Source: Verrucomicrobium spinosum DSM 4136 = JCM 18804
GTDB taxonomy: Bacteria; Verrucomicrobiota; Verrucomicrobiia; Verrucomicrobiales; Verrucomicrobiaceae
Length of the DNA stretch: 64,000 nucleotides
Direction of reading: 5' to 3'
NCBI RefSeq assembly: GCF_000172155.1
Contig: NZ_ABIZ01000001.1
Location: forward strand, 3,257,105 to 3,321,104
In this document: positions 1 through 64,000 of the stretch, in pieces
Numbering within the stretch: the first letter of the stretch is position 1
How the letters are laid out: the number at the start of each line of letters is the position of its first letter
The notes under the pieces: generated by a model
Told to the model about the DNA's origin: nothing
Database searches by the model: none
The model's input: the letters and a program-made list of their open reading frames with translations, nothing else
Program-made: the position numbers and the translations under genes

Positions 1-1
1 C

Positions 2-760
2 GGTCTGACTCATCTGATCAATCTGGACTGGCTGCAGTCCCTGAGCCCCATCTGGCTTTGGCAGACCGTCACCATCTTGGGTCTCGTCTCCTACGTGGCG
101 GGCATTGCCCCTGCCTTGGCATTGTTTCCGGCCTTGTTCTTCAGCATCGGGATTGGCACTCTGGCCAACTCGCAGGGTGCTGCGAACCACAGTACTCAGC
201 TGATTTCCATGATCTTGCTGGGGCAGTTCATCGCCTACATCTGGCCCAGGAGGCAGGAGCTGGGTGGTCCGCCTTCCACATGGGCGTTCCCTGATCTGGC
301 CGTGCACCAGAAGGTGGTGTATGTCTCGATGGTGATCTTTGCCGCCAGCTACGTGGTCTGCGGCTGGGTGAAGCTGGACAACTCGGACTGGAAGTGGATT
401 CAAAATGTCCCCAATCTTTCGGTTGAACTCCAAAAGAGCAACTGGAGCGAGTATTACGATACTCTCACTCCGGTCCCGGACTCCCTACAGTCGGTCGTGA
501 CGATGATGAATGAGCACCCCAACTTTGCCCGGGTGCTCTTTGGCAGCGGCTTGCTGATCGAGCTCTTTGCCTTCCTGGCACTGATGGGGCGGCGTTGGGC
601 CTTCTTCTACGGGGTGATCATCATTCTGTTCCACCTCAGTGTGAGCCGCCTCATGCAGCTCGACTTCTGGTATCACATGGGGGCGGCTTTGGTCTTCCTC
701 GTGAACCTGCCTGGCTTGAGGAAGACCTTTGTTGGCAAGCCTGACCGGCTGATGCTGTAG
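2..760 (+). CDS. Multi-pass membrane protein, HTTM-like (5' partial)
   Basis: The frame is open to the window edge, so the gene starts upstream; a TTG at 77 is only an internal codon. The visible 252 residues hold several hydrophobic segments (near residues 25-50, 65-85, 115-135, 185-215 and 225-245) separated by short polar loops. The late segment with FHLSVSRLMQL resembles the HTTM/gamma-carboxylase-like membrane fold, but no catalytic residue can be assigned. It ends just before an intrinsic terminator at 785-813. Function is unknown; an HTTM-domain protein is my best guess. Confidence 0.6.
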   Translation, partial: GLTHLINLDWLQSLSPIWLWQTVTILGLVSYVAGIAPALALFPALFFSIGIGTLANSQGAANHSTQLISMILLGQFIAYIWPRRQELGGPPSTWAFPDLAVHQKVVYVSMVIFAASYVVCGWVKLDNSDWKWIQNVPNLSVELQKSNWSEYYDTLTPVPDSLQSVVTMMNEHPNFARVLFGSGLLIELFAFLALMGRRWAFFYGVIIILFHLSVSRLMQLDFWYHMGAALVFLVNLPGLRKTFVGKPDRLML

Positions 761-784
761 TGGTCCATTTCCAGAGAAGTTTTG

Positions 785-813
785 AAGCGGGGCCCGATGG
801 GTCCCGCTTTTTT
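785..813 (+). terminator. Intrinsic terminator after the HTTM-like gene
   Basis: A nine-pair stem (one G-U) closing a short GAT loop is followed by a run of six T. It lies 25 nt after the stop of the upstream gene and before the LTA-synthase-family gene, which separates the two transcription units. Confidence 0.75.
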
Positions 814-934
814 AGGGGAATTTGCGCATGCGCGCTCAAGCGTCATCTATGGGGATCTCTCCGGGAGATTAACCAAATTGTTACGGGATTGTCACGGCAC
901 CGTTAGTTCGGGGCGATAGCATGACAGAATCCTC

Positions 935-3112
935 ATGTCACGCCCTTCCGATGATGCTACTCATTCCTCCAGTTCTGCCCCGTCCGCTCATTTGCAGTCC
1001 GTCCACGTCCGTCTGAGGGCGTTGGTGAGCCGGTTCCGGCTGCCTTTGTGGAACGCGCTGTTCCTCTTCGTGGGATTTCAGATGGTGCGTGTGTTGCTTG
1101 TGGCGAGGTTTCACCCAGTGGAGCCGCAGCCTCTGGGCTCCTACGCGCGCCTCTTTTTGGTGGGCTTGCACAGGGATCTGGTGGTGTCTCTGCTGCTGAG
1201 CACGCCGCTTGGCTTGTGGTGTGCCATGACTTCGAGCCGCGGTGCAAAACCTCCCGGCAGGGGGGGGAGGGCGCTGCTCACAAGTTTCTTGGCGTTTTCC
1301 TGGCTGCTCCAGGTGTTCCTGATGGTGGCGGAGTTGAATTTCTTTGCCGAGTTCAATTCTCGGTTCAATACGGTGGCGATCGATTACCTGATCTATCCAC
1401 ATGAGGTCTTTGCCAATATGTACCAGTCGTTTCCGCTGGGTTGGATTCTCGGGGGTGTGACGGCGGGTGGCTCGGTGATCACGTGGCTGCTGCTGAAGCT
1501 GGCAGGCCCGGCCCGCCAGGTGCCCAGGAGTTCTTCCATCTCTGCCCCGCGGCGCGCTGGTTCTGCGTTAAGCTGGGTGTTGCCCGTGGTCCTGCTTACG
1601 GCGACTCTGCCTCTCGTCCCATGGCAGCAGAGTCATGACCGGGTGATGAACGAGCTGGGGAACAATGGGCTGGTCGCAGGGGTGACCGCAGCGGTGACGC
1701 GAAATCTGGACTATACTGCCTTCTATCCGCACATGGACCGTGAGGCGGCCTACCGTAGGGTGAAGGCGCTGTTGGCCACACCGGATGCGACTTATGTGGA
1801 CCCGCACGACGTGTACAATCTCCGCCGCCGGATCCATGGCCGGCCGGGCACCCGGCCTTTCAACGTGTGTCTGCTCATGGAGGAGAGCCTGGGCAGCGAG
1901 TTCTGGGGCAGTCTGGGCCGAACCAAGAAAGACGGCACTCCTCACACCCTCACCCCGCACCTGGACCGGTTGGCGAACGAGGAAGGCTGGCTGTTTGACA
2001 ACCTCTGGGCCGACGGCAATAGGACCATTCGCGGGTTCGAGGGTATTTTGGCAAGCTTTCCACCGCTGCCAGGTGACAGTATTGTGGCGCGTGACCGGAC
2101 GGAAAACGTCGAGACCCTGGGACGGGTGATGACCCGTCAAGGGTATGAGACGCTCTTCATGTATGCCGGCCGCAGCCTGTTCGATGGCATGGGCCCCTTT
2201 GCCATCAAGAATGGGTGGAAGCGCTTTTTGCATCAAGGCAATTTCGAAAAGCCTGTCTTCACGAATGCGTGGGGCGTCAGCAATGAGGATCTCTATGCCC
2301 GGGCCATCCTGGAAATGAGGTCAATGCATCAGACGGGGAAACCATTCCTCCTGACGATGCTGTCTGTCTCAAACCACGTGCCTTTTACCTATCCTGCAAG
2401 GGGCCCGTCGCCTTTGGATGCGCTGCACCTCGAAAATGGGAAAGCCGCTCCAGACTATCCTCAAGGAAGGATTTCTCAGAACCCCGATGAACATCGGAGA
2501 GATTTCGCGGTGCGTTATGTGGACTGGTGTCTTGGACGCTTCTTCCAGGAGGTTAAAAAGGAACCTTTCTGGCAGGATACCCTTTTTGTCGTGGTGGCAG
2601 ACCATGGGGCGCGGGTTTACGGGAGCCAGGCGGTCCCGATCAAGAGCTATGAGATCCCCATGCTCGTTTTAGGCCCGGCTGTGGTGAAGCAGCCGCAACG
2701 CCAGTCGATGCTGGCCTGCCAGTTGGACGTGGCACCAACCATTCTCGGCCTCATCGGGCAGCCTTACGAATCTCTTTTCTTCGGCAGGGATCTTCTGCAT
2801 ACCCCAGAGACGCCCTTTGCCAAGGTGCTGATGCACCACAATCGGGAAGTCGCTTCTTATCGAGATGAACGGATGGTCGTGTTTGGATTGAACCAGAGCA
2901 TGGAGTTCTTTGGTGGGAATCCCAAAAGTGGAAAGATGGCTCCGCTGCCCGGCGTGGACCCCCGTGGCGCTCCGATAGCTGATGACGCCACCGCCCTGTT
3001 TCAGGTGGCCGATGATCTCTACATGAACAGGCGCTACCGGATCGATGGAGTGGAATCGTCTGCGGGTGGGGCGGAGCAACCCCGCGTGGCCAAGGCGAGC
3101 CCAGTTCGATGA
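935..3112 (+). CDS. LTA synthase / phosphoglycerol transferase family protein
   Basis: The protein has 725 residues. The first ~240 are strongly hydrophobic with about five transmembrane segments; the rest is a periplasmic alkaline-phosphatase-superfamily (sulfatase) domain. Seen motifs are LLMEESLGSEFWG (metal-binding Glu region), NRTIRGFEGI (expected catalytic Thr) and VVVADHGAR (metal-binding Asp-His). These match the LTA synthase family, which moves phosphoglycerol or similar groups onto envelope polymers or glycans. In a Gram-negative host, modification of a periplasmic or surface glycan (OpgB-like) is more likely than lipoteichoic acid synthesis. It starts at ATG 935 and stands alone between a terminator and a convergent gene. 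Confidence 0.85.
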   Translation: MSRPSDDATHSSSSAPSAHLQSVHVRLRALVSRFRLPLWNALFLFVGFQMVRVLLVARFHPVEPQPLGSYARLFLVGLHRDLVVSLLLSTPLGLWCAMTSSRGAKPPGRGGRALLTSFLAFSWLLQVFLMVAELNFFAEFNSRFNTVAIDYLIYPHEVFANMYQSFPLGWILGGVTAGGSVITWLLLKLAGPARQVPRSSSISAPRRAGSALSWVLPVVLLTATLPLVPWQQSHDRVMNELGNNGLVAGVTAAVTRNLDYTAFYPHMDREAAYRRVKALLATPDATYVDPHDVYNLRRRIHGRPGTRPFNVCLLMEESLGSEFWGSLGRTKKDGTPHTLTPHLDRLANEEGWLFDNLWADGNRTIRGFEGILASFPPLPGDSIVARDRTENVETLGRVMTRQGYETLFMYAGRSLFDGMGPFAIKNGWKRFLHQGNFEKPVFTNAWGVSNEDLYARAILEMRSMHQTGKPFLLTMLSVSNHVPFTYPARGPSPLDALHLENGKAAPDYPQGRISQNPDEHRRDFAVRYVDWCLGRFFQEVKKEPFWQDTLFVVVADHGARVYGSQAVPIKSYEIPMLVLGPAVVKQPQRQSMLACQLDVAPTILGLIGQPYESLFFGRDLLHTPETPFAKVLMHHNREVASYRDERMVVFGLNQSMEFFGGNPKSGKMAPLPGVDPRGAPIADDATALFQVADDLYMNRRYRIDGVESSAGGAEQPRVAKASPVR

Positions 3113-3248
3113 GTGCTCAGGTCTGGGGCAGGAACTGGGGTGGGTGCCTGATAAACTCCTTCCTGGCAGACAGGCTATTCAAAAAAGAAGCTGTGGAGGT
3201 GGGTGAGATCCGCTTCCTGCAACGGTGTGGTGCGGTGCGGTGCGGCGG

Positions 3249-3576
3249 TCAGCGTTCCGGCGTGTGGTTTGATTGAATGGCGGCAACGGTATCTTCGATT
3301 TTTGCCGCCATGCGTTGCATCTTCCGATTGCCCAGGAGGAGGGTGGTCAAAGACAAGGCCGCGAGGGGCAGCCAGACGATGAGTACCCATTTGCCCCACG
3401 TGAACTGGGTCGCGAAGAAGGTGCACAGGATCGCGCCGAGGGGGGGGGCGTGTGATCCAGCGCATCAGCTTTGCTCGAAGGTAATTCTTGGTGTTGAGCA
3501 GCACCTCGTCCTTTTGGGCCAGGAGCATTGCCTTTGGGCCGGAGTTGTCCGATGGTTGCAGAGACGGGGAGCTCAT
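3249..3576 (-). pseudogene. Small membrane protein gene with a frameshift at a C9 tract
   Basis: Two minus-strand frames join at a run of nine C (3440-3448). The 5' part reads MSSPSLQPSDNSGPKAMLLA and onward, ending around LMRWITRPP. The 3' part, in another frame, reads GAILCTFFATQF, then a clear transmembrane segment (VLIVWLPLAALSLTTLLL), then a charged helix and a stop at 3249. Removing one C joins them into a ~109-residue protein of soluble N-terminus, one or two TM segments and a C-terminal helix. Neither half makes sense alone. This may be a sequencing error, a recent mutation or a phase-variable tract. The start codon is tentative. Confidence 0.6.
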
Positions 3577-3778
3577 CGGAGGCGGAAGGCGATGCCTGAT
3601 GCGAGTTCCTCGTTGGTCTTCGAGGCAGACACAGCAATCAGGGGAGATCGATCCCAAGCGGTTTTCCCCAATTGTCTTTCGAAGTGGAGGCGGGTGAATG
3701 GCAATCGTGGCGCGGGACAGGGCAGGAAGTGAAGTTTTTTGTCCGTAACAGCTACAGACCTGCACCTCCAACCGTATC

Positions 3779-4795
3779 ATGTCTGTGGAATTCAAGGACT
3801 ACTACGCAACTCTTGGTGTCGCCCGGGACGCCAAGGAGGAAGACATCAAAAAGGCCTTCCGCAAGCTGGCCCGGAAACACCATCCGGATGTAGCGGAGGA
3901 CAAGAAGGGGGCGGAGGAGAAGTTCAAGGAGATCAACGAGGCCTATGAGGTGTTGGGTGATCCTGTGAAGCGTCAGAAGTACGATACTCTAGGGTCGAAC
4001 TGGCGCGAAGCGGAGCAGCATCAGGGACAGGCGCCGCCGCAATGGGGTGGAGGAAGACGGTACACAAGCGCGACAGGACCACAGGGCCAAGGCCCCGCCC
4101 AAGAGTTTCATTTCGATGGCACGGGTTTTAGTGACTTCTTTGAGCAGTATTTTGGCGGAGGCGGTCACAGCGGCCAGTTTCACGGATTTGGCGATGAGGA
4201 AGGGTTTGCCGAAGAAATGCATCGGCAGGAGAACCGGCCTCGACGGGGGCACGATGTGGAGGGAGACATCTTGGTCACGCTTCACGAGGTGCTGCATGGG
4301 ACGGAGCGCCCCCTCTCTCTGGCCACCACAGACCCTCGCACTGGAAAAAGGGAGGCAAAGTCCTTCACGGTGCGAATTCCTCCAGGAGCACCGGAGGGCA
4401 AGCGCATCCGCGTGGCGGGGCATGGTGGAGAGGGGGCCGGCGGCGGTGCTGCTGGGGACCTGTTTCTAAAAGTGCGCTACGCGGCGCACCCTGATTTCCG
4501 AGCGCGGGGAGGGGACCTCTACTACGACCTCGATCTAGCCCCTTGGGAGGCTGTGCTGGGCACAGAGGTCGTGGTGCGTGGGCTTCAGGGTGGCATCAAA
4601 GTGCGCGTTCCCGCCGGCACCGCCCAGAATGCTCAGCTCCGGCTAAAAGGTCAAGGATTGCCCCAAGGCAAAACCGGGGAGCGAGGCGATCTCTACGTGA
4701 TTGCCCACATTCAGGTCCCCACCCAGTTGAGCGATCAAGAGCTCGCCCTCTGGCAGAAGCTCGCGTCCGAGTCTCACTTTAACCCCCGTTCCTGA
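3779..4795 (+). CDS. cbpA: Curved-DNA-binding protein CbpA, DnaJ-type co-chaperone
   Basis: The 338-residue protein starts with a J domain (residues 1-70) carrying the HHPD motif that stimulates the DnaK ATPase. A Gly/Phe/Gln-rich linker follows (about 80-150), then the two beta-barrel substrate-binding domains of DnaJ C-terminus (about 155-330). There is no CxxCxGxG zinc finger, so it is a class-B/CbpA type rather than DnaJ. The cbpM-like gene 8 nt downstream supports the CbpA assignment, because CbpM modulates CbpA in characterised systems. Cytoplasmic. Confidence 0.9.
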
Positions 4796-4802
4796 GCAAG
4801 CC

Positions 4803-5114
4803 ATGAATCCGACTGATCCTGCTGAGTCTGAAACCTTCACGGTGCATTCCCTGGAAGGAGTGGTGGAGCTGACTCACACTTCTCGTCACTTGGTCGCCGT
4901 GTACTGCCGGCACGGCTTCATCTCCCCCCTGAGTGAGGAGGTGCATGGAGGCTGGACCTTTGACGATGAGGCGGTGCGGAAACTCCGCCGCATGGAATCC
5001 ATGAGGTCCGCCTTCGGCATCAATCTAGCGGGACTCCATCTGATTGAGGAACTTCAGCAGGAGTTGGAGACCCTGCGTGAGGAGGTGCGCTTCCTCCGTG
5101 GGCAGGTGCGATGA
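4803..5114 (+). CDS. cbpM: CbpM-like chaperone modulator
   Basis: A 103-residue protein with an N-terminal MerR-like winged region (VYCRHGFISPLSEEVHGGWTF, then DDEAVRKLRRM) and a C-terminal heptad coiled coil (HLIEELQQELETLREEVRFL). This is the usual CbpM layout, and the gene directly follows cbpA. Known CbpM proteins bind the J domain and inhibit CbpA co-chaperone and DNA-binding activity. Translation is likely coupled to cbpA given the 8-nt gap. Confidence 0.8.
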   Translation: MNPTDPAESETFTVHSLEGVVELTHTSRHLVAVYCRHGFISPLSEEVHGGWTFDDEAVRKLRRMESMRSAFGINLAGLHLIEELQQELETLREEVRFLRGQVR

Positions 5115-5167
5115 TCTTGGCTGCTGCCCGCATCATCTGGGACGTCACCTTGCGCGTACCGTGATTG

Positions 5168-6043
5168 ATGCTAGTTGAGAAAATGCCCCGTTCTGCTCCG
5201 ATCTATTTCGACTCCCACATGCACACCCCGTTGTGCAAACACGCATGGGGAGAGCCCGAAGAATACGCCCGCCGTGCGGTCGAGCAGGGGCTCAAAGGCA
5301 TCATCATCACCTGTCACAGCCCCATGCCCCGTGGCTTCTGGCCGGGCGTTCGTATGGCGGACTCGCAGTTCGACGAGTATGTCGCGCTCGTGGAGAACTG
5401 TCGTGAAAAGTTTGCCGGTCAGGTTGAGGTGCGCCTCGGGCTGGAGAGTGACTACTTCCCGGGGTTTGAAGATTGGGCAAGGGATCTGCACCAGCGGGCC
5501 GACTTTCACTACATCCTTGGCTCCGTGCACTGGCAGGGACCTGAGTACCGATCCCTGTTTGAGCAGAAGGGGCCAGACGCGTTCCGCCGCAGCTACTTTG
5601 ACAACCTTGCCACCTCCGCCGAGACGGGCCTGTTCGACAGCCTGGCCCACCCGGACCTGATCAAGAACTACCATGCCGATGACTGGAAGTTTGAGCACTG
5701 GGAAGACGAGGTGGTGCAGGCGCTTGATCGCATTGCCAAAACCGGCGTGGCCATGGAGCTCAACACCTCCGGCGTCCATAAAAGCTACTCAGAGATGAAC
5801 CCGAGTCTGCCCATGCTCAAGCTCATGCAAGAGCGCGGCATTCCCGTCGTGATGGGATCCGACTCCCACAAGCCCAGCCGGGTGGCAGAAAGCTTCGTCA
5901 ATGCCCTGCGCACCGTGCAGGATGCGGGCTATGATCGCGTCAGTATTTTCCAGAACCGCAAGCGCGAGGAATTGCTCATCGCAGATATCCTGCCGACGTT
6001 GGGGAAAGGCGCTGAGACGGTGGACGTGGCGGAAGTTCGTTGA
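5168..6043 (+). CDS. Histidinol-phosphatase of the PHP family
   Basis: The PHP signature is clear: DSHMHTPLCKHA near the N-terminus, ITCHSP, GLESDYFPG, LGSVHW, LAHPDLIK and GSDSHKP at the end, which together supply the metal ligands of the trinuclear site. Length (about 290) and motif spacing match HisK/HisJ-type histidinol-phosphatases, which dephosphorylate L-histidinol phosphate. No other his gene is adjacent, so another phosphoester substrate is possible. ATG at 5168 or 5183 could be the start; the conserved domain begins after either one. Confidence 0.8.
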   Translation: MLVEKMPRSAPIYFDSHMHTPLCKHAWGEPEEYARRAVEQGLKGIIITCHSPMPRGFWPGVRMADSQFDEYVALVENCREKFAGQVEVRLGLESDYFPGFEDWARDLHQRADFHYILGSVHWQGPEYRSLFEQKGPDAFRRSYFDNLATSAETGLFDSLAHPDLIKNYHADDWKFEHWEDEVVQALDRIAKTGVAMELNTSGVHKSYSEMNPSLPMLKLMQERGIPVVMGSDSHKPSRVAESFVNALRTVQDAGYDRVSIFQNRKREELLIADILPTLGKGAETVDVAEVR

Positions 6044-6176
6044 AATAAGCCGCGAGGCGCAGCGAGCATGGAGGAGCGAATCTGAGGTTCAGACAGAACT
6101 CACAAAATTGGGGTTCAGCTTTCGAGCTGCGTATTTCTCAAACCCCAATCCCATTCTGTTATTTTGTAAATTCTGT

Positions 6177-7602
6177 CACAGTCATCCCATAGCCCTGCAA
6201 AAGCAGCGCCAGAGGCTTGAGTTGGTGATGTTTTGAAGTGCCTTTTGCGAAAGTGATTTCTCAAACGGGGCGGTCCTGCTCCGTTATGCGACGCCTGCTG
6301 TCCCATAGACGGGGGGCTCCAGCCCAGGCAGATACACGCTTTGCGGGCTGGCTCGCATCTTCCATGGACCGCCTGCTGTCCCATAGAACGCCAGCAATCT
6401 GAGCAGATCCACCCGGCTCCAAGTCACCCCTCGGATCATCGTGAAGAGGCGGGTGAAGCTGTGCGGCCAGCCCGATACTTGTGCCAGGAACCGCAGCAGC
6501 ACATAGAGCAACAGGGCCGCCCAGAGCTGCCAGCGGATCGCGTTTTTGCTATGTCCCAAAAAATCACAGATGCAGAGCGTTTGCTTGATCTGCTTGAAGA
6601 ACACTTCAATGCCCCAGCGGCTCTGGTAGAGTTCTCCTACCGTGCTGGCGGCCCATTCTGTCTGGTTGGTGATAAAGGCCATGCGCACTTCCTTGCCGTC
6701 AAGCTCCACGAGCATCTCCACCCGGCGCAGCGGGCCGGGATGTTGCGAAAGGCTCCTGGCTCCTTTGAGCACAATGAGGTCATCGCGCAGCACCTTGCCT
6801 TGCGGCCGTGCCTGGAGCTTGCGCGTCACCCGGTAGCTCATGTTGTCCTTGGCACGGGTGACCCAGAAGATGCCCCGCCCGGTCAACTCCCAGAGGTGGG
6901 CAAAGTTGATGTAAGCCTTGTCAAACAAGGCAATTTCCCCGTCTTTGAGGCTGGCACAAAGCGCGCGGGAGCGCGAGTCATCATGATGAGAGGCTTCTTC
7001 GATGATGGCAAAGGCTGGCAGGAAGGTTTGCAGGTTGAGACGCAAATGGAGCTTGGCCGCCGCCTTGCGCTGCCGGTGCTTGGCCCAACTCATACAGTTG
7101 GCCACCAGGGCGATGGTGCTGGAGTCGATGGCGTAGATGGCCCGTCTAAACCGCCGGGGCAGTCCTTCATAGCGCAGGCCAAACCCGGGGTGCCGATGCT
7201 GGAGATGATCCAACATCTTCCAAAAGAGGGTCTCCATCAGGTCGCTGTCCCGATTCTTATTGGCATGGGACAGGGTGTTGCGGGCTGGCGGTGTCGCTCC
7301 GCGGATGGCAGCGAGGGCCCCGGCATGATGCCTCAAGCTGTCGCACACATCGTTGAGACTGATGGAGTGTGTCAGTTGCGCGTAGAGCAGGCTGACCACG
7401 TGACTCCAGGAACTGAAGGTGCGCGGCTGGCTGCCGTGGTGGTGTTGAGCGCAGAGGTTCGCGACCAAGTGCCCGGGAATGAGCTTGCAAAGCTGCCCCA
7501 GAACGCTTCCAATGACTTTGGCTGGTTTGAATTTCATCTCAGGCCTACCCTGTGTGGGGTAGGCCGCCAGTCACCTTTTTGTTTCGCTGTGGGACGGCTG
7601 TG
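6177..7602 (-). mobile_element. IS4-family insertion sequence, copy 1
   Basis: The element is 1426 bp with imperfect terminal inverted repeats that begin CACAG at both ends (CACAGTCATCCCA and CACAGCCGTCCCA). It is flanked by a 9-bp direct repeat AAATTCTGT (6168-6176 and 7603-7611), a target-site duplication. The ends were set by comparison with the second copy at 46369-47794, where homology stops at the same bases. The encoded transposases are identical. It sits between the PHP gene and the glycosyltransferase and breaks no recognised gene. Confidence 0.93.
6284..7537 (-). CDS. IS4-family transposase (copy 1)
   Basis: The 417-residue DDE transposase has an N-terminal region typical of IS4 proteins. 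Its triad is in YAIDSSTIAL (Asp ~137), LFDKAYINF (Asp ~206) and SRWGIEVFFKQIK (Glu ~311); the last is the YREK signature (Y-x2-R-x3-E-x6-K). It is full length with no stop or frameshift and is identical to the transposase at 46434-47687, so both copies may be functional. A long antisense frame across it is a codon-composition shadow. Confidence 0.95.
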   Translation of the reverse strand: MKFKPAKVIGSVLGQLCKLIPGHLVANLCAQHHHGSQPRTFSSWSHVVSLLYAQLTHSISLNDVCDSLRHHAGALAAIRGATPPARNTLSHANKNRDSDLMETLFWKMLDHLQHRHPGFGLRYEGLPRRFRRAIYAIDSSTIALVANCMSWAKHRQRKAAAKLHLRLNLQTFLPAFAIIEEASHHDDSRSRALCASLKDGEIALFDKAYINFAHLWELTGRGIFWVTRAKDNMSYRVTRKLQARPQGKVLRDDLIVLKGARSLSQHPGPLRRVEMLVELDGKEVRMAFITNQTEWAASTVGELYQSRWGIEVFFKQIKQTLCICDFLGHSKNAIRWQLWAALLLYVLLRFLAQVSGWPHSFTRLFTMIRGVTWSRVDLLRLLAFYGTAGGPWKMRASPQSVYLPGLEPPVYGTAGVA

Positions 7603-7669
7603 AAATTCTGTCTAAAAAATCATTCCGCTGTGTTCTGTGTGTCTCTGTGGTTTGATCGTCATCACCATC

Positions 7670-9559
7670 CTACCCCTGACTTCCTCTCCAACGATAAACG
7701 TGGTACCCAAACATCTCCTCTGTTCCCCGGAGGTGGGTAAGCATCTCAAACTCTCCCGACTTCTTCACCCGTTGAAAAAGCTCTGGGTGCCGCGGGCCGG
7801 TGACGGACTCGCCGCAGAGATAGATGTAGAGCGGCAGAGAGCGGGTCTCGGCGTCTTTGATGAGGGCGTCCAGATCAGCGGGGGTCTTTAGTACATGCAC
7901 ATCGTGGTCGTAGCTCTCTGCCTGGCGATCGCTCACGCCGAAGGTGCCGGTGAGGGCAGTGGGTGCCTGCAAACGAACGTACTCCACCGTCTCGCGGATG
8001 GGTTGGCGGTCGTGCTCACGGATCTTGGCCGTGGAGTCCCAGGTGACCCATGCAAATGCGCCCACCAGGAGCGTCAGCAATCCGGCTTCCAGGCGAGGTC
8101 TGTGGCGGGTCAGGAGCTGGACGCCCAGAGGCAGGACGAGCACCATGGGGATCACGGTGTAGATCAAGTACCACACCCACATGGGCTGGTGCTTCAGGGC
8201 GGTATGTGCGTAGGCCAGCGCGGCAGCCACCGTGACAGCCGTCACTCCGAGAAATTGGGATGCTGGCTTGCGCCAGGCAGCGACGAATCCTAGAAGCGCC
8301 AGCGCGGGCAGTACACCGAGCATGAGCATCTTGAAGGGCCATCCCGCGTGCGCCATCTCCATTTCCCAGCTGGAGCCAGTGTGAAGTTCAGGGAGGGGAT
8401 TCGTGTGCCCCCAGCCGATGGCCCATCCTGATAGCAAATCCCGCAGCCAAGGCCAGCCCATGTCGAGGCGCGGTGAGTCGGGGTTGTTCAGGTACGCCAT
8501 GATCTGTGGGACGCTGGGTCCCATCCACCAGATCACCGGTATGGCTCCCAGGAGATTGAAGCCCACGAGCTTCAGGATATCTCGATGACGTCCGGAAATC
8601 CAGAACTCTGCCGCAAGGAAGAGGTTTACCGCTGCCGCCACATACAGAGATCCCGCAAAGCAGAGCAGGTAACCCGCCTCCGTCACCGCAAAGATGAGCC
8701 ACCAGCGCAGACGACCCTCTCTGGAGGCCAGCAGAGCTGCGGCCAGATTCACCGCCATGAAGGCCAGCATGGTGGAGTAGCCCTTGGACTCAGCCGAATA
8801 ACGTATATGCCAGGGGGAGATGGCCAGAAGGGCGGCTGCGGCCAGGCCCACCGCGGGACCGCCCATCTGGCACCCCAACCAGCCTACGAAGATGATCGTT
8901 ACCAACGATGACAGAAAGGAAGGCATGCGCAGCGCGGCTTCGTCAAATGCTCCGGCAGGGGCTCCGGTGAATGTCCGCCAGATGCTGAGTGAAATGCGGG
9001 TGGCGGCGGCAGTGAAGACATGGTTGTTTCCATGACCGTTGTCGAAGAGGGTTTTCTCCCAGGTTACGGGTTTGAAAAGAGTGACACCGTCCTTTTGAAC
9101 CCATTCTCCGTGGGAATAGACGCGCAGTGAGTATTCCTCGTCATTCCAGAGACTGTGATGAAGGCGTGGCGCACGTTCCCAGGCTCCAAGGAGCGTGATG
9201 GCCAGGATGGCCGCCCAGAACCATGCCGGGGCACCCCGGCTTTGCTGAGGCAGCTTGTCCTTCTTTTTTGGTAGCCATGACCGGTAGGTGGCGAGCAGCA
9301 GAGCGGCACTGGCTGCGCTGGCAATGCTGGCCCACCAGAGACCGATGATCCGATATTCCGGCACATCCAGTTCGCGCCCTTTTGCCAGACGCTTTTGCAC
9401 CGTCTTTCCCCAGGGGGCTTCTGCTTCCAAAGTGTACACCACACTGCCCACCAGCAGGGCTGCCAGCACGAGAAGCAGCACGGCTCCCGCCCGCCCATGT
9501 TGCGTGGTGAGACGCTGCCAGTGCTGGCGGATGTGGGTGAGAGGGGTGGGCAAACTCAT
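7670..9559 (-). CDS. PMT/ArnT-like integral membrane glycosyltransferase (GT39/GT83-like)
   Basis: About 629 residues with roughly a dozen transmembrane segments. After the first hydrophobic segments comes a periplasmic loop with LHHSLWNDEEYSLRVYS; an acidic pair in loop 1 is the catalytic feature of the GT-C fold. Further on are RYSAESKGYS and many hydrophobic helices, then a C-terminal soluble tail. Such enzymes transfer sugars from polyprenyl phosphates to lipid A, proteins or glycans; the acceptor cannot be read here. I chose ATG 9559 (MSLPTPLTH) because the upstream extension to 9643 looks non-coding. Divergent from the DUF5069-like gene. Confidence 0.75.
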   Translation of the reverse strand: MSLPTPLTHIRQHWQRLTTQHGRAGAVLLLVLAALLVGSVVYTLEAEAPWGKTVQKRLAKGRELDVPEYRIIGLWWASIASAASAALLLATYRSWLPKKKDKLPQQSRGAPAWFWAAILAITLLGAWERAPRLHHSLWNDEEYSLRVYSHGEWVQKDGVTLFKPVTWEKTLFDNGHGNNHVFTAAATRISLSIWRTFTGAPAGAFDEAALRMPSFLSSLVTIIFVGWLGCQMGGPAVGLAAAALLAISPWHIRYSAESKGYSTMLAFMAVNLAAALLASREGRLRWWLIFAVTEAGYLLCFAGSLYVAAAVNLFLAAEFWISGRHRDILKLVGFNLLGAIPVIWWMGPSVPQIMAYLNNPDSPRLDMGWPWLRDLLSGWAIGWGHTNPLPELHTGSSWEMEMAHAGWPFKMLMLGVLPALALLGFVAAWRKPASQFLGVTAVTVAAALAYAHTALKHQPMWVWYLIYTVIPMVLVLPLGVQLLTRHRPRLEAGLLTLLVGAFAWVTWDSTAKIREHDRQPIRETVEYVRLQAPTALTGTFGVSDRQAESYDHDVHVLKTPADLDALIKDAETRSLPLYIYLCGESVTGPRHPELFQRVKKSGEFEMLTHLRGTEEMFGYHVYRWRGSQG

Positions 9560-9682
9560 GTGGTGCAGAAGGGCGTTTGACGGTAGGGCGGTTGTCCCTA
9601 TGATGCCGCAGGCGCAAGATGCGCAACGTGTTTCCGCATTCAAAAATCAAAACCGCAAACCCCAGAAAGATCCCCATCCAAC

Positions 9683-10216
9683 ATGAGTGACGCGTACGAG
9701 TGGGCCGCCCGATTTGGCGAGATGTTCGTGAGCTGCTGCGACGAATACGAAGAGGGGAATACTGACTATGAAGCGTGGTTCGATGAGGAGGATCTGGCCA
9801 ACCTCAAGGCGATCGGCTGCAAACCCCGCGAGTTCTTTGACTTCGTGGAAGATTGCTGCGCCGCAGAGGGGCTGGAGCCGACGCCGGAGTCAGCCCTCCT
9901 CATTGCCGCAGCCCGGCGGGATTACTTTCTGATCGAGCAAAAAGGGCAGACCAGCTCTCACGTGGTGCCGCCTTCGGAACTCCCGGCCAAGACGGCGGAG
10001 CTGGACGGCATTCCCTGGTTGCCCCGTATTATCGCCAAGGCTGAAGCCAAGCTGCGCGGGGAGATGGATCCGGACACGATGTATTTCTGCGGCGGAGATC
10101 GTGCGTTTCTGAGCCGCCATCACCTGCATCCCGCAGATTTCCTACGGGTGGTATGGGCAGCCAAAGGGGACACCGCCCGCATTTTGGAATTTGTTAAAAC
10201 GGGCAAGTTTTTCTGA
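9683..10216 (+). CDS. DUF5069-like protein
   Basis: A 177-residue soluble protein without signal peptide. The C-terminal half (LPRIIAKAEAKLRGEMDPDT, YFCGGDRAFL, HHLHPADFLRVVW) resembles DUF5069 proteins, and the acidic N-terminal part is more variable. No catalytic motif is evident. It is followed by its own intrinsic terminator, so it is probably monocistronic. Function unknown. Confidence 0.65.
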   Translation: MSDAYEWAARFGEMFVSCCDEYEEGNTDYEAWFDEEDLANLKAIGCKPREFFDFVEDCCAAEGLEPTPESALLIAAARRDYFLIEQKGQTSSHVVPPSELPAKTAELDGIPWLPRIIAKAEAKLRGEMDPDTMYFCGGDRAFLSRHHLHPADFLRVVWAAKGDTARILEFVKTGKFF

Positions 10217-10225
10217 GGACGGAGC

Positions 10226-10258
10226 GGCAATGCGGGGCTAAAGCCTCATTGCCTTTTT
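10226..10258 (+). terminator. Intrinsic terminator after the DUF5069-like gene
   Basis: GGCAATG pairs with CATTGCC around an inner G/C-rich stem, followed by TTTTT. It lies 10 nt past the stop codon and just before kdsA. Confidence 0.75.
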
Positions 10259-10304
10259 CCTTCTCCTTCGTACAATCGGACCCACACTATCGCTCCCTTC
10301 TCCC

Positions 10305-11147
10305 TTGCCTGCTGACTTCATTTCCTCCCTCCCCGTCGTTGAAATTGGCCAAGGTGTGCGCTTTGACGGCGTGCGCCCCGTTTTTATCCTTGGCCCTTGC
10401 GTGATTGAAAGTGAGGACTTTATCTGGGACATGGCCCGGAAACTCAAAGTCATCGCTGATGGCCTGGGCATCCAATGGATCTTCAAGGCCAGCTATGACA
10501 AGGCCAACCGAAGCGCGGGCAGTAGCTACCGTGGGCTGGGTCTTGAAACGGGTTGTGGCATCCTGGGTGCCATTGGCAAAGAACTTGCAGTGCCGGTCAC
10601 GACGGATGTGCACAGTCCGGAGGAGGCGACCAAGGCGGCCGAGTGGATCGACTTTCTACAGATCCCGGCATTTCTCAGCCGTCAGACCGACCTCATTCTT
10701 GCCGCAGGTCGCACGGGCCGGGCGGTTAACGTGAAAAAGGGCCAGTTCATGGCTCCCTGGGATGTAAAGAACGTGGCCGACAAGCTCTTAAGCGTTGGCT
10801 GTGAAAATTTTACGTTTACTGAACGCGGAACGACCTTTGGTTATCAGAACCTCGTCGCCGATATGAGGTCGCTTTACTGGATGAGAGAACTTGGCTACAG
10901 AGCAGTGATGGATGCCACTCACTCCGTTCAGCGGCCTGGGGGACTGGGCACCGCTACTGGCGGTGATGGTAAACTAGCCCCCGTGCTCGCCCGTGCTGCT
11001 GTGGCTGCAGGATGTGATGGGGTTTTCCTTGAAACCCACATTAATCCCGCCGAAGCTTTTTCGGATGGGCCCAACCAGATTCCTCTGGCGGATCTCCCGG
11101 CGTTGATTCAACAACTGTTGCGAATCCATGAAATCGCCCGCGAATAA
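10305..11147 (+). CDS. kdsA: 3-deoxy-8-phosphooctulonate (KDO-8-P) synthase
   Basis: KdsA condenses phosphoenolpyruvate with arabinose-5-phosphate to give KDO-8-phosphate, the precursor of LPS inner-core KDO. The 280-residue sequence shows FILGPCVIESEDF, FKASYDKANRS, TDVHSPEEA, DFLQIPAFLSRQTDL, VKKGQFMAPWD, MDATHSVQRPGG and FLETHINPAEA, the standard DAHP-synthase-I/KdsA motifs. No ATG lies in frame near the 5' end, so TTG at 10305 is the likely start. The last 20 nt overlap the lptC-like gene, giving a KDO-plus-LPS-export operon. Confidence 0.95.
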   Translation: MPADFISSLPVVEIGQGVRFDGVRPVFILGPCVIESEDFIWDMARKLKVIADGLGIQWIFKASYDKANRSAGSSYRGLGLETGCGILGAIGKELAVPVTTDVHSPEEATKAAEWIDFLQIPAFLSRQTDLILAAGRTGRAVNVKKGQFMAPWDVKNVADKLLSVGCENFTFTERGTTFGYQNLVADMRSLYWMRELGYRAVMDATHSVQRPGGLGTATGGDGKLAPVLARAAVAAGCDGVFLETHINPAEAFSDGPNQIPLADLPALIQQLLRIHEIARE

Positions 11148-11964
11148 AGGCCCTCGTGTGTCTTGGCATCGTTCCTTGCTGCCGCGTGTGGCATGGCAGT
11201 TGCTGTTGCTGGGAACCATGCCGATGCTTGCCCAAGCCCAGAAGGGCGGGGAGAAGTCTCTGACTGGCGCTCCCGAGGGAGCGTCAGGTGTCGCTGCGGT
11301 AACGAATTCCCAGGGATTGGGGCCGTTTGGCCGGATGCTTCCGGTGGGGCAGCGGAATCTGGACGTGAAGATTCCCTCGTTTCGTGACGGTCGGCCCAAC
11401 TCGCTCATGCGTGCTGGCAGCATGACTCGCCTGGATGAGGACAACATGGCCATCGAGAAGATGGACATCCGGATGTTTGGCCCGACCAAGGACAGGGACG
11501 TGCGTGTGCAGTTGAAGACTGCCACCTATCACATGCCGAGCGCCACCCTGAGCAGTGAGCAGCGCAGCCGCATCAGCCGCGAAGACTTCCAGATGGAAGG
11601 GGACAGCATGGTTTTCGATACCAAGACCCAGCAGGGCAAGATGACCGGCAACGTGCGAATGGTCATTTTTGACACGGAAGCTTTTACCAATGGCGATGCA
11701 ATGAGCAATGCAGCCCCGGCACCCAATGGACAGCCCCTGGAAATGAGCCTGGACGAGGAGTCGGCCGAGGGGGGGGGCAGCGAGCCTGCTCCAAAGGTCT
11801 CCACCATGGACATTAATGCCAAGGCGGTGGAGCGGCCTTCTGCGTCCGCATCAGCAGGAGGCTTGCCTGTGCCTACGCCAGCTCCGCGTGAACCCGCTGC
11901 CGTTGTGCCCGTGCCCAAAGCTGAAGCTGTCCCAGCGGCTCCTCCAGGGGTACGTGCGAAATGA
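11128..11964 (+). CDS. lptC: LptC-like LPS export protein
   Basis: A 278-residue protein with an N-terminal hydrophobic segment (AWQLLLLGTMPMLAQAQ) acting as signal or anchor. A beta-rich middle follows (AIEKMDIRMFGPTKDRDVRV, ATYHMPSA, DFQMEGDSMVFDTKT, KMTGNVRMVIFD) of the kind found in OstA/LptC periplasmic domains, then a Pro/Ala-rich tail. Its place between kdsA and the lptA/lptB genes is the main reason for the LptC call. LptC links the inner-membrane LptBFG transporter to LptA. Sequence similarity to proteobacterial LptC is weak, so the call rests partly on context. Confidence 0.65.
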   Translation: MKSPANKGPRVSWHRSLLPRVAWQLLLLGTMPMLAQAQKGGEKSLTGAPEGASGVAAVTNSQGLGPFGRMLPVGQRNLDVKIPSFRDGRPNSLMRAGSMTRLDEDNMAIEKMDIRMFGPTKDRDVRVQLKTATYHMPSATLSSEQRSRISREDFQMEGDSMVFDTKTQQGKMTGNVRMVIFDTEAFTNGDAMSNAAPAPNGQPLEMSLDEESAEGGGSEPAPKVSTMDINAKAVERPSASASAGGLPVPTPAPREPAAVVPVPKAEAVPAAPPGVRAK

Positions 11965-12053
11965 GGTGCCCCAGCCTGCCGCTCCTTGCACACAAACTCC
12001 TGACCAGTGATTTTTGTTTCTCTCCGCGAATGATCCCACTCCGCACGCCTCCC

Positions 12054-13163
12054 ATGAAAACACTTTGGACGATGATCGGCCTCGCCGCCCTTTCGCAGGG
12101 GCTGCTGGCCCAGACCAACCGAACCCCGGGTTCCGCCTCAGGGAGCCGGGATGAGGCCGCCAATGCTCTGGCCGAGGCCAACCGCGTGCTGGAGCGGGCC
12201 CGTGCCAGTGGCCAGACTGAACTCCAGCGCCGGACCCGTGAGCAGGCTGCCGATAACGGTCGCATGGAAAAGCTCATGGCGGAGGCCAAGTCGAATGTAG
12301 CTCCCTCGAACCAAGCGCCTGAAAAAGCGCGTGTGGCCCAGTCGGATGCGCGGTTGAGCCAGGCGATCTCCACCATCTCGCCAGAAGGCAAGGCTCTTTT
12401 GGCGCAGAATGAGGCGGTCATCCCCACGCTGAGGGTGCCTGACCCGGTGCAGCCGCGTGCCGTCGCGACGAAGCCTTCAGTACTGACCGCAGACGGTCCA
12501 GGACCCAAGCCGCAGCCGCTCAAAGCCACTCCTTTGACGCCCGTGGCGAAGAAGGCTCCGGAGCAGACCACGATCACGGCCACAGGACCCGATTCGGCCA
12601 GCTTCTTCGATGGAAGCCAGTCCATGGGCGTGTTCACAGGCGATGTAGAAGTGACGCACCCGCAGTTCCATCTGACCTGCGACACCCTTGAGGTTTACAT
12701 GGTGAAGGATGCTGACAAAAAGGAGGCGAAGCCTGCCGCAACGGGGGCCACCGCAGGACAACTCGCCAAAGAAGGTGCTGCTGGCAAGTCAGGCTCCGTC
12801 AGTGAGTCCACTGACAACAGCAATATCAAGCAGGCGATTGCCAAGGGGCGCAAGGTCGTCATCAACAAACTCAGCGACACTGGTGAGATGCAGATTGGCA
12901 CGTGCCGCCACGCCACCTTTGTCGGTTCCACGGGGGATATGATCATGCGCGACTATCCGCAGGTGCAAAAAGGCACCAACTTGATCCTGGCAACCGATCC
13001 TTCTACAACGATCACCATCCTCAACAATGGACAGCTCAAGGTAAACGGCCCTGCAACCACCAAGATCATCCAGCAAGAGGAGAAGAAGAAACCGGCTGCC
13101 GCCGCTGCGGTTCCCGGTGCCACCACACCCACTCTCAGCAAGCCCCAAGGAGCACCACAGTGA
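12054..13163 (+). CDS. lptA: LptA-like (OstA domain) periplasmic LPS-transport protein
   Basis: From ATG 12054 the product has 369 residues with a clean signal peptide (MKTLWTMIGLAALSQGLLAQ). After a long Ala/Gln-rich helical linker, the OstA-type domain starts near residue 170: SASFFDGSQSMGVFTGDVEV, LTCDTLEVYM, ARGRKVVINK-like text and MIMRDYPQVQKGTNLI. LptA polymerises into the periplasmic bridge that carries LPS to the outer membrane. An upstream ATG at 11961 overlaps the lptC stop (ATGA) and could be used, but would bury the signal peptide. The gene ends overlapping lptB. Confidence 0.75.
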   Translation: MKTLWTMIGLAALSQGLLAQTNRTPGSASGSRDEAANALAEANRVLERARASGQTELQRRTREQAADNGRMEKLMAEAKSNVAPSNQAPEKARVAQSDARLSQAISTISPEGKALLAQNEAVIPTLRVPDPVQPRAVATKPSVLTADGPGPKPQPLKATPLTPVAKKAPEQTTITATGPDSASFFDGSQSMGVFTGDVEVTHPQFHLTCDTLEVYMVKDADKKEAKPAATGATAGQLAKEGAAGKSGSVSESTDNSNIKQAIAKGRKVVINKLSDTGEMQIGTCRHATFVGSTGDMIMRDYPQVQKGTNLILATDPSTTITILNNGQLKVNGPATTKIIQQEEKKKPAAAAAVPGATTPTLSKPQGAPQ

Positions 13164-14038
13164 GGAAAAAAGGGAAGATAAAGCTGCCTGAGCCCAGAAA
13201 CTCCGGCCAGCAAGGCATTGATGAACTGGATCTCGGGGAGACCGGAGAAACCTCCGATCAGGAAGAGGACTTTTTCGCCCGTCAGCAGGAGAATTTTGAC
13301 ACCTCTGCAAACGGTGAAGTTCTCCTCTTTACTCGCGGTCTGAAAAAGGTCTATGATGGGCGCACTGTGGTAAATGGCGTGGATATTGAAGTCCGTCGTG
13401 GCGAGATTGTGGGCTTACTTGGTCCCAACGGCGCGGGCAAAACCACCTCATTCTATATGATTGTGGGCCTGGTGCAGCCCAACGATGGCAAGGTCTTCTT
13501 CGATGGCCTGGACACCACGAACGAGCCCATGTTCAAGCGGGCTCGTCTCGGGATGGGGTATCTGCCGCAGGAAGAGTCTATTTTTCGAAAGCTTTCGGTG
13601 AGGGAAAACATCCTTGCCGTCATGGAGACGCAAAATTACACGCCCGAAGAACGGGAAATGCAGTGCCAGCAACTCATGGAGAAGTTCGGCATTGACCACG
13701 TGGCGGACAACTTGGCGCTCACTCTCTCCGGTGGCGAAAAGCGCCGTCTCACCATTGCCCGGTCCCTCGTGACCGAGCCTAAACTCATCATGCTCGACGA
13801 ACCGTTCTCAGGGGTTGACCCTCTGGCGGTGGAGGATATCCAGAAGATCATCCTCATGCTCAAAAGCGTCGGGCTGGCCATTCTCATCACGGATCACAAC
13901 GTTCGTGAAACCCTCGGGATCGTGGACCGCGCCTACCTCATTCATGAGGGTCGCGTGCTGCTTCACGGCACCCGGGACGAGATCGTCAACAATCCCCTGG
14001 CAAGGGAGCGATACCTTGGCGAAAACTTCAGTATGTAA
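13160..14038 (+). CDS. lptB: LPS export ABC transporter ATP-binding protein
   Basis: The 292-residue ATPase has Walker A GPNGAGKTTS, signature LSGGEKRR, Walker B LIMLDEPFSGVDPLA and the switch His in ITDHNVRE; the last three are classic LptB text. LptB powers LPS extraction by LptFG. The start is GTG 13160, whose TG overlaps the TGA of lptA, so translation is probably coupled. It is about 50 residues longer than usual LptB because of an acidic N-terminal extension (FFARQQENFD region) before the first strand. Confidence 0.93.
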   Translation: MRKKGKIKLPEPRNSGQQGIDELDLGETGETSDQEEDFFARQQENFDTSANGEVLLFTRGLKKVYDGRTVVNGVDIEVRRGEIVGLLGPNGAGKTTSFYMIVGLVQPNDGKVFFDGLDTTNEPMFKRARLGMGYLPQEESIFRKLSVRENILAVMETQNYTPEEREMQCQQLMEKFGIDHVADNLALTLSGGEKRRLTIARSLVTEPKLIMLDEPFSGVDPLAVEDIQKIILMLKSVGLAILITDHNVRETLGIVDRAYLIHEGRVLLHGTRDEIVNNPLARERYLGENFSM

Positions 14039-14075
14039 AATAACACCACCCATCATGTGGATGGTGGAAACCCAC

Positions 14076-14082
14076 AAGGAGG
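14076..14082 (+). promoter_or_regulatory. Strong Shine-Dalgarno that fixes the hpf start
   Basis: AAGGAGG lies 7 nt before ATG 14090. The frame remains open upstream to 14057, but this site shows that translation begins at MQVHNVNLP. Confidence 0.8.
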
Positions 14083-14089
14083 AACAACC

Positions 14090-14689
14090 ATGCAAGTGCA
14101 TAACGTAAACCTGCCCATCACCGTAACGGGACGCCACGTCAGTGTGACTGAGTCCATGCGTGAGTATGCCCAGAAGAAGATCGAGAACCTCCACCTCGAC
14201 TACCCGCGAATCATCGACGCCAAGGTGATTCTCGACGTCGAAAAGAAAGAGCGACAAAAAGCCGAGATCATCCTCCACTGCGCGAACCACATCACCATTG
14301 AGGTGGACAGCGTCAGCAGTGACATCTACGCCAGCATTGATGAGAGCATCTCCAAGCTGGCGCGCAGGATGCGGAAGTACAAGACCCGTCTCCTCAAGAC
14401 CCATCACCGCCCGCGCAATGGATCCATCAAGCATCTGGCGGAGCACGTTTTCCAGGAAGTTGACCTTCACAAGACTGAGCACGATCAGATCGAGCCGGTC
14501 ATCATCCATCGCGAGAACTTCCGCATGAAGCCTCTCTTCCCGGATGAGGCCATCATGGATCTGGAGCTCAGTGAGCGTCCGTTCGTGGTGTTCCAGAATG
14601 CCCACAGCAATCGTCTCGCCATTCTCTTCCGTCGCAAGGACGGTGAGTACGGCATGATCGAACCCGACGCCACCAGCCAGGCGGCGTAG
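14090..14689 (+). CDS. hpf: Ribosome hibernation promoting factor, long form
   Basis: The 199-residue protein has the N-terminal S30AE/RaiA domain (VTGRHVSVTESMREYAQKKI) that occupies the mRNA/tRNA path of the small subunit. It also has the C-terminal dimerisation domain (FRMKPLFPDEAIMDLELSER, FVVFQNAHSNRLAILFRRKD, YGMIEP) of long HPF, which pairs 70S ribosomes into 100S. It lies 51 nt after lptB, a neighbour arrangement common with lpt genes, although no rpoN intervenes here. A strong terminator follows. Confidence 0.95.
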   Translation: MQVHNVNLPITVTGRHVSVTESMREYAQKKIENLHLDYPRIIDAKVILDVEKKERQKAEIILHCANHITIEVDSVSSDIYASIDESISKLARRMRKYKTRLLKTHHRPRNGSIKHLAEHVFQEVDLHKTEHDQIEPVIIHRENFRMKPLFPDEAIMDLELSERPFVVFQNAHSNRLAILFRRKDGEYGMIEPDATSQAA

Positions 14690-14719
14690 GTTGCCTTGTG
14701 GCAATCTGATCTTCCAGTC

Positions 14720-14751
14720 GAACGGCGGCCTGCGGGCCGCCGTTCTTGTTC
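14720..14751 (+). terminator. Intrinsic terminator of the kdsA-lpt-hpf cluster
   Basis: A 12-nt arm GAACGGCGGCCT pairs almost perfectly with GGGCCGCCGTTC around a TGC loop, followed by a T-rich tail. It lies 31 nt after the hpf stop. Confidence 0.9.
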
Positions 14752-15029
14752 TAGGGGGGGTGGAGAAGCCCGGGGGCCGGGAGATGAGGTCCGTTTCCTG
14801 AAACCACCATCTCCGTCGCATGGTGAGCACGGGTAGGAAGGAGTGACACGGCCAGATCTATCCGAGCACGCTCCATAGGGCGGATGGTTTTTATCCCTCC
14901 GTTTCACCAAGCCGGTTGGCGCAACCAGATTACGCCGCAGCTGGGAGTTTCAAGGTAGTGACAGGCTTTTGCCTGCCTACGGAAGATGTGGATAGTACGA
15001 CTGAAGTGCTGACGTTTTGCGCGACTCCG
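14752..15029. other. Intergenic region between hpf and prsW-like gene
   Basis: No coding signal was found. The only structure noted is a GGAGATG/CATCTCC inverted pair around 14779-14813. The genes on both sides converge here. Confidence 0.4.
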
Positions 15030-16676
15030 TTACCTTCTGATTTCATTGAACTCGTGCTGGTAAATCAGGGCCACGGGCACCAGGGCGATTGCTTGGGCGA
15101 GCGTTTCCGTGATGCCTGAGAGGCTCTGCATGTGGAGAACGGAGGGAATCATGAGTACACCCACCAGCAGAGCGGCACCGAACCAGAAGACGCAGGTGCG
15201 GGAGATCGGGCTGCCGGAGGCGCTTGGCTCATTGTCATCATGCAGCATCTGGAAATACATCCTGGCCGACAGGGCCACGATGATGATTTGCGCAATGTTG
15301 ATTTCCCACCTCATTCCAATTTCGCTGCCGGCGAAGTTATACAAGCCGTGGGCCGTGCTGACACCGAGAAATGCGAGCAGGAAATTGGTCGCATGATGAA
15401 AGCGGCTGCGGACGAGTATGAAGAGGTGATAGCCGAGGATGCCGGTGAGAGAGAAGTGGATGACATTGGCGGTGAGCAGTCGTACCATGGCCACCTGGGC
15501 GTTGTGATCTGTGAAGTAGGCGATGTTCTCGTTCAGCGCAAAACCCAGGCCGACGCACCCGGCTGTCAAAGCAGCCTGACGGGCGGAGCGAGCCCTTGTC
15601 AGCACAGGCAGAAACAGGGTGAAGAGCAGCAACTTGCAGGCTTCCTCAGGCATGCCGACATAGAGGACCCAGTGAACCATTTGTTTGGTCGCGTTGTCCT
15701 CAGGGTTGGGGACGGGGGCGTATTCCAGTGAGATCTGCAGCCAGTGCAGAAGCATGACGCTCATCACACCGGCGAACAACGGCAGCAAGTACCGCAGCCA
15801 ACGATGGGGATCGAGCCGGCCGGAGTGGACCAAGATGAGGTACCAGATGGCGGCGGCGAACAAGGCGAGGGAGACGGCGGAGGCCTTGGACCAGCGAGCC
15901 AGCTCCAGTACCACCGTGGCCTTGAAGGCCAGTCCCTGGTCATTCAGTTGGTTGGCCAGTTCCCTGAGCTGGGCGGCGTTGGCCTCTGCAATCACCATGG
16001 GGTTCGATGCCAGTTCGTGCAGTGCCTCCAGATCATTTTCCTGGAGTGCGAGCTGTAGGGCTTTGCGCCGAGGGTGCCTTGCATCCACATACTGGCACTC
16101 CTGCAAATAGAAGGGAATGGCCTTCGCGGGCTGGTGGGCAAAGTAGTAGAAGTCTCCCAGAAACTCCCCAGCATGACGAACGGCGGGGCGTTGGTTTGCG
16201 GCCTGGATCAGAAGCTCGCGCTCGGCGCTTGCATCCATGTCTGGTGTCGCAAACAGGCAGCGCACATACGCGCTAAAGAGGGGAAAAGCATCCGCTGAGG
16301 AGGCGTGCTTGCGCACGACCGGTTCCAGTTCCATCTCGCCCAGTTTCAACGCCACAGGATCGAACGCCGGGCGATGGCGTGGCTCGGTGTCGGCGAGAAT
16401 GGCGGCGGTTTGTCGAATCCAAGTGGAGAACCGGTCGGGCTGGGGATCGGCCACGAGTTGCAGACGATGGAACTCTTCGAACATCTGCGCATCTTCTTCC
16501 GCCGCCGTTGCCATTGCAGGTGGAGCACTGGCGGTGCGGGCGACGTGAACGAAGGCGGCCAGCAGGGCAAAAATGCCTAGAATGATGAGCACCCCCTTGA
16601 TGAGGAACCGACGGTCACGAGTAAGATGGAACGCACGGGCACGCCAGGGGCGGGAAGAAATGGAAGGGAGCGCCAT
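15030..16676 (-). CDS. PrsW-family intramembrane metalloprotease with long N-terminal domain
   Basis: The protein has 548 residues. After one N-terminal TM segment comes a soluble helical, TPR-like region (about 45-245), then about eight membrane segments. Seen PrsW/CAAX-like motifs are VGMPEEACKLLLF (the EExxK-type pair), GLGFALNENIAYF and NVIHFSLTGILGYH, the expected metal ligands. PrsW proteases cleave anti-sigma factors within the membrane in Bacillus; the substrate here is unknown. The extra N-terminal domain is not part of the classical protein. No downstream partner is obvious. Confidence 0.8.
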   Translation of the reverse strand: MALPSISSRPWRARAFHLTRDRRFLIKGVLIILGIFALLAAFVHVARTASAPPAMATAAEEDAQMFEEFHRLQLVADPQPDRFSTWIRQTAAILADTEPRHRPAFDPVALKLGEMELEPVVRKHASSADAFPLFSAYVRCLFATPDMDASAERELLIQAANQRPAVRHAGEFLGDFYYFAHQPAKAIPFYLQECQYVDARHPRRKALQLALQENDLEALHELASNPMVIAEANAAQLRELANQLNDQGLAFKATVVLELARWSKASAVSLALFAAAIWYLILVHSGRLDPHRWLRYLLPLFAGVMSVMLLHWLQISLEYAPVPNPEDNATKQMVHWVLYVGMPEEACKLLLFTLFLPVLTRARSARQAALTAGCVGLGFALNENIAYFTDHNAQVAMVRLLTANVIHFSLTGILGYHLFILVRSRFHHATNFLLAFLGVSTAHGLYNFAGSEIGMRWEINIAQIIIVALSARMYFQMLHDDNEPSASGSPISRTCVFWFGAALLVGVLMIPSVLHMQSLSGITETLAQAIALVPVALIYQHEFNEIRR

Positions 16677-17105
16677 GCTGCTACCAAAGCCTGCCCCGGG
16701 CGGAAGTCATCCAGCCATTTTGAAAAGCCGGGCGTCGCCTACGGGAAAGTGAGGTGCCAGGGAACTTGGGCTGCCTCAGGCGGACTGCTACGACTTCTGC
16801 GGAGTGGTTTGTTATCCCTCACCTACCCCACGGAGGCTCGCTGAAGGCTCGCCAACGTGGGGCTTATGGGCGCAACCTCTTCGCGGAAGAGCTTCGTCTG
16901 AGCCTCAACACTGTTCCCGATTCCAATCAGCTTTTGACGCTGTAGGGCGAGGCCCCGCTTGCGTCGCGTGGGTACTGAGGTGGCATGCGTGTTACGTTAA
17001 ACGGCCAGACATGCTTCAATTACGCCGCCCTCAAAACAGCGGCTCAATGAAGCGGCCGGATTGAGGTGTCACTTTCCTCAAACCGTCAGGCCGGCATGGG
17101 ATGGC
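16677..17105. other. Intergenic region upstream of prsW-like gene
   Basis: About 430 bp without a credible gene. It holds the inverted repeat CCCCACG (16826-16832) and CGTGGGG (16856-16862), with a direct repeat GGCTCGC inside the loop. The regulatory region of the prsW-like gene should lie here, but I could not pick a confident promoter. Confidence 0.4.
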
Positions 17106-18116
17106 TCAATACCACTCACCAAGAATGAAATCCGAAATGCGCCGAATATCCCGGATGGCAACGGCCTGGTCGGCCTCGCCTTCTTCCTCGGAAAAATCGA
17201 GGCGTGGGGCGATGCGTCTGCCCTTCCACACCCGGGCATTTGGATTGTAGGGTCCGACCTGGCGGGGATTGCTCCAGGTATGGATGGCGAGCGTCCGCGC
17301 CTGGAGAGCGGCAGCCATGTGCATGGGCCCGCTGTCCACGCTGACACAGGCGTGCGAATGGCGCAGCAGCCAGATGAGCTCCTCCAGCGTGGTCTGGTTG
17401 ATCAGGGAGGTGACGTGATTTCCGTGAATCTGGGCTGGGTTGGCGTACTTGCCAGCGAGTACCACCGGGTGAGGTGCCAGGCAATCGCACAGGGCCTGGA
17501 TGGCCTCTGTGGTGAGGGACTTGCCATCGCCACGTGAATAGGGGTGCAGTACGAGGAATTTGCCCTCCTTTGGAGCATTTGCCGGAGCGGTGCCGATCGG
17601 CAGGGTGAAGCTGATGTCCTCCGCAGGGGTCGGGATGCCCAGGGCGCTCACCAGCGTCAGATAACGGTCCACGGCGTGAGCCTTGGGATCGACGTCCACC
17701 ACATGCTTGTAGAAGAAGGTGGCTCCTTCACGGGCGTCCGAAAGGCCGACGATGGGCTTCACTCCTCGCACCTGGCAGATGAGGGCGCTCCGGAGCAGGC
17801 CTTGAAAATCGAGCGCGATCTCCGGTTTCTCGCGAGTGCTGGTATGCAGGCTTCTCGCCCAGCCAAAGAGCTTGGGGAAGGTGCTGATCCGGCCAAACTG
17901 GCTGCGGGGGAAGGGGATGATCTCTGAGATGTCCGGATTGCCTTCCAGCAGGGGCATCCACTCGGGATTGCACACCCAGCGGATGAGGAGTTCAGGATGC
18001 GCTTTCTTTAGAAACCGGGCCGCAGGCAGGGTGTGTACAATGTCTCCCAGCGAGCTGGGTTTCACCAGAAAGACCGACTTGTACTGCGCCAGATCCGGGA
18101 ACGGCTCAACCATCAT
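17106..18116 (-). CDS. ADP-heptose:LPS heptosyltransferase family protein (GT9)
   Basis: A 336-residue GT-B enzyme with FLVKPSSLGDIVHTLPAARF at the N-terminus, the hallmark of GT9 heptosyltransferases. A second Rossmann half (FLVLHPYSRGDGKSL, VDSGPMHMAAAL, LAIHTWSNPRQVGPYN) holds the nucleotide-sugar site. Family members add heptose to the LPS inner core (WaaC-like); the exact step cannot be assigned. Start ATG 18116 overlaps the stop of the metallophosphoesterase gene by ATGA, so they are probably co-translated. Confidence 0.88.
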   Translation of the reverse strand: MMVEPFPDLAQYKSVFLVKPSSLGDIVHTLPAARFLKKAHPELLIRWVCNPEWMPLLEGNPDISEIIPFPRSQFGRISTFPKLFGWARSLHTSTREKPEIALDFQGLLRSALICQVRGVKPIVGLSDAREGATFFYKHVVDVDPKAHAVDRYLTLVSALGIPTPAEDISFTLPIGTAPANAPKEGKFLVLHPYSRGDGKSLTTEAIQALCDCLAPHPVVLAGKYANPAQIHGNHVTSLINQTTLEELIWLLRHSHACVSVDSGPMHMAAALQARTLAIHTWSNPRQVGPYNPNARVWKGRRIAPRLDFSEEEGEADQAVAIRDIRRISDFILGEWY

Positions 18117-18835
18117 CTTCCGAGGGCAAGGCGTTCCGCCAGTATGGGGGGCAGTCCGGCGTCGCAAATCTTCTGCTGCGCGGTGCGCAAGTCGTACTCC
18201 AGCCGACGGATGCTGACCGTCTGTTTCTCGACATCGTACACGGCGTAGGAGGACCGCCAGTCACCGTCGCGAGGCTGGCCCACAGAACCTACATTGATAA
18301 AATACTTCACGCCGCGGCGCAGGGTCGCGTCCGTCTCGCGCAGGCAGCGGACAGTGTCGTCCTTCTCATACACCCGGGGTGCGTGAGTGTGCCCGTAGAA
18401 GCAGAGCTGCGTGAACTGGTAGCTGAAGCTTGCCATCGCATCGAAGCGATTGGTCACATAAGCCCAGCTGCCGGGAGAATCGAGGGTGGCGTGGACGATG
18501 GTGAAGTCCCGCACCTGGCGCACCAGCTTCAGGTCCCGCAACCACTGCTTCTGGTCAGGGGTAAGTTTCTGTCGGGTCCACAGCAGGGCGCTCTCCGCGA
18601 GGGGATTGAGCTCGTCGAGGGTGCGGTCCTGAGTGGCTTCTTCGTCGTGGTTGCCTTTGACTACAGGGCAGTTGAGCGCCTTGACGTACTCCAGGCATTC
18701 GCTCGGATTGGCGTTGTAGCCGACAATGTCCCCGACGCAAACATAGTGGGTGCACTCCTGCTCCTGAGCGTCACCCATGACGGTCATCAGGGCTTCCCAG
18801 TTGGCATGAATGTCTCCGAAGATGGCGTAACGCAT
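18113..18835 (-). CDS. Calcineurin-like metallophosphoesterase (YfcE/MJ0936-type)
   Basis: The 240-residue protein shows GDIHANWEAL (first metal motif), VCVGDIVGYN, VVKGNHDEEA (GNHE/D block), TIVHATLDSPGSW and FYGHTHAPRV (GHTH block), the complete metallophosphatase signature. INVGSVGQPRDGD near the end is typical of YfcE-like phosphodiesterases. Substrate unknown. It precedes and overlaps the heptosyltransferase gene. Confidence 0.88.
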   Translation of the reverse strand: MRYAIFGDIHANWEALMTVMGDAQEQECTHYVCVGDIVGYNANPSECLEYVKALNCPVVKGNHDEEATQDRTLDELNPLAESALLWTRQKLTPDQKQWLRDLKLVRQVRDFTIVHATLDSPGSWAYVTNRFDAMASFSYQFTQLCFYGHTHAPRVYEKDDTVRCLRETDATLRRGVKYFINVGSVGQPRDGDWRSSYAVYDVEKQTVSIRRLEYDLRTAQQKICDAGLPPILAERLALGR

Positions 18836-18924
18836 GGAAGATGGCGAAGTCTAAACGTGGCGCGGACCGGGTTCAGGTCAAGCACTCGTAGCAGTCTGTG
18901 GAGGAAAAATGCTCTCCGGAGGGA

Positions 18925-19701
18925 CTATTTCCGGCGAGGCTGTGGTGAGGGGGGCAAGGGCTGCCCCACTCGCTGAGCGGCGGGGATGTTGAGTTTCCGT
19001 TCCAGAATGTCAAGATCCCTGAGCACGGAGGGGTAGCGGAATCCCTTGTCATAGTGTCGTTTCAGAATCTCGTACGCCTGCTGCAGGTCAGGGGGCTCGC
19101 CCAGTTTCACCAGCTCATAGGCACCCATCCGCTCGTAGAAAGGCTTGGCACCACTCTTGGCGGCCAGCAGGAACGCTTCCGCGGCAGGCCGGGGATCTTT
19201 CAGCCGGTCGCGGTAGATCTCTGCCTCCCGCACGAGCAGCTTGGGGTTGTTCGGATTGTACACGAGCCCCTCCTGCACAATCTTGAGACCTCGCAGGACG
19301 TAATCGCGGAAGTCTTTGTTCCGGATGGCCGCCCGCAGGTCCTCCCGCTGCTGGGTGCTGGTGGCTGCGTTGTAAGCCATATGCCAGGCGGCCTCATCCC
19401 AATACATGGCCTCACGTGGCTGCATGCGGGTGGTCAGCGTCATGAGGCTGTCCACGCGCCCCCAGTCGCGATCCTCAAATGCCACGTAGGCCCGCAGATA
19501 GGTGATGCTGGCGACCAGTGAGCGAAGGCCGCCCAGCGCTGCGGCAAAGGCCATCTGGCTCACTGTCTCCCGCAGGCTTAGAGCCACCGGGGCGTCCCTT
19601 AAATCGGCTGCTTTCAGCGTGGCTGCGACGCGGTCTTCCAGCGGTACCTTGGCCACCCCCATGGTGACGAGCAGGATCACTGCGAGAATCTTGTTTTTCA
19701 T
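18925..19701 (-). CDS. Exported TPR-like protein of unknown function
   Basis: From ATG 19701 it has 258 residues with an N-terminal hydrophobic segment (MKNKILAVILLVTMGVAKV). The body is helical with TPR-like stretches (YLRAYVAFEDRDWGRVDSLM, DYVLRGLKIVQEGLVYNPNN, AYEILKRHYDKGFRYPS). It lies 16 nt after the ABC permease gene and is likely an accessory subunit of, or cargo-handling partner to, that transporter. No catalytic motif seen. Confidence 0.6.
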   Translation of the reverse strand: MKNKILAVILLVTMGVAKVPLEDRVAATLKAADLRDAPVALSLRETVSQMAFAAALGGLRSLVASITYLRAYVAFEDRDWGRVDSLMTLTTRMQPREAMYWDEAAWHMAYNAATSTQQREDLRAAIRNKDFRDYVLRGLKIVQEGLVYNPNNPKLLVREAEIYRDRLKDPRPAAEAFLLAAKSGAKPFYERMGAYELVKLGEPPDLQQAYEILKRHYDKGFRYPSVLRDLDILERKLNIPAAQRVGQPLPPSPQPRRK

Positions 19702-19717
19702 GGGTGCGGCGGTCGGA

Positions 19718-20623
19718 CTAGAGTTCCTTCTCCACAAAAAACAGATACGCCACGCTGGTGTAACCAACGATGTACAGCAGGGCAATGCCAGACACCTCTG
19801 TGAGCACTCCCAGGGGAATGACCTCACCCCGGATGGCGGGCTCCGCCAGATCAAAAAGCGTGAGGTCTGGGCAGAAAATCGCTATGGCACCACTCAGGGC
19901 TTTTTGCCAGAAGCCGGACATCTTGTCCAGAAACCATTCCCTCAGGAGGGCCTGTCCCTGACCCGCAATGACAAATGCCATGCCCACCAGAATGGTGAAG
20001 AGGGTGGAGCTGGCAAAACAGGAGATGAGCAACGACACCGCTGCCACGACGGAGGCCTTCAGAAAGATGGCCCACACCGCGCCGTGCAGACTGTAGGTGA
20101 GGCCGAAGCGCGAGTTGAGATCCTTGATGAAGGCGATGTTCTCCGGAGTGGCGGCCTGCTCCTTCTCCAGCGCGGCGATCTGGCTGGAGATGATGAGGGA
20201 CTGCTTGACGTAAAGCATGAGGCTGAAGACCAGATCCATCAGCAACAATCCGCCCCCCAGCAGCAGCATGACGCCCAGCAGCTTGCCGATCAGGTACTCA
20301 TAGCGGGGCACCGGCTTGCTCAGCGTTGTGTAGAGCGTGCGATCCTCCAGATCGCGAGGGATCAACAGCCCGGTGGCTGCGATGGCGATGATGACGAAGA
20401 ACACCTGAAGCGCGCCAAAGGTCCAGTCTTTGAGCAGCTTCAACTGCTGCTCAGGGCTCACTGCGGGAAAGGCAAAGGCGGCGATGACGATGACGATGCT
20501 GATGATGCCCATGAAGACGAGGATGCGCATCCGGATCAGCTGAGTGACGGTGTGCGTGGCCATGGTCCAGATGCGGCCTGGCGAAAAGGATGAGTAGGCA
20601 GAGCGGGGGGAGGCTGAGGACAT
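19718..20623 (-). CDS. ABC-2 type transporter permease
   Basis: A 301-residue protein with about six TM segments, an early LIRMRILVFMGIISIVIVI segment, and the permease text LEDRTLYTTLSKPVPRYEYLIGK seen in ABC-2 export permeases next to single-domain ATPases. A large polar loop sits near residues 140-175. It lies 24 nt after the ATPase gene. Substrate unknown. Confidence 0.8.
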   Translation of the reverse strand: MSSASPRSAYSSFSPGRIWTMATHTVTQLIRMRILVFMGIISIVIVIAAFAFPAVSPEQQLKLLKDWTFGALQVFFVIIAIAATGLLIPRDLEDRTLYTTLSKPVPRYEYLIGKLLGVMLLLGGGLLLMDLVFSLMLYVKQSLIISSQIAALEKEQAATPENIAFIKDLNSRFGLTYSLHGAVWAIFLKASVVAAVSLLISCFASSTLFTILVGMAFVIAGQGQALLREWFLDKMSGFWQKALSGAIAIFCPDLTLFDLAEPAIRGEVIPLGVLTEVSGIALLYIVGYTSVAYLFFVEKEL

Positions 20624-20647
20624 GGGAAGGCTGAGGGCAGATCGAGA

Positions 20648-21535
20648 TCATTCGCCATCACCCGTCTGGGTGGTGGACTGGAGGAAGAGTTTTTCGAGCG
20701 TGGTGCGAGGTTTGCCCTCAGAGACCAACTGGCTTTTGCCGCCCGCCTCCTGCACGAGGGTGCGGATCCTTGCGAGCAGCTCCGGCGGCGCATCCTGAAG
20801 GATGAGTTCCGTCTGGTTCTCCACGGAGATCAGGTCTTCCAGCTTGCCTTCGCTCACCATCCGGCCGTTGGACATGATGCCCACGCGATCACACACCTCC
20901 TGCATCTGCTCGAGCAGATGGGAGGTGACCACGATGGTGATGCCCCGTTGTTTGAGCTCCAGAATGAGATCGCGAATGCGCCGGGAGCCCACGGGGTCCA
21001 CCCCGGCAGTGGGTTCGTCCAGAATGAGTAAGCGAGGCTCATGGATCAGCGCCTGGCCCAGGCCCACGCGCTGAAGCATGCCCTTGGAGTAGCCTCCCAC
21101 CCGGCGCTCGGCGGCGTGGGTCAAGCCCGTGAGTTCCAGCATGGCCTCCGTGCGGTCCTTCAGCTCGGCACCTCGCAGGCCACAGAGTCTGCCGTAGAAG
21201 TTGAGCGTCTCCCGGCCGCTCAGGTGCTTGTAGAAATAGGGGTTCTCTGGCAGGAAGCCCACGTCTTGCCGGCTGGCGACTTCCTCGCTGTCCCGGCCAA
21301 AGATGGTGGCCCTGCCTTGTGTGGCCTTGAGCAGGCCCAGCATCACCTTCATGGTGGTGGACTTGCCGCAGCCGTTGGGGCCAATCAGCCCATAAACCTC
21401 CCCCGCGCTCACCTCGAAGCTGAGCTGTTTGACGGCCAGGAGCGGTTTCTTGGTGAAACCCGATTTGAACACCTTGGTGAGGTTTTCCACCGTCACGGCG
21501 GGTGTCGGAGGGGCTGAGGGAGAGGGGACGTCCAT
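20648..21535 (-). CDS. ABC transporter ATP-binding protein
   Basis: Walker A GPNGCGKSTTM, signature GGYSKGMLQRVGLGQAL, Walker B LLILDEPTAGVDPVGSRR and switch VVTSHLLEQM are all present. It pairs with the permease downstream as an ABC-2 exporter. About 295 residues from ATG 21535; a GTG at 21574 would overlap the acylphosphatase gene. The C-terminal ~60 residues (EGKLEDLISVENQTELIL onward) form the usual regulatory tail. Confidence 0.88.
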   Translation of the reverse strand: MDVPSPSAPPTPAVTVENLTKVFKSGFTKKPLLAVKQLSFEVSAGEVYGLIGPNGCGKSTTMKVMLGLLKATQGRATIFGRDSEEVASRQDVGFLPENPYFYKHLSGRETLNFYGRLCGLRGAELKDRTEAMLELTGLTHAAERRVGGYSKGMLQRVGLGQALIHEPRLLILDEPTAGVDPVGSRRIRDLILELKQRGITIVVTSHLLEQMQEVCDRVGIMSNGRMVSEGKLEDLISVENQTELILQDAPPELLARIRTLVQEAGGKSQLVSEGKPRTTLEKLFLQSTTQTGDGE

Positions 21536-21545
21536 GGCCGCGTAT

Positions 21546-21821
21546 TCAGGAAACGATGGTAAAGCCTCTGACACCGGTCAGAGGGGGGATGTTGTTCACT
21601 TCCACTTCCTTGATGTTCCCGCCCAGTGAGCTGTTCTGGATGTCCTCCAGAAAGGCATCGAGCTCCTCCTCGTCATATGAGCTGGCTTGTAGCTCCACCC
21701 GGCCGTCGGGCAGGTTCTTCACCCAGCCGGTGACCTCGAAGCCGGAGGCAAGGCGTTTGACGGTGTATCGAAATCCTACGCCCTGGACTCTGCCAGAGTA
21801 AAATACTTGCTTTGAGGTCAT
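21546..21821 (-). CDS. acyP: Acylphosphatase
   Basis: A 91-residue protein with YSGRVQGVGFRYTVKRLA, holding the phosphate loop and catalytic Arg, then VTGWVKNLPDGRVEL, holding the catalytic Asn. This is the full acylphosphatase fold, which hydrolyses acyl phosphates. A longer open frame to 22226 runs into the upstream gene and is not needed. It lies 11 nt upstream of the ABC ATPase gene. Confidence 0.9.
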   Translation of the reverse strand: MTSKQVFYSGRVQGVGFRYTVKRLASGFEVTGWVKNLPDGRVELQASSYDEEELDAFLEDIQNSSLGGNIKEVEVNNIPPLTGVRGFTIVS

Positions 21822-21916
21822 GGGTGCGATTGAAGAAAGAAGCGATGCTATTTCATGCCACGTTCCCGTTGGGAAGGCAACATGAGAGCCAGCGATCGAG
21901 GAGGCGGGAGGGGCGC

Positions 21917-23506
21917 CTATTTGCCCGAGTTTGACGGTGTAGCGAGGGTCTTTTGCGCTGCCCTGGCAAACGCCTCTGTGGCGGCATCGATGAAGAGCAC
22001 GCCCTGGCCGTTGTGGGTGCGCTCCATGCTCACGAAACGCTCCGGGCCATCGAGCTGAAAGACTCCCTTGGTAGCCTTGGTTGAAGGGGTGGCTCCTTTG
22101 TACCGGCTGAGGAGCCCTGTGCGCATGGCGGAGAAAAAGGCGTCTGCCGCATTGCTGTCTTTCCACAGAGTCTGCCAGACGGCGTGGTCGCGCTTGGTTC
22201 CTGCGCCCGCGGAGTAGGTGAGCCACACGTCATTGGCCCAGCCCGGGGCGGTGCTGGCAGCGATGGGCTCAGCCACGTGCTGCTTCAGAAGCAGCACCAT
22301 GCCCAGGGGGCCCATGGTATCCTCCCAGATCGGGGCGGCCCCGGCGATCTTCTTCTCCGGCAGGCGCAGCGTCAGCGGGCGGAATGGCTCCTCAGCCAGG
22401 TACAGTTGGGGATCCAGGATCTCGGCGGACGCCGTGGGGAGCCGATCGTAGGTGGCGTTTACCTGCTCCCAGCCACCGATGCTGTGCATGGACTGCATGA
22501 AGTCGAACCCCATCCCGAAGGGGAGCAACTCCAGCTCTCGCAGGAAATTGGGAATGGGGACGGCCCGGGAGGGATCGTCCGGATCCTCGCCCACGCCGCC
22601 GCCGCCGCCTTTGTCAGGGTGCCGGAGAGCATGAAGAAAGCGCGTCAGGGAGGCATCTCCTGCCAGCAGGGATTCCCGGGCGAGGCGTTGATCCAGGCTG
22701 AGGGGCTTGGCCTCTGGGGGGAAGACGGCTTTGCCGTAGTGCTTGAAGAGGTAACCGTAGGCCAGGGCCAGGGCGTTTTCCCGATCACTTCCGTGCTCCG
22801 CCATGAAGAGGGTCTGGCTTTCCTGATCAAACCAGCCTCCGATCTGATGGGAGAGAAAGGCGCCCTTTAGGGCGATGGCATCGACGGGCTCCGGTATGGC
22901 GCCCACCGCGGCGAGCGCCCTGCCGAATTGCTTGCCATAGGAGGGCGGAAATTGCGTGGCGAGCCACGCCGTGATGCGATTCGCCACCTCGGCACGGTCC
23001 ACGGAGAGGGTGGGCAGAGGGATGTCCTGGATCTCGCGCGTTTTCACCAGCTCGATCCCGATGCCCACAAAGTCGGGTGCCTCCCCGTTTGCGGCGGGCT
23101 TCATGTCCGGGCTGCAGGGGGGCGTGAGGCTCGGGTTTTTTCCCGTCAGGGAGGCCAGCTTGTCCAGCAGGGTGGAGTTCTCATGGCGCAGGATGTCCAC
23201 CTGTTCCTGTAGGTAGGTCACCTGCGATTGCAGCGTTTTGACCTCCTCGGCGGAGCCGGAAGTCCCCGGGAGAGGGGGCGCTTCCATATCCACGGAGGGA
23301 TCCAGCCCCGGCAGGCGGGGTGGGGGTATGGAGCCGAGTTCCGCCCCTGGCTCTGGCAGGGGGTTGCTGGACGACGCCTGGCCTGGGGAGGAGGAGGGGG
23401 CGGGGCGGGGCGATGGGGAGGGGGATTTTTGCAGATGCTGTATCAGCAGACCTGCACCCACACCCGACGCCACCAGGACTGTAAGAAGAATCAAAGGCCG
23501 GGCCAT
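21917..23506 (-). CDS. Secreted/anchored protein of unknown function, coiled-coil N-terminus
   Basis: From ATG 23506 (MARPLILLTVLVASG) it has 529 residues. An N-terminal TM or signal anchor is followed by a Pro/Ser-rich linker, a short coiled coil (LQSQVTYLQEQVDILRHENS) and a ~400-residue domain with FPPSYGKQFGRALAAVGAIP, TLFMAEHGSDRENALALAYG and FVSMERTHNGQGVLFIDAAT. I do not recognise the domain. First gene of the minus-strand run down to the ABC transporter, so co-transcription is likely. Confidence 0.6.
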   Translation of the reverse strand: MARPLILLTVLVASGVGAGLLIQHLQKSPSPSPRPAPSSSPGQASSSNPLPEPGAELGSIPPPRLPGLDPSVDMEAPPLPGTSGSAEEVKTLQSQVTYLQEQVDILRHENSTLLDKLASLTGKNPSLTPPCSPDMKPAANGEAPDFVGIGIELVKTREIQDIPLPTLSVDRAEVANRITAWLATQFPPSYGKQFGRALAAVGAIPEPVDAIALKGAFLSHQIGGWFDQESQTLFMAEHGSDRENALALAYGYLFKHYGKAVFPPEAKPLSLDQRLARESLLAGDASLTRFLHALRHPDKGGGGGVGEDPDDPSRAVPIPNFLRELELLPFGMGFDFMQSMHSIGGWEQVNATYDRLPTASAEILDPQLYLAEEPFRPLTLRLPEKKIAGAAPIWEDTMGPLGMVLLLKQHVAEPIAASTAPGWANDVWLTYSAGAGTKRDHAVWQTLWKDSNAADAFFSAMRTGLLSRYKGATPSTKATKGVFQLDGPERFVSMERTHNGQGVLFIDAATEAFARAAQKTLATPSNSGK

Positions 23507-23686
23507 GGGAAATCGTAGAGCAGTTGGGGGGATTGTCGATGGAGGAATCTCGCGCACCCTGAGACACTTTCAGCGGAAGGGTGTTGGACAAGGAATCTCA
23601 TATTTTGAAACAGATTTGTCGAATCTGTGGAATGCCGCTTGAAGGGAGGATGGGGCTGTCCACCATGCGCTTTTTGATCTCCTCCC

Positions 23687-24538
23687 ATGGGCACTCTCTG
23701 GCGCATCCATCATCAGAACCATGAATTCACCTCCCGCGGCTGGATCATGGGCGTGCTCAATGTCACGCCCGATTCCTTTTCTGACGGGGGCAGATTCTTT
23801 GGCACCACGCTCGCGGTGGAGCGGGGGATGGAAATGGCGGAGGATGGGGCGGACGTGCTGGACGTTGGGGGCGAGTCCACCCGCCCCGGTGCCGAGCCGG
23901 TGAACGTGGCGGATGAGATCAAGCGGGTGGTCCCCGTCATCAGCGAGCTGCGCGGGAGGACACGGGCGCTCATCTCTATAGATACCATGAAGCCTGAGGT
24001 GGCCCGGGAGGCCGTGGCTGCGGGGGCAGATATAGTGAATGACGTGAACGGTCTCCGTGAGCCGGGCATGCTGGAGGCCGTCGCGGGCACCTCAGCAGGG
24101 GTGATTGTCATGCACATGCAAGGCACCCCGCGCACCATGCAGGCTCAGCCTTACTACCGGGATGTGGTGCAGGACGTCAGAGACTTCTTTGTCGAGCGCC
24201 TGGACACGCTGGCCCGGGCAGGCATTGATCCCCTGCGCGTGGCTCTGGATCCGGGCTTCGGATTCGGGAAAACCCTGGCCCATAATCTGGAACTGCTAAA
24301 CGGGCTCGACCAATTGCGTATGGAGGATCGACCGTTCGTCCTGGGGGTCTCCCGCAAGTCGATGCTGGGCACCTTGCTGGGCGATTCCCGGTTGGAGCAT
24401 CGCGCCTGGCCCACGGTGGCTCTGACCTCGTGGATGCGTGAATCGGGCGGTGAAATCATCCGTGTGCATGATGTGAAGCCGAACGCTCAGGCCATGCGGA
24501 TGACAGAGGCCATCATCGGGCCAGCACGGTCTGCATGA
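23687..24538 (+). CDS. folP: Dihydropteroate synthase
   Basis: The 283-residue TIM barrel has MGVLNVTPDSFSDGG (pterin/phosphate loop), DVGGESTRPGAEPV, ISIDTMKPEVAREA, NDVNGLREPGM, ALDPGFGFGKT and LGVSRKSMLG, the complete FolP signature. It joins p-aminobenzoate to hydroxymethyl-dihydropterin diphosphate in folate synthesis. Other folate genes are not adjacent. ATG 23687 gives the normal family length. Confidence 0.95.
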   Translation: MGTLWRIHHQNHEFTSRGWIMGVLNVTPDSFSDGGRFFGTTLAVERGMEMAEDGADVLDVGGESTRPGAEPVNVADEIKRVVPVISELRGRTRALISIDTMKPEVAREAVAAGADIVNDVNGLREPGMLEAVAGTSAGVIVMHMQGTPRTMQAQPYYRDVVQDVRDFFVERLDTLARAGIDPLRVALDPGFGFGKTLAHNLELLNGLDQLRMEDRPFVLGVSRKSMLGTLLGDSRLEHRAWPTVALTSWMRESGGEIIRVHDVKPNAQAMRMTEAIIGPARSA

Positions 24539-24598
24539 TGGGGTGGGTTTCTCCATCAGTGCGGCACTTTTCCTGCTTCTGGGTGAATCATTCGCAAG

Positions 24599-25730
<1,132 letters not shown>

Positions 25731-25772
25731 GCTGCGATGTCGCCACCAGGTGACGTAGAGTAAGTGTTCACT

Positions 25773-25806
25773 AAAAGCCGACGGGGGAAACTCCGTCGGT
25801 TTTTTG
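25773..25806 (+). terminator. Intrinsic terminator of gapA
   Basis: CCGACGG pairs with CCGTCGG around a GGGAAACT loop, followed by TTTTTT. It lies about 45 nt after the gap stop. Confidence 0.9.
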
Positions 25807-26180
25807 TTTGTGGGAGCTTTGTCGGGTGCCGGATAGGCTGGGGGGATGCTGGCGAGAGGGCTGCGCAAATGCTTTTGCACAGCTTAACCTAAAAAGGAAA
25901 ATGGAAGTGGTGAAAACAGCGCTTCCCGCTGTGTTGCAACGATTTGAACAGGAGGACGTTATCACTTAAAAGTTCCATCGCGGAGCGATGGGAGTTCATA
26001 CATCGTGAAGGCCTTGGGCATCTTCACTGTAGTTTCATTTTCCTTTTTAGGCTTAAATGTTGGATCTCGAACTTTGACTTCAAGGATATTCCTTCGGTAT
26101 TTATTCCACGCATTTTTTGAAGGAAAAAACTTGGCATGAGGGCTTAGGATTGGTATGAATAAGGGAATCCCCTAATTCAT
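25807..26180. other. Structured intergenic region before the 1330-residue gene
   Basis: No credible full gene. It holds a perfect 15-bp inverted repeat, CCTAAAAAGGAAAAT at 25888-25902 and its complement at 26037-26051. Between the arms is a perfect 7-bp hairpin CCATCGC-GGA-GCGATGG (25975-25991). A 22-codon reading frame (25901-25969) with a weak AAGGA upstream begins at the end of the first arm and could be a leader peptide. The region is more AT-rich than its surroundings. Confidence 0.5.
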
Positions 26181-29100
26181 ATGCGAGCCTGCTTCCGCAG
26201 ACTGGTGGCGACTTCTTGGTTGTTGCTTGTCGTACCTCTTTACGTGTCTCCCAGGTTGGTCTGTGCCCAAGGAACAGACTTCTACTGGAATCCTGTTGTC
26301 ATTCGCATCGGCTCCACGCTGCCTGCCGGCTCCATTGATGCGGCGACAACTCCTGGAGTTCGCACACTTTCCACGAACGCCGCAGGCTTTGGTGCGTTGC
26401 CCAGTTCCAGTGAGAGCTTGTTATTCGCTTCCGTTCCCAGCAGTTCCTCCGGGGCGATCGCTTGGACTGCTCCTGATTCATCAGGTTCTGTGATGACCGC
26501 AGGGAGTGTTGCGGGGGTGATGCTGCGGTTCTCGGAAACCACAGCTCCTGGCGCGCCATTTGTCTTTGCAGGGGTTCGCCAGGGAGTGTCGGGCGTGGAG
26601 TTGCGTTGGCGACTGGTACAAAACGGAGAGATGAAGTCAGTCTCGGGCGTGATCAGCGGGACGGATTTTCCTCCAGGCAGCAAGTTGAAGCTGGAGGCGA
26701 TTGCGGGGCGGGCGTTTTTGTCGTACAAAATGTCCAGTGATCTGCCCACAGATCCATGGCGGAAACGGGTGGCAATAGACTTCACGGGTTCAGGTTCCGT
26801 TCGCTCCGGGCTGGTGCTTGCCACAGGTGGCAGCGGCACGGCCAGTCTGTCTGTGAACAATGATCATGTACAGGTGTGGCCCATGAAAGAGGGCGCGCAT
26901 TGGGTGCGATTGGTGGAACCTTTTGACCCCGGGTACGGCGGTGACAGGATAAGCACCAGAGAGTCAATGTTTGGGTGGGAAGATTGGTCCTTTGAATCCA
27001 CGGTGGACGTTGAAACGGGGCCAGCAGCCCAGATCTACTCTGGAGGCGACTACTGGAAATGGAGCCGGGAGGCTTCAGCCTGGACTATTGATCCCGATCT
27101 GGAAGATCGCGTCACGGTGTACATGACAGACATACACCCGACGACGGCATCAGAAGATGCAACTGACGTCTATGTGCGATACGGTGCCATCACGAGCCAC
27201 ACTGCTTCTCCCTCCGTCGATTCGCTTATCTGGGATGGTGAATCGGTGCTGAGCAGTCACCCTGTTGCCGGTGTGTTGGGAGAGGGTCTCTGGGTTTTCC
27301 TGGCCACGCTGCCCAAGCCCGTTTATGCCGATACTTCCCTTCAGCTCATCATGGGCTGGACCTTTACCCAGACGCCTGGCGGGCTAAAGAATGAGGCATC
27401 GCTCGACGGATTGCTTCTCGTAGGTCAGGGCCCTCAGACAGACAGCAATGGTGACGGTTTGCCGGATGAGTTTGGCGGGCTTTTTGCCCCGTGGTTGACG
27501 TCAGACGGGGATTTTGATGGAGATGGCCTGACCAATGCCGAGGAGTATGTGCTGGGTCTGTCACCTACAACCTCCAGTTCCGGGGTGCCTCCCACCGTTT
27601 CGGTGGTTAAACCTGGTTCTTCGCCTTGGCTTCTCGCACGAGGTAGATGGTCCGCAACGCCAGCCGAGGTAAAGGCCGTGTATCCTGGCACCTCTCCCCC
27701 AGTGCCGATCAAAGGCTATGGATTTTATCTCAAGACCTCGGAGAACACCATCGGATTCGGCTCTTCCCGGAACGCCGCTGCTTGGAAAGGGGACTATCTC
27801 ACCACCACCGATTCGTTGGGGGTGGCACGTGCCTACCTCTGGGTTGATGCGGAGTGTCCGACGCCTGCGGGCTCTTCGAGCACAGGCTACGATATCAATG
27901 TGCGGGATTTTTATGCCTCCTTCAAGGTGCGGCCCTATGACAATACCTCTCCGGGTCCCATCGACATCTTGGGGGCTGCCCAGTACCGATTGACCCCCTC
28001 AACCTTTATGTCGCTTTCCTCCAGTACCTTCAGTCTTTTGGGGGAATGGCTGATCAGCGCCGACACCACGGGGGCAAACCTGTGGCGATGGAGTCCGTGG
28101 GATAATTCGTGGTCATCACGGCCTGGTTTGTTTTCTGGCCTTTCGATGAGTTCAATCACAGGGGATTCAGACACCTTTGTCGTGAGCGGAAATCAAGTTC
28201 ACACCGGGATTTACGATGCTGGGCAGGAGGTGTGGTCAACGTGGGGCACTGCCTTCTCTCCCACGGTGCCTGTGCAGCCCACTCAACCTGTAGGATATAC
28301 CCCAAGAACGGGCGACTATGAGTGGGCGAGCCAGCTCGGTTTTATCAACCTCTATCAGGGCTTTCCCCGCGCTTTGGCCCTGCGAGGGGGATGGCTGGCA
28401 GTTGGTCAGGCCGATTGGAACGGCACGGTCGAGCTCTACAAGAAGGAAGGATCTGGTTGGAGCTTGCACTCAACTCTCGCACCCTCCTCTGGGAGCCACT
28501 CTGATACATTCGGCTACTCGGTTGCTTTTTCAGAGGATGGGCAAAGGCTGGTGGTGGGGGCGCCCGGAGACGCGCGGGGACATGCGGCGGGAATGTATGC
28601 CCTGTCTTACCTGCCCACCATCTTGATCGACGTGCCGCACACGGAGGATGTCTGGGGTTGGGGGGAGGATGAGTTTGGGAATCCCATTTGGACCGTCATA
28701 GGGCAGAATACCTGGAATGAGGTGACGGTAGGTATGACAAGCGGCTCTCCTCCTCCCTCGGCACAACCGTCGGCCTATGTGTATGAGTTAGATCCCAATG
28801 ACGATTGGAACCAGGTCGCCCGACTCGTTTCTTCAACCACGGGCCCCTCTGTGACCTATGACTTGGAGATGTTTGGTGCCTCGGTTGCGGCAGTGAACAA
28901 TTGGGTGATTGTCGGTGCGCCATACTTCAACGAAGGTGCTGATATTCCTACATCCGAGCCTTTACCGCAGGGGAGCGTCTATGGCTTCAAACACGATGGC
29001 ACAGCCTGGGTTCAACAAGATGTGGTCCGCCGGAGCAATCCAAGATTTGGCGAAAAGGTATTGGCGAGTGGAGACCGGGTCCTGGCAGTGACCCCTCCCA

Positions 29101-30173
29101 CGTCCTATCCCATCGAGCAGGCCGCACTGCCGGGTTATGCCGCCGTCCTCCATCCAGGGAACACGGATCTGAACCCGGTGGGCGAAATTGCCAATCCTTA
29201 CAGTGCTCCTTCATCTGCTGCTGATGAAAGCACATTTGTCAGCAAGACTTCCGCAACCACGGCCCAGGAGTACCTATGGCTGCCTGCGGTGCCTTGGGAT
29301 GCCACCGAAGGCACTGCCAAGGTGGGCTGGCTCACCGTCACTGACGAGGACCTGGCCAATGCCAATGCCAGCCTGGAACAAATCAGCCTGCTTGCAGGTG
29401 ACTCACTGCGGTGGTTGCTGGATACCTCCCTGTCGCAGCCGGGAGCCCCAGCCCATGAGGCCTGGCAATCTGAGCCCAAGGCGCTCAAGGTTAAACTGGG
29501 GGCGGACCTTGAGTCCTTTGCGCCGGGCATTGACTGGCTGGAAGTCACCGCCCTGGATCGGGCCGGGGATGCCTACACGGAGTACTTGGGCATCCGTGTC
29601 ACGGGGCAGGCCCCCAGTGTGCCCGTCTTGCAGTCAGTCAGCGGGGCGGGAGGGCGGCAGGTAAGAGTGGCCTGGAGCGCCTCGTCGCACTCTCCAGCCA
29701 CTTATGTTGTGGAGACGGCTGACCATGCCGTGATTGAGGACTTGTTGAGCAACGGCGGCACCCCGCAGCAGATCAGTGATGCCTTCTCAGAGCGAGCCCG
29801 GGTCATGGGATCTCAGACGTCCTACTATCACCAGGTCGCGACACCTGGGGATGTTTATACCCTGAAACTCGCGTTCCGCGTGCGGGCCCTGAACGAGGAG
29901 GGGCTTTCGGATCCCAGCAATTACATCATCGCCAATCTCGACGAGGATGATGATGGCCTGCCAGACTGGTGGGAGGCGTTGCACGGGGGTGATCTCGATC
30001 CCACCCTGGATGATGACAGTGATGGGCTGACCAATCTTCAGGAATACGCAGCCGGTACAAATCCCATGGTCGCCGACTCGGATGGCGACGGCACCCTGGA
30101 CGGGGCGGACTCCGAGCCGCTCAATGCCAAGGTCAACAGTTTGTCCTTCGTGCTTTTCACTCCGGTGGAGTGA
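26181..30173 (+). CDS. Large secreted protein with calcium-binding thrombospondin-3-like repeats
   Basis: The 1330-residue protein has an N-terminal signal peptide (LVATSWLLLVVPLYVSPRL, ending near CAQG). Acidic D-x-D-x-D repeats occur at about 415-455 (DSNGDGLPDEFG, DGDFDGDGLTNAEEY) and at the C-terminus (DDDGLPDWWEALHGG, DDDSDGLTNLQEYAAGTNP, DSDGDGTLDGADSEP), typical Ca-binding motifs of PVC surface proteins. The middle contains propeller/FG-GAP-like stretches (GYSVAFSEDGQRLVVGAPGD, FGASVAAVNNWVIVGAPYF). Probably exported, perhaps an adhesin-like or substrate-binding protein. It starts at ATG 26181. Confidence 0.75.
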   Translation: MRACFRRLVATSWLLLVVPLYVSPRLVCAQGTDFYWNPVVIRIGSTLPAGSIDAATTPGVRTLSTNAAGFGALPSSSESLLFASVPSSSSGAIAWTAPDSSGSVMTAGSVAGVMLRFSETTAPGAPFVFAGVRQGVSGVELRWRLVQNGEMKSVSGVISGTDFPPGSKLKLEAIAGRAFLSYKMSSDLPTDPWRKRVAIDFTGSGSVRSGLVLATGGSGTASLSVNNDHVQVWPMKEGAHWVRLVEPFDPGYGGDRISTRESMFGWEDWSFESTVDVETGPAAQIYSGGDYWKWSREASAWTIDPDLEDRVTVYMTDIHPTTASEDATDVYVRYGAITSHTASPSVDSLIWDGESVLSSHPVAGVLGEGLWVFLATLPKPVYADTSLQLIMGWTFTQTPGGLKNEASLDGLLLVGQGPQTDSNGDGLPDEFGGLFAPWLTSDGDFDGDGLTNAEEYVLGLSPTTSSSGVPPTVSVVKPGSSPWLLARGRWSATPAEVKAVYPGTSPPVPIKGYGFYLKTSENTIGFGSSRNAAAWKGDYLTTTDSLGVARAYLWVDAECPTPAGSSSTGYDINVRDFYASFKVRPYDNTSPGPIDILGAAQYRLTPSTFMSLSSSTFSLLGEWLISADTTGANLWRWSPWDNSWSSRPGLFSGLSMSSITGDSDTFVVSGNQVHTGIYDAGQEVWSTWGTAFSPTVPVQPTQPVGYTPRTGDYEWASQLGFINLYQGFPRALALRGGWLAVGQADWNGTVELYKKEGSGWSLHSTLAPSSGSHSDTFGYSVAFSEDGQRLVVGAPGDARGHAAGMYALSYLPTILIDVPHTEDVWGWGEDEFGNPIWTVIGQNTWNEVTVGMTSGSPPPSAQPSAYVYELDPNDDWNQVARLVSSTTGPSVTYDLEMFGASVAAVNNWVIVGAPYFNEGADIPTSEPLPQGSVYGFKHDGTAWVQQDVVRRSNPRFGEKVLASGDRVLAVTPPTSYPIEQAALPGYAAVLHPGNTDLNPVGEIANPYSAPSSAADESTFVSKTSATTAQEYLWLPAVPWDATEGTAKVGWLTVTDEDLANANASLEQISLLAGDSLRWLLDTSLSQPGAPAHEAWQSEPKALKVKLGADLESFAPGIDWLEVTALDRAGDAYTEYLGIRVTGQAPSVPVLQSVSGAGGRQVRVAWSASSHSPATYVVETADHAVIEDLLSNGGTPQQISDAFSERARVMGSQTSYYHQVATPGDVYTLKLAFRVRALNEEGLSDPSNYIIANLDEDDDGLPDWWEALHGGDLDPTLDDDSDGLTNLQEYAAGTNPMVADSDGDGTLDGADSEPLNAKVNSLSFVLFTPVE

Positions 30174-30241
30174 TTGGCGCAGGGCGACTCGGTCGCTCCC
30201 GCCGGACGGGTTTGCTTTTTCATCTCTATTTTTCCGCGCCT

Positions 30242-31657
30242 ATGTCATTGCCCACATGCTTTTCTGTTCCCCTTCTGGGTTGTCTGCTCGCCCTGCCGCT
30301 AACGGCGGCGGAGAGCCCGCCCAGCGCAGCAAAGCCCGTCCAGAACTCCGGCTGGGTCCTGGTCACGCCGCGGCATGCCAAGGAGACTGTCCTGCTTGAT
30401 TCCCACGGAAAGGAGGCCCATGTCTGGCCAGCCAACTGTGAGGCCGCTGGTTCAGCCCGTTTGCATCCGGATGGCAGCATCTTGCGCTTGGGCCGCATGC
30501 CCTTGCCCGCTCCCTTTGACAAATCAGGCTTGCGCGGTGGCCGACTTCAGATCATTGGCTGGAATGGCAAGGTGGAATGGGATTTCCTAGATGCGGTGAG
30601 CGATCATTTTGCCTTTGGCGATGCCGTTCGCCTGCCCAATGGCAATGTGCTCACTGCGGTGCTTGAGTACAAGAGCCGCCAGGAATGTGAGGCACTGGGG
30701 CGGGCGGGTGATGCCGTGACGGATGCGGGCCTGTATTTCCCGGGCCTCATGGAGTTCAAGCCCCATGGCAAGGGCAGCGGCCTGCCCGTTTGGAAGTGGA
30801 GCCTTGCCGATCATGTGTTTCAGGGGCGTCACCCCAGTCTGCCGCATTACGTCTATCCAGGTGAGAATGCAGGAAGGATGGACGTAGGCGTGAAATCCCA
30901 TCTCAAAGGACCGGTCTGGCTGCAACCGCTGGAGATCGACTACCATCCGCAAGAGGATTTGGTGCTCATGGTCATGGGGGGCACCGGCGAGGTCTGGGTC
31001 ATTGACCATTCCACCACCCAGGCAGAGGCGGCCACTTCAGAAGGTGGCAAACGGGGCCGCGGGGGCGACCTGCTCGTGCGCTGGCGGGGACCGACGCCAG
31101 CGCCGGGCATGGAGCAGAAGTCAGTGGTGCTGTCTGCGGAGTGGGCACCAGTTGAGGGAAGTGCTTTGGGGGTGAACGTGTTGCGCATGGATGGAACGCC
31201 TGCGACTGCAACGGTAGAAAAGATTCAGGTAGCCAGAGAAGCCTTTACTGTGTCCGATCCAAAGCTGCTTCTGAAAGACCAGACAGCTCCGCCGACTAGT
31301 GCGGATTGGAACCCTCTCGGAAGCATGCCCTCTTCAGTCGCATACGATCCTGTCTCGCAGTTTGTGGTGTTGACTGACGGTCTGCAAGGGCGAGTCCGGA
31401 CGCAAAACCGAACCGGAGTGCCCTGGACCCATCAAAACCAGCGGGGGCAAATAAAGATGAGGATTCACCGGGGGCCTATGCCGGGTCAAGAGTGCTGTGG
31501 GAACGCTACTTCTTCTACAAACGAACCATCTGACGTCGTGAAGGCCTCCCAATCAGAGCAAGTGAAGATGAAGGAGGTCCAAACGGCTCCACTCTTGAAG
31601 GCCCGAGTTTACGGTTCGTCAGTGCTGAAATCGATTCCCGATCTGGAATCGCGATAA
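30242..31657 (+). CDS. Arylsulfotransferase (ASST)-like exported protein
   Basis: From ATG 30242 the product has 471 residues with a signal peptide (FSVPLLGCLLALPLTAAES). Propeller-like strands follow: LLDSHGKEAHVWP, ARLHPDGSILRLGR, GWNGKVEWDF, HFAFGDAVRLPNGNVLTAVL, LEIDYHPQEDLVLMVMGGTG. This pattern resembles bacterial arylsulfotransferase-like proteins, but the catalytic His cannot be fixed by eye. The last ~110 residues are poorly conserved in appearance. It lies 68 nt after the 1330-residue gene and 43 nt before rhs, so the three could be one transcript. Confidence 0.6.
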   Translation: MSLPTCFSVPLLGCLLALPLTAAESPPSAAKPVQNSGWVLVTPRHAKETVLLDSHGKEAHVWPANCEAAGSARLHPDGSILRLGRMPLPAPFDKSGLRGGRLQIIGWNGKVEWDFLDAVSDHFAFGDAVRLPNGNVLTAVLEYKSRQECEALGRAGDAVTDAGLYFPGLMEFKPHGKGSGLPVWKWSLADHVFQGRHPSLPHYVYPGENAGRMDVGVKSHLKGPVWLQPLEIDYHPQEDLVLMVMGGTGEVWVIDHSTTQAEAATSEGGKRGRGGDLLVRWRGPTPAPGMEQKSVVLSAEWAPVEGSALGVNVLRMDGTPATATVEKIQVAREAFTVSDPKLLLKDQTAPPTSADWNPLGSMPSSVAYDPVSQFVVLTDGLQGRVRTQNRTGVPWTHQNQRGQIKMRIHRGPMPGQECCGNATSSTNEPSDVVKASQSEQVKMKEVQTAPLLKARVYGSSVLKSIPDLESR

Positions 31658-31700
31658 TTTCCTGAAACGGCAGATAAACCCTCCCAGAATCTTTTTGGCT

Positions 31701-34700
31701 ATGTCTCTTTTCGTTCCTCGACTTACCCGCCGCTCCTTGGATGCATTCCTGTTTGGTTGGATCACTTGTCTCTCTGTCGCCAGCGCATTCCCGTTGATGG
31801 CTGATGAGTCATGTTGCGACAAATCCATGTTCACGGTGCACTGGACGAAAGGTGCAGGGACACTCGTGGTGGGGGATCAGACTGTGACAGTGATCGAGGG
31901 GCAGCCGCTACAGACTCCGTACTATATTTGGGCCGAGGACAACGGTAGCAACAAGATTCCCTTCCAGCTGACCTACAATGGCGATATGGGAAACAACGCC
32001 GCCCTGATGGGCGGGGTGTCGCTGCTGGAAGTTCAATGCACCCAAGGATGCGACAAGGGTTTTGGTGAAACCATCACTGGTGTGGGCAGCATGGTCTGTG
32101 CCCTGGTGGAAAATCCCGCTATTCCTTGCGCAAGCCCCAATCCATGGTGCGAGGGGGAATGCACGTTTGTATCTTTCATGGAAATCGCTGAGCCGACGAA
32201 AACAGGTGTGTACAAGACGATCCCTGATGAATCGCCTCAAAACGATCCCGGCGAGATTCAGCCCCCCTCTCCGCAGCCTCCCGCTCCTCCGCCGACACCT
32301 GAACCCAATGAACCCAATCAACGTCCAGATGTTCCTTCGTCCGTCTCGCAGAAAATGAGCTTGGGGCGTCATTCAAGCGGGCGTCCCTTGGGCAGGCTGA
32401 AGTGGAAGTTTGGAGTCAATGATAGTTCTGTTGATGCCAGTCAGATCCTTCTCCAGCTTGGCGACGATGGCGGGGCCACCGTGGAGAAGAGTTTCTCTGG
32501 CGGACACCGTCAGGTCCTCAGCGAAGCCATCCTGGCGGACATCACGCCGGTGGATTCCATGGATCTGGCCAAAGGGTTTGTGGTGACCGCTTACAGGGCG
32601 GCGGGTCTGGCCTTCCCTCCGGGTGATGTCTCCATTCCCACCCCAGCCGCCTCCGCCAAGATATCCCGGGTCACGGTGCAGAAGACTTCGCTGACGCGGG
32701 ATGCCGTGACGGTTCCTGGCATCAAGGTGGAAACGCAGAACGAGGGTTCGGGCACGCAGGATTTTGCGTTGTACGCGGAGACCAACCTCACGGGCGACGC
32801 GGGAGAGTGGATTGAGGCTCGCGGGGCCACGGCGAGGCGCACCGTGCGAGCCCCCCTGGTTGGCGGTATTCGTACCGAGTTGATCGAAGAGCTGCGGCGA
32901 GATCCGGATACCGGCAACTACTTCGTCACGGCTTCCCGCACGCTGGAGTATGAGCAGTTTGCCTGGGGTGAGGAGATGGTGTCCACGACAGAGGGTTCGG
33001 GAGTCAACACCCGAACCTCCACGACGAGCTATTACACCACCCCGGCAGTGCTGGCGGGAAAGGTGCATGTGCAGATCAATGCGGATGGTACATGGAGCCG
33101 CTCGGTTTACAACGAAACCACGGGCGATCTGGTGGCGACTTATCGCCCCTGGCTGGATGCGGGCGGTGCCGGAGCGCTGACTCCGGCGGCGGTGGCCGCC
33201 ATCCCAGCCAGCGAGTGTGAAGTCACCGAGTACTCGGAATCTCCCGGTTTTCCCTTCACTCGTACCACCACGGTAAAGATCAAAGGCCAGCTCATGAGCC
33301 GGCTGGTCACGACGGAGAAGACACTGATCGACAGTGTCACCGGTACGCCCGTGATCGAGGTGCGGACGGAGCAGTTTCGGGCGGACGGTCAGCGTGTCTC
33401 GGATGATCGCGCGGGATATGCGCAGGTGGCGGGTCCAACAGGAATGGAAAGAGGTTCCATGGTTTATCAACTGGCCGGCACCGGCGCTCGCACGACTTAC
33501 CAGGAGACCCTGGTGGAAGGGGTGACGCCCACCCGAACCTCCACTGTGACTCGGGGCACGCAGGCTCATCCGTGGGGAGAGCCTTTCAAAGGCACTCGGG
33601 AGATCACGGTTTCGGGAGCTGATGGGGTGATCAGTCAAGAAACCCTGGTGGCGACGGGGGGAGGGCAGTTCTCCAGTGTCAGCCTGCGTACCTACGCGAC
33701 CGCTCTGGTGAGTGGCGAACTTGTGACGACGGAGACCTGGGACGGCGTGGTGAGCCAGAGCACCGCTGTCGCGGAGGATGGCACCACGACCACAGCGGAC
33801 GAGGCCGGGCAGGTGACCATCAGCGCGGAAGATCCTCTCACGGGGGTGCAGACGACGACCCGTGTGGGTTTGGCAGTGGTGGACAGCAGCGTAACACTGC
33901 ATGATGGGGCGGACCTGCAGACCATCGTGCGCTATTCACCTCGGACCACCGGGGTTGGGTACTTGCAACAGATGGAGCGCAAGTCGGGTGCAACCACCTT
34001 GTTGGAGTCTGAGCAGGTGTACGATGAGTTTGGGGATTTGGTGGCCTCCAAGGACCAAATGGAACGCATCACCACCTTCACCTACGGGGTCAGGTCTCAG
34101 GGCGGGCGTCTGGTGACGGAGACGCTGCCTGGTGGCGGTACCCGCATTTCTGCGTATCATCGGGATGGTCGGCTTGACAGTGTGACTGGCACGGGAGTGG
34201 TGCCGGAGTATCACTCTTACGAGATCACCAACGGGTGTGTGGCTGAGACCGTGCGCCTGGGCAGTGCCAACTCCCCTCGCTGGCAGCGCACGTTGGTGGA
34301 TGGCACTGGGCGCACCGTGCGGTCAGAGAAACCTGCCGCGGGTGGTACGGGAGAACTGGAGTGGAGCAGCCAGATCTACAATGATCTGGGGCAACTGGTG
34401 CAGGTGCTCAGGTCCGGTGGTTTGGCGCCTCAATTGACCGAGCATGATTCGGCGGGGCGGCCTTGGCGTCAAGGGGTGGACCTGGATCTGGACGGTGCCT
34501 TGCTGCCCGGCTCTGAGGACCCGCTGGTGGAGGCTGAGGAGTTGTACGAACAGGTCAGCGGGCAGTGGTGGCAGGTGCAGCGGCGCACGACGTATCTGGC
34601 GGCGGGTGGTGACGCAGGGTCTCGCCGGACCGGTGTATCCCGTCAGCGACTGGGCGTGGGTCCCAACAGTATTTCGGAGTCCATTGAAGGCGGACGGCGT

Positions 34701-37700
34701 ACCGTGAGCACGGTTGCCGTGAACCGGTCTTTGAAGAAGCGGGAAGTCACCACCACCGTGCCGGGAGCGACCGTGACTGGCGTGCAAACTTATTTGAATG
34801 GCCTGTTGTTCTTCAGCCGACAGCCTGCCGATCTGGCGCAGACCGTTATCTCCTACAAGGAGTTTGACCGCTTGGCAGGGAGCAAGGGGCCCGAAGGGAC
34901 TGTGGTCTATGACTACTATGACGAGGGAAACCTGCACACGGAAACTCGCACTGGCTCTACAGCGGATGTCGGGGTGACGACCTATGAATACATCGCTTCG
35001 AATCTACCTGGAGCTGGACATGTGAAGAAGGTGACGGCACCCGTAAGCCCAATGAAGGTGGGGACGCTGGCCAGCACCTGGTATAGCTATGATTCGTTGG
35101 GGAGGCGGGTGGGACAATGGGGAACGGGTAACTATCCCATCCAGTATGGCTACAACACCTACGGTGAGATGACTTCCATGACGACCTATCGGACGTCCTT
35201 CGGGGATGACACCGAGCCGTGGGATGCCCCCTCAACCACTCCCGCACAGACGTCTGTCACCACCTGGATTTATGACGATGCCAGCGGACACCTCCTGGGT
35301 AAGAAAGACGCTGCGAATCAAACCGTCGCCTATACCTACAATGCCGCTGGGCTCCAGAGCACCCTCACCTGGGCGCGGGGCGCCGTCACAACTTACACTT
35401 ACGATGGCGCGGGGCGACTGGTGTTGCAGGACTACAGCGACGCCACTCCCGATGTGGCTTACACCTACTACCGGCATGGAGCGGTGCGCAGCCGCACGGA
35501 TGCCGCAGGTCTGCATGTCTTTGACCAGTTGGACGGGTTGGGTTCACCAAGTTTTGAGACGGTCAGTGATGCCCCCGCCGGACCTTCGCTGTTGTCGGGT
35601 TTGAGATTCCACACCCTCAAGGATGAAGCAGGCCGGGTGGCCGGTCATCAAGGGATCCTGACCCCGCCGGGTGTCAGCAGTCCACCCCTGGTGTTACCAG
35701 GAGTCCAGTATCAATATGACAGCAAGGGGGAGCTGGGCCAGGTCAAGAGCGGCTCCCGGCAGGTGGACTACCAGCGTGCCTTGGTTGGTGGGAAGAAAGT
35801 GCTGACAATGAAGAGGCCCCCCCACGAGGGGCACGCGACGGGCTTTTCCACCCAGAGGGTGAGCGATCCCGTGGTGGGAATCGTAAGCATGGTGCACAAC
35901 AATCTTCAGCAGAGCAGCACCTCGCTGGCCTCCGGCACCGCCAGTTCCACCTTCCAATCGCGGGTGAGAGCCGGCCTCAAGATCAACCATAGGGATGTAG
36001 CTCCTACAGTGGTCAGCACCAATTGGAACTATGAGGTTGACAGTCGTGGCCAGGTGATCAGCGGGCAAAAGCGGGTGGGCACATCAAGCGCGGGTACGAT
36101 CTTCAAGGGGTGGGATGCCGCCTATGCCTATGACGACATCGGTAATCGTACAGAATCACGATTTGGAGGTCTGGGAGGTAGTAGTGATCCTGTCGGGTCA
36201 GAGACCATCACCTACACAGCCAATGCGCTCAACCAGTACGAGGAGATTGCCAATCCGCGTGCCGCCTATGTCATGGGCACGGCGGCCTATTCGGCAACCG
36301 ATCCGTCATTGCACACGGAGGTGGTGATCAACGGCCAGACCGCAGATCGTATCGGCGTTAACTTTGTGGAGAAGCTGAGTCCATCAGGCACAGGACCGAA
36401 GTGGGAGCCGTTGAATTTTGAGCTCGTGCGCAATTCTGTGACGCAGAGCTTCCAGCAGCATCTGTACGTGTCCCCTGTCCAGGAAACCCTGACGTATGAC
36501 CTCGACGGCAACCTGACGGGGGACGGGCGCTGGACTTACGCTTGGGACGGGGAGAACCGTCTGGCGGGCATGACCACGCAGGCCGTTGCCGAGTCGGCAG
36601 GCGTGCCAGGGCTGAAGCTGACCTTTGCCTACGATGGCCTGAGCCGCCGGGTGCAGAAGAAAGTGGAGGGGCGCACGACATCGAGCGACCCTTGGGTCTT
36701 GCGTTCGGACACCCGGTTTGTGTATGATGGCTGGAATATGGTGGGCGAAGCGGAATACCTGACCACGGCAGAGGACGCGCCGCCGACGTTTGGCGGCGGC
36801 ACGGTCGGACCGTATTGGCGTCGCACCTATGTTTGGGGTGAAGACCTCAGCGGCAGCCTGCAAAGAGCCGGAGGTGTGGGCGGGTTGCTGCTTATCAACC
36901 GCCACGAACGCGGCAGCAAGCCGTTGCGGACGAACTGGGCGACCACTGACCTGAACGGCAATGTCATTGGCCTGGTGGAGAACAACCTCAAGGCAGTGTA
37001 CGAATACGACCCATTCGGCAAGCCGCTGCGTGTAAGTGAGCCTGAGGAGGATCTCAATCCGTTTCGGTTCAGCACGAAGTACACGGATGCGGAGACAGGG
37101 TTGTGCTACTACGGGTATCGGTATTATGACGCGGTGCGAGGAAGGTGGTTGAACCGTGATCCGATTGAGGAGCGGGGTGGATTGAATTTGTATGGGATGG
37201 TGGGGAATGATGGAGTGAATCGTTGGGACTATCTTGGGAAATGGGATTCAATTTCTGCCAGCGCCGTTAGCGTAGATACCATCTTGGCGAGACAGGCGCT
37301 GGAAGTCTTAGCCGAAGTTGCTGTGCAACAGTCAATTCAACGTCTCACAATGGCGGGAGTCACGGCGACTGCATTGGCAACAATTGCCTATGCAGGAAAT
37401 CAGAAAATGGCGAAAGAGGCGATTGAGGCGCTGCAGAGCAAACCTGGTGCGGAATGTCCTTGTTTTAATGGCAACTGGACGCATGCCTCGGGCGGTAAGC
37501 CTCGCTATTCACTGGCCTCATATGCTGCACCTGGGCTTGGACTACCCAGGAAATCACTTTCACACATAAGTCCAGCAGGATGGAGCGCGGCTCAGACTGC
37601 GCATAGGGGGCTAATGGAAAGATCGCATTTGGTTCCGCATCAGTTCAATGGGAGCGATACCTTTGAGAATTTGATAACAGCATTTGCGGACGATAATGAC

Positions 37701-37964
37701 CCGAAAATGAGAAATGTTGAGCGCAGAATTGAAGCTCTTGCTAAAAGTCACAAAGCTGTATGCATATTGGTGACGCCAATATATAGAAAATACAATGAAT
37801 CGGGGGAGGCTTTTGTGCCAAAGTATATCATGTATAACGTTGTTACCAGTGATGACAATGGAGGTAAGGAGTGGATTAATACAGCCGTCAAGTTGCGAGA
37901 CGTCTTCCGCTTGGACAATGACTGGTGGAGCTCAGCGGGGCCTACCCTTACACCTATCAACTGA
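31701..37964 (+). CDS. Rhs polymorphic toxin with nuclease-like C-terminal tip (tip 1)
   Basis: The 2087-residue protein has an N-terminal signal-like segment, a Pro-rich stretch near residues 190-215 and a long beta-rich Rhs shell with YD repeats (YAYDDIGNRTES, YTWDGENRL-type, YDPFGKPLRVSEPEEDLNPF). The core ends at the hallmark YYGYRYYDAVRGRWLNRDPI and WDYLG near residue 1843. The ~244-residue tip that follows has MERSHLVPHQFNGSDTFENL, like the RGH...N motif of DNA/RNA non-specific nucleases, and VTPIYRKYN with VPKYIMYNVV. The tip is lower in GC than the core. ATG 31701 is preferred over the upstream TTG. An immunity candidate follows 22 nt later. Confidence 0.9.
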   Translation: MSLFVPRLTRRSLDAFLFGWITCLSVASAFPLMADESCCDKSMFTVHWTKGAGTLVVGDQTVTVIEGQPLQTPYYIWAEDNGSNKIPFQLTYNGDMGNNAALMGGVSLLEVQCTQGCDKGFGETITGVGSMVCALVENPAIPCASPNPWCEGECTFVSFMEIAEPTKTGVYKTIPDESPQNDPGEIQPPSPQPPAPPPTPEPNEPNQRPDVPSSVSQKMSLGRHSSGRPLGRLKWKFGVNDSSVDASQILLQLGDDGGATVEKSFSGGHRQVLSEAILADITPVDSMDLAKGFVVTAYRAAGLAFPPGDVSIPTPAASAKISRVTVQKTSLTRDAVTVPGIKVETQNEGSGTQDFALYAETNLTGDAGEWIEARGATARRTVRAPLVGGIRTELIEELRRDPDTGNYFVTASRTLEYEQFAWGEEMVSTTEGSGVNTRTSTTSYYTTPAVLAGKVHVQINADGTWSRSVYNETTGDLVATYRPWLDAGGAGALTPAAVAAIPASECEVTEYSESPGFPFTRTTTVKIKGQLMSRLVTTEKTLIDSVTGTPVIEVRTEQFRADGQRVSDDRAGYAQVAGPTGMERGSMVYQLAGTGARTTYQETLVEGVTPTRTSTVTRGTQAHPWGEPFKGTREITVSGADGVISQETLVATGGGQFSSVSLRTYATALVSGELVTTETWDGVVSQSTAVAEDGTTTTADEAGQVTISAEDPLTGVQTTTRVGLAVVDSSVTLHDGADLQTIVRYSPRTTGVGYLQQMERKSGATTLLESEQVYDEFGDLVASKDQMERITTFTYGVRSQGGRLVTETLPGGGTRISAYHRDGRLDSVTGTGVVPEYHSYEITNGCVAETVRLGSANSPRWQRTLVDGTGRTVRSEKPAAGGTGELEWSSQIYNDLGQLVQVLRSGGLAPQLTEHDSAGRPWRQGVDLDLDGALLPGSEDPLVEAEELYEQVSGQWWQVQRRTTYLAAGGDAGSRRTGVSRQRLGVGPNSISESIEGGRRTVSTVAVNRSLKKREVTTTVPGATVTGVQTYLNGLLFFSRQPADLAQTVISYKEFDRLAGSKGPEGTVVYDYYDEGNLHTETRTGSTADVGVTTYEYIASNLPGAGHVKKVTAPVSPMKVGTLASTWYSYDSLGRRVGQWGTGNYPIQYGYNTYGEMTSMTTYRTSFGDDTEPWDAPSTTPAQTSVTTWIYDDASGHLLGKKDAANQTVAYTYNAAGLQSTLTWARGAVTTYTYDGAGRLVLQDYSDATPDVAYTYYRHGAVRSRTDAAGLHVFDQLDGLGSPSFETVSDAPAGPSLLSGLRFHTLKDEAGRVAGHQGILTPPGVSSPPLVLPGVQYQYDSKGELGQVKSGSRQVDYQRALVGGKKVLTMKRPPHEGHATGFSTQRVSDPVVGIVSMVHNNLQQSSTSLASGTASSTFQSRVRAGLKINHRDVAPTVVSTNWNYEVDSRGQVISGQKRVGTSSAGTIFKGWDAAYAYDDIGNRTESRFGGLGGSSDPVGSETITYTANALNQYEEIANPRAAYVMGTAAYSATDPSLHTEVVINGQTADRIGVNFVEKLSPSGTGPKWEPLNFELVRNSVTQSFQQHLYVSPVQETLTYDLDGNLTGDGRWTYAWDGENRLAGMTTQAVAESAGVPGLKLTFAYDGLSRRVQKKVEGRTTSSDPWVLRSDTRFVYDGWNMVGEAEYLTTAEDAPPTFGGGTVGPYWRRTYVWGEDLSGSLQRAGGVGGLLLINRHERGSKPLRTNWATTDLNGNVIGLVENNLKAVYEYDPFGKPLRVSEPEEDLNPFRFSTKYTDAETGLCYYGYRYYDAVRGRWLNRDPIEERGGLNLYGMVGNDGVNRWDYLGKWDSISASAVSVDTILARQALEVLAEVAVQQSIQRLTMAGVTATALATIAYAGNQKMAKEAIEALQSKPGAECPCFNGNWTHASGGKPRYSLASYAAPGLGLPRKSLSHISPAGWSAAQTAHRGLMERSHLVPHQFNGSDTFENLITAFADDNDPKMRNVERRIEALAKSHKAVCILVTPIYRKYNESGEAFVPKYIMYNVVTSDDNGGKEWINTAVKLRDVFRLDNDWWSSAGPTLTPIN

Positions 37965-37986
37965 TCACAAAAACGTTGACAAAACA

Positions 37987-38742
37987 ATGAAGAGCTTTTC
38001 AATAGACTTTTGCGTCACATCCCAAGTTGCGCCTTTGACCGAAAGTGACTTGGCAACGTTAGGAAGGCACTCTCATATTCCAAAATTGCTACGAGAGCTG
38101 TTAGCTAAGAATGGGGTGGGATCGTTTAACTCTTCCGTATTTCTCGTTCGTCCGTGCGATTATCTGGTGTCATATCACCTGCAGCAGTCGACATATGAAC
38201 TTCCAGAGGGGCTTTCAATTAGTGAAAATGTGGCAGGGATCGTTGTGGCGAAAAATGATGTTGGCGACATTGCAATTGTTGGCGGTGATTGCGGTCGTCG
38301 TATATTCGTCCAATTTGCTCGCCGTTCTCAGCTGGTGGATTGCAATGACGATATCTTCGGTGCCATTAGGATGCTTCTGTTTGGTTGCGGGGAAAAGTTT
38401 GGCGAGGGTACTGATGTAGTATATTTTAGTTCGGCATTGGACACGGTGATGTCAGTTGGTGCGTTTTCGGAGAGCGAGAAGGCGGCTAATGTCATAGAGG
38501 ATATTAACAATCTTCAGCCTGATGTGACATTTTCAGACCGCGGAACCCGATGTTTCTATTTCCGGAACAGAGAAGTTCTTGTTTCATTTGGAAACTACGA
38601 AGAGCACTTCAAGAATCGCGCCGCTCCAATTCAGGTGCAAATAATCCTGAATCCAAAGGTTGTTGATTTGCAGGATCGATTTTGGGTAATGCTACAGAAG
38701 TTTGTCCAAAGAGGCAGAGAGGAAAGCGAAAACCAAATTTGA
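37987..38742 (+). CDS. Putative immunity protein for tip 1
   Basis: A 251-residue soluble protein directly after the rhs stop, of lower GC than the Rhs core. Visible text (IPKLLRELLAKNGVGSFNSS, VFLVRPC, LPEGLSISENVAGIVVAKND) suggests a SUKH-like or immunity-family fold, but I cannot name the family. Position after a polymorphic toxin tip is the main evidence for immunity function. It ends immediately before the cassette boundary repeat. An earlier in-frame start at 37795 lies within rhs and is disregarded. Confidence 0.65.
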   Translation: MKSFSIDFCVTSQVAPLTESDLATLGRHSHIPKLLRELLAKNGVGSFNSSVFLVRPCDYLVSYHLQQSTYELPEGLSISENVAGIVVAKNDVGDIAIVGGDCGRRIFVQFARRSQLVDCNDDIFGAIRMLLFGCGEKFGEGTDVVYFSSALDTVMSVGAFSESEKAANVIEDINNLQPDVTFSDRGTRCFYFRNREVLVSFGNYEEHFKNRAAPIQVQIILNPKVVDLQDRFWVMLQKFVQRGREESENQI

Positions 38743-38744
38743 AA

Positions 38745-39105
38745 AAAAGTGACAACCCATAGCAGGCCGTGCCAATAGACTGCTTCCCGAAAAATAAGCA
38801 CCAAAACAAGCGTCAAAAGTGACAACCCATAGCAGGCCGTGCCAACAGACTGCTTCCCGAAAAATAAGCACCAAAACAAGCGTCTCGTGAGCAGAGGCTT
38901 TGTGGGCGTGCCCTCTTACCATCCGAACGCGTCAACACACGGTCCCGCCACCATCCAGTGTTCGTCCCCGGCAACCGATGGGGAGGGTTAAGCGGTGTTT
39001 TTCAACCTGCCTCTTGCGCACGAACCGGGTTAGACACGCGACTTGTCTGGCTATGTCATGGACAACATGTCGGCAGGCTGGGTGCTGTCAAGAATTGCCC
39101 ACGGC
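38745..39105 (+). repeat. Rhs cassette boundary repeat, block A
   Basis: The block begins with AAAAGTGACAACCCATAGC and runs to the point where Rhs-core homology resumes (near 39103). It contains two tandem copies of its first ~70 nt (left ends at 38745 and 38815). The same sequence recurs as blocks B (41649), C (44523) and D (50175). It carries no credible gene; a frame open through it from GTG 38900 has no protein-like character. Confidence 0.85.
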
Positions 39106-41044
39106 AGTGAGCACTAGCTGGACCTATGGCGTGGACAGCCGCGGGCAGGTGATCAGTGGGCAGAAACGGGTGGGCACCTCGGGCACGGGCACCATCTTCA
39201 AGGGGTGGGATGCTGCTTATGCCTATGATGACATCGGTAATCGCACGGAATCACGCTTTGGGGGCTTGGGTGGCAACAGTGATCCGGTCGGGTCAGAGAC
39301 CATCACCTACACGGCCAATGCGCTTAACCAGTACGAGGAGATTGCCAACCCACGGGCCGCTTATGTCACGGGCACTGCGGCCTATTCGACAACCAATCCG
39401 GCATTGCACACGGAGGTGGTGATCAACGGCCAGACGGCAGATCGTGTCGGTGTTAACTTTGTCGAGAAGCTGACTCCGTCAGGCACGGGGCCGAAGTGGG
39501 AACCGTTGAACTTCGAGCTTGTCCGGGACTCTGTCACCCAGAGCTTCCAGCAGCATCTGTACGTGCCCCCTGTCCAGGAGACCCTGACCTATGACCTAGA
39601 CGGCAATCTGACCGAGGATGGGCGCTGGACCTACACCTGGGACGGGGAGAACCGTCTGGTGGGCCTGACCACACAGGCTGCGGCCGAGACGGCGGGCGTA
39701 CCAGGGCTGAAGCTGACCTTTGCGTACGATGGCCTGAGCCGTCGGGTGCAGAAGAAAGTGGAGGGGCGCACGACATCGAGCGATCCTTGGGTCTTGCGTT
39801 CGGACACCCGGTTTGTGTACGATGGCTGGAACATGGTGGGCGAAGCGGAATACCTGGCCACGGCAGAGGATGCTCCGCCAACCTTTGGCGGCGGCACGGC
39901 CGGACCGTACTGGCGCCGGACCTATGTCTGGGGAGAGGATCTTAGCGGCAGTCTGCAAGGAGCCGGAGGCGTGGGTGGGTTGCTTCTGATCAATCGGAAC
40001 GAACGTGGCGGCAAGCCTTTGCGGACGAGTTGGGCGACCTGTGACCTGAACGGCAACGTCATCGGGCTGGTGGAGAGCAACCTCAAGGCCGTGTATGAAT
40101 ACGACCCCTTTGGCAAGCCACTGCGGGTGAGTGAGCCGGAGGAGGATCTGAACCCGTTCCGGTTCAGCACGAAGTACACGGATGCGGAGACCGGGCTGTG
40201 CTACTACGGGTACCGGTATTATGATGCGGTGCGGGGGCGTTGGATCAACCGAGATCCAATCGGCGAAAGGGGCGGGGTGAATTTGTATGGGATGATTGAC
40301 AATAGTCCGGTATCTTGGGTAGACTACGCAGGGCTTTTGAAAAAGGCACCCGCACTCGAGGGAGTGACTGGTGTGAAAGGCGCTATAAAGATTAGTAGAG
40401 CTGCAAAAGCGTCTGCAGGTCTGACAGTGGTTGGCTGGATCGAAATTTTCGATGAACTGCTTTATCAAAATTATCAGTATCATCATCAATCGGAGGGTAT
40501 GCCGGGTGTATATCAGATTTTACGGGACCAGCCCCGCCCAATCGCAGCCACCCAGGAGCAGCATGAAGACCTGGAGAATGCGGTTATAGCTACCCTAGAT
40601 CGAGGAACAATACCGAGAATATGGAAACTAAAGAGGTGTGAAGTTGATCCCGCAACCCAGTGCAAGATCTTTTGGGAAGGAGTGGACCGTGGAGGCTATC
40701 CGCCTCACACTCAGTATCTCGGGAGAAATTTCACCCCACCGTATGGGGTCGTGGTCGTAGCCCCCGACGGTGACTGGGCAAGCTATGATGGAGGCAAACC
40801 CTACGGCTTGCCCCAGGCAGTTTTTGAACTCAAGACGGGTCGGGAATGGGCAGGTGTTCTGCCGATGAATATGTGGGCACCAATAATGCACAACATATAT
40901 GGACGCGATACCCAGCAGTTTGCGCGGCAAGCTCGAATTGCAATGAAATGCAAGCTGCGCTACGAAATTTGGATTGAGTCAAAAAATGGGGCGGCTGGCT
41001 ACGCCTCGAAAATGCCTGGATATAGCATTTTCTACAAGCCCTAA
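38900..41044 (+). CDS. Displaced Rhs C-terminal module with PD-(D/E)xK-like tip (tip 2)
   Basis: Protein-like sequence starts near 39103 (VSTSWTYGVDSRGQVISGQK), collinear with main-Rhs residue ~1437, and is more than 90 percent identical by eye to the main core as far as INRDPI. The ~245-residue tip is unique: a hydrophobic helix (AKASAGLTVVGWIEIF), then YPPHTQYLGRN, VVVAPDGDWASYDGGKP and VFELKTGREWAG. The D...ExK arrangement suggests a restriction-endonuclease-fold toxin. The frame is open from GTG 38900 but the first ~68 codons lie in the boundary repeat. No promoter or RBS is visible; probably a silent donor. Confidence 0.75.
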   Translation: MWACPLTIRTRQHTVPPPSSVRPRQPMGRVKRCFSTCLLRTNRVRHATCLAMSWTTCRQAGCCQELPTAVSTSWTYGVDSRGQVISGQKRVGTSGTGTIFKGWDAAYAYDDIGNRTESRFGGLGGNSDPVGSETITYTANALNQYEEIANPRAAYVTGTAAYSTTNPALHTEVVINGQTADRVGVNFVEKLTPSGTGPKWEPLNFELVRDSVTQSFQQHLYVPPVQETLTYDLDGNLTEDGRWTYTWDGENRLVGLTTQAAAETAGVPGLKLTFAYDGLSRRVQKKVEGRTTSSDPWVLRSDTRFVYDGWNMVGEAEYLATAEDAPPTFGGGTAGPYWRRTYVWGEDLSGSLQGAGGVGGLLLINRNERGGKPLRTSWATCDLNGNVIGLVESNLKAVYEYDPFGKPLRVSEPEEDLNPFRFSTKYTDAETGLCYYGYRYYDAVRGRWINRDPIGERGGVNLYGMIDNSPVSWVDYAGLLKKAPALEGVTGVKGAIKISRAAKASAGLTVVGWIEIFDELLYQNYQYHHQSEGMPGVYQILRDQPRPIAATQEQHEDLENAVIATLDRGTIPRIWKLKRCEVDPATQCKIFWEGVDRGGYPPHTQYLGRNFTPPYGVVVVAPDGDWASYDGGKPYGLPQAVFELKTGREWAGVLPMNMWAPIMHNIYGRDTQQFARQARIAMKCKLRYEIWIESKNGAAGYASKMPGYSIFYKP

Positions 41045-41079
41045 GCTCTAATACGTATCAGGATGTAACTCGCATTTTT

Positions 41080-41646
41080 ATGTGTAATCTAATCAAGAAG
41101 CAGCTGTCTATTGGCGGAAAAGTGACGGAAATTGAGTTGTCAAATGCAAGCTATGACCGACACCAAGTTGACCTGTTTCGTTCCAAACTGATCAAGTCAC
41201 TAGGCTCTTCTGGCGAAACTCTAGTCACAATTGTCGAAGAGGAGTGTTTCTCACCAGATGAGCGAGCTGTATCTCCTGGCGGGAGTCTAATTCGCCAGAG
41301 CTTCCGACTGTGCAAAGTAAGGGTGGAGCTTGATATACTAGTAGACTTGGCAGTTGCTCTCGGATTTCGGCCAAAACATAGTGGCTCTGATGTGATGACT
41401 TTAAAGGATGAGTTGACGGACTTGATTTTGAAACTCAAGGCTTCAAGCAATCTTGCCTTGACTGAAGTTGCCGCTGACTATTTCAAATTATGCGCACACG
41501 GTATACAGTTAGATGAATCTGACGTGGACAGGGTATTGGATTTCGACTGCAAGCGTCTAAATGCGAAGTTTAGTGGAATTGGTCGCGGTCCCTACAAAAG
41601 AATTTTTCTGCAACACGGTCTGCTTATCATAGGCAGTGGGTTTTGA
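41080..41646 (+). CDS. Putative immunity protein for tip 2
   Basis: A 188-residue soluble protein, 35 nt after the tip-2 stop, AT-richer than the core. Features visible are an N-terminal beta stretch (KVTEIELSNASYDRHQVDLF) and a helical C-terminal half (LKDELTDLILKLKASSN, LTEVAADYFKLCAHGIQLD). I do not recognise the family. Function is inferred from position between the toxin tip and boundary block B, which begins 3 nt after its stop. Confidence 0.6.
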   Translation: MCNLIKKQLSIGGKVTEIELSNASYDRHQVDLFRSKLIKSLGSSGETLVTIVEEECFSPDERAVSPGGSLIRQSFRLCKVRVELDILVDLAVALGFRPKHSGSDVMTLKDELTDLILKLKASSNLALTEVAADYFKLCAHGIQLDESDVDRVLDFDCKRLNAKFSGIGRGPYKRIFLQHGLLIIGSGF

Positions 41647-41648
41647 AA

Positions 41649-41945
41649 AAAAGTGACAACCCATAGCAGGCCGTGCCAACAGACTGCTTCCAGAAAAATA
41701 AGCACCAAAACAAGCGTCTCGTGAGCAGAGGCTTTGTGGGCGTGCTCTCTTACCATCCGAACGCGTCAACACACGGTCCCGCCACCATCCAGTGTTCTTT
41801 CCCGGCAACCGTTGGGGAGGGTTAAGCGGTGTCTTTCAACCTGCCTCTTGCACACGAACCGGGTTAGACGCGCGACTTGTCTGGTTATGTCATGGGCACA
41901 ACATGTCGGCAGGCTGGTTGCTGTCAAGAATTGCCCACGGCAGTG
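41649..41945 (+). repeat. Rhs cassette boundary repeat, block B
   Basis: A single copy of the boundary sequence, with the fixed left end AAAAGTGACAACCCATAGC just after the tip-2 immunity stop. Compared with block A it has a 1-nt insertion just before the core (ATGGGCACAACATG against ATGGACAACATG), so frames through the repeat are not conserved. Confidence 0.85.
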
Positions 41946-43919
41946 AGCACCAACTGGACCTACGGGGTGGACGGTCGCGGCCAGTTGGTCAGCGGGCAAA
42001 AGCGGGTGGGCGCATCCAGCGCGGGTGCGATCTTCAAGGGGTGGGATGCCGCTTACGCCTATGACGACATCGGCAATCGCACGGAATCACGCTTGGGGGG
42101 CTTGGGTGGCAACAGTGATCCCGTGGGCTCAGAGACCATCACCTACACGGCCAATGCGCTCAACCAGTACGAGGAGATCGCCAACCCACAGGCGGCCTAT
42201 GTCACGGGCGCGGCAGCCTATTCGACATCCAATCCGGCATTGCACACGGAGGTGGTGATCAACGGCCAGACGGCAGATCGTATCGGCGTTAACTTTGTAG
42301 AGAAGCTGAGTCCATCAGGCACAGGACCGAAGTGGGAGCCGTTGAACTTCGAGCTGGTCCGGGACTCAGTCACCCAGAGCTTCCAGCAGCATCTGTACGT
42401 GCCCCCTGTCCAGGAGACTCTGACCTATGACCTGGACGGCAACCTGATTGGGGACGGCCGCTGGACCTACACTTGGGACGGGGAGAACCGATTGGTGGGG
42501 ATGACCACGCAATCCGTCGCAGAGACGGCGGGAGTTCCAGGGTTGAAGCTGACTTTCGCCTACGATGGCCTGAGCCGCCGGGTGCAGAAGACGGTGGAGG
42601 GGCGCACGACTTCGAGTGATCCTTGGGTCTTGCGTTCGGACACGCGTTTTGTGTACGATGGCTGGAACATGGTGGGTGAAGCGGAATACCTGGCCACAGC
42701 AGCAGATGCGCCGCCGTCGTTTGGCGGCGGCACGGCTGGACCGTACTGGCGTCGGACGTATGTTTGGGGCGAGGATCTCAGTGGCAACCTCCAGGGAGCA
42801 GGAGGCGTGGGAGGATTGCTGCTGATCAATCGGCACGAACGCGGCAGCAAGCCCATGCGGACAAGCTGGGCGACCAGTGATTTGAATGGCAATGTCATTG
42901 GACTGGTGGAAAGCAACCTGAAGGCGGTGTATGAATACGATCCCTTCGGCAAACCGGAACGGGTGAGCGAGCCGGAGGTGGATCTGAACCCGTTCCGGTT
43001 CAGCACGAAGTACACGGATGCGGAGACGGGGTTTTGCTACTACGGATACCGATACTACGATTCGGTTCGGGGGAGGTGGATCAATCGGGATCCGATTGAG
43101 GAAAAAGGTGGGGAGAACATATTCGCAATGTGTTTCAACAATTCTGTCTCAAATTTTGACACTGATGGCAGGATCGTAAATACAGATACCATATCGGACA
43201 AGCTCCCGGGCGGACTTAGTGCCTATATACAGGAATTTTTAGGGGGCAATCTTGCAGCTAGTGATTTTTACGCAATCTTAAACGGATTTGCGATCTCTGC
43301 CCTCATTGCCGACCACGTTATAGATGTCGCCAATTATACGGCCGAGCAATTTTCAAAGCTAAACGCCGGAGAAAGAGCGCAGGCCGAGCGCTATCGCGTG
43401 TTGACTAGAGAGATTAATGAGGAGATTAGCAGGCGTCGCGGCTGCCCACCTGTTTGGCCAGTGTTTGAGATGTTTACCCCGAATATTTATGCACACACAA
43501 GAGATCACATGGTTAATGGGAGGCATTCCCTCCTGAACTATGATGGTCTGCATGAGGGGCATCCTATGCGCGACCAAAAGCGGAGAGCTGCGCTTCGACC
43601 AATTTGGACAAGATTGAACAGTCTTCTTCGCGCAGGCAAAGATAGCGAGGCTCTCGATCTCTATGATCCAATCAACCAGCAATTGGATGAATTTCCTTAC
43701 GCGAGCACGACCCAGGGAGGAGTCGGCGCAAGTGTAAAGGCAGTCCCGATTCTTGAAAATACAATTCAGGGGGTGGGGTTGAGTGTCTTCTACAGGTTGC
43801 CTTTGTGGGGAGGTAGTCAAGCTAGAAAGGGTTCGATATTCTACGTCGCCCTCGTAAGCGGAAGCGTTGGAAACGCAAAGTCAATCGTGGACGATATAAT
43901 GGAATCACTTCGGAAGTGA
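41877..43919 (+). CDS. Displaced Rhs C-terminal module with NucA/NucB DNase tip (tip 3)
   Basis: Core homology runs from about 41950 (VSTNWTYGVDGRGQLVSGQK) to RGRWINRDPIEE. The unique ~265-residue tip contains LDEFPYASTTQGGVGASVKA, the diagnostic DExP-A-S-T-x-GG block of DNase_NucA_NucB, and earlier FYAILNGFAISALIADHVID and YAHTRDHMVNGRHSLL. Known members are secreted DNases. An in-frame TAG precedes the TTG at 41877, so there is no long upstream extension. No promoter is visible, so it is likely a reserve tip that needs recombination with the main rhs for expression. Confidence 0.8.
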   Translation: MSGYVMGTTCRQAGCCQELPTAVSTNWTYGVDGRGQLVSGQKRVGASSAGAIFKGWDAAYAYDDIGNRTESRLGGLGGNSDPVGSETITYTANALNQYEEIANPQAAYVTGAAAYSTSNPALHTEVVINGQTADRIGVNFVEKLSPSGTGPKWEPLNFELVRDSVTQSFQQHLYVPPVQETLTYDLDGNLIGDGRWTYTWDGENRLVGMTTQSVAETAGVPGLKLTFAYDGLSRRVQKTVEGRTTSSDPWVLRSDTRFVYDGWNMVGEAEYLATAADAPPSFGGGTAGPYWRRTYVWGEDLSGNLQGAGGVGGLLLINRHERGSKPMRTSWATSDLNGNVIGLVESNLKAVYEYDPFGKPERVSEPEVDLNPFRFSTKYTDAETGFCYYGYRYYDSVRGRWINRDPIEEKGGENIFAMCFNNSVSNFDTDGRIVNTDTISDKLPGGLSAYIQEFLGGNLAASDFYAILNGFAISALIADHVIDVANYTAEQFSKLNAGERAQAERYRVLTREINEEISRRRGCPPVWPVFEMFTPNIYAHTRDHMVNGRHSLLNYDGLHEGHPMRDQKRRAALRPIWTRLNSLLRAGKDSEALDLYDPINQQLDEFPYASTTQGGVGASVKAVPILENTIQGVGLSVFYRLPLWGGSQARKGSIFYVALVSGSVGNAKSIVDDIMESLRK

Positions 43920-43940
43920 AAACGGCTTATATCTAACTAT

Positions 43941-44540
43941 ATGTCAATCGATTTAACTATTGATGGGTTGCTGCTTGCGATGGCAGACAACGGAAGTCGG
44001 ATCTCTGACTATGTGATTCCCGGACTGGGCGCGGATGAGTTGCGTGAAGCCGAAGAGAAAATGGAAAGTTCTTTTCCAGAAGATCTGAAGCAATTTCTTG
44101 CACGATTTGGAAACGGATTTCGCGAAACCGAGAAGAAAGCTGACACTGAAGTCATGATGGACTTCATGGTTCTTCCGTTTGAAGCTGTGGTTAGGTTTCG
44201 AAGTCGGTATGCGAACACTATTGTACTTGGTGGGGATCTGCTCGACACGAGATTGAAAGTAACGGAGTATCCACTAATGACATCTGGAGCTGAGTTTATT
44301 TCGTTTGTCTGGTCGGAGGATAGCAGTGCGGTAGTATGGAAGGTGAATGACTACGCATCCAATTCTAAGGTGTGGACCTCCCTGCAAAGGTTCTTAGAAT
44401 ATCTTATTGAGTGCTGGAATCGGAAGGTGTATTGGATCGATAGGGATAACGACGAGATTGCCGGAGATTATGCAGCGGCAATGCAATTGTTGCTTGAATT
44501 CGGGCGTCAAGTAAAAAGAGAAAAAAGTGACAACCCATAG
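43941..44540 (+). CDS. SUKH (SMI1/KNR4) family immunity protein for tip 3
   Basis: The 199-residue protein has the SUKH core: IPGLGADELREAEEKMESSF, PEDLKQFLARFGNGF and later EFISFVWSEDSSAVVWKVND. SUKH proteins are the commonest immunity superfamily for polymorphic nuclease toxins. It lies 21 nt after the tip-3 stop. Its last codons (REKSDNP, stop TAG) are contributed by the left end of boundary block C, which shows that the cassette was joined into or at the gene end. Confidence 0.8.
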   Translation: MSIDLTIDGLLLAMADNGSRISDYVIPGLGADELREAEEKMESSFPEDLKQFLARFGNGFRETEKKADTEVMMDFMVLPFEAVVRFRSRYANTIVLGGDLLDTRLKVTEYPLMTSGAEFISFVWSEDSSAVVWKVNDYASNSKVWTSLQRFLEYLIECWNRKVYWIDRDNDEIAGDYAAAMQLLLEFGRQVKREKSDNP

Positions 44541-45050
44541 CAGGCCGAGCCAACAGACTGCTTCCCGAAGAATAGGCACCAAAACAAAAGTGACAACCCA
44601 TAGCAGGCCGTGCCAATAGACTGCTTCCCGAAAAATAAGCACCAAAACAAGCGTCTCGTGAGCAGAGGCTTTGTGGGCGTGCCCTCTTACCATCCGAACG
44701 CGTCAACACACGGTCCCGCCACCATCCAGTGTTCGTCCCCGGCAACCAAAAGTGACAACCCATAGCAGGCCGAGCCAACAGACTGCTTCCCGAAAAATAA
44801 GCACCAAAACAAGCGTCTCGTGAGCAGAGGCTTTGTGGGCGTGCCCTCTTACCATCCGAACGCGTCAACACACGGTCCCGCCACCATCCAGTGTTCTTTC
44901 CCGGCAACCGTTGGGGAGGGTTAAGCGGTGTCTTTCAACCTGCCTCTTGCACACGAACCGGGTTAGACGCGCGACTTGTCTGGCTATGTCATGGACAACA
45001 TGTCGGCAGGCTGGGTGCTGTCAAGAATTGCCCACGGCAGTGAGCACTAG
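44523..45050 (+). repeat. Rhs cassette boundary repeat, block C with stacked truncated copies
   Basis: Three left ends occur at 44523, 44586 and 44748. The first copy stops after CCAAAAC and the second after CCGGCAACC; each is joined directly to the next AAAAGTGAC. Only the third runs through to the Rhs core. The truncated copies look like scars of past cassette losses or insertions. Confidence 0.85.
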
Positions 45051-46368
45051 CTGGACCTATGGCGTGGACAGCCGCGGGCAGGTGATCAGTGGGCAGAAAC
45101 GGGTGGGCACCTCGGGCACGGGCACCATCTTCAAGGGGTGGGATGCTGCTTATGCCTATGATGACATCGGTAATCGCACGGAATCACGCTTTGGGGGCTT
45201 GGGTGGCAACAGTGATCCGGTCGGGTCAGAGACCATCACCTACACGGCCAATGCGCTTAACCAGTACGAGGAGATTGCCAACCCACGGGCGGCCTATGTC
45301 ATGGGCACGGCGGCCTATTCGACATCCAATCCGGCATTGCACACGGAGGTGGTGATCAACGGCCAGACGGCAGATCGTGTCGGTGTTAACTTTGTGGAGA
45401 AACTGACTCCGTCAGGCACAGGGCCGAAGTGGGAGCCGCTGAACTTCGAGCTTGTCCGGGACTCTGTCACCCAGAGCTTCCAGCAGCATCTGTACGTGCC
45501 CCCTGTCCAGGAAACCCTGACGTATGACCTCGACGGCAACCTGACGGGGGACGGCCGCTGGACCTACACTTGGGACGGGGAGAACCGTCTGGTGGGCATG
45601 ACCACGCAGGCCGTTGCCGAGTCGGCAGGCGTGCCAGGGCTGAAGCTGACCTTTGCCTACGATGGCCTGAGCCGCCGGGTGCAGAAGAAAGTGGAGGGGC
45701 GCACGACTTCGGGTGATCCTTGGGTCTTGCGTTCGGACACCCGGTTTGTGTACGATGGCTGGAACATGGTGGGCGAAGCGGAATACCTGGCCACGGCAGA
45801 GGACGCGCCGCCGACGTTTGGCGGCGGCACGGCCGGACCGTACTGGCGCCGGACCTATGTCTGGGGGGAGGATCTCAGCGGCAGCCTGCAAGGAGCGGGT
45901 GGTGTGGGTGGGCTGCTCTTGATCAACCGCCATGAGCGCGGCAGCAAGCCGTTGCGGACGAGCTGGGCAACGAGTGACCTTAATGGCAACGTCATCGGAC
46001 TGGTGGAGAGCAACCTGAAGGCGGTGTATGAATACGACCCCTTCGGCAAGTCGTTGCGGGTGAGCGAGCCTGAGGAGGATCTGAATCCGTTCCGGTTCAG
46101 CACGAAGTACACGGATGCGGAGACGGGATTAAGCTATTACGGCTACCGCTATTATGACGCGGTGCGGGGACGTTGGATGAACCGGGATCCTATTGAGGAG
46201 CAGGGTGGGTCGAATTTGTATGGGATGATTGGGAATAGTGCGGTGAATAAGTGGGACTACTTGGGTTGTTATATGCCTATGTCGCCGGCTTATGGTGGGG
46301 CGCCAGTTGAGGCGCCTCCCATACTTGCAGGCGTGGGCGGGGAGTTGAGGGCAATGCTTTTTCCAACT

Positions 46369-47794
46369 CACAGCCGTCCCACAGCGAAACAAAAAGGTGA
46401 CTGGCGGCCTACCCCACACAGGGTAGGCCTGAGATGAAATTCAAACCAGCCAAAGTCATTGGAAGCGTTCTGGGGCAGCTTTGCAAGCTCATTCCCGGGC
46501 ACTTGGTCGCGAACCTCTGCGCTCAACACCACCACGGCAGCCAGCCGCGCACCTTCAGTTCCTGGAGTCACGTGGTCAGCCTGCTCTACGCGCAACTGAC
46601 ACACTCCATCAGTCTCAACGATGTGTGCGACAGCTTGAGGCATCATGCCGGGGCCCTCGCTGCCATCCGCGGAGCGACACCGCCAGCCCGCAACACCCTG
46701 TCCCATGCCAATAAGAATCGGGACAGCGACCTGATGGAGACCCTCTTTTGGAAGATGTTGGATCATCTCCAGCATCGGCACCCCGGGTTTGGCCTGCGCT
46801 ATGAAGGACTGCCCCGGCGGTTTAGACGGGCCATCTACGCCATCGACTCCAGCACCATCGCCCTGGTGGCCAACTGTATGAGTTGGGCCAAGCACCGGCA
46901 GCGCAAGGCGGCGGCCAAGCTCCATTTGCGTCTCAACCTGCAAACCTTCCTGCCAGCCTTTGCCATCATCGAAGAAGCCTCTCATCATGATGACTCGCGC
47001 TCCCGCGCGCTTTGTGCCAGCCTCAAAGACGGGGAAATTGCCTTGTTTGACAAGGCTTACATCAACTTTGCCCACCTCTGGGAGTTGACCGGGCGGGGCA
47101 TCTTCTGGGTCACCCGTGCCAAGGACAACATGAGCTACCGGGTGACGCGCAAGCTCCAGGCACGGCCGCAAGGCAAGGTGCTGCGCGATGACCTCATTGT
47201 GCTCAAAGGAGCCAGGAGCCTTTCGCAACATCCCGGCCCGCTGCGCCGGGTGGAGATGCTCGTGGAGCTTGACGGCAAGGAAGTGCGCATGGCCTTTATC
47301 ACCAACCAGACAGAATGGGCCGCCAGCACGGTAGGAGAACTCTACCAGAGCCGCTGGGGCATTGAAGTGTTCTTCAAGCAGATCAAGCAAACGCTCTGCA
47401 TCTGTGATTTTTTGGGACATAGCAAAAACGCGATCCGCTGGCAGCTCTGGGCGGCCCTGTTGCTCTATGTGCTGCTGCGGTTCCTGGCACAAGTATCGGG
47501 CTGGCCGCACAGCTTCACCCGCCTCTTCACGATGATCCGAGGGGTGACTTGGAGCCGGGTGGATCTGCTCAGATTGCTGGCGTTCTATGGGACAGCAGGC
47601 GGTCCATGGAAGATGCGAGCCAGCCCGCAAAGCGTGTATCTGCCTGGGCTGGAGCCCCCCGTCTATGGGACAGCAGGCGTCGCATAACGGAGCAGGACCG
47701 CCCCGTTTGAGAAATCACTTTCGCAAAAGGCACTTCAAAACATCACCAACTCAAGCCTCTGGCGCTGCTTTTGCAGGGCTATGGGATGACTGTG
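46369..47794 (+). mobile_element. IS4-family insertion sequence, copy 2
   Basis: A 1426-bp element inserted in tip 4, bounded by CACAG-type terminal repeats and a 9-bp duplication TTTCCAACT (46360-46368 and 47795-47803). The transposase is identical to that of copy 1 (6177-7602) but the element is in opposite orientation. Precise excision would restore the tip-4 frame. Confidence 0.95.
46434..47687 (+). CDS. IS4-family transposase (copy 2)
   Basis: 417 residues, identical to the transposase at 6284-7537, with Asp in YAIDSSTIAL, Asp in LFDKAYINF and Glu in SRWGIEVFFKQIK (YREK signature). Full length and intact. Lies inside the interrupted tip-4 gene in the same orientation as the toxin. Confidence 0.95.
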   Translation: MKFKPAKVIGSVLGQLCKLIPGHLVANLCAQHHHGSQPRTFSSWSHVVSLLYAQLTHSISLNDVCDSLRHHAGALAAIRGATPPARNTLSHANKNRDSDLMETLFWKMLDHLQHRHPGFGLRYEGLPRRFRRAIYAIDSSTIALVANCMSWAKHRQRKAAAKLHLRLNLQTFLPAFAIIEEASHHDDSRSRALCASLKDGEIALFDKAYINFAHLWELTGRGIFWVTRAKDNMSYRVTRKLQARPQGKVLRDDLIVLKGARSLSQHPGPLRRVEMLVELDGKEVRMAFITNQTEWAASTVGELYQSRWGIEVFFKQIKQTLCICDFLGHSKNAIRWQLWAALLLYVLLRFLAQVSGWPHSFTRLFTMIRGVTWSRVDLLRLLAFYGTAGGPWKMRASPQSVYLPGLEPPVYGTAGVA

Positions 47795-48429
47795 TTTCCA
47801 ACTGACGAAATTGGGAGAGTTATATCGCGTGACTATATATGGGGGAATGGCCAGTTTCGGCACTATGAGGATGAGAAATGGACGGCTTACATGACCAATG
47901 AAAACCGGATAACAAAGAAATTTATTAATAGAATGAGAGAAGTTCTTACTGAAGCTGCGAAAAAAAGATGTGGTCGTATGAGGCATGGTCAGAGTGAGCG
48001 GATACATTTTGCAGGGGATGTATCAGTGGGTGACAATGAATGGAATAGTATAGGGTACAATCTTATTGGAGGTGCCAATCCTCATTTCTACTTTGTTGGC
48101 AATGTCAAGAAGTTGAATAGCTCTGGTCCGTGTTGTGAAATGGAATTTGATCTGCGCTATGTATGGTATGATGTAACTGATCGTAATCTTAAATATACAA
48201 CAGATCGGAGGGAAGGGGCGGTTGCGGAAGCCTTGGGGGCTAAACCATATAGCTATGTTATAACATGGAATGGGAAGTCAATTTGGCGAGAATGCTCTTC
48301 AGGTAGTGGATGGCCGCACGGAGGTTCGGATATTGGCGGCTGAGGTGGACCCCGGAAATCGGACCAGTGCTGAAGTTGGAGTTTTGGAGTTGGGCAGGGC
48401 TGGAGTAAACCAGAACCTGAAACTCGAAA

Positions 48430-48768
48430 ATGAAAGCCAAACGTAGAAGACACGACCCCGAATTCAAGGCCCGAGTGGCGCTCGAAGCGCTCAAAGGCCT
48501 CAAGACCATTGCCGAGATTGCCAAGGAGTACGACATCCATCCTGTGCAGGTCTCTGACTGGAAGAAGACGCTCCAGGCTGGGATGGCCGGGGTCTTTGGT
48601 CAGGACCATGGCCGTGCCGACCAGGAGGAGCACGAGCGCGAACGGGCCCAGTTGCACTCCAAGATCGGGGAGCTGGCCGTGAAAGTGGACTTTCTGCAAA
48701 AAAAGTCCAAACAGCTCGGCATCTGGAACGACCTGCCGGGCTGGTCGAAAAAGAACACCCCGTTTTGA
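48430..48768 (+). CDS. IS3-family transposase OrfA (helix-turn-helix)
   Basis: A 112-residue protein with the IS3 OrfA helix-turn-helix (MKAKRRRHDPEFKARVALEA, TIAEIAKEYDIHPVQVSDWK) and a leucine-zipper-like tail. An A7 run followed by G (48698-48705) near its end is a likely -1 frameshift site producing the OrfAB fusion. Confidence 0.92.
   Translation: MKAKRRRHDPEFKARVALEALKGLKTIAEIAKEYDIHPVQVSDWKKTLQAGMAGVFGQDHGRADQEEHERERAQLHSKIGELAVKVDFLQKKSKQLGIWNDLPGWSKKNTPF
48698..48705 (+). other. Probable programmed -1 frameshift site of the IS3 element
   Basis: A run of seven A and a G provides the A-AAA-AAG slippery heptamer usual in IS3 elements. The orfB frame is open from this point to the orfB start, so slippage would fuse OrfA to OrfB. 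Confidence 0.7.
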
Positions 48769-49604
48769 GCATGAGAAGCCAGTGTGAACTGCTGGGGGTG
48801 TGCCGCTCGATGCTAGCCTATGAGGCGGTGCCTGAGAGCGGTGAAGACCGCCGAATCATGAGGTTGCTTGATGAGCTCTACCTCAAGGATCCGTGCCTGG
48901 GGACCCGTCGCCTGGTGAAGGTGCTGGAGCGCGACCACGGCTTCAAGGCCAACCGCAAGCGCTTGCAGCGGCTGCGACGTCAGATGGGGCTGGAGGCCAT
49001 CTACTGTCGTCCGCGCACGAGCCAGCCTGGAGACGGGCACCGCATTTATCCGTACTTGCTGCGGGAGATGGCCGTGGAGCGTCCCGACCAGGTGTGGTGC
49101 GCCGACATCACCTATGTGCCCATGGCGCGAGGCCACGCCTATCTGTGTGCAGTGATGGACTGGCACACGCGCAAAGTGCTGGGGTGGCAGGTGAGCAACA
49201 CGATGGATGTGAACCTGTGTCTTGAGGCGCTGGAGATGGCGGTGAGGGAGACAGGGAGCAGGCCGGAGATCTTCAACACCGACCAGGGCAGCCAGTTTAC
49301 CTGTGAGCAATGGACCGGGCGGATTGAAGAGCTGGGAGCGCGCATCAGCATGGACGGCAAAGGGCGGTGGATGGACAACGTGTTCATCGAACGGCTGTGG
49401 CGGAGCGTGAAGTACGAGGAAATCTACATACGCGAACATGGCACCATCCTTGAGCTTGAGCGGGGGCTGGCCCGGTGGTTTGAGCGCTACAACACATGGC
49501 GTCCCCACGAGGCCCTGGGCTACCAGACACCTGAGCAAGCCTACAAGGGCATTGCGAAGCTGCCTGCGACAGTGCCGAGGATGCCCATGGCTCTTGCCGC
49601 ATGA
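48765..49604 (+). CDS. IS3-family transposase OrfB (rve integrase core)
   Basis: A 279-residue DDE integrase domain. Catalytic residues are in WCADITYVPM (Asp ~113), FNTDQGSQF (Asp ~172) and NVFIERLWRSVKYEE (Glu ~208), with the D-59-D-35-E spacing of IS3 elements. An N-terminal HTH_21-like region (GTRRLVKVLERDHGFKANRK) precedes it. The product is probably made as an OrfAB fusion by -1 frameshifting. Intact. Confidence 0.92.
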   Translation: MSMRSQCELLGVCRSMLAYEAVPESGEDRRIMRLLDELYLKDPCLGTRRLVKVLERDHGFKANRKRLQRLRRQMGLEAIYCRPRTSQPGDGHRIYPYLLREMAVERPDQVWCADITYVPMARGHAYLCAVMDWHTRKVLGWQVSNTMDVNLCLEALEMAVRETGSRPEIFNTDQGSQFTCEQWTGRIEELGARISMDGKGRWMDNVFIERLWRSVKYEEIYIREHGTILELERGLARWFERYNTWRPHEALGYQTPEQAYKGIAKLPATVPRMPMALAA

Positions 49605-49915
49605 ACACACCAAGCGGCCTTCCAGAGCCCGCTTGGATGCCCCCCAGGGGCGGCGGTCCGACCGAAGGGGTTGTTGCACTTCAGGCTCTCCGCTTCGCTC
49701 CGAGCCTTTCGTTACACAACCCCATCGGTCGGAAGTGCAATGAGGAAGTTGACATCAAGACAGAACCAAACTAACCCAATGAACAGCCAGCCCACCATAG
49801 CTTAACTTCCAGCAACTCTGGCCGAAGAACGGGGTCCACCTCAGGCAATGATGTGTCGATTGGAGGGATGTGGCGAACCGACCCCTCTGCATGCAATCAC
49901 TTTAGAAGATGAATT

Positions 49916-50182
49916 ATGAAAGATCGTTTATTTCTAAGTTGGCTCTGGTTGTTCGGGGTTCCGTCGTTACTTATTTGCGACATGGCATTGGAAAACTTGA
50001 CTGCGTGGACGTCCCAAGTGCAAGATGCGCTAAAATTGGACGTGGGGAAAGATGCTCCAGATATCGAGTTTTTGAGAGAGGGGGTGGGTTGGTCATGGGT
50101 CGCGTTGCGTTGGCTCTTGTTGGGCACTATCCTTTTTGGCGTGACAAAATCTATTCGAGCATTTTCAAAAGGTGAAAAGTGA
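49916..50182 (+). CDS. Two-TM membrane protein, putative immunity protein for tip 4
   Basis: An 88-residue protein with two hydrophobic segments (LSWLWLFGVPSLLICDMAL and WVALRWLLLGTILFGVTKSI) separated by an acidic loop. It starts 3 nt after the restored tip-4 stop. Its own stop TGA is provided by the left end of boundary block D (AAAAGTGAC). A membrane immunity protein hints that tip 4 may act at the membrane or periplasm. An overlapping frame from 49909 is less protein-like. Confidence 0.6.
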   Translation: MKDRLFLSWLWLFGVPSLLICDMALENLTAWTSQVQDALKLDVGKDAPDIEFLREGVGWSWVALRWLLLGTILFGVTKSIRAFSKGEK

Positions 50183-50470
50183 CAACCCATAGCAGGCCGT
50201 GCCAACAGACTGCTTCCCGAAAAATAAGCACCAAAACAAGCGTCTCGTGAGCAGAGGCTTTGTGGGCTTGCTCTCTTACCATCCGAACGCATCAACACAC
50301 GGTCCCGCCACCATCCAGTGTTCGTCCCCGGCAACCGTTGGGGAGGGTTAAGCGGTGTTTTTCAACCTGCCTCTTGCACACGAACCGGGTTAGACACGCG
50401 ACTTGTCTGGCTATGTCATGGGCACCATGCTGGCAGGCCAGTTGCGGTCAATTTGCGTCGCTGTTTCCTG
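50175..50470 (+). repeat. Rhs cassette boundary repeat, block D
   Basis: The fourth boundary block, with the usual left end, degenerates near the position where Rhs core should resume (after ATGTCATGGGCACCATG). No Rhs core follows; a truncated lipoprotein gene does. It marks the end of the array. The remainder up to 50537 holds nothing recognisable. Confidence 0.8.
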
Positions 50471-50537
50471 TTGAAGGGGTGTGCCCGCCTCTGTGGTTGA
50501 TAACTTGAAACCTCTTATGGTTTAAAAATTGCGCCAT

Positions 50538-50896
50538 ATGAACAAACTCCTGAAGATAAGTGTAATGCGCCTCTCTAAGCTACGGCTCTTGGTTATAGGG
50601 GCGTGCCTGATCGCATGTGGGCGTGATTCTGGGCCATCTTGGCAGAGATTCGCCCTTTCGGGATTTTCTGATTTTGAGTGCCCAGTCGCTCTAAAGGAGG
50701 ATCCACGAAGTGGGAAGGGCGAAGACAAATGGTCTTTCTACTACAGCCGTGACGACGGCACGTTAAATGTGGCTGTGAGTGGTTTTTTTCACATTCCAGA
50801 CTATGATAGAACTGAGGGGGAGAGTAAGTGCGAAAAGACAGGCTATTACAAGAAAAAGAAAGTTGACCGCGTTCCATTTTTGGGCGATGGGCCGTC
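50538..50896 (+). pseudogene. Lipoprotein gene truncated by the RAYT gene
   Basis: From ATG 50538 the frame encodes a lipoprotein-like N-terminus (LRLLVIGACLIAC with lipobox Cys) and about 100 AT-richer, charged residues (WSFYYSRDDGTLNVAVSGFF). It then runs into the transposase start at 50897 in a different frame. The 3' end is missing. It may be a leftover immunity or surface protein of a lost cassette; family unrecognised. Confidence 0.5.
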
Positions 50897-51952
50897 ATGG
50901 CCTCGCCTCGATACTTTGCCGATCCGCTGGTTCCGGTTGCGTACTACCACTGCATTTCTCGGGTGGTTGAGCGGCGGCTGGCGTTTGGACCGGAGGAGAA
51001 GGAGCAGTTTGTGCGGCTCATGCGGGCCTATGAGGTGTTCTGCCAGGTGCGGGTGTTGTCCTATTGCGTGATGTCCAATCACTTCCACATCATGGTGGAG
51101 GTCAGGAAGCGGCCTGAAGGGGAGGTGTATTCGGATGAATGGCTGCTGAAGCAGGTGGCGCTGATCTATTCCAAACCGGCGGTGCGGATGCTCAAGGAGA
51201 CGCTGGAAACCTTTCGCAGCCAGGGGCATGACGCGGCGGCAGAGGAGCTCAAGGAAAGATACCTGGGCCGGATGTGGGATGTGAGCCAGTTCATGAAGGA
51301 GCTCAAACAGCGCTTCAGCTTGTGGTTCAACAAGAGGGAGAATCGCAAAGGCACGCTCTGGGAGGAGCGCTTCACCAGTGTGCTGCTGGAAGGTGAGCTG
51401 GCCACGCTCTCGGTGATGAGTGCCTACATTGATCTCAATCCGGTGCGGGCGGGACTGGTGGAGGATCCCAAGGACTACCGGTGGTGCAGCTATGCGGAGG
51501 CGGTAGCGGGTGGACGCAAGGCGTTGTCAGCCCTGTACACGATCACGAATGAGCACCGGGCGCATGAGCGGAACCAGCCAGGGGGCTCGCAGCGGATTCC
51601 CAGTGCGGCCAAGGTCCTTTCCGGCTACCGGGTATGGCTCTTTGGCCAGGGGGAGGAGGTTCGAGACGGTCACGGCTCCGACAGCCAGGTGTTGCGCAAG
51701 GGGATCAAGCGCGAGGTGGTGGAGCAGGTGCGCACGGAAGACGGCAAGCTGACCCTCGCGGAGACGCTGCGCCACCGGGTGACGTACTTCACGCTAGGTG
51801 TGGCCTTGGGAAGCCGGGGGTTTGTGGATGAGTTCTTTGAGGCGCGGCGGGAGCAGTTTGATGCCCGCCGCCAACGAGGTGCCCGCCCCATGAAGGGCGG
51901 AAGTTTTGCCGGAATGTTCGCCTTCCGAGCGCCGAGAGTCGGGGTGGTGTGA
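50897..51952 (+). CDS. REP-associated tyrosine transposase (RAYT, Y1_Tnp)
   Basis: The 351-residue protein has an N-terminal Y1 HUH domain: YYHCISRVVERRLAFGPEEK, then SYCVMSNHFHIMVEV carrying the HxH metal motif, then SAYIDLNPVRAGLV with the expected catalytic Tyr. RAYTs mobilise or maintain REP palindromes by single-strand cleavage. The C-terminal ~130 residues are variable. A 20-bp palindrome 167 nt downstream may be related. Confidence 0.88.
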   Translation: MASPRYFADPLVPVAYYHCISRVVERRLAFGPEEKEQFVRLMRAYEVFCQVRVLSYCVMSNHFHIMVEVRKRPEGEVYSDEWLLKQVALIYSKPAVRMLKETLETFRSQGHDAAAEELKERYLGRMWDVSQFMKELKQRFSLWFNKRENRKGTLWEERFTSVLLEGELATLSVMSAYIDLNPVRAGLVEDPKDYRWCSYAEAVAGGRKALSALYTITNEHRAHERNQPGGSQRIPSAAKVLSGYRVWLFGQGEEVRDGHGSDSQVLRKGIKREVVEQVRTEDGKLTLAETLRHRVTYFTLGVALGSRGFVDEFFEARREQFDARRQRGARPMKGGSFAGMFAFRAPRVGVV

Positions 51953-52118
51953 GGGCAATCAGGGGTGCCGCAAAGAAGGGTGGCTCGCATTAACGGCTAT
52001 AGGGGGCCAAGGGGTATTGTGCCCCTGGGGAGTCTGTGGATTTGTATCCAGGAAGAGTGCTGATTGCTGCCTGGAATGCTGCGGGTAATTCCGCCGAGGG
52101 GTGTGAAATGGGGCAGAG

Positions 52119-52138
52119 ATTGGAGGCATGCCTCCAAT
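52119..52138. repeat. Perfect 20-bp palindrome downstream of the RAYT gene
   Basis: ATTGGAGGCATGCCTCCAAT is its own reverse complement. It could be a REP-like hairpin recognised by the RAYT, or an operator. Confidence 0.6.
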
Positions 52139-52168
52139 GATGATTTGGATTGTGATTTTCTCTTCTGG

Positions 52169-52361
52169 GTTTGCGTATAGCCTGTCTTTGCACATTTCTG
52201 TCTTTGCACATTGTCTTTGCCACCAGCCCGAACCGTCCCAGTAGAGGATCTTGAGCACCGAGTGGCGCCTGTTGCTGAAGACAAAGAGCGAGCCGCTGCG
52301 GGGATCGTCCTGCAGGTTTGCGTATAGCCTGTCTTTGCGCATTGCCTGTCTTTGCACATTG
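52169..52361. repeat. Direct repeats flanking an IS66 scrap
   Basis: Two ~44-nt direct repeats (52169-52212 and 52316-52361) begin GTTTGCGTATAGCCTGTC and end CTGTCTTTGCACATT, with further internal copies of TGTCTTTGC. They bracket a 92-bp fragment of IS66 tnpB. Confidence 0.7.
52224..52315 (-). pseudogene. IS66-family TnpB fragment
   Basis: On the minus strand the fragment reads LQDDPRSGSLFVFSNRRHSV followed by LKILYWDGSG, the signature of IS66 Orf2/TnpB (PRSGxLFVFxNRR, KxLYWDG). Only about 30 codons remain, so the element is a dead relic. Confidence 0.8.
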
Positions 52362-52594
52362 CGGCGGTTCAGAATGGTGAGCGATGGCTCTTGCATGTGG
52401 GGGATGCTTATTACTTGCAAGCCGAGCTCTCGACGGATGATCATCCGGTGTCGGCGCTGGCGGCGATGCGGGCCGAGGATGACTGGTTGCGGCGGGCGAG
52501 TTTGGAGGAAATGCGTCGTTTGGTAAGGGACCATGCCGCGGAAATTGATTTAGTGGGTTACCACGACTTTGGAGAGTTTCCGTCTGGGGTGTGA
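52361..52594 (+). pseudogene. C-terminal fragment of an MBL-fold metallo-hydrolase
   Basis: The last ~77 residues (NGERWLLHVGDAYYLQAELS, HPVSALAAMRAEDDWLRRAS, IDLVGYHDFGEF) resemble the C-terminus of an MBL-fold hydrolase. The N-terminal metal-binding half is missing, replaced by the IS66/direct-repeat scrap. Confidence 0.6.
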
Positions 52595-53020
52595 AATAGG
52601 ATTGGAGCGGTCCTGGCTGTGATCATCCTGGAAGGGGGCTGACACGGTTTGTAGAACTCACTTCGGAGTTCCGATCTCCTTGGTGATGTACCCAGGGTGG
52701 TGGCTCGTGCCTCGCCTTACACTGGGCTGGAATGTTTGACGCCTTTGGCGTCAGGTGCCCTGATTCACGTAACTACCTTGCTTCGGGTGTTCGTGGGTTG
52801 GGAGCGGTGATTCCTGCCGCGCTGTTCCCGATTCCGCGGTGTCTGCTTCACACAGGACTCCCGAAAGCGGTGATTCTCACCGCAGTCCCAAAATTCCGCT
52901 GCGCGGAATCAGGTGGTGGTGACGTGGAGTGGATAGGAGCGGTATCTAGCCTCCCATCTTGAAAATGCAAAGGATGACACCAGCCAGACGGGCGGGCGTG
53001 TTGAGGCCCGGGTCCTTCCC
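52595..53020. other. Gene-poor region with short inverted repeats
   Basis: No credible gene. GATTCCGCG (52830-52838) and CGCGGAATC (52902-52910) form an inverted pair, and ATTCCGC/GCGGAAT (52893-52909) forms a local hairpin with a 3-nt loop. The stretch looks like a decayed repeat element. Confidence 0.4.
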
Positions 53021-54109
53021 TTACGGAATAATATGCACCTCGTCGCCCACGCGGACCATGCCGAAGACCTTCTTGGCGATTTCGTAGGGGAGGCGGATGC
53101 AGCCGTGGGAGGCGGGGCGACCGGTCACATAGCCGCTGTGCAGACCGATGGAGCTACAGTTCAGCCGCATGAAGTAGGGCATGGGCACCTTGTAGATGGT
53201 GGAGGTCCAGTCCTTGTACTTGTTGGTGATGACGTAGCGACCGGCAGGGGTGCGATAGCCAGCACGGCCGGTGGAGATCTTGGTGTCGATCTGCCGTACG
53301 CCTTCGATTTCCACCCAGGCCTTTTGATTGCTGAGATCCACGGTGACCAGAATGTGGGGCTCGGACTCGGGTTGGCGGCCCAGGAGGATGCGCATGACGT
53401 ACAAGTAGCGCCGGTCGGCCGCGAAATTGATCGCGTACCGGTAGCTGGGCATCGTGTGCGCCTGCTTGTTGGCCCCGTATTCCAGCAGGAGCGCGACAGC
53501 TTCCACATCACCGCGGCCCGAGCACGCCATGAGCGGGGTAATGTTCTTCTCCCGCTTCAGCTGCCAGCGGAGGAATTCATCACTTACAGAATTGATAATC
53601 TCCGATGAAACAGGGGAGGCGAAGGGCTTGCTGGGATTGCCCCCGGCGGCCAGGAGGGCTTTCAACAGGAAAGGATGGCGACGCAGAGAGGCCAGGACTA
53701 CCGGCGTCTGGCCGTCGGCTCCCGCCATGTTGGGATCGGCCCCATGCAGCAGCAGAAAGATCGCCATGGCTGGCTGGCCAGAGCGAAGGGCCAGACACAG
53801 GGGGGTATCCTTCTCTGGCGTGATCTCGTTGGCCGAGTACCCTTCATTCAGCAGACCTGCTACGAGTTCCTGATCGCCCGCGAGCACGGCCTCATAGATG
53901 CCGGGCTGCCCGGGCACTTGATTTACGGCACTTGCTGGCAGGCTGGGGGCCACCGTCGCGGGCAGTTCCGTCACCTCAGCTCGCTTGGGCATCTCCGTCA
54001 CAGCATTGGAGCGCCGCGTGCTGGTCTCCATTGACAGGAGTTCTTCCGCCTCCAGGCTGGAGAGAGCAAGAATGGGCAAGCACAAGGCCGCGAGATAGAG
54101 CGGTTTCAT
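53021..54109 (-). CDS. Ankyrin-repeat L,D-transpeptidase
   Basis: From ATG 54109 it has 362 residues: signal peptide (MKPLYLAALCLPILALSS), then about four ankyrin repeats at 70-235 (GQPAMAIFLLLHGADPNMAG, DGQTPVVLASLRRHPFLLKA, VEAVALLLEYGANKQAH). A C-terminal YkuD domain (245-360) has VDLSNQKAWVEIEG, TPAGRYVITNK and RPASHGCIRLP with the catalytic Cys near 331. YkuD enzymes form 3-3 crosslinks in peptidoglycan or attach proteins to it. The ankyrin fusion suggests targeting through protein contacts in the periplasm. An upstream extension to 54376 is not protein-like. Confidence 0.88.
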   Translation of the reverse strand: MKPLYLAALCLPILALSSLEAEELLSMETSTRRSNAVTEMPKRAEVTELPATVAPSLPASAVNQVPGQPGIYEAVLAGDQELVAGLLNEGYSANEITPEKDTPLCLALRSGQPAMAIFLLLHGADPNMAGADGQTPVVLASLRRHPFLLKALLAAGGNPSKPFASPVSSEIINSVSDEFLRWQLKREKNITPLMACSGRGDVEAVALLLEYGANKQAHTMPSYRYAINFAADRRYLYVMRILLGRQPESEPHILVTVDLSNQKAWVEIEGVRQIDTKISTGRAGYRTPAGRYVITNKYKDWTSTIYKVPMPYFMRLNCSSIGLHSGYVTGRPASHGCIRLPYEIAKKVFGMVRVGDEVHIIP

Positions 54110-54309
54110 GAATCGCCGTAGGTGAGAGTCGGGGAATAATGTGGGGGAAAACACGATCTGCAAGCGGTGTCTTGTCTCTATTCGCCGATGACCTATTGGG
54201 TGAACTCCAAAAACCGGGAAAAAGTCGGAAAAGTTTACGGCATGAGTCTGCGTTAGACTTTCTCCCCATTTTGCCCAGTTGCCTCTGATTGACTTTCGAC
54301 CCCCCCACC

Positions 54310-55221
54310 ATGAGACGCCGCGACTTTCTTCGATCTGCCACGCTGGGTACTGCTGCCCTCGCGATTTCCCCTGCACCCAGTGCGGAGGCCCCTTTTGCCT
54401 TTCAATACCTCACCAGCTCCGCGATGTACGGCAATCTCCCGCTGGAGGCGGTGATTGCTGAGACCCCCAAGACTGGTGCGGCGAGTCTGGATGTGTGGCC
54501 GCGCAGGCATGGCACCCAGCGCGAGCAGATGGACGAGCTCGGGCATGAGAAGGTGGCGGCCCTGCTGGAGACCCATAAGGTGAAGCTCGACTGCATCACC
54601 CGCTACGATCTGGGCCCGTTCAAGCTTCAGGAGGAGATGCTGGTACTCAAGAAGTTCGGCGGCAAAGTGCTGGTCACGGGAGGTTCCGGACCGGTGGGAC
54701 TGACAGGGCCAGATCTGAAAAAAGCGGTCCAGGAATTTGTGGAGAAGCTGAAACCTCATCTGGCAAGAGCCGGGGAGCTCGGGCTGACCATCGCCATCGA
54801 GAACCACGGCAAGAACTTGATCGACGCCCCCGACGCCATTCGCTGGCTCGCGGAGTTCGGCAAGGATCTGCCGTTGGGCATTGAACTCGCCCCCTATCAC
54901 CTGCCGCAGGATCCGGAGCTCATCGCTGGGCTGATTCGCGAACTTGGCAGCAAGCTCACGGTCTTCCTGGCCTGGGAGTACGGGATGGGGTGCATGAAAC
55001 CCATGCCTAAGGACGAGGAACTGCAGCAACTGCCCGGGCGGGGCAAGTTGGACTTTGTCCCCATTGTGAAGGCTCTCAAGGAGGTCCGGTTTGGCGGATA
55101 CACGCAGGTCTTCATGCATCCCACGCCGCGGGGCATCCCGATCCTGCCCACGGCAGAGCAGACCACCGCAGAGATCAACCGCTCCCGAACTTATCTGGAA
55201 AACTGTCTCGCCAAGGCCTAG
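54310..55221 (+). CDS. Tat-exported sugar phosphate isomerase/epimerase-like TIM barrel
   Basis: From ATG 54310 it has 303 residues with a twin-arginine-type leader (MRRRDFLRSATLGTAALAIS), then an AP-endonuclease-2-like TIM barrel: AASLDVWPRRHG, LVTGGSGPVGLTGPDLKKA, LTIAIENHGKNLID, LGIELAPYHLP and FGGYTQVFMHPTPRG. Such xylose-isomerase-like proteins are numerous in PVC bacteria and handle sugars; substrate unknown. It begins a co-directional group with the cytochrome and propeller genes. Confidence 0.82.
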   Translation: MRRRDFLRSATLGTAALAISPAPSAEAPFAFQYLTSSAMYGNLPLEAVIAETPKTGAASLDVWPRRHGTQREQMDELGHEKVAALLETHKVKLDCITRYDLGPFKLQEEMLVLKKFGGKVLVTGGSGPVGLTGPDLKKAVQEFVEKLKPHLARAGELGLTIAIENHGKNLIDAPDAIRWLAEFGKDLPLGIELAPYHLPQDPELIAGLIRELGSKLTVFLAWEYGMGCMKPMPKDEELQQLPGRGKLDFVPIVKALKEVRFGGYTQVFMHPTPRGIPILPTAEQTTAEINRSRTYLENCLAKA

Positions 55222-55265
55222 GTCAGACTTGTGGCCACCGCGTTCATCTACCTCACTGCCCCGGC

Positions 55266-57515
55266 ATGCTCCTGCTGCGTTACCTCACTCCTCTGGCACT
55301 CTGTCTGGTCCTCGTCGGTAAATCTGCCGCCCATCCTGGACAGGCAGACCCTGTTGAATACCCCTTCGTGGCGGGCTTTGACCGCTTCTACTCTGCGGAG
55401 GATGATGAAGATCACCTCGCGCAGGGCGGGATGCTCCTGCTCCAGGAGTTCAACTGCACCGGCTGTCATGTTGCGCCCAAGGGCTGGGAGGATCGCCTGG
55501 AAACTCGCCCTAAAGTGGCTCTGGATGGAGTTGGCAGCCGATTGAGTGCCGATGAACTCTGGTTCTTTATCCGGAGTCCCCAGCATCGGAAGAAAGGCAC
55601 CCTCATGCCGGGCTTGTTTGCGGGCGAGGATCGGGATCCGAAGGTGGTGGAGGCGCTGACGGTGTACCTCTCCAGCCTGAAAAAGGAGCCAAAGAAGTTC
55701 CCCCAAGGGGATGTGGAGCGAGGTCGCCAGCTCTACCACACGATCGGCTGTGTGGCCTGCCATGAACCTGCTGCGCTCACGGACTACAAGCCCATCGAAG
55801 CCCCGCCCGGACTGGATGTGGAAAAGCCGGGACTGCCGTCTGTGCCCCTGCTGCTGGCGGACAAATACGACTTCCATGCCCTGGCGGCGTTCCTTCAGGA
55901 TCCGCTGAGCATCCGCCATGCCGGCCGGATGCCCGCCACGGAGCTCTCCGACCAGGAATCGGCCGATGTGGCTGCGTACCTCCAGTTAAACCGCGAACCC
56001 TCGAACACCATGGAGCGCACGCTGCTGGCGTTGCCTCCTCAAACCCCGGAGGAGGGGCGCAAGCAGTTCGTGGCCCAGGGCTGTACGGCCTGCCATGACG
56101 CTGGCAAGGTGGAGCCTCTGCCCCGAGTGAAGCCGCTGAAAGAGGTGCGGGTGACGGAGGGATGTCTCTCCACTACAAAGAAGGCGGGCATTCCCGACTA
56201 CGGTATGAGCGATCTCCAGCGGCGGGCCCTGCTGCTGGCGCTGAAGGAGGTGCAGGGCACTGCTCCGCAGCCGCGGTCCACCCTGCAGACGGTGGATGCC
56301 TTCCTCATGAAGATGAACTGCTACGCCTGCCACGAATGGCGGGGCACGGGTGGGCTGGAGGAGCCACGGGCGCAGTACCTGACCGTGTACGAGGCTGCCG
56401 CGCACTCTCTGGGTGAACTGGGCCGCCTGCCGCCCAAGCTGGATGTGGCAGGGCGGAAGCTCACAGACGAATGGTTTGCCAAACTGCTCTGGGGCACCGG
56501 GGGAGGGGTGCGGTCTTACATGACCACCCGCATGCCCCGCTTTGGCCAGGACAACTGTGTAGGCTTCCTGCCTGCCCTCAAGGAGTCGGCCAAATCGGAG
56601 AAGCCGGTTGCGATCGATACCAGCGGTCTGCTCAAACACCATCGTTCCGAACTGGGACGCGGGCTCATGGGGGTGGGCACTGGCGGCCTGGGTTGTGTGT
56701 CCTGTCACGGGCTGAAGGACCGCAAATCTCTGGGCGTGCCGGTGATCAATCTTACCCACACCGTGCACCGGCTGACGCCAGAGTATTTCAAAGAACTCCT
56801 GCTCAACCCCCAGGTCACCCAGCCGGGCACCTTGATGCCGCCGCTCTTCATGGGCCGGAAGAAGGCCGACCAGGAAATCGAGCAGCTCTGGACCTATCTC
56901 AAAGAGCTCGACCAATCCCGTCTGCCGGAGGGGCTTCTCCAGACCGGAGACTATGAGATCAAGCCGGAGAAGTCCGTCCGGCCTGTGGTGTTCCGTACCT
57001 TCCTGGAAGGCGCGGGCATGCAGGCTGTGACCGTGGGCAGCCCCAAAGGTGTGCATGCCGCCTTCGATGCGCTCGAAATGCACTGGGCTGTGGTGTGGAA
57101 GGGGCGCTTCATTGATGCCATGACCACATGGGAAGAGCGGGCCATGACCCCGGCGAAGCCGCTGGGCACCTTGGGACCTGTCCTGCCACCGCGCATGCCC
57201 TTGGCCCGCCTGAAGTCCGCCAGTGACGGCTGGCCCGAAGCAGTTGGGGAGGCGGCAGGATACCACTACAGCGGCTACCGCCTGGATAAAGACGGCACTC
57301 CCATCTTCCTCTATGAGGTGGGTGGACTGAAGGTGGAGGATTCCATGAGCTCGGCTCCCAAAGGGGACGGACTGCTCAGGAAGATCAAGATTACCGGGGC
57401 CAGCGATGCGGTTGCAGAAGGCTGGTACTACCTTGGCCTGGGCAAGGCCGCCCAACCTGAATCCGTGAGCCTCACCAAGGGGATGGTAGAGTTCGAGGAA
57501 TACATCAAGTTTTAA
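55266..57515 (+). CDS. Multi-CxxCH c-type cytochrome protein
   Basis: The 749-residue exported protein (signal LTPLALCLVLVGKSAAH) has five haem-binding motifs: CTGCH near residue 63, CVACH near 162, CTACH near 273, CYACH near 352 and CVSCH near 477. A beta-rich C-terminal domain (LDKDGTPIFLYEVGGLKVED) follows. This is like the large cytochrome-domain proteins of Planctomycetes and Verrucomicrobia. It lies 44 nt after the TIM-barrel gene and 8 nt before the propeller gene, suggesting a periplasmic sugar-oxidation module with the cytochrome as electron acceptor. The partner role is inference. Confidence 0.85.
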   Translation: MLLLRYLTPLALCLVLVGKSAAHPGQADPVEYPFVAGFDRFYSAEDDEDHLAQGGMLLLQEFNCTGCHVAPKGWEDRLETRPKVALDGVGSRLSADELWFFIRSPQHRKKGTLMPGLFAGEDRDPKVVEALTVYLSSLKKEPKKFPQGDVERGRQLYHTIGCVACHEPAALTDYKPIEAPPGLDVEKPGLPSVPLLLADKYDFHALAAFLQDPLSIRHAGRMPATELSDQESADVAAYLQLNREPSNTMERTLLALPPQTPEEGRKQFVAQGCTACHDAGKVEPLPRVKPLKEVRVTEGCLSTTKKAGIPDYGMSDLQRRALLLALKEVQGTAPQPRSTLQTVDAFLMKMNCYACHEWRGTGGLEEPRAQYLTVYEAAAHSLGELGRLPPKLDVAGRKLTDEWFAKLLWGTGGGVRSYMTTRMPRFGQDNCVGFLPALKESAKSEKPVAIDTSGLLKHHRSELGRGLMGVGTGGLGCVSCHGLKDRKSLGVPVINLTHTVHRLTPEYFKELLLNPQVTQPGTLMPPLFMGRKKADQEIEQLWTYLKELDQSRLPEGLLQTGDYEIKPEKSVRPVVFRTFLEGAGMQAVTVGSPKGVHAAFDALEMHWAVVWKGRFIDAMTTWEERAMTPAKPLGTLGPVLPPRMPLARLKSASDGWPEAVGEAAGYHYSGYRLDKDGTPIFLYEVGGLKVEDSMSSAPKGDGLLRKIKITGASDAVAEGWYYLGLGKAAQPESVSLTKGMVEFEEYIKF

Positions 57516-57523
57516 CACGCGAC

Positions 57524-59029
57524 ATGCGAAAGTACCTCTCCTCCGGGCTGCCCATGCTGGCCGCCCTCCTCATGGCCCACCTTCCATCGGTGGCACGGGC
57601 TGTTGGCTCGAACCCTGCCTACACGGTCACGCCCTATGTGCTGCCCGATGGCGTAAAGCTGGAGGCCAGCGGCCTGGCTCTGCTGCCCGATGGGCGGCTG
57701 GCGGTCTCCGTCCGCAAGGGGGAAATCTGGATACTGGAACATCCTGAGGCTGACCCCACGGATGCCAAGGCCGTGGGCTACCGTCTCTTTGCCTCCGGAT
57801 TGCATGAGCCCCTGGGGCTGCTCTGGCATGATGGCGCTCTGTACACCGTGCAGCGCTCGGAGCTGACGAAGATCCGCGACACTGACGGGGATGGGGTTGC
57901 CGATGAGTATCTGGCCGTGGCGAAGGGCTGGGGAGTGAGCGGAAACTACCACGAGTACGCCTACGGACCGGTTCTGGACCGGGACGGGAACTTCTGGATC
58001 ACTCTGAACGCCTCCATGGGTGGGCCGGTGAAGCTCGCCGGTCACCGCATGCAGGAAAAACACTGGCGTGGCTGGGCGGTGAGCGTTTCACCTGATGGCA
58101 AACTGTCCCCAATGAGTGCGGGTCTCCGCTCGCCCTGCGGGATTGCCGTGAACGAGGAGGGGGACGTTTTCTGCACGGACCAGCAGGGCAACTGGTGGAG
58201 CACCAACCCGCTGCTCCATCTGCGCAAGGGCGCGTTCTTTGGTCACGCGGAGTCTCTGCCGGATGCCCAGCTTCCGGAGTCGCCGGTGGCAGATCCCGGG
58301 AAGCTGCCCCAGGGCATCACCGTGGTGGAGGCCTCCCGCCAGGTAAAGGGGTTTGCGCTGCCGGCCGTATGGTTCCCGTATGTGAAGGCGGGGCAGAGCC
58401 CCACAGGGTTGGTCTGCGACCTCACGGGCGGAAAGTTTGGTCCGTTTGAGAAGCAGATGTTCGTGGGGGAGTTTGTTCTTTCTGGCGTGAACCGCGTCTT
58501 CCTGGAAAAAGTCGGCGGTGAGTATCAGGGAGCAGTGTTCCGGTTCCAAGACGGCTTGCAGAGCGCCGCCCTCAGTCTGGCTTTTCTGAAAGATGGCTCG
58601 CTGCTGGTGGGCGAGTCCAACCGGGGCTGGAACTCGCAGGGCACACGTTCGTTCGGTCTGGAACGCATCCAGTGGACTGGTCAGACACCCTTTGAGGTCC
58701 AGAAGATGGAAGCTCAACCTGATGGTTTCCGGGTGACCTTTACCGATGAGGTCGATACAGGGACCGCCAGCAACCTGGGCAGCTACCAGATGAGCAGCTA
58801 CACCTACCTCTACCACCAGAAGTACGGTGGAGACGAGGTCGAGACCCAAAAAGTGACCATTTCCCAGGTCGTCTTGGAGCCCGGTGGGAGAAGTGTTCTT
58901 CTGAGGTGTGAGGGTCTCCGGGAGGGCTATGTGCACGAGTTGATCATGCCCGGAGTGCGCTCAAAGAAGGGGGTGCAACTCACTCATGCTGAGGGCTATT
59001 ATACGCTGAACCGACTTCCAGGGAAATGA
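57524..59029 (+). CDS. Exported six-bladed beta-propeller protein (dehydrogenase-like)
   Basis: The 501-residue protein has a signal peptide (GLPMLAALLMAHLPSVARA) and repeated propeller strands: LEASGLALLPDGRLAVSVRK, GLLWHDGALYTVQRSELTKI, DTDGDGVADEYLA, AYGPVLDRDGNFWITLNAS, GIAVNEEGDVFCTDQQGNWW. It resembles the PVC membrane-bound dehydrogenase/PQQ-sugar-dehydrogenase-like domain. The C-terminal ~110 residues look like a separate beta domain (DEVDTGTASNLGSYQM). Next to the cytochrome gene by 8 nt, so electron transfer between the two is plausible. Confidence 0.78.
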   Translation: MRKYLSSGLPMLAALLMAHLPSVARAVGSNPAYTVTPYVLPDGVKLEASGLALLPDGRLAVSVRKGEIWILEHPEADPTDAKAVGYRLFASGLHEPLGLLWHDGALYTVQRSELTKIRDTDGDGVADEYLAVAKGWGVSGNYHEYAYGPVLDRDGNFWITLNASMGGPVKLAGHRMQEKHWRGWAVSVSPDGKLSPMSAGLRSPCGIAVNEEGDVFCTDQQGNWWSTNPLLHLRKGAFFGHAESLPDAQLPESPVADPGKLPQGITVVEASRQVKGFALPAVWFPYVKAGQSPTGLVCDLTGGKFGPFEKQMFVGEFVLSGVNRVFLEKVGGEYQGAVFRFQDGLQSAALSLAFLKDGSLLVGESNRGWNSQGTRSFGLERIQWTGQTPFEVQKMEAQPDGFRVTFTDEVDTGTASNLGSYQMSSYTYLYHQKYGGDEVETQKVTISQVVLEPGGRSVLLRCEGLREGYVHELIMPGVRSKKGVQLTHAEGYYTLNRLPGK

Positions 59030-59075
59030 GGGGTGTCCGGTCCGTGAAAATTATTTCAAAAAAAATGACCCCGCA

Positions 59076-59105
59076 TTGAACGCACGGGTTGGGAGCAACT
59101 CTAAT
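59076..59105 (+). promoter_or_regulatory. Promoter-like boxes of RNA candidate copy 1
   Basis: TTGAAC (59076-59081) lies exactly 28 nt before the conserved RNA start CTGTAGTG, with a CTAA core in the -10 position (59101-59104). Copy 2 has the same box at the same distance while the spacer between them has diverged. Confidence 0.55.
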
Positions 59106-59109
59106 CTAT

Positions 59110-59254
59110 CTGTAGTGCTGAGTGAGTGATTACCAGCGCTGCTGTCTTGAGAGTGATTGGTTGTTGTCAATCAAACCCGCGCAAGCGGGATATGTGTTGA
59201 GGTTGATGCCAAAAGGGCTGGGCGAATGGGAGTTCGCCCAGCCCAACTCTTTTT
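59110..59254 (+). ncRNA. Candidate structured small RNA, copy 1
   Basis: A ~145-nt unit, over 90 percent identical to copy 2. Predicted stems are: P1 GUAGUGCUG (59112-59120) with CAGCGCUGC (59134-59142); P2 GAUUG (59155-59159) with CAAUC (59168-59172); P3 CCCGC-GCAA-GCGGG (59176-59189), a GNRA-capped hairpin; and a 3' intrinsic terminator (59215-59254) with a 12-bp stem. No protein frame is conserved between copies. I do not recognise a known RNA family. Confidence 0.72.
59215..59254 (+). terminator. Intrinsic terminator of RNA candidate copy 1
   Basis: GGGCTGGGCGAA pairs perfectly with TTCGCCCAGCCC around a TGGGAG loop, followed by AACTCTTTTT. Confidence 0.9.
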
Positions 59255-59577
59255 AGGGTGGATGCCAACAGGGAAAAAGTGGCGCAGGCGGATTGCCTCC
59301 CTTTTACCAAAAAATCTGACGGGCTGGCGTGGCGCCAGTTCTTGGCAACGACAGGGCGCGGTCAGGAATGCAAGACGTCGAGGGGGCATCTCGTGTAATC
59401 CAAGTCGTCAGGCATGATTCAGGATCTTCGGCCCACCTGAAGGGCAATCCTTCGGCACAGGCATGACGGATGCACCATCGCGCGGCTCCGTGGGCAATGC
59501 TTTTTTAAGGAGGAGCGCCCAGCCAAGGCAAGCCGTCGAGAATGGCACCAGGATCCGTCCTGACAATTTGGGATTCT
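59255..59577. other. Spacer between the two RNA candidates
   Basis: About 320 bp with no credible gene and no clear repeat. A short frame (59157-59417) that overlaps copy 1 has no protein character. Confidence 0.4.
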
Positions 59578-59606
59578 TTGAACACTCTCTCCCTCGCTGA
59601 TACTAA
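59578..59606 (+). promoter_or_regulatory. Promoter of RNA candidate copy 2
   Basis: TTGAAC (59578-59583), a 17-nt spacer and TACTAA (59601-59606), ending 5 nt before the conserved RNA start at 59612. Confidence 0.65.
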
Positions 59607-59611
59607 CTCCT

Positions 59612-59757
59612 CTGTAGTGCTGAGTGAGTGATTGCCAGCGCTACTGTCTTGAGAGTGATTGGTTGTTGTCAATTAAGTAAGCCCGCGGAAGCGGGATATG
59701 TGTTGAGGTTGATGCCAATAGGGCTGGGCGAATGGGAGTTCGCCCAGCCCAATTTTT
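59612..59757 (+). ncRNA. Candidate structured small RNA, copy 2
   Basis: The second copy keeps every stem of copy 1. P1 pairs 59614-59622 with 59636-59644; a G-to-A change turns a U-G pair into U-A. P2 pairs GAUUG with CAAUU, where a C-to-U change gives G-U. P3 is CCCGC-GGAA-GCGGG (59682-59695), so the tetraloop changes but stays GNRA. The terminator stem is identical (59721-59750) with an AATTTTT tail. These structure-preserving changes support a functional RNA. Confidence 0.72.
59721..59757 (+). terminator. Intrinsic terminator of RNA candidate copy 2
   Basis: Same 12-bp stem as in copy 1, followed by AATTTTT. Confidence 0.9.
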
Positions 59758-59821
59758 ATTTGTGACGATTTGGTCGCTTTGGCTTTACAATGTAATAGCA
59801 TCGATGATACAGGTCGCATCG

Positions 59822-60013
59822 ATGAAACTAACCCCCATCCTACTCGCTCTAGTTGCTCTGATTATTCAGACCTCCTGTGCCTCTCGTCCCCATGTCGGGG
59901 ATATCGTCTCTGAGAAAGTCGTACGCTTTGCAGGGAAGAGTTTTGTGCAGCAGCGGATTTTGCTCACCACGGACCCCTACGAGACTGAGTTGCGCACGAT
60001 TCAGCTCAGATAG
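59822..60013 (+). CDS. Small lipoprotein of unknown function
   Basis: A 63-residue product from ATG 59822 with a lipoprotein signal (MKLTPILLALVALIIQTSC, lipobox Cys at residue 19). A short mature part follows (VGDIVSEKVVRFAGKSFVQQ) and then RILLTTDPYETELRT. The frame is open further upstream to 59732 but that part overlaps the RNA terminator. Function unknown. Confidence 0.6.
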   Translation: MKLTPILLALVALIIQTSCASRPHVGDIVSEKVVRFAGKSFVQQRILLTTDPYETELRTIQLR

Positions 60014-60122
60014 CCGATAAAGTTATCGGATAACCGAGGGGCTTGTTTGAAACGAATTGTGCCTGAAGAGCCCAGAATTTGGTGCCGCTCGGCTTCACCA
60101 TCAAACCATTCAAACAAGCCCT
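60014..60122. other. Inverted repeats between convergent genes
   Basis: CCGATAA-AG-TTATCGG (60014-60029) is a 7-bp hairpin right after the lipoprotein stop. A perfect 13-bp inverted repeat GGGCTTGTTTGAA (60040-60052) / TTCAAACAAGCCC (60109-60121) reaches the ispE stop. Together they could end transcription from both sides, though without a long T run. Confidence 0.45.
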
Positions 60123-60975
60123 ACAGGGAGCCAGCCCGCACCACCTTCACCCAGGTGGTTTCACCACAGTATGCAGTCGCCTTGGCAGCCAGGGCTGCTG
60201 CATCCCTCTCAGACTCCGCAACTGCAAAGACGGTTGAACCAGAGCCTGACATCAGGGCGGCGCGGGTTTCTGCTTGATCCAGAAGCCACATTTTTAGGGT
60301 GGGGAGGAGGGACCACTTCTCAAAGACCGGGCGCTCCAGGTCATTCACCATGGGTCCCCAAGGGCAGAGCTGCGGGGCGTAGAGCACCCCTTGAAGCGGG
60401 TGGGACGTGCTCCACTGCTTGTACGCCCAGGGAGTCGGGATGCCAAAGGGCGGTTTGACCAAGACCACAGGGAGCTGCCAGGGGAAGTCCACAGGAGTCA
60501 AGATTTCACCCCGGCCGGTGGCATCACACACGGCGTCGTACAGGAAAAACGGTACATCGGACCCCAGTTGGGAGCCGAGTGTGACCAGAGTTTCCTGGGT
60601 AAGAGGGCTTCCAGACAGCAGGTTGAGCCCTCGCAGGGTCATGGCAGCGTTGCTGCTGCCGCCGCCCAGGCCCGCCCCGTGGGGAATGCGCTTTTCCAGA
60701 TGCAAGCTCCAGGACTGGACCGTCCCCGTCGCTTTTTCGAAGGCGCGCACGGCCTTCATCACGAGATTCGTCTCATCTGTGGGTAGGGACGAGTCGGTGC
60801 AGGTCAGGTCGCTTTTCCCAGCAGTTGCTCCCTCAGAGAAGGACAGGGTGTCACTCAGGTCCAGCGGGCAGAGGCGGGTGTCGAGAGCATGAAAACCGTC
60901 CTCCCGCTTGCCTAGCACACGCAGGTGCAGGTTGATCTTGGCGGGGGAGGTGAGCTGGAGAACGGGTGACGACAT
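60121..60975 (-). CDS. ispE: 4-diphosphocytidyl-2-C-methyl-D-erythritol kinase
   Basis: A 284-residue GHMP kinase with SPAKINLHLRVLGKREDGFH at the N-terminus, IPHGAGLGGGSSNAA (ATP loop), GSDVPFFLY and LMSGSGSTVFAV near the C-terminus, the full IspE signature. It phosphorylates CDP-ME in the MEP isoprenoid pathway. ATG 60975 (MSSPVLQLTSPAKIN) is chosen; the frame is open further to 61074 but that extension is unlike IspE. Convergent with the small lipoprotein gene. Confidence 0.93.
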   Translation of the reverse strand: MSSPVLQLTSPAKINLHLRVLGKREDGFHALDTRLCPLDLSDTLSFSEGATAGKSDLTCTDSSLPTDETNLVMKAVRAFEKATGTVQSWSLHLEKRIPHGAGLGGGSSNAAMTLRGLNLLSGSPLTQETLVTLGSQLGSDVPFFLYDAVCDATGRGEILTPVDFPWQLPVVLVKPPFGIPTPWAYKQWSTSHPLQGVLYAPQLCPWGPMVNDLERPVFEKWSLLPTLKMWLLDQAETRAALMSGSGSTVFAVAESERDAAALAAKATAYCGETTWVKVVRAGSL

Positions 60976-61170
60976 TACCTTCGTGAATACGCGGTTCAGG
61001 CCTCTGGTCAACGAGGATGCTTCCCGATGCGAATGTTCAAAAAAGCCAGACGAATTGTCCAAAAAACTTGTCAAATTCCCGCTAATTCAAGTAGCCTTGG
61101 CAAAAATTCACCAGGACCTTTGAGGAGGGTTCATGGGGCGGACATCTGGCACGTTTTTGTCATTCACGTC

Positions 61171-62751
61171 ATGAAGAATCTCAAGCGACCCCCTGCTAAG
61201 AAGTCGCCAGCAAAGACGGCCGCTCCGCTCGCAAAGAAACCAGCGCTGGTAAAGTCAAAGGCTGTACCGGGAACCATTCCGGCTGGGCAGAAACCATCGC
61301 CCCAATCGGCTGCAAAACCCCCAGCGAAGCCCTCCACTCCTGCGGTGGTGTTGATCGCCGCCTGGGAGGATGATCCTGAGTCGGGCTTGAAGCTGGCCCA
61401 TCGCTCGCCAGCCACCCTCACTCTGGGGAGCCTGCCGCTCCAGTTGCGGGGAGAGGCTCCCAAGCCCGGGTTGTACCCGCCAGGGACTGATAATTTTCGA
61501 TACTGGAATGTCGCCGACGCCCTACGCCGGGCAAGGGAGGTCTGGAGGCCCCATCTACCCGAGACCGTGCACTGGCAGGGTGGGGCACCTCTGGAGGTGG
61601 ACGTGGCCGGTACGGATGACCTCAACGCTTACTACGACCGGAAGAGCCTTTCCTTCTTTTTGGGGGAGGTCAAAGGGCGGCTCATTCATACCGCTGAGAG
61701 CCCTGACATTGTCGCCCATGAACTCGGGCATGCCGTGCTGGATGCCCTTCGGCCGGATTTGTGGGACGCTGCGCTCGATGAGGTGGCGGCGTTTCACGAG
61801 TCGTTTGGGGATATCACAGCGTTGTTGACCGCCTTGCAGTTGGAGTCGGTCTGCGAACACGTCATCAAAGAGACAGGAGGGCTGATTTATCAGAATTCCA
61901 CCCTGTCACGCATCGCCGTGCAGTACGGGAAGGCAGTGCACGATCTGAACTCGGGCTCTGCGCCACCGGACTGCCTGCGGAATGCGGTAAACTCATTGTT
62001 CTACCGTGAGCCCATGCACCTGCCGCCCATGGCACCGCATTCGGAGCTGTCCTCAGATCCCCACTCATTCTCCCGCGTATTCACTGCTGGCTTCTTTGAG
62101 GCCATGGCGGGCATGCTCAAGGTGCATGCGGCTGAGCCGACTGCCAGAGACCTTCTCTCCGTCGCAAAAGACGCCGCCGCCCTGCTGGCCAAGGCCGTGC
62201 GGACGGCAGCGCTGAGCGCGGCGTTCTACAGTGAGGTGGCGGCGCAGGTGATTTGGGCGGACGCTCCCCTTTTCGGCGGCAAGTATGACGAGGTGCTCCG
62301 GAGCGCCTTTGTGCGTCGGGGTCTGTTGAGCCTGGAAGCGGTGCGCAGCCTGCGTGCGGAGGCGAATCGGGCGCTCAATGCCGGTAAACCTACCCCGGGA
62401 GGCGATGAGATGCCTCGTGGTCGCGACATGATGATGCGTGCTACGGCCTACGGCTTGGGTGAGGGGGCGCTGGTTGTGAGGACAGCTTCGTTTTCACGTC
62501 GCGGCATGATTGCTCCGGCCGCTCCGGATGCCGGGTCCACGCCAGTACCGGGAGTGGAGCAGGCCACGCAATCCTTTCTGGAAACGCTGTTTCGAAGGGG
62601 GCGCGTGGATTTCAGCCTCTGTAAACCAGGTCTGAGCAGCGTGCCGCACACCCACGTGAAGCGGAAGACTCACTATCTGGTGGAACAAAATGGGCAGTAT
62701 CACTTGCGCCGCCGATGTTTTGATGAAGGGTTCGAGGACTTGATCGCCTAG
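61171..62751 (+). CDS. Gluzincin-type metallopeptidase with basic N-terminal tail
   Basis: From ATG 61171 the protein has 526 residues. Residues 1-50 are a Lys/Pro/Ala-rich tail. The catalytic region has IVAHELGHAVLDALRP (HExxH near residue 184) followed by AAFHESFGDITALLTAL, where the Glu and Asp match the third ligand helix of thermolysin-like gluzincins. Later come SSDPHSFSRVFTAGFFEAMA and a C-terminal beta part. No signal peptide is obvious, so it may be cytoplasmic or unconventionally exported. Substrate unknown. Confidence 0.72.
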   Translation: MKNLKRPPAKKSPAKTAAPLAKKPALVKSKAVPGTIPAGQKPSPQSAAKPPAKPSTPAVVLIAAWEDDPESGLKLAHRSPATLTLGSLPLQLRGEAPKPGLYPPGTDNFRYWNVADALRRAREVWRPHLPETVHWQGGAPLEVDVAGTDDLNAYYDRKSLSFFLGEVKGRLIHTAESPDIVAHELGHAVLDALRPDLWDAALDEVAAFHESFGDITALLTALQLESVCEHVIKETGGLIYQNSTLSRIAVQYGKAVHDLNSGSAPPDCLRNAVNSLFYREPMHLPPMAPHSELSSDPHSFSRVFTAGFFEAMAGMLKVHAAEPTARDLLSVAKDAAALLAKAVRTAALSAAFYSEVAAQVIWADAPLFGGKYDEVLRSAFVRRGLLSLEAVRSLRAEANRALNAGKPTPGGDEMPRGRDMMMRATAYGLGEGALVVRTASFSRRGMIAPAAPDAGSTPVPGVEQATQSFLETLFRRGRVDFSLCKPGLSSVPHTHVKRKTHYLVEQNGQYHLRRRCFDEGFEDLIA

Positions 62752-62763
62752 ACGAACCCTCGC

Positions 62764-63111
62764 ATGAAACTCGAGAAGGTAAAGTACGTCCTCATGGCCC
62801 GGGACATGGATCGGGCCGTTGCGTTTTATGTTGGCACCTTTGGCCTGAGAGAGGGCTTTGTCAGTCCTTGGTGGTCAGAGCTTCTGTTTGGCGATGCCAT
62901 CGTGGCCTTGCACGGAGGAGGGGAAGGGGAACAAACCGCCACCGGCCTCAGCTTCCAGGTGGATGATGCCGCCGCGGCATGTGGCGTGATCGAGGTGGCT
63001 GGCGGGAGCATCGTAGAGCCGCCGGTGCAACGTGAAGGCGAGCCGATCAAGCTGGGAAGGTTTGCAGATCCAGCGGGGAATCTGGTGATGCTGACGGAGT
63101 ATCTGGGGTGA
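62764..63111 (+). CDS. VOC (glyoxalase/bleomycin-resistance) family protein
   Basis: A 115-residue single VOC domain: YVLMARDMDRAVAFYVGTFG, LREGFVSPWWSELLFGDAIV, LSFQVDDAAAACGVIEVAGG and RFADPAGNLVMLTEYLG. Metal-ligand positions are plausible (the late Glu of LTEYL) but the reaction cannot be told. It lies 12 nt after the metallopeptidase stop, so they are probably co-transcribed. Confidence 0.88.
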   Translation: MKLEKVKYVLMARDMDRAVAFYVGTFGLREGFVSPWWSELLFGDAIVALHGGGEGEQTATGLSFQVDDAAAACGVIEVAGGSIVEPPVQREGEPIKLGRFADPAGNLVMLTEYLG

Positions 63112-63203
63112 ACTAAGGTCGATGAGTCAATATTGCCTTGGCAGTCACAGCCGTCCTTTGTGGGGGGCGACTCCGTGAAAGTGGCTTGCCTCGCATGATG
63201 CAG

Positions 63204-63941
63204 TCACTTCACCACCTCGAACTCAGCAGGGGGCTCCGGCCAGGCATGGGGTTCGTGGAATACCAGTTCGATGTTGGGCGGTGCGTGTCGGACTGTAAAT
63301 CCGTTGCGCCAGGAGATCCAGTTCAGGTACATGCTGATTGGCACGGGATTCCCTTCGAACTCCGCCCGTGTGTAGCCATCGAGGTTGGGAGATCCTGAAG
63401 TCGTGATGTGAAGGTGGTGGCCGGCTTCATTGGCAAGCTGCGTGTCGATCTGGTCTTGTATCTGGGCAATTATTTCGCCGATACGGGCAAGATGAAATCC
63501 TTGGTAGTCGATTTTAATATTCTCCATATATTGGAACTGTTCATCAATCGCCTTGACCAGCGCGGGAGATTCCTTGGCGCGTACCGAGTGCCACAGCGCC
63601 CCCAAGATGATCCCTGAGCAGTCGTCGGCGCCCAATTTTCCGCAAGAGTACTGCAATGGTAAGTTCCGTCCCCATAGACCAAATTCGTTGCGAATTTTCA
63701 TGCCAAGGGACAAGTGCATGTTGGTTAGCGCCAGTGGCTTCGGAGTCCGGAGCATCCAATCCCGCGTGTCGGCGGGAAGGTCTCGTTCGAGACTGCGCAC
63801 CGCTCCCGCCACGGTCCAAGGTTGGTCGAACGGGAAGATAACCCACGCGATTCCTGTAACCAGAAGTAGGAGCGTGGCCAGTTTGACGGCGAGCTTCAGA
63901 GATACGCGGAAGAGCTTCTTGCGTGCGGTGGTGACTGGCAT
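63204..63941 (-). CDS. DUF6794-like membrane-anchored protein
   Basis: A 245-residue protein with one N-terminal TM segment (LKLAVKLATLLLLVTGIAWV). Residues 45-115 (SLERDLPADTRDWMLRTPKP, HLSLGMKIRNEFGLWG, ADDCSGIILGALWHSV) resemble DUF6794. The C-terminal part has NIKIDYQGFHLARIGEIIAQ and a polar end. No catalytic motif seen; function unknown. ATG 63941 precedes the TM segment and fits. Confidence 0.65.
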   Translation of the reverse strand: MPVTTARKKLFRVSLKLAVKLATLLLLVTGIAWVIFPFDQPWTVAGAVRSLERDLPADTRDWMLRTPKPLALTNMHLSLGMKIRNEFGLWGRNLPLQYSCGKLGADDCSGIILGALWHSVRAKESPALVKAIDEQFQYMENIKIDYQGFHLARIGEIIAQIQDQIDTQLANEAGHHLHITTSGSPNLDGYTRAEFEGNPVPISMYLNWISWRNGFTVRHAPPNIELVFHEPHAWPEPPAEFEVVK

Positions 63942-64000
63942 GGTGACGCATTTGAGAACTCCCTTACACTGATCCCTGGATCTAAAACAGGCGACGGGAG

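Follow-up and report, generated by a model that had tools for sequence, protein, structure and literature searches.

Control by sigmaE has been reported for the small RNAs MicA and RybB, and the same article gives GGAACTTTT and GTCAAA as sigmaE motifs (PMC1804206). VrrA of Vibrio, an RNA of 140 nt, is described as sigmaE-dependent and as having no stringent requirement for Hfq (PMC2628432). Further afield, the RNAs FoxI and FoxJ of Fusobacterium are presented in PMC11005410 as sigmaE-dependent, as sharing a similar seed and as lowering the levels of envelope proteins; according to that account they act in a distant phylum without Hfq and ProQ.

The window analysed here, a stretch of 64,000 nt from the 8,220,857-base single-contig genome of Verrucomicrobium spinosum, contains two units that an earlier note, made from the letters alone, had read as a tandem pair of conserved structured small RNAs with a layout belonging to no family known to its author. 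The observation is confirmed and the interpretation is supported by the analysis described below. Like MicA and RybB, each unit is, as judged by its sequence, a free-standing gene, and it ends in an intrinsic terminator. Two points go beyond the earlier note: by sequence, the TTGAAC that precedes each unit fits a -35 element of the ECF/sigmaE type, and the RNA appears to have distant relatives that occur in multiple copies.

Organisation and predicted fold of the two units

The two units, each about 145 nt in length, lie on the plus strand at the places where they had been reported (Table 1), and they are 91% identical to one another. Their first bases, 59111 and 59613, are 502 nt apart, in good agreement with the 500 nt originally given, and in both cases TTGAAC begins 35 nt upstream of the unit's first base, so that the claim of equal distance holds exactly. 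Near-identity extends over the RNA from its start through the terminator stem; the flanks have diverged, and so have the promoter spacers, as the earlier note describes. In each unit two hairpins capped by GNRA loops, P1 and P2, are followed respectively by core 1, a linker of 24 nt, and by core 2, a linker of 16 nt, after which comes the terminator hairpin P3; copy 2 carries a 4-nt insertion ahead of P2. For the earlier claim that no frame is conserved, the evidence considered is this insertion together with the differing lengths of the homologues.

Table 1. Positions in the window of the two RNA units, their parts and the neighbouring genes
Feature	Position	Strand	Remarks
DUF7133-domain protein, upstream neighbour	57524..59029	+	
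Copy 1 -35 element TTGAAC	59076..59081	+	
Copy 1 -10 element CTCTAAT	59099..59105	+	17 nt after TTGAAC
Copy 1 small RNA	59111..59254	+	transcript ends predicted
Copy 1 hairpin P1, GUGA (GNRA) loop	59112..59142	+	
Copy 1 conserved core 1, UCUUGAGAGUGAUUGGUUGUUGUC	59145..59168	+	candidate seed in 5' part
Copy 1 hairpin P2, apical part, GCAA loop	59176..59189	+	
Copy 1 conserved core 2, GUGUUGAGGUUGAUGC	59194..59209	+	able to close P2 base
Copy 1 intrinsic terminator	59215..59254	+	P3 (59215-59244) and C/T tail
Copy 2 -35 element TTGAAC	59578..59583	+	
Copy 2 -10 element TACTAAC	59601..59607	+	17 nt after TTGAAC
Copy 2 small RNA	59613..59759	+	transcript ends predicted
Copy 2 hairpin P1	59614..59644	+	
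Copy 2 conserved core 1	59647..59670	+	
Copy 2 hairpin P2, apical part, GGAA loop	59682..59695	+	
Copy 2 conserved core 2	59700..59715	+	
Copy 2 intrinsic terminator	59721..59759	+	P3 (59721-59750) and T/A-rich tail
GHMP kinase, downstream neighbour	60121..61074	-	opposite strand

The minimum free energy calculated for copy 1 is -69.9 kcal/mol, as against a mean of -42.0 kcal/mol for shuffled sequences (z = -7.9), and that for copy 2 is -66.0 kcal/mol as against -40.8 kcal/mol (z = -6.9); none of 200 shuffles was as good in either case. The length reported for the terminator stem needs correcting from 12 to 13 bp, the latter figure including a closing U-G pair, and the tail of the copy 2 terminator is rich in T and A with no clean run of T. 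As for the differences between the copies that had been held to preserve the structure, the exchange of U-G for U-A in P1 is real, as is the change from GCAA to GGAA in a GNRA loop, which sits in P2; the exchange of G-C for G-U in P2 is likewise real provided that the basal part of this hairpin (UCAAUC with GGUUGA) is counted.

Core 2 of the own-family RNAs, by which we mean those in the taxonomic family to which the window belongs, contains the repeat GUUGA-G-GUUGA, and two pairing registers are possible with the same UCA-containing strand. In one own-family copy (L021:1501-1652, minus strand), both GUUGA repeats read GUCGA and the partner GUCA reads GUCG. The possibility of two registers, together with this joint change of repeat and partner, leads us to propose tentatively that the own-family RNA may alternate between two folds by way of the core 2 repeat.

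Conservation and covariation within the family

The own family is represented by 68 genomes. A DNA search identified the RNA in 59 of these, from 11 of 11 genera, and a covariance-model search identified it in 64. The matching genomes are for the most part single-copy (59 of the 64), and within this family the RNA does not behave like a mobile repeat. Three genomes carry two full copies, and these are three of the four genomes in the window's genus; no other own-family genome has two. The remaining two (G019 and G026) give a second, weak match that spans the terminator region only and was not counted as a copy.

Alignments produced with MAFFT misregister the stems, and RNAalifold returned only 10 pairs from one of them; covariance-model alignments were used instead. 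L001, L002 and L034 were omitted as duplicates from the first alignment made. Across 43 copies, 28 of 29 pairs have changed on both sides, as expected if the structure is conserved in homologues. In the same 43 copies 92.9% of cells pair, compared with 74.1% in shuffles, none of 500 of which reached so high a value, and structures shifted as a control pair in at most 47.9%; these controls fall far short of the observed value, though covariance-model alignments, being fitted to the model, lean toward the structure they are given. The linker between P1 and P2 is strongly conserved, UUGAGAGUGAUUGGUUGUUG being exact over 20 nt in 29 of 33 own-family rows. One own-family copy (L071:2787-2918, minus strand) is seemingly without P2. 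A search with the core pattern found 12 places outside the RNA loci, as against three in the control, and some of these resemble the antisense strands of coding repeats.

The homologues, in 64 of 68 genomes and with 28 of 29 pairs covarying, exclude chance, and we conclude that the units in the window are real, conserved structured RNA. Comparison of the window and 13 homologous loci with Rfam 15 gave no family at gathering level, and relaxed searches of two stretches returned sub-threshold matches only; this agrees with the absence of a recognised family in the earlier note. A literature search likewise turned up no description of this RNA in the titles or abstract openings that it found. 6S RNA (RF00013) was considered and set aside, the window RNA giving no match to it; a single weak candidate was found in the genome, at another place on the minus strand (L065, G000:C1:2355363-2355551), with a score of 26 bits where the cut-off is 46.4. 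Overall, the units represent a genuine structured RNA family that is new to Rfam 15.

Relatives in other families of the order

The own-family covariance model gave weak matches in five genomes from two other families, with E values of 1e-5 to 4e-4 per genome. These matches, and a further locus found by pattern (L082), retain GUGUUGAGGUUGAU of core 2, and their P1, P2 and P3 sequences differ. When 384 genomes of the class were searched with a second model, constructed from five of these distant loci, 20 matched; 18 of these belong to a single other family, referred to here as the second family. Copies in the second family number up to six per genome and some are clustered. No own-family genome was among the matches listed from this search of 384 genomes, nor did the second-family model find the third-family locus. 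Of five own-family loci presented to it, L007 alone was found (E = 8e-7). As recovery across the families is weak, the case for linking own and second family depends no less on layout, promoter and letters in common than on scores. Taken together, these results indicate that the RNA family probably extends to two further families of the order.

The second-family alignment comprises 47 of 56 matches. The nine that were excluded are L007, L068, both matches at L082, L140, L162 and the repeats L166, L167 and L173, these last being three repeats of one same place. When the set is widened to 53 distinct rows, a few doubtful matches among them, 38 of 40 pairs covary, those of the lower part of P2 included. 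The sequence of core 1 differs between the own and the second family; in the latter, the 14-nt AAGGGUGAACAGCA is exact in 34 of 45 copies and UUUCAUGUAAGGGUGAACAGCA in 25 of 45. The paralogues of the second family differ in P2. We had regarded core 2 as the deepest conserved part, since the first seven distant copies all retain it, but GUUGAGGUUGAU is present in 3 of 45 second-family copies and the idea was abandoned. Two doubtful matches in other families (f17 and f71) were judged to be false, the promoter GAAC-N17/18-GTC being absent from both. In the third family, too, the RNA occurs as a tandem pair (L069:1726-1866 and 1929-2069, minus strand), in which the core 1 region is predicted to form an additional hairpin.

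Promoter elements upstream of the RNA

The AAC of the -35 element, with one extra A allowed, is present in all 33 aligned own-family rows; the element reads TTCAAC in many of them and TCGAAC in some. CTAA is found near -10 in 28 of the 33 rows. The C of CNAA is 19 nt from AAC in 24 rows and 20 nt from it in six, the other three having matched a later site. Most rows also have an A-rich stretch upstream. On this pattern of conservation, TTGAAC is the -35 element of a promoter that has been kept with the RNA. The -10 element of the own family is without the G of GTC, the window copies having CTC (copy 1) and TAC (copy 2) at these positions.

In the second family, GAAC-N17/18 is followed by GTC in 44 and by CTC in one of the 45 copies examined, and the spacing from GA[AG]C to TC is 18 nt in 43 copies and 19 nt in two. 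In 39 loci totalling 189 kb there are 52 instances of the pattern T[TC]GAAC-N15..18-GTC and none when it is read backwards; 44 of the instances immediately precede RNA copies, one place being present in two loci, and eight lie elsewhere. Three second-family genomes contain 20 places with TTGAAC-N17-GTCTRW, and RNA copies follow at 15 of these; the control gave three. Two of the remaining five, L192 and L197, have flanks that are alike in two genomes and no recognised RNA copy; this may be another gene with the same promoter, perhaps part of the same regulon.

The same spacing is seen in E. coli: TGAAC-N17-GTCTGA is present at micA and GAAC-N17-GTC at rybB, and upstream of rpoH we find TTGAAC-N17-GTCTGAT, which we take to be the sigmaE promoter of that gene. 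Judged by layout, an ECF/sigmaE-type promoter is well supported in the second family and is probable at the window copies.

Neighbouring genes

The downstream neighbour of the pair in the window, a GHMP kinase gene that is presumably ispE, lies on the opposite strand, and this disfavours a role of the RNA as a leader. A relative of this kinase is present at 18 of the 37 own-family loci examined, six of the 43 loci having been without a core match, and the 12 members displayed are all downstream and on the opposite strand. Other own-family neighbours are globin with leucyl/phenylalanyl transferase, MgsA with PEP carboxylase, GAPDH and HlyD. The neighbours vary between genera and in the own family are mostly metabolic and mostly not envelope genes.

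In the second family, L066, L067, L070 and L082 have related co-directional genes downstream, which are SurA/PpiD-like in the two tested; at L068, the fifth of the first second-family loci, no such related downstream gene was recognised. A secretin gene is situated upstream at L145 and L148. Clusters of two to four RNA copies are found at L168-L172 among genes for large, probably secreted proteins. Domains recognised in the large proteins near clustered copies are Laminin_G, Ig, PKD or RCC1; genes for FAD/BBE enzymes are also nearby. Of these second-family neighbours, the SurA/PpiD-like isomerase, the secretin and the large proteins are related to the envelope. Other second-family copies lie close to unrelated genes, for example those for an rRNA dimethylase or a sulfatase. 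A position upstream of a co-directional gene is not general throughout the RNA family, the window copies facing a gene on the opposite strand.

Sigma factors, Hfq and candidate targets

The Pfam Hfq model gave no match in the own genome, while 5 of 14 control genomes were positive. Of 68 ECF sigma factor matches in the own genome, 42 are above the cut-off. The promoter motif upstream of 30 ECF loci is as rare as its reversed control (two occurrences each), and no autoregulated ECF gene was seen among these 30 of the 42 loci over the cut-off. The own-family promoter pattern was found at four places in the own genome, two of which are the RNAs themselves, and its reversed control at 11; since the pattern is rarer than the control, no regulon is visible in this genome.

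The likeliest seed is the 5' half of core 1, a segment left unpaired in the model structure. A search of four genomes for its complement, allowing up to three mismatches, returned 28 places, of which seven are the RNA itself; the 21 others compare with four in the reversed control and with about 23 from a uniform chance estimate. A candidate site, identical in three genomes of the genus (L243:1501-1518, at G000:C1:3710532, L241 and L250), precedes the start codon of a gene by 40-41 nt; the encoded protein begins with a signal-like N-terminus and contains a CxxCH motif of the cytochrome type. Ungapped comparison of the 39 nt ahead of the site gives identities of 44%, 44% and 77% between the three genomes. 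The predicted duplexes have energies of -22.8, -21.1 and -21.1 kcal/mol, values matched by 9, 17 and 29 of 1000 shuffled cores, respectively. This site in a cytochrome-type leader was chosen after the search and is put forward as a candidate only.

Discussion

We favour, with a probability of about 55%, the interpretation that these units belong to an Hfq-independent small RNA family of the ECF/sigmaE type that acts in trans on the mRNAs of envelope or secreted proteins. This interpretation builds on the homologous family, its covarying structure, the conserved promoter with a layout like that of E. coli sigmaE-type sites, and the lack of a detectable Hfq gene. From an ECF/sigmaE-type promoter, each unit would give rise to an RNA of about 145 nt made up of three hairpins and two conserved linkers and ending at the intrinsic terminator. 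We infer that envelope stress would cause an ECF sigma factor to switch the RNA on, that mRNAs encoding secreted or outer-membrane proteins would then pair, in their 5' leaders, with the core 1 linker, and that this pairing would lower their translation without the involvement of Hfq.

The principal alternatives leave the RNA as it is and change what drives it or what it binds. The same kind of RNA might be transcribed by the housekeeping sigma factor and act by base-pairing on metabolism or growth phase, a proposal that we regard as unlikely. By eye, TCTAAT and TACTAA of the window copies resemble boxes such as CATACT and CACACT that precede tRNA genes of the own genome (25 distinct upstream regions were read, from 30 loci out of 62 matches), the A-rich upstream stretch is like that of strong promoters, and metabolic genes predominate around the own-family copies. 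Given these tRNA boxes, the missing G of GTC and the incomplete conservation of CTAA in the own family, a housekeeping promoter retains some plausibility for the window copies. Yet it is AAC that is kept in the -35 element and not TTG, and a sigma factor that reads TAnnnT needs neither the GTC nor the CTC found at -10 in the second family. It is less likely still that the RNA is a binding platform or decoy for a protein in the manner of 6S or CsrB, the linkers being protein sites and not antisense seeds. Such a function might account for the recurrence of G-rich loops and for the near-invariance of core 1 across the own-family genera and of a different core 1 among the second-family paralogues. 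There is, however, no match to 6S or to any other Rfam family at gathering level, and the fact that core 1 differs between the families is better accommodated by changing targets than by one fixed protein.

That the RNA is a cis-acting leader, a riboswitch or attenuator of the next gene, is very improbable. The co-directional genes that follow L066, L067, L070, L082 and some of the clustered copies are what such a leader would precede, but the GHMP kinase relatives of the own family lie on the opposite strand where displayed, the neighbours change from genus to genus and the model structure ends in the terminator-like P3. A mobile or repetitive element with no function, which the pair in the window and the clustered, multiple copies of the second family might bring to mind, is a negligible prospect, the RNA being single-copy in most own-family genomes and kept there with its promoter and with compensatory changes.

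If the envelope-directed small RNA that we favour is correct, RNAs with sigmaE-type promoters would be a recurrent solution, found in a further phylum and in bacteria with no detectable Hfq. More tentatively, at slightly worse than even odds, the noncoding arm of an ECF/sigmaE-type envelope response in Verrucomicrobia would be an Hfq-independent RNA family with a fixed promoter, a near-invariant core, a P2 specific to each paralogue and up to six copies in a genome, some of them beside surface-protein, secretin and SurA-like genes; it is not known to be related to its counterparts in Proteobacteria or Fusobacteria. The promoter layout shared with E. coli envelope-stress small RNAs suggests that a distant phylum also manages its cell surface with small RNAs. 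The fixed promoter, the near-invariant core and the natural paralogues make the family a handle on sigma factor, targets and mechanism, and a well-supported family that Rfam 15 lacks is added to those described.

Among known systems, 6S RNA resembles the window RNA in being a structured bacterial small RNA, but the two do not match. By analogy, and with no claim of homology, the RNA most likely works like MicA, VrrA or FoxI. It shares with MicA and RybB the character of a free-standing small RNA, and the GAAC-N17-GTC of E. coli micA and rybB has its counterpart in the GAAC-N17/18-GTC of the second family and in the TTSAAC-N17 of the window's family, where the -10 element is of the CTAA type. 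The window RNA is longer, at about 145 nt as against the 73 nt annotated for micA and 79 nt for rybB, has three hairpins and no Rfam match and, unlike these Hfq-dependent RNAs, belongs to a genome with no detectable Hfq. FoxI and FoxJ are likened to it by description only; their seed is a stretch of cytosines, whereas the linker of the window RNA is rich in G and U. VrrA, also likened by description only, has a similar size and the sigmaE dependence that is proposed here.
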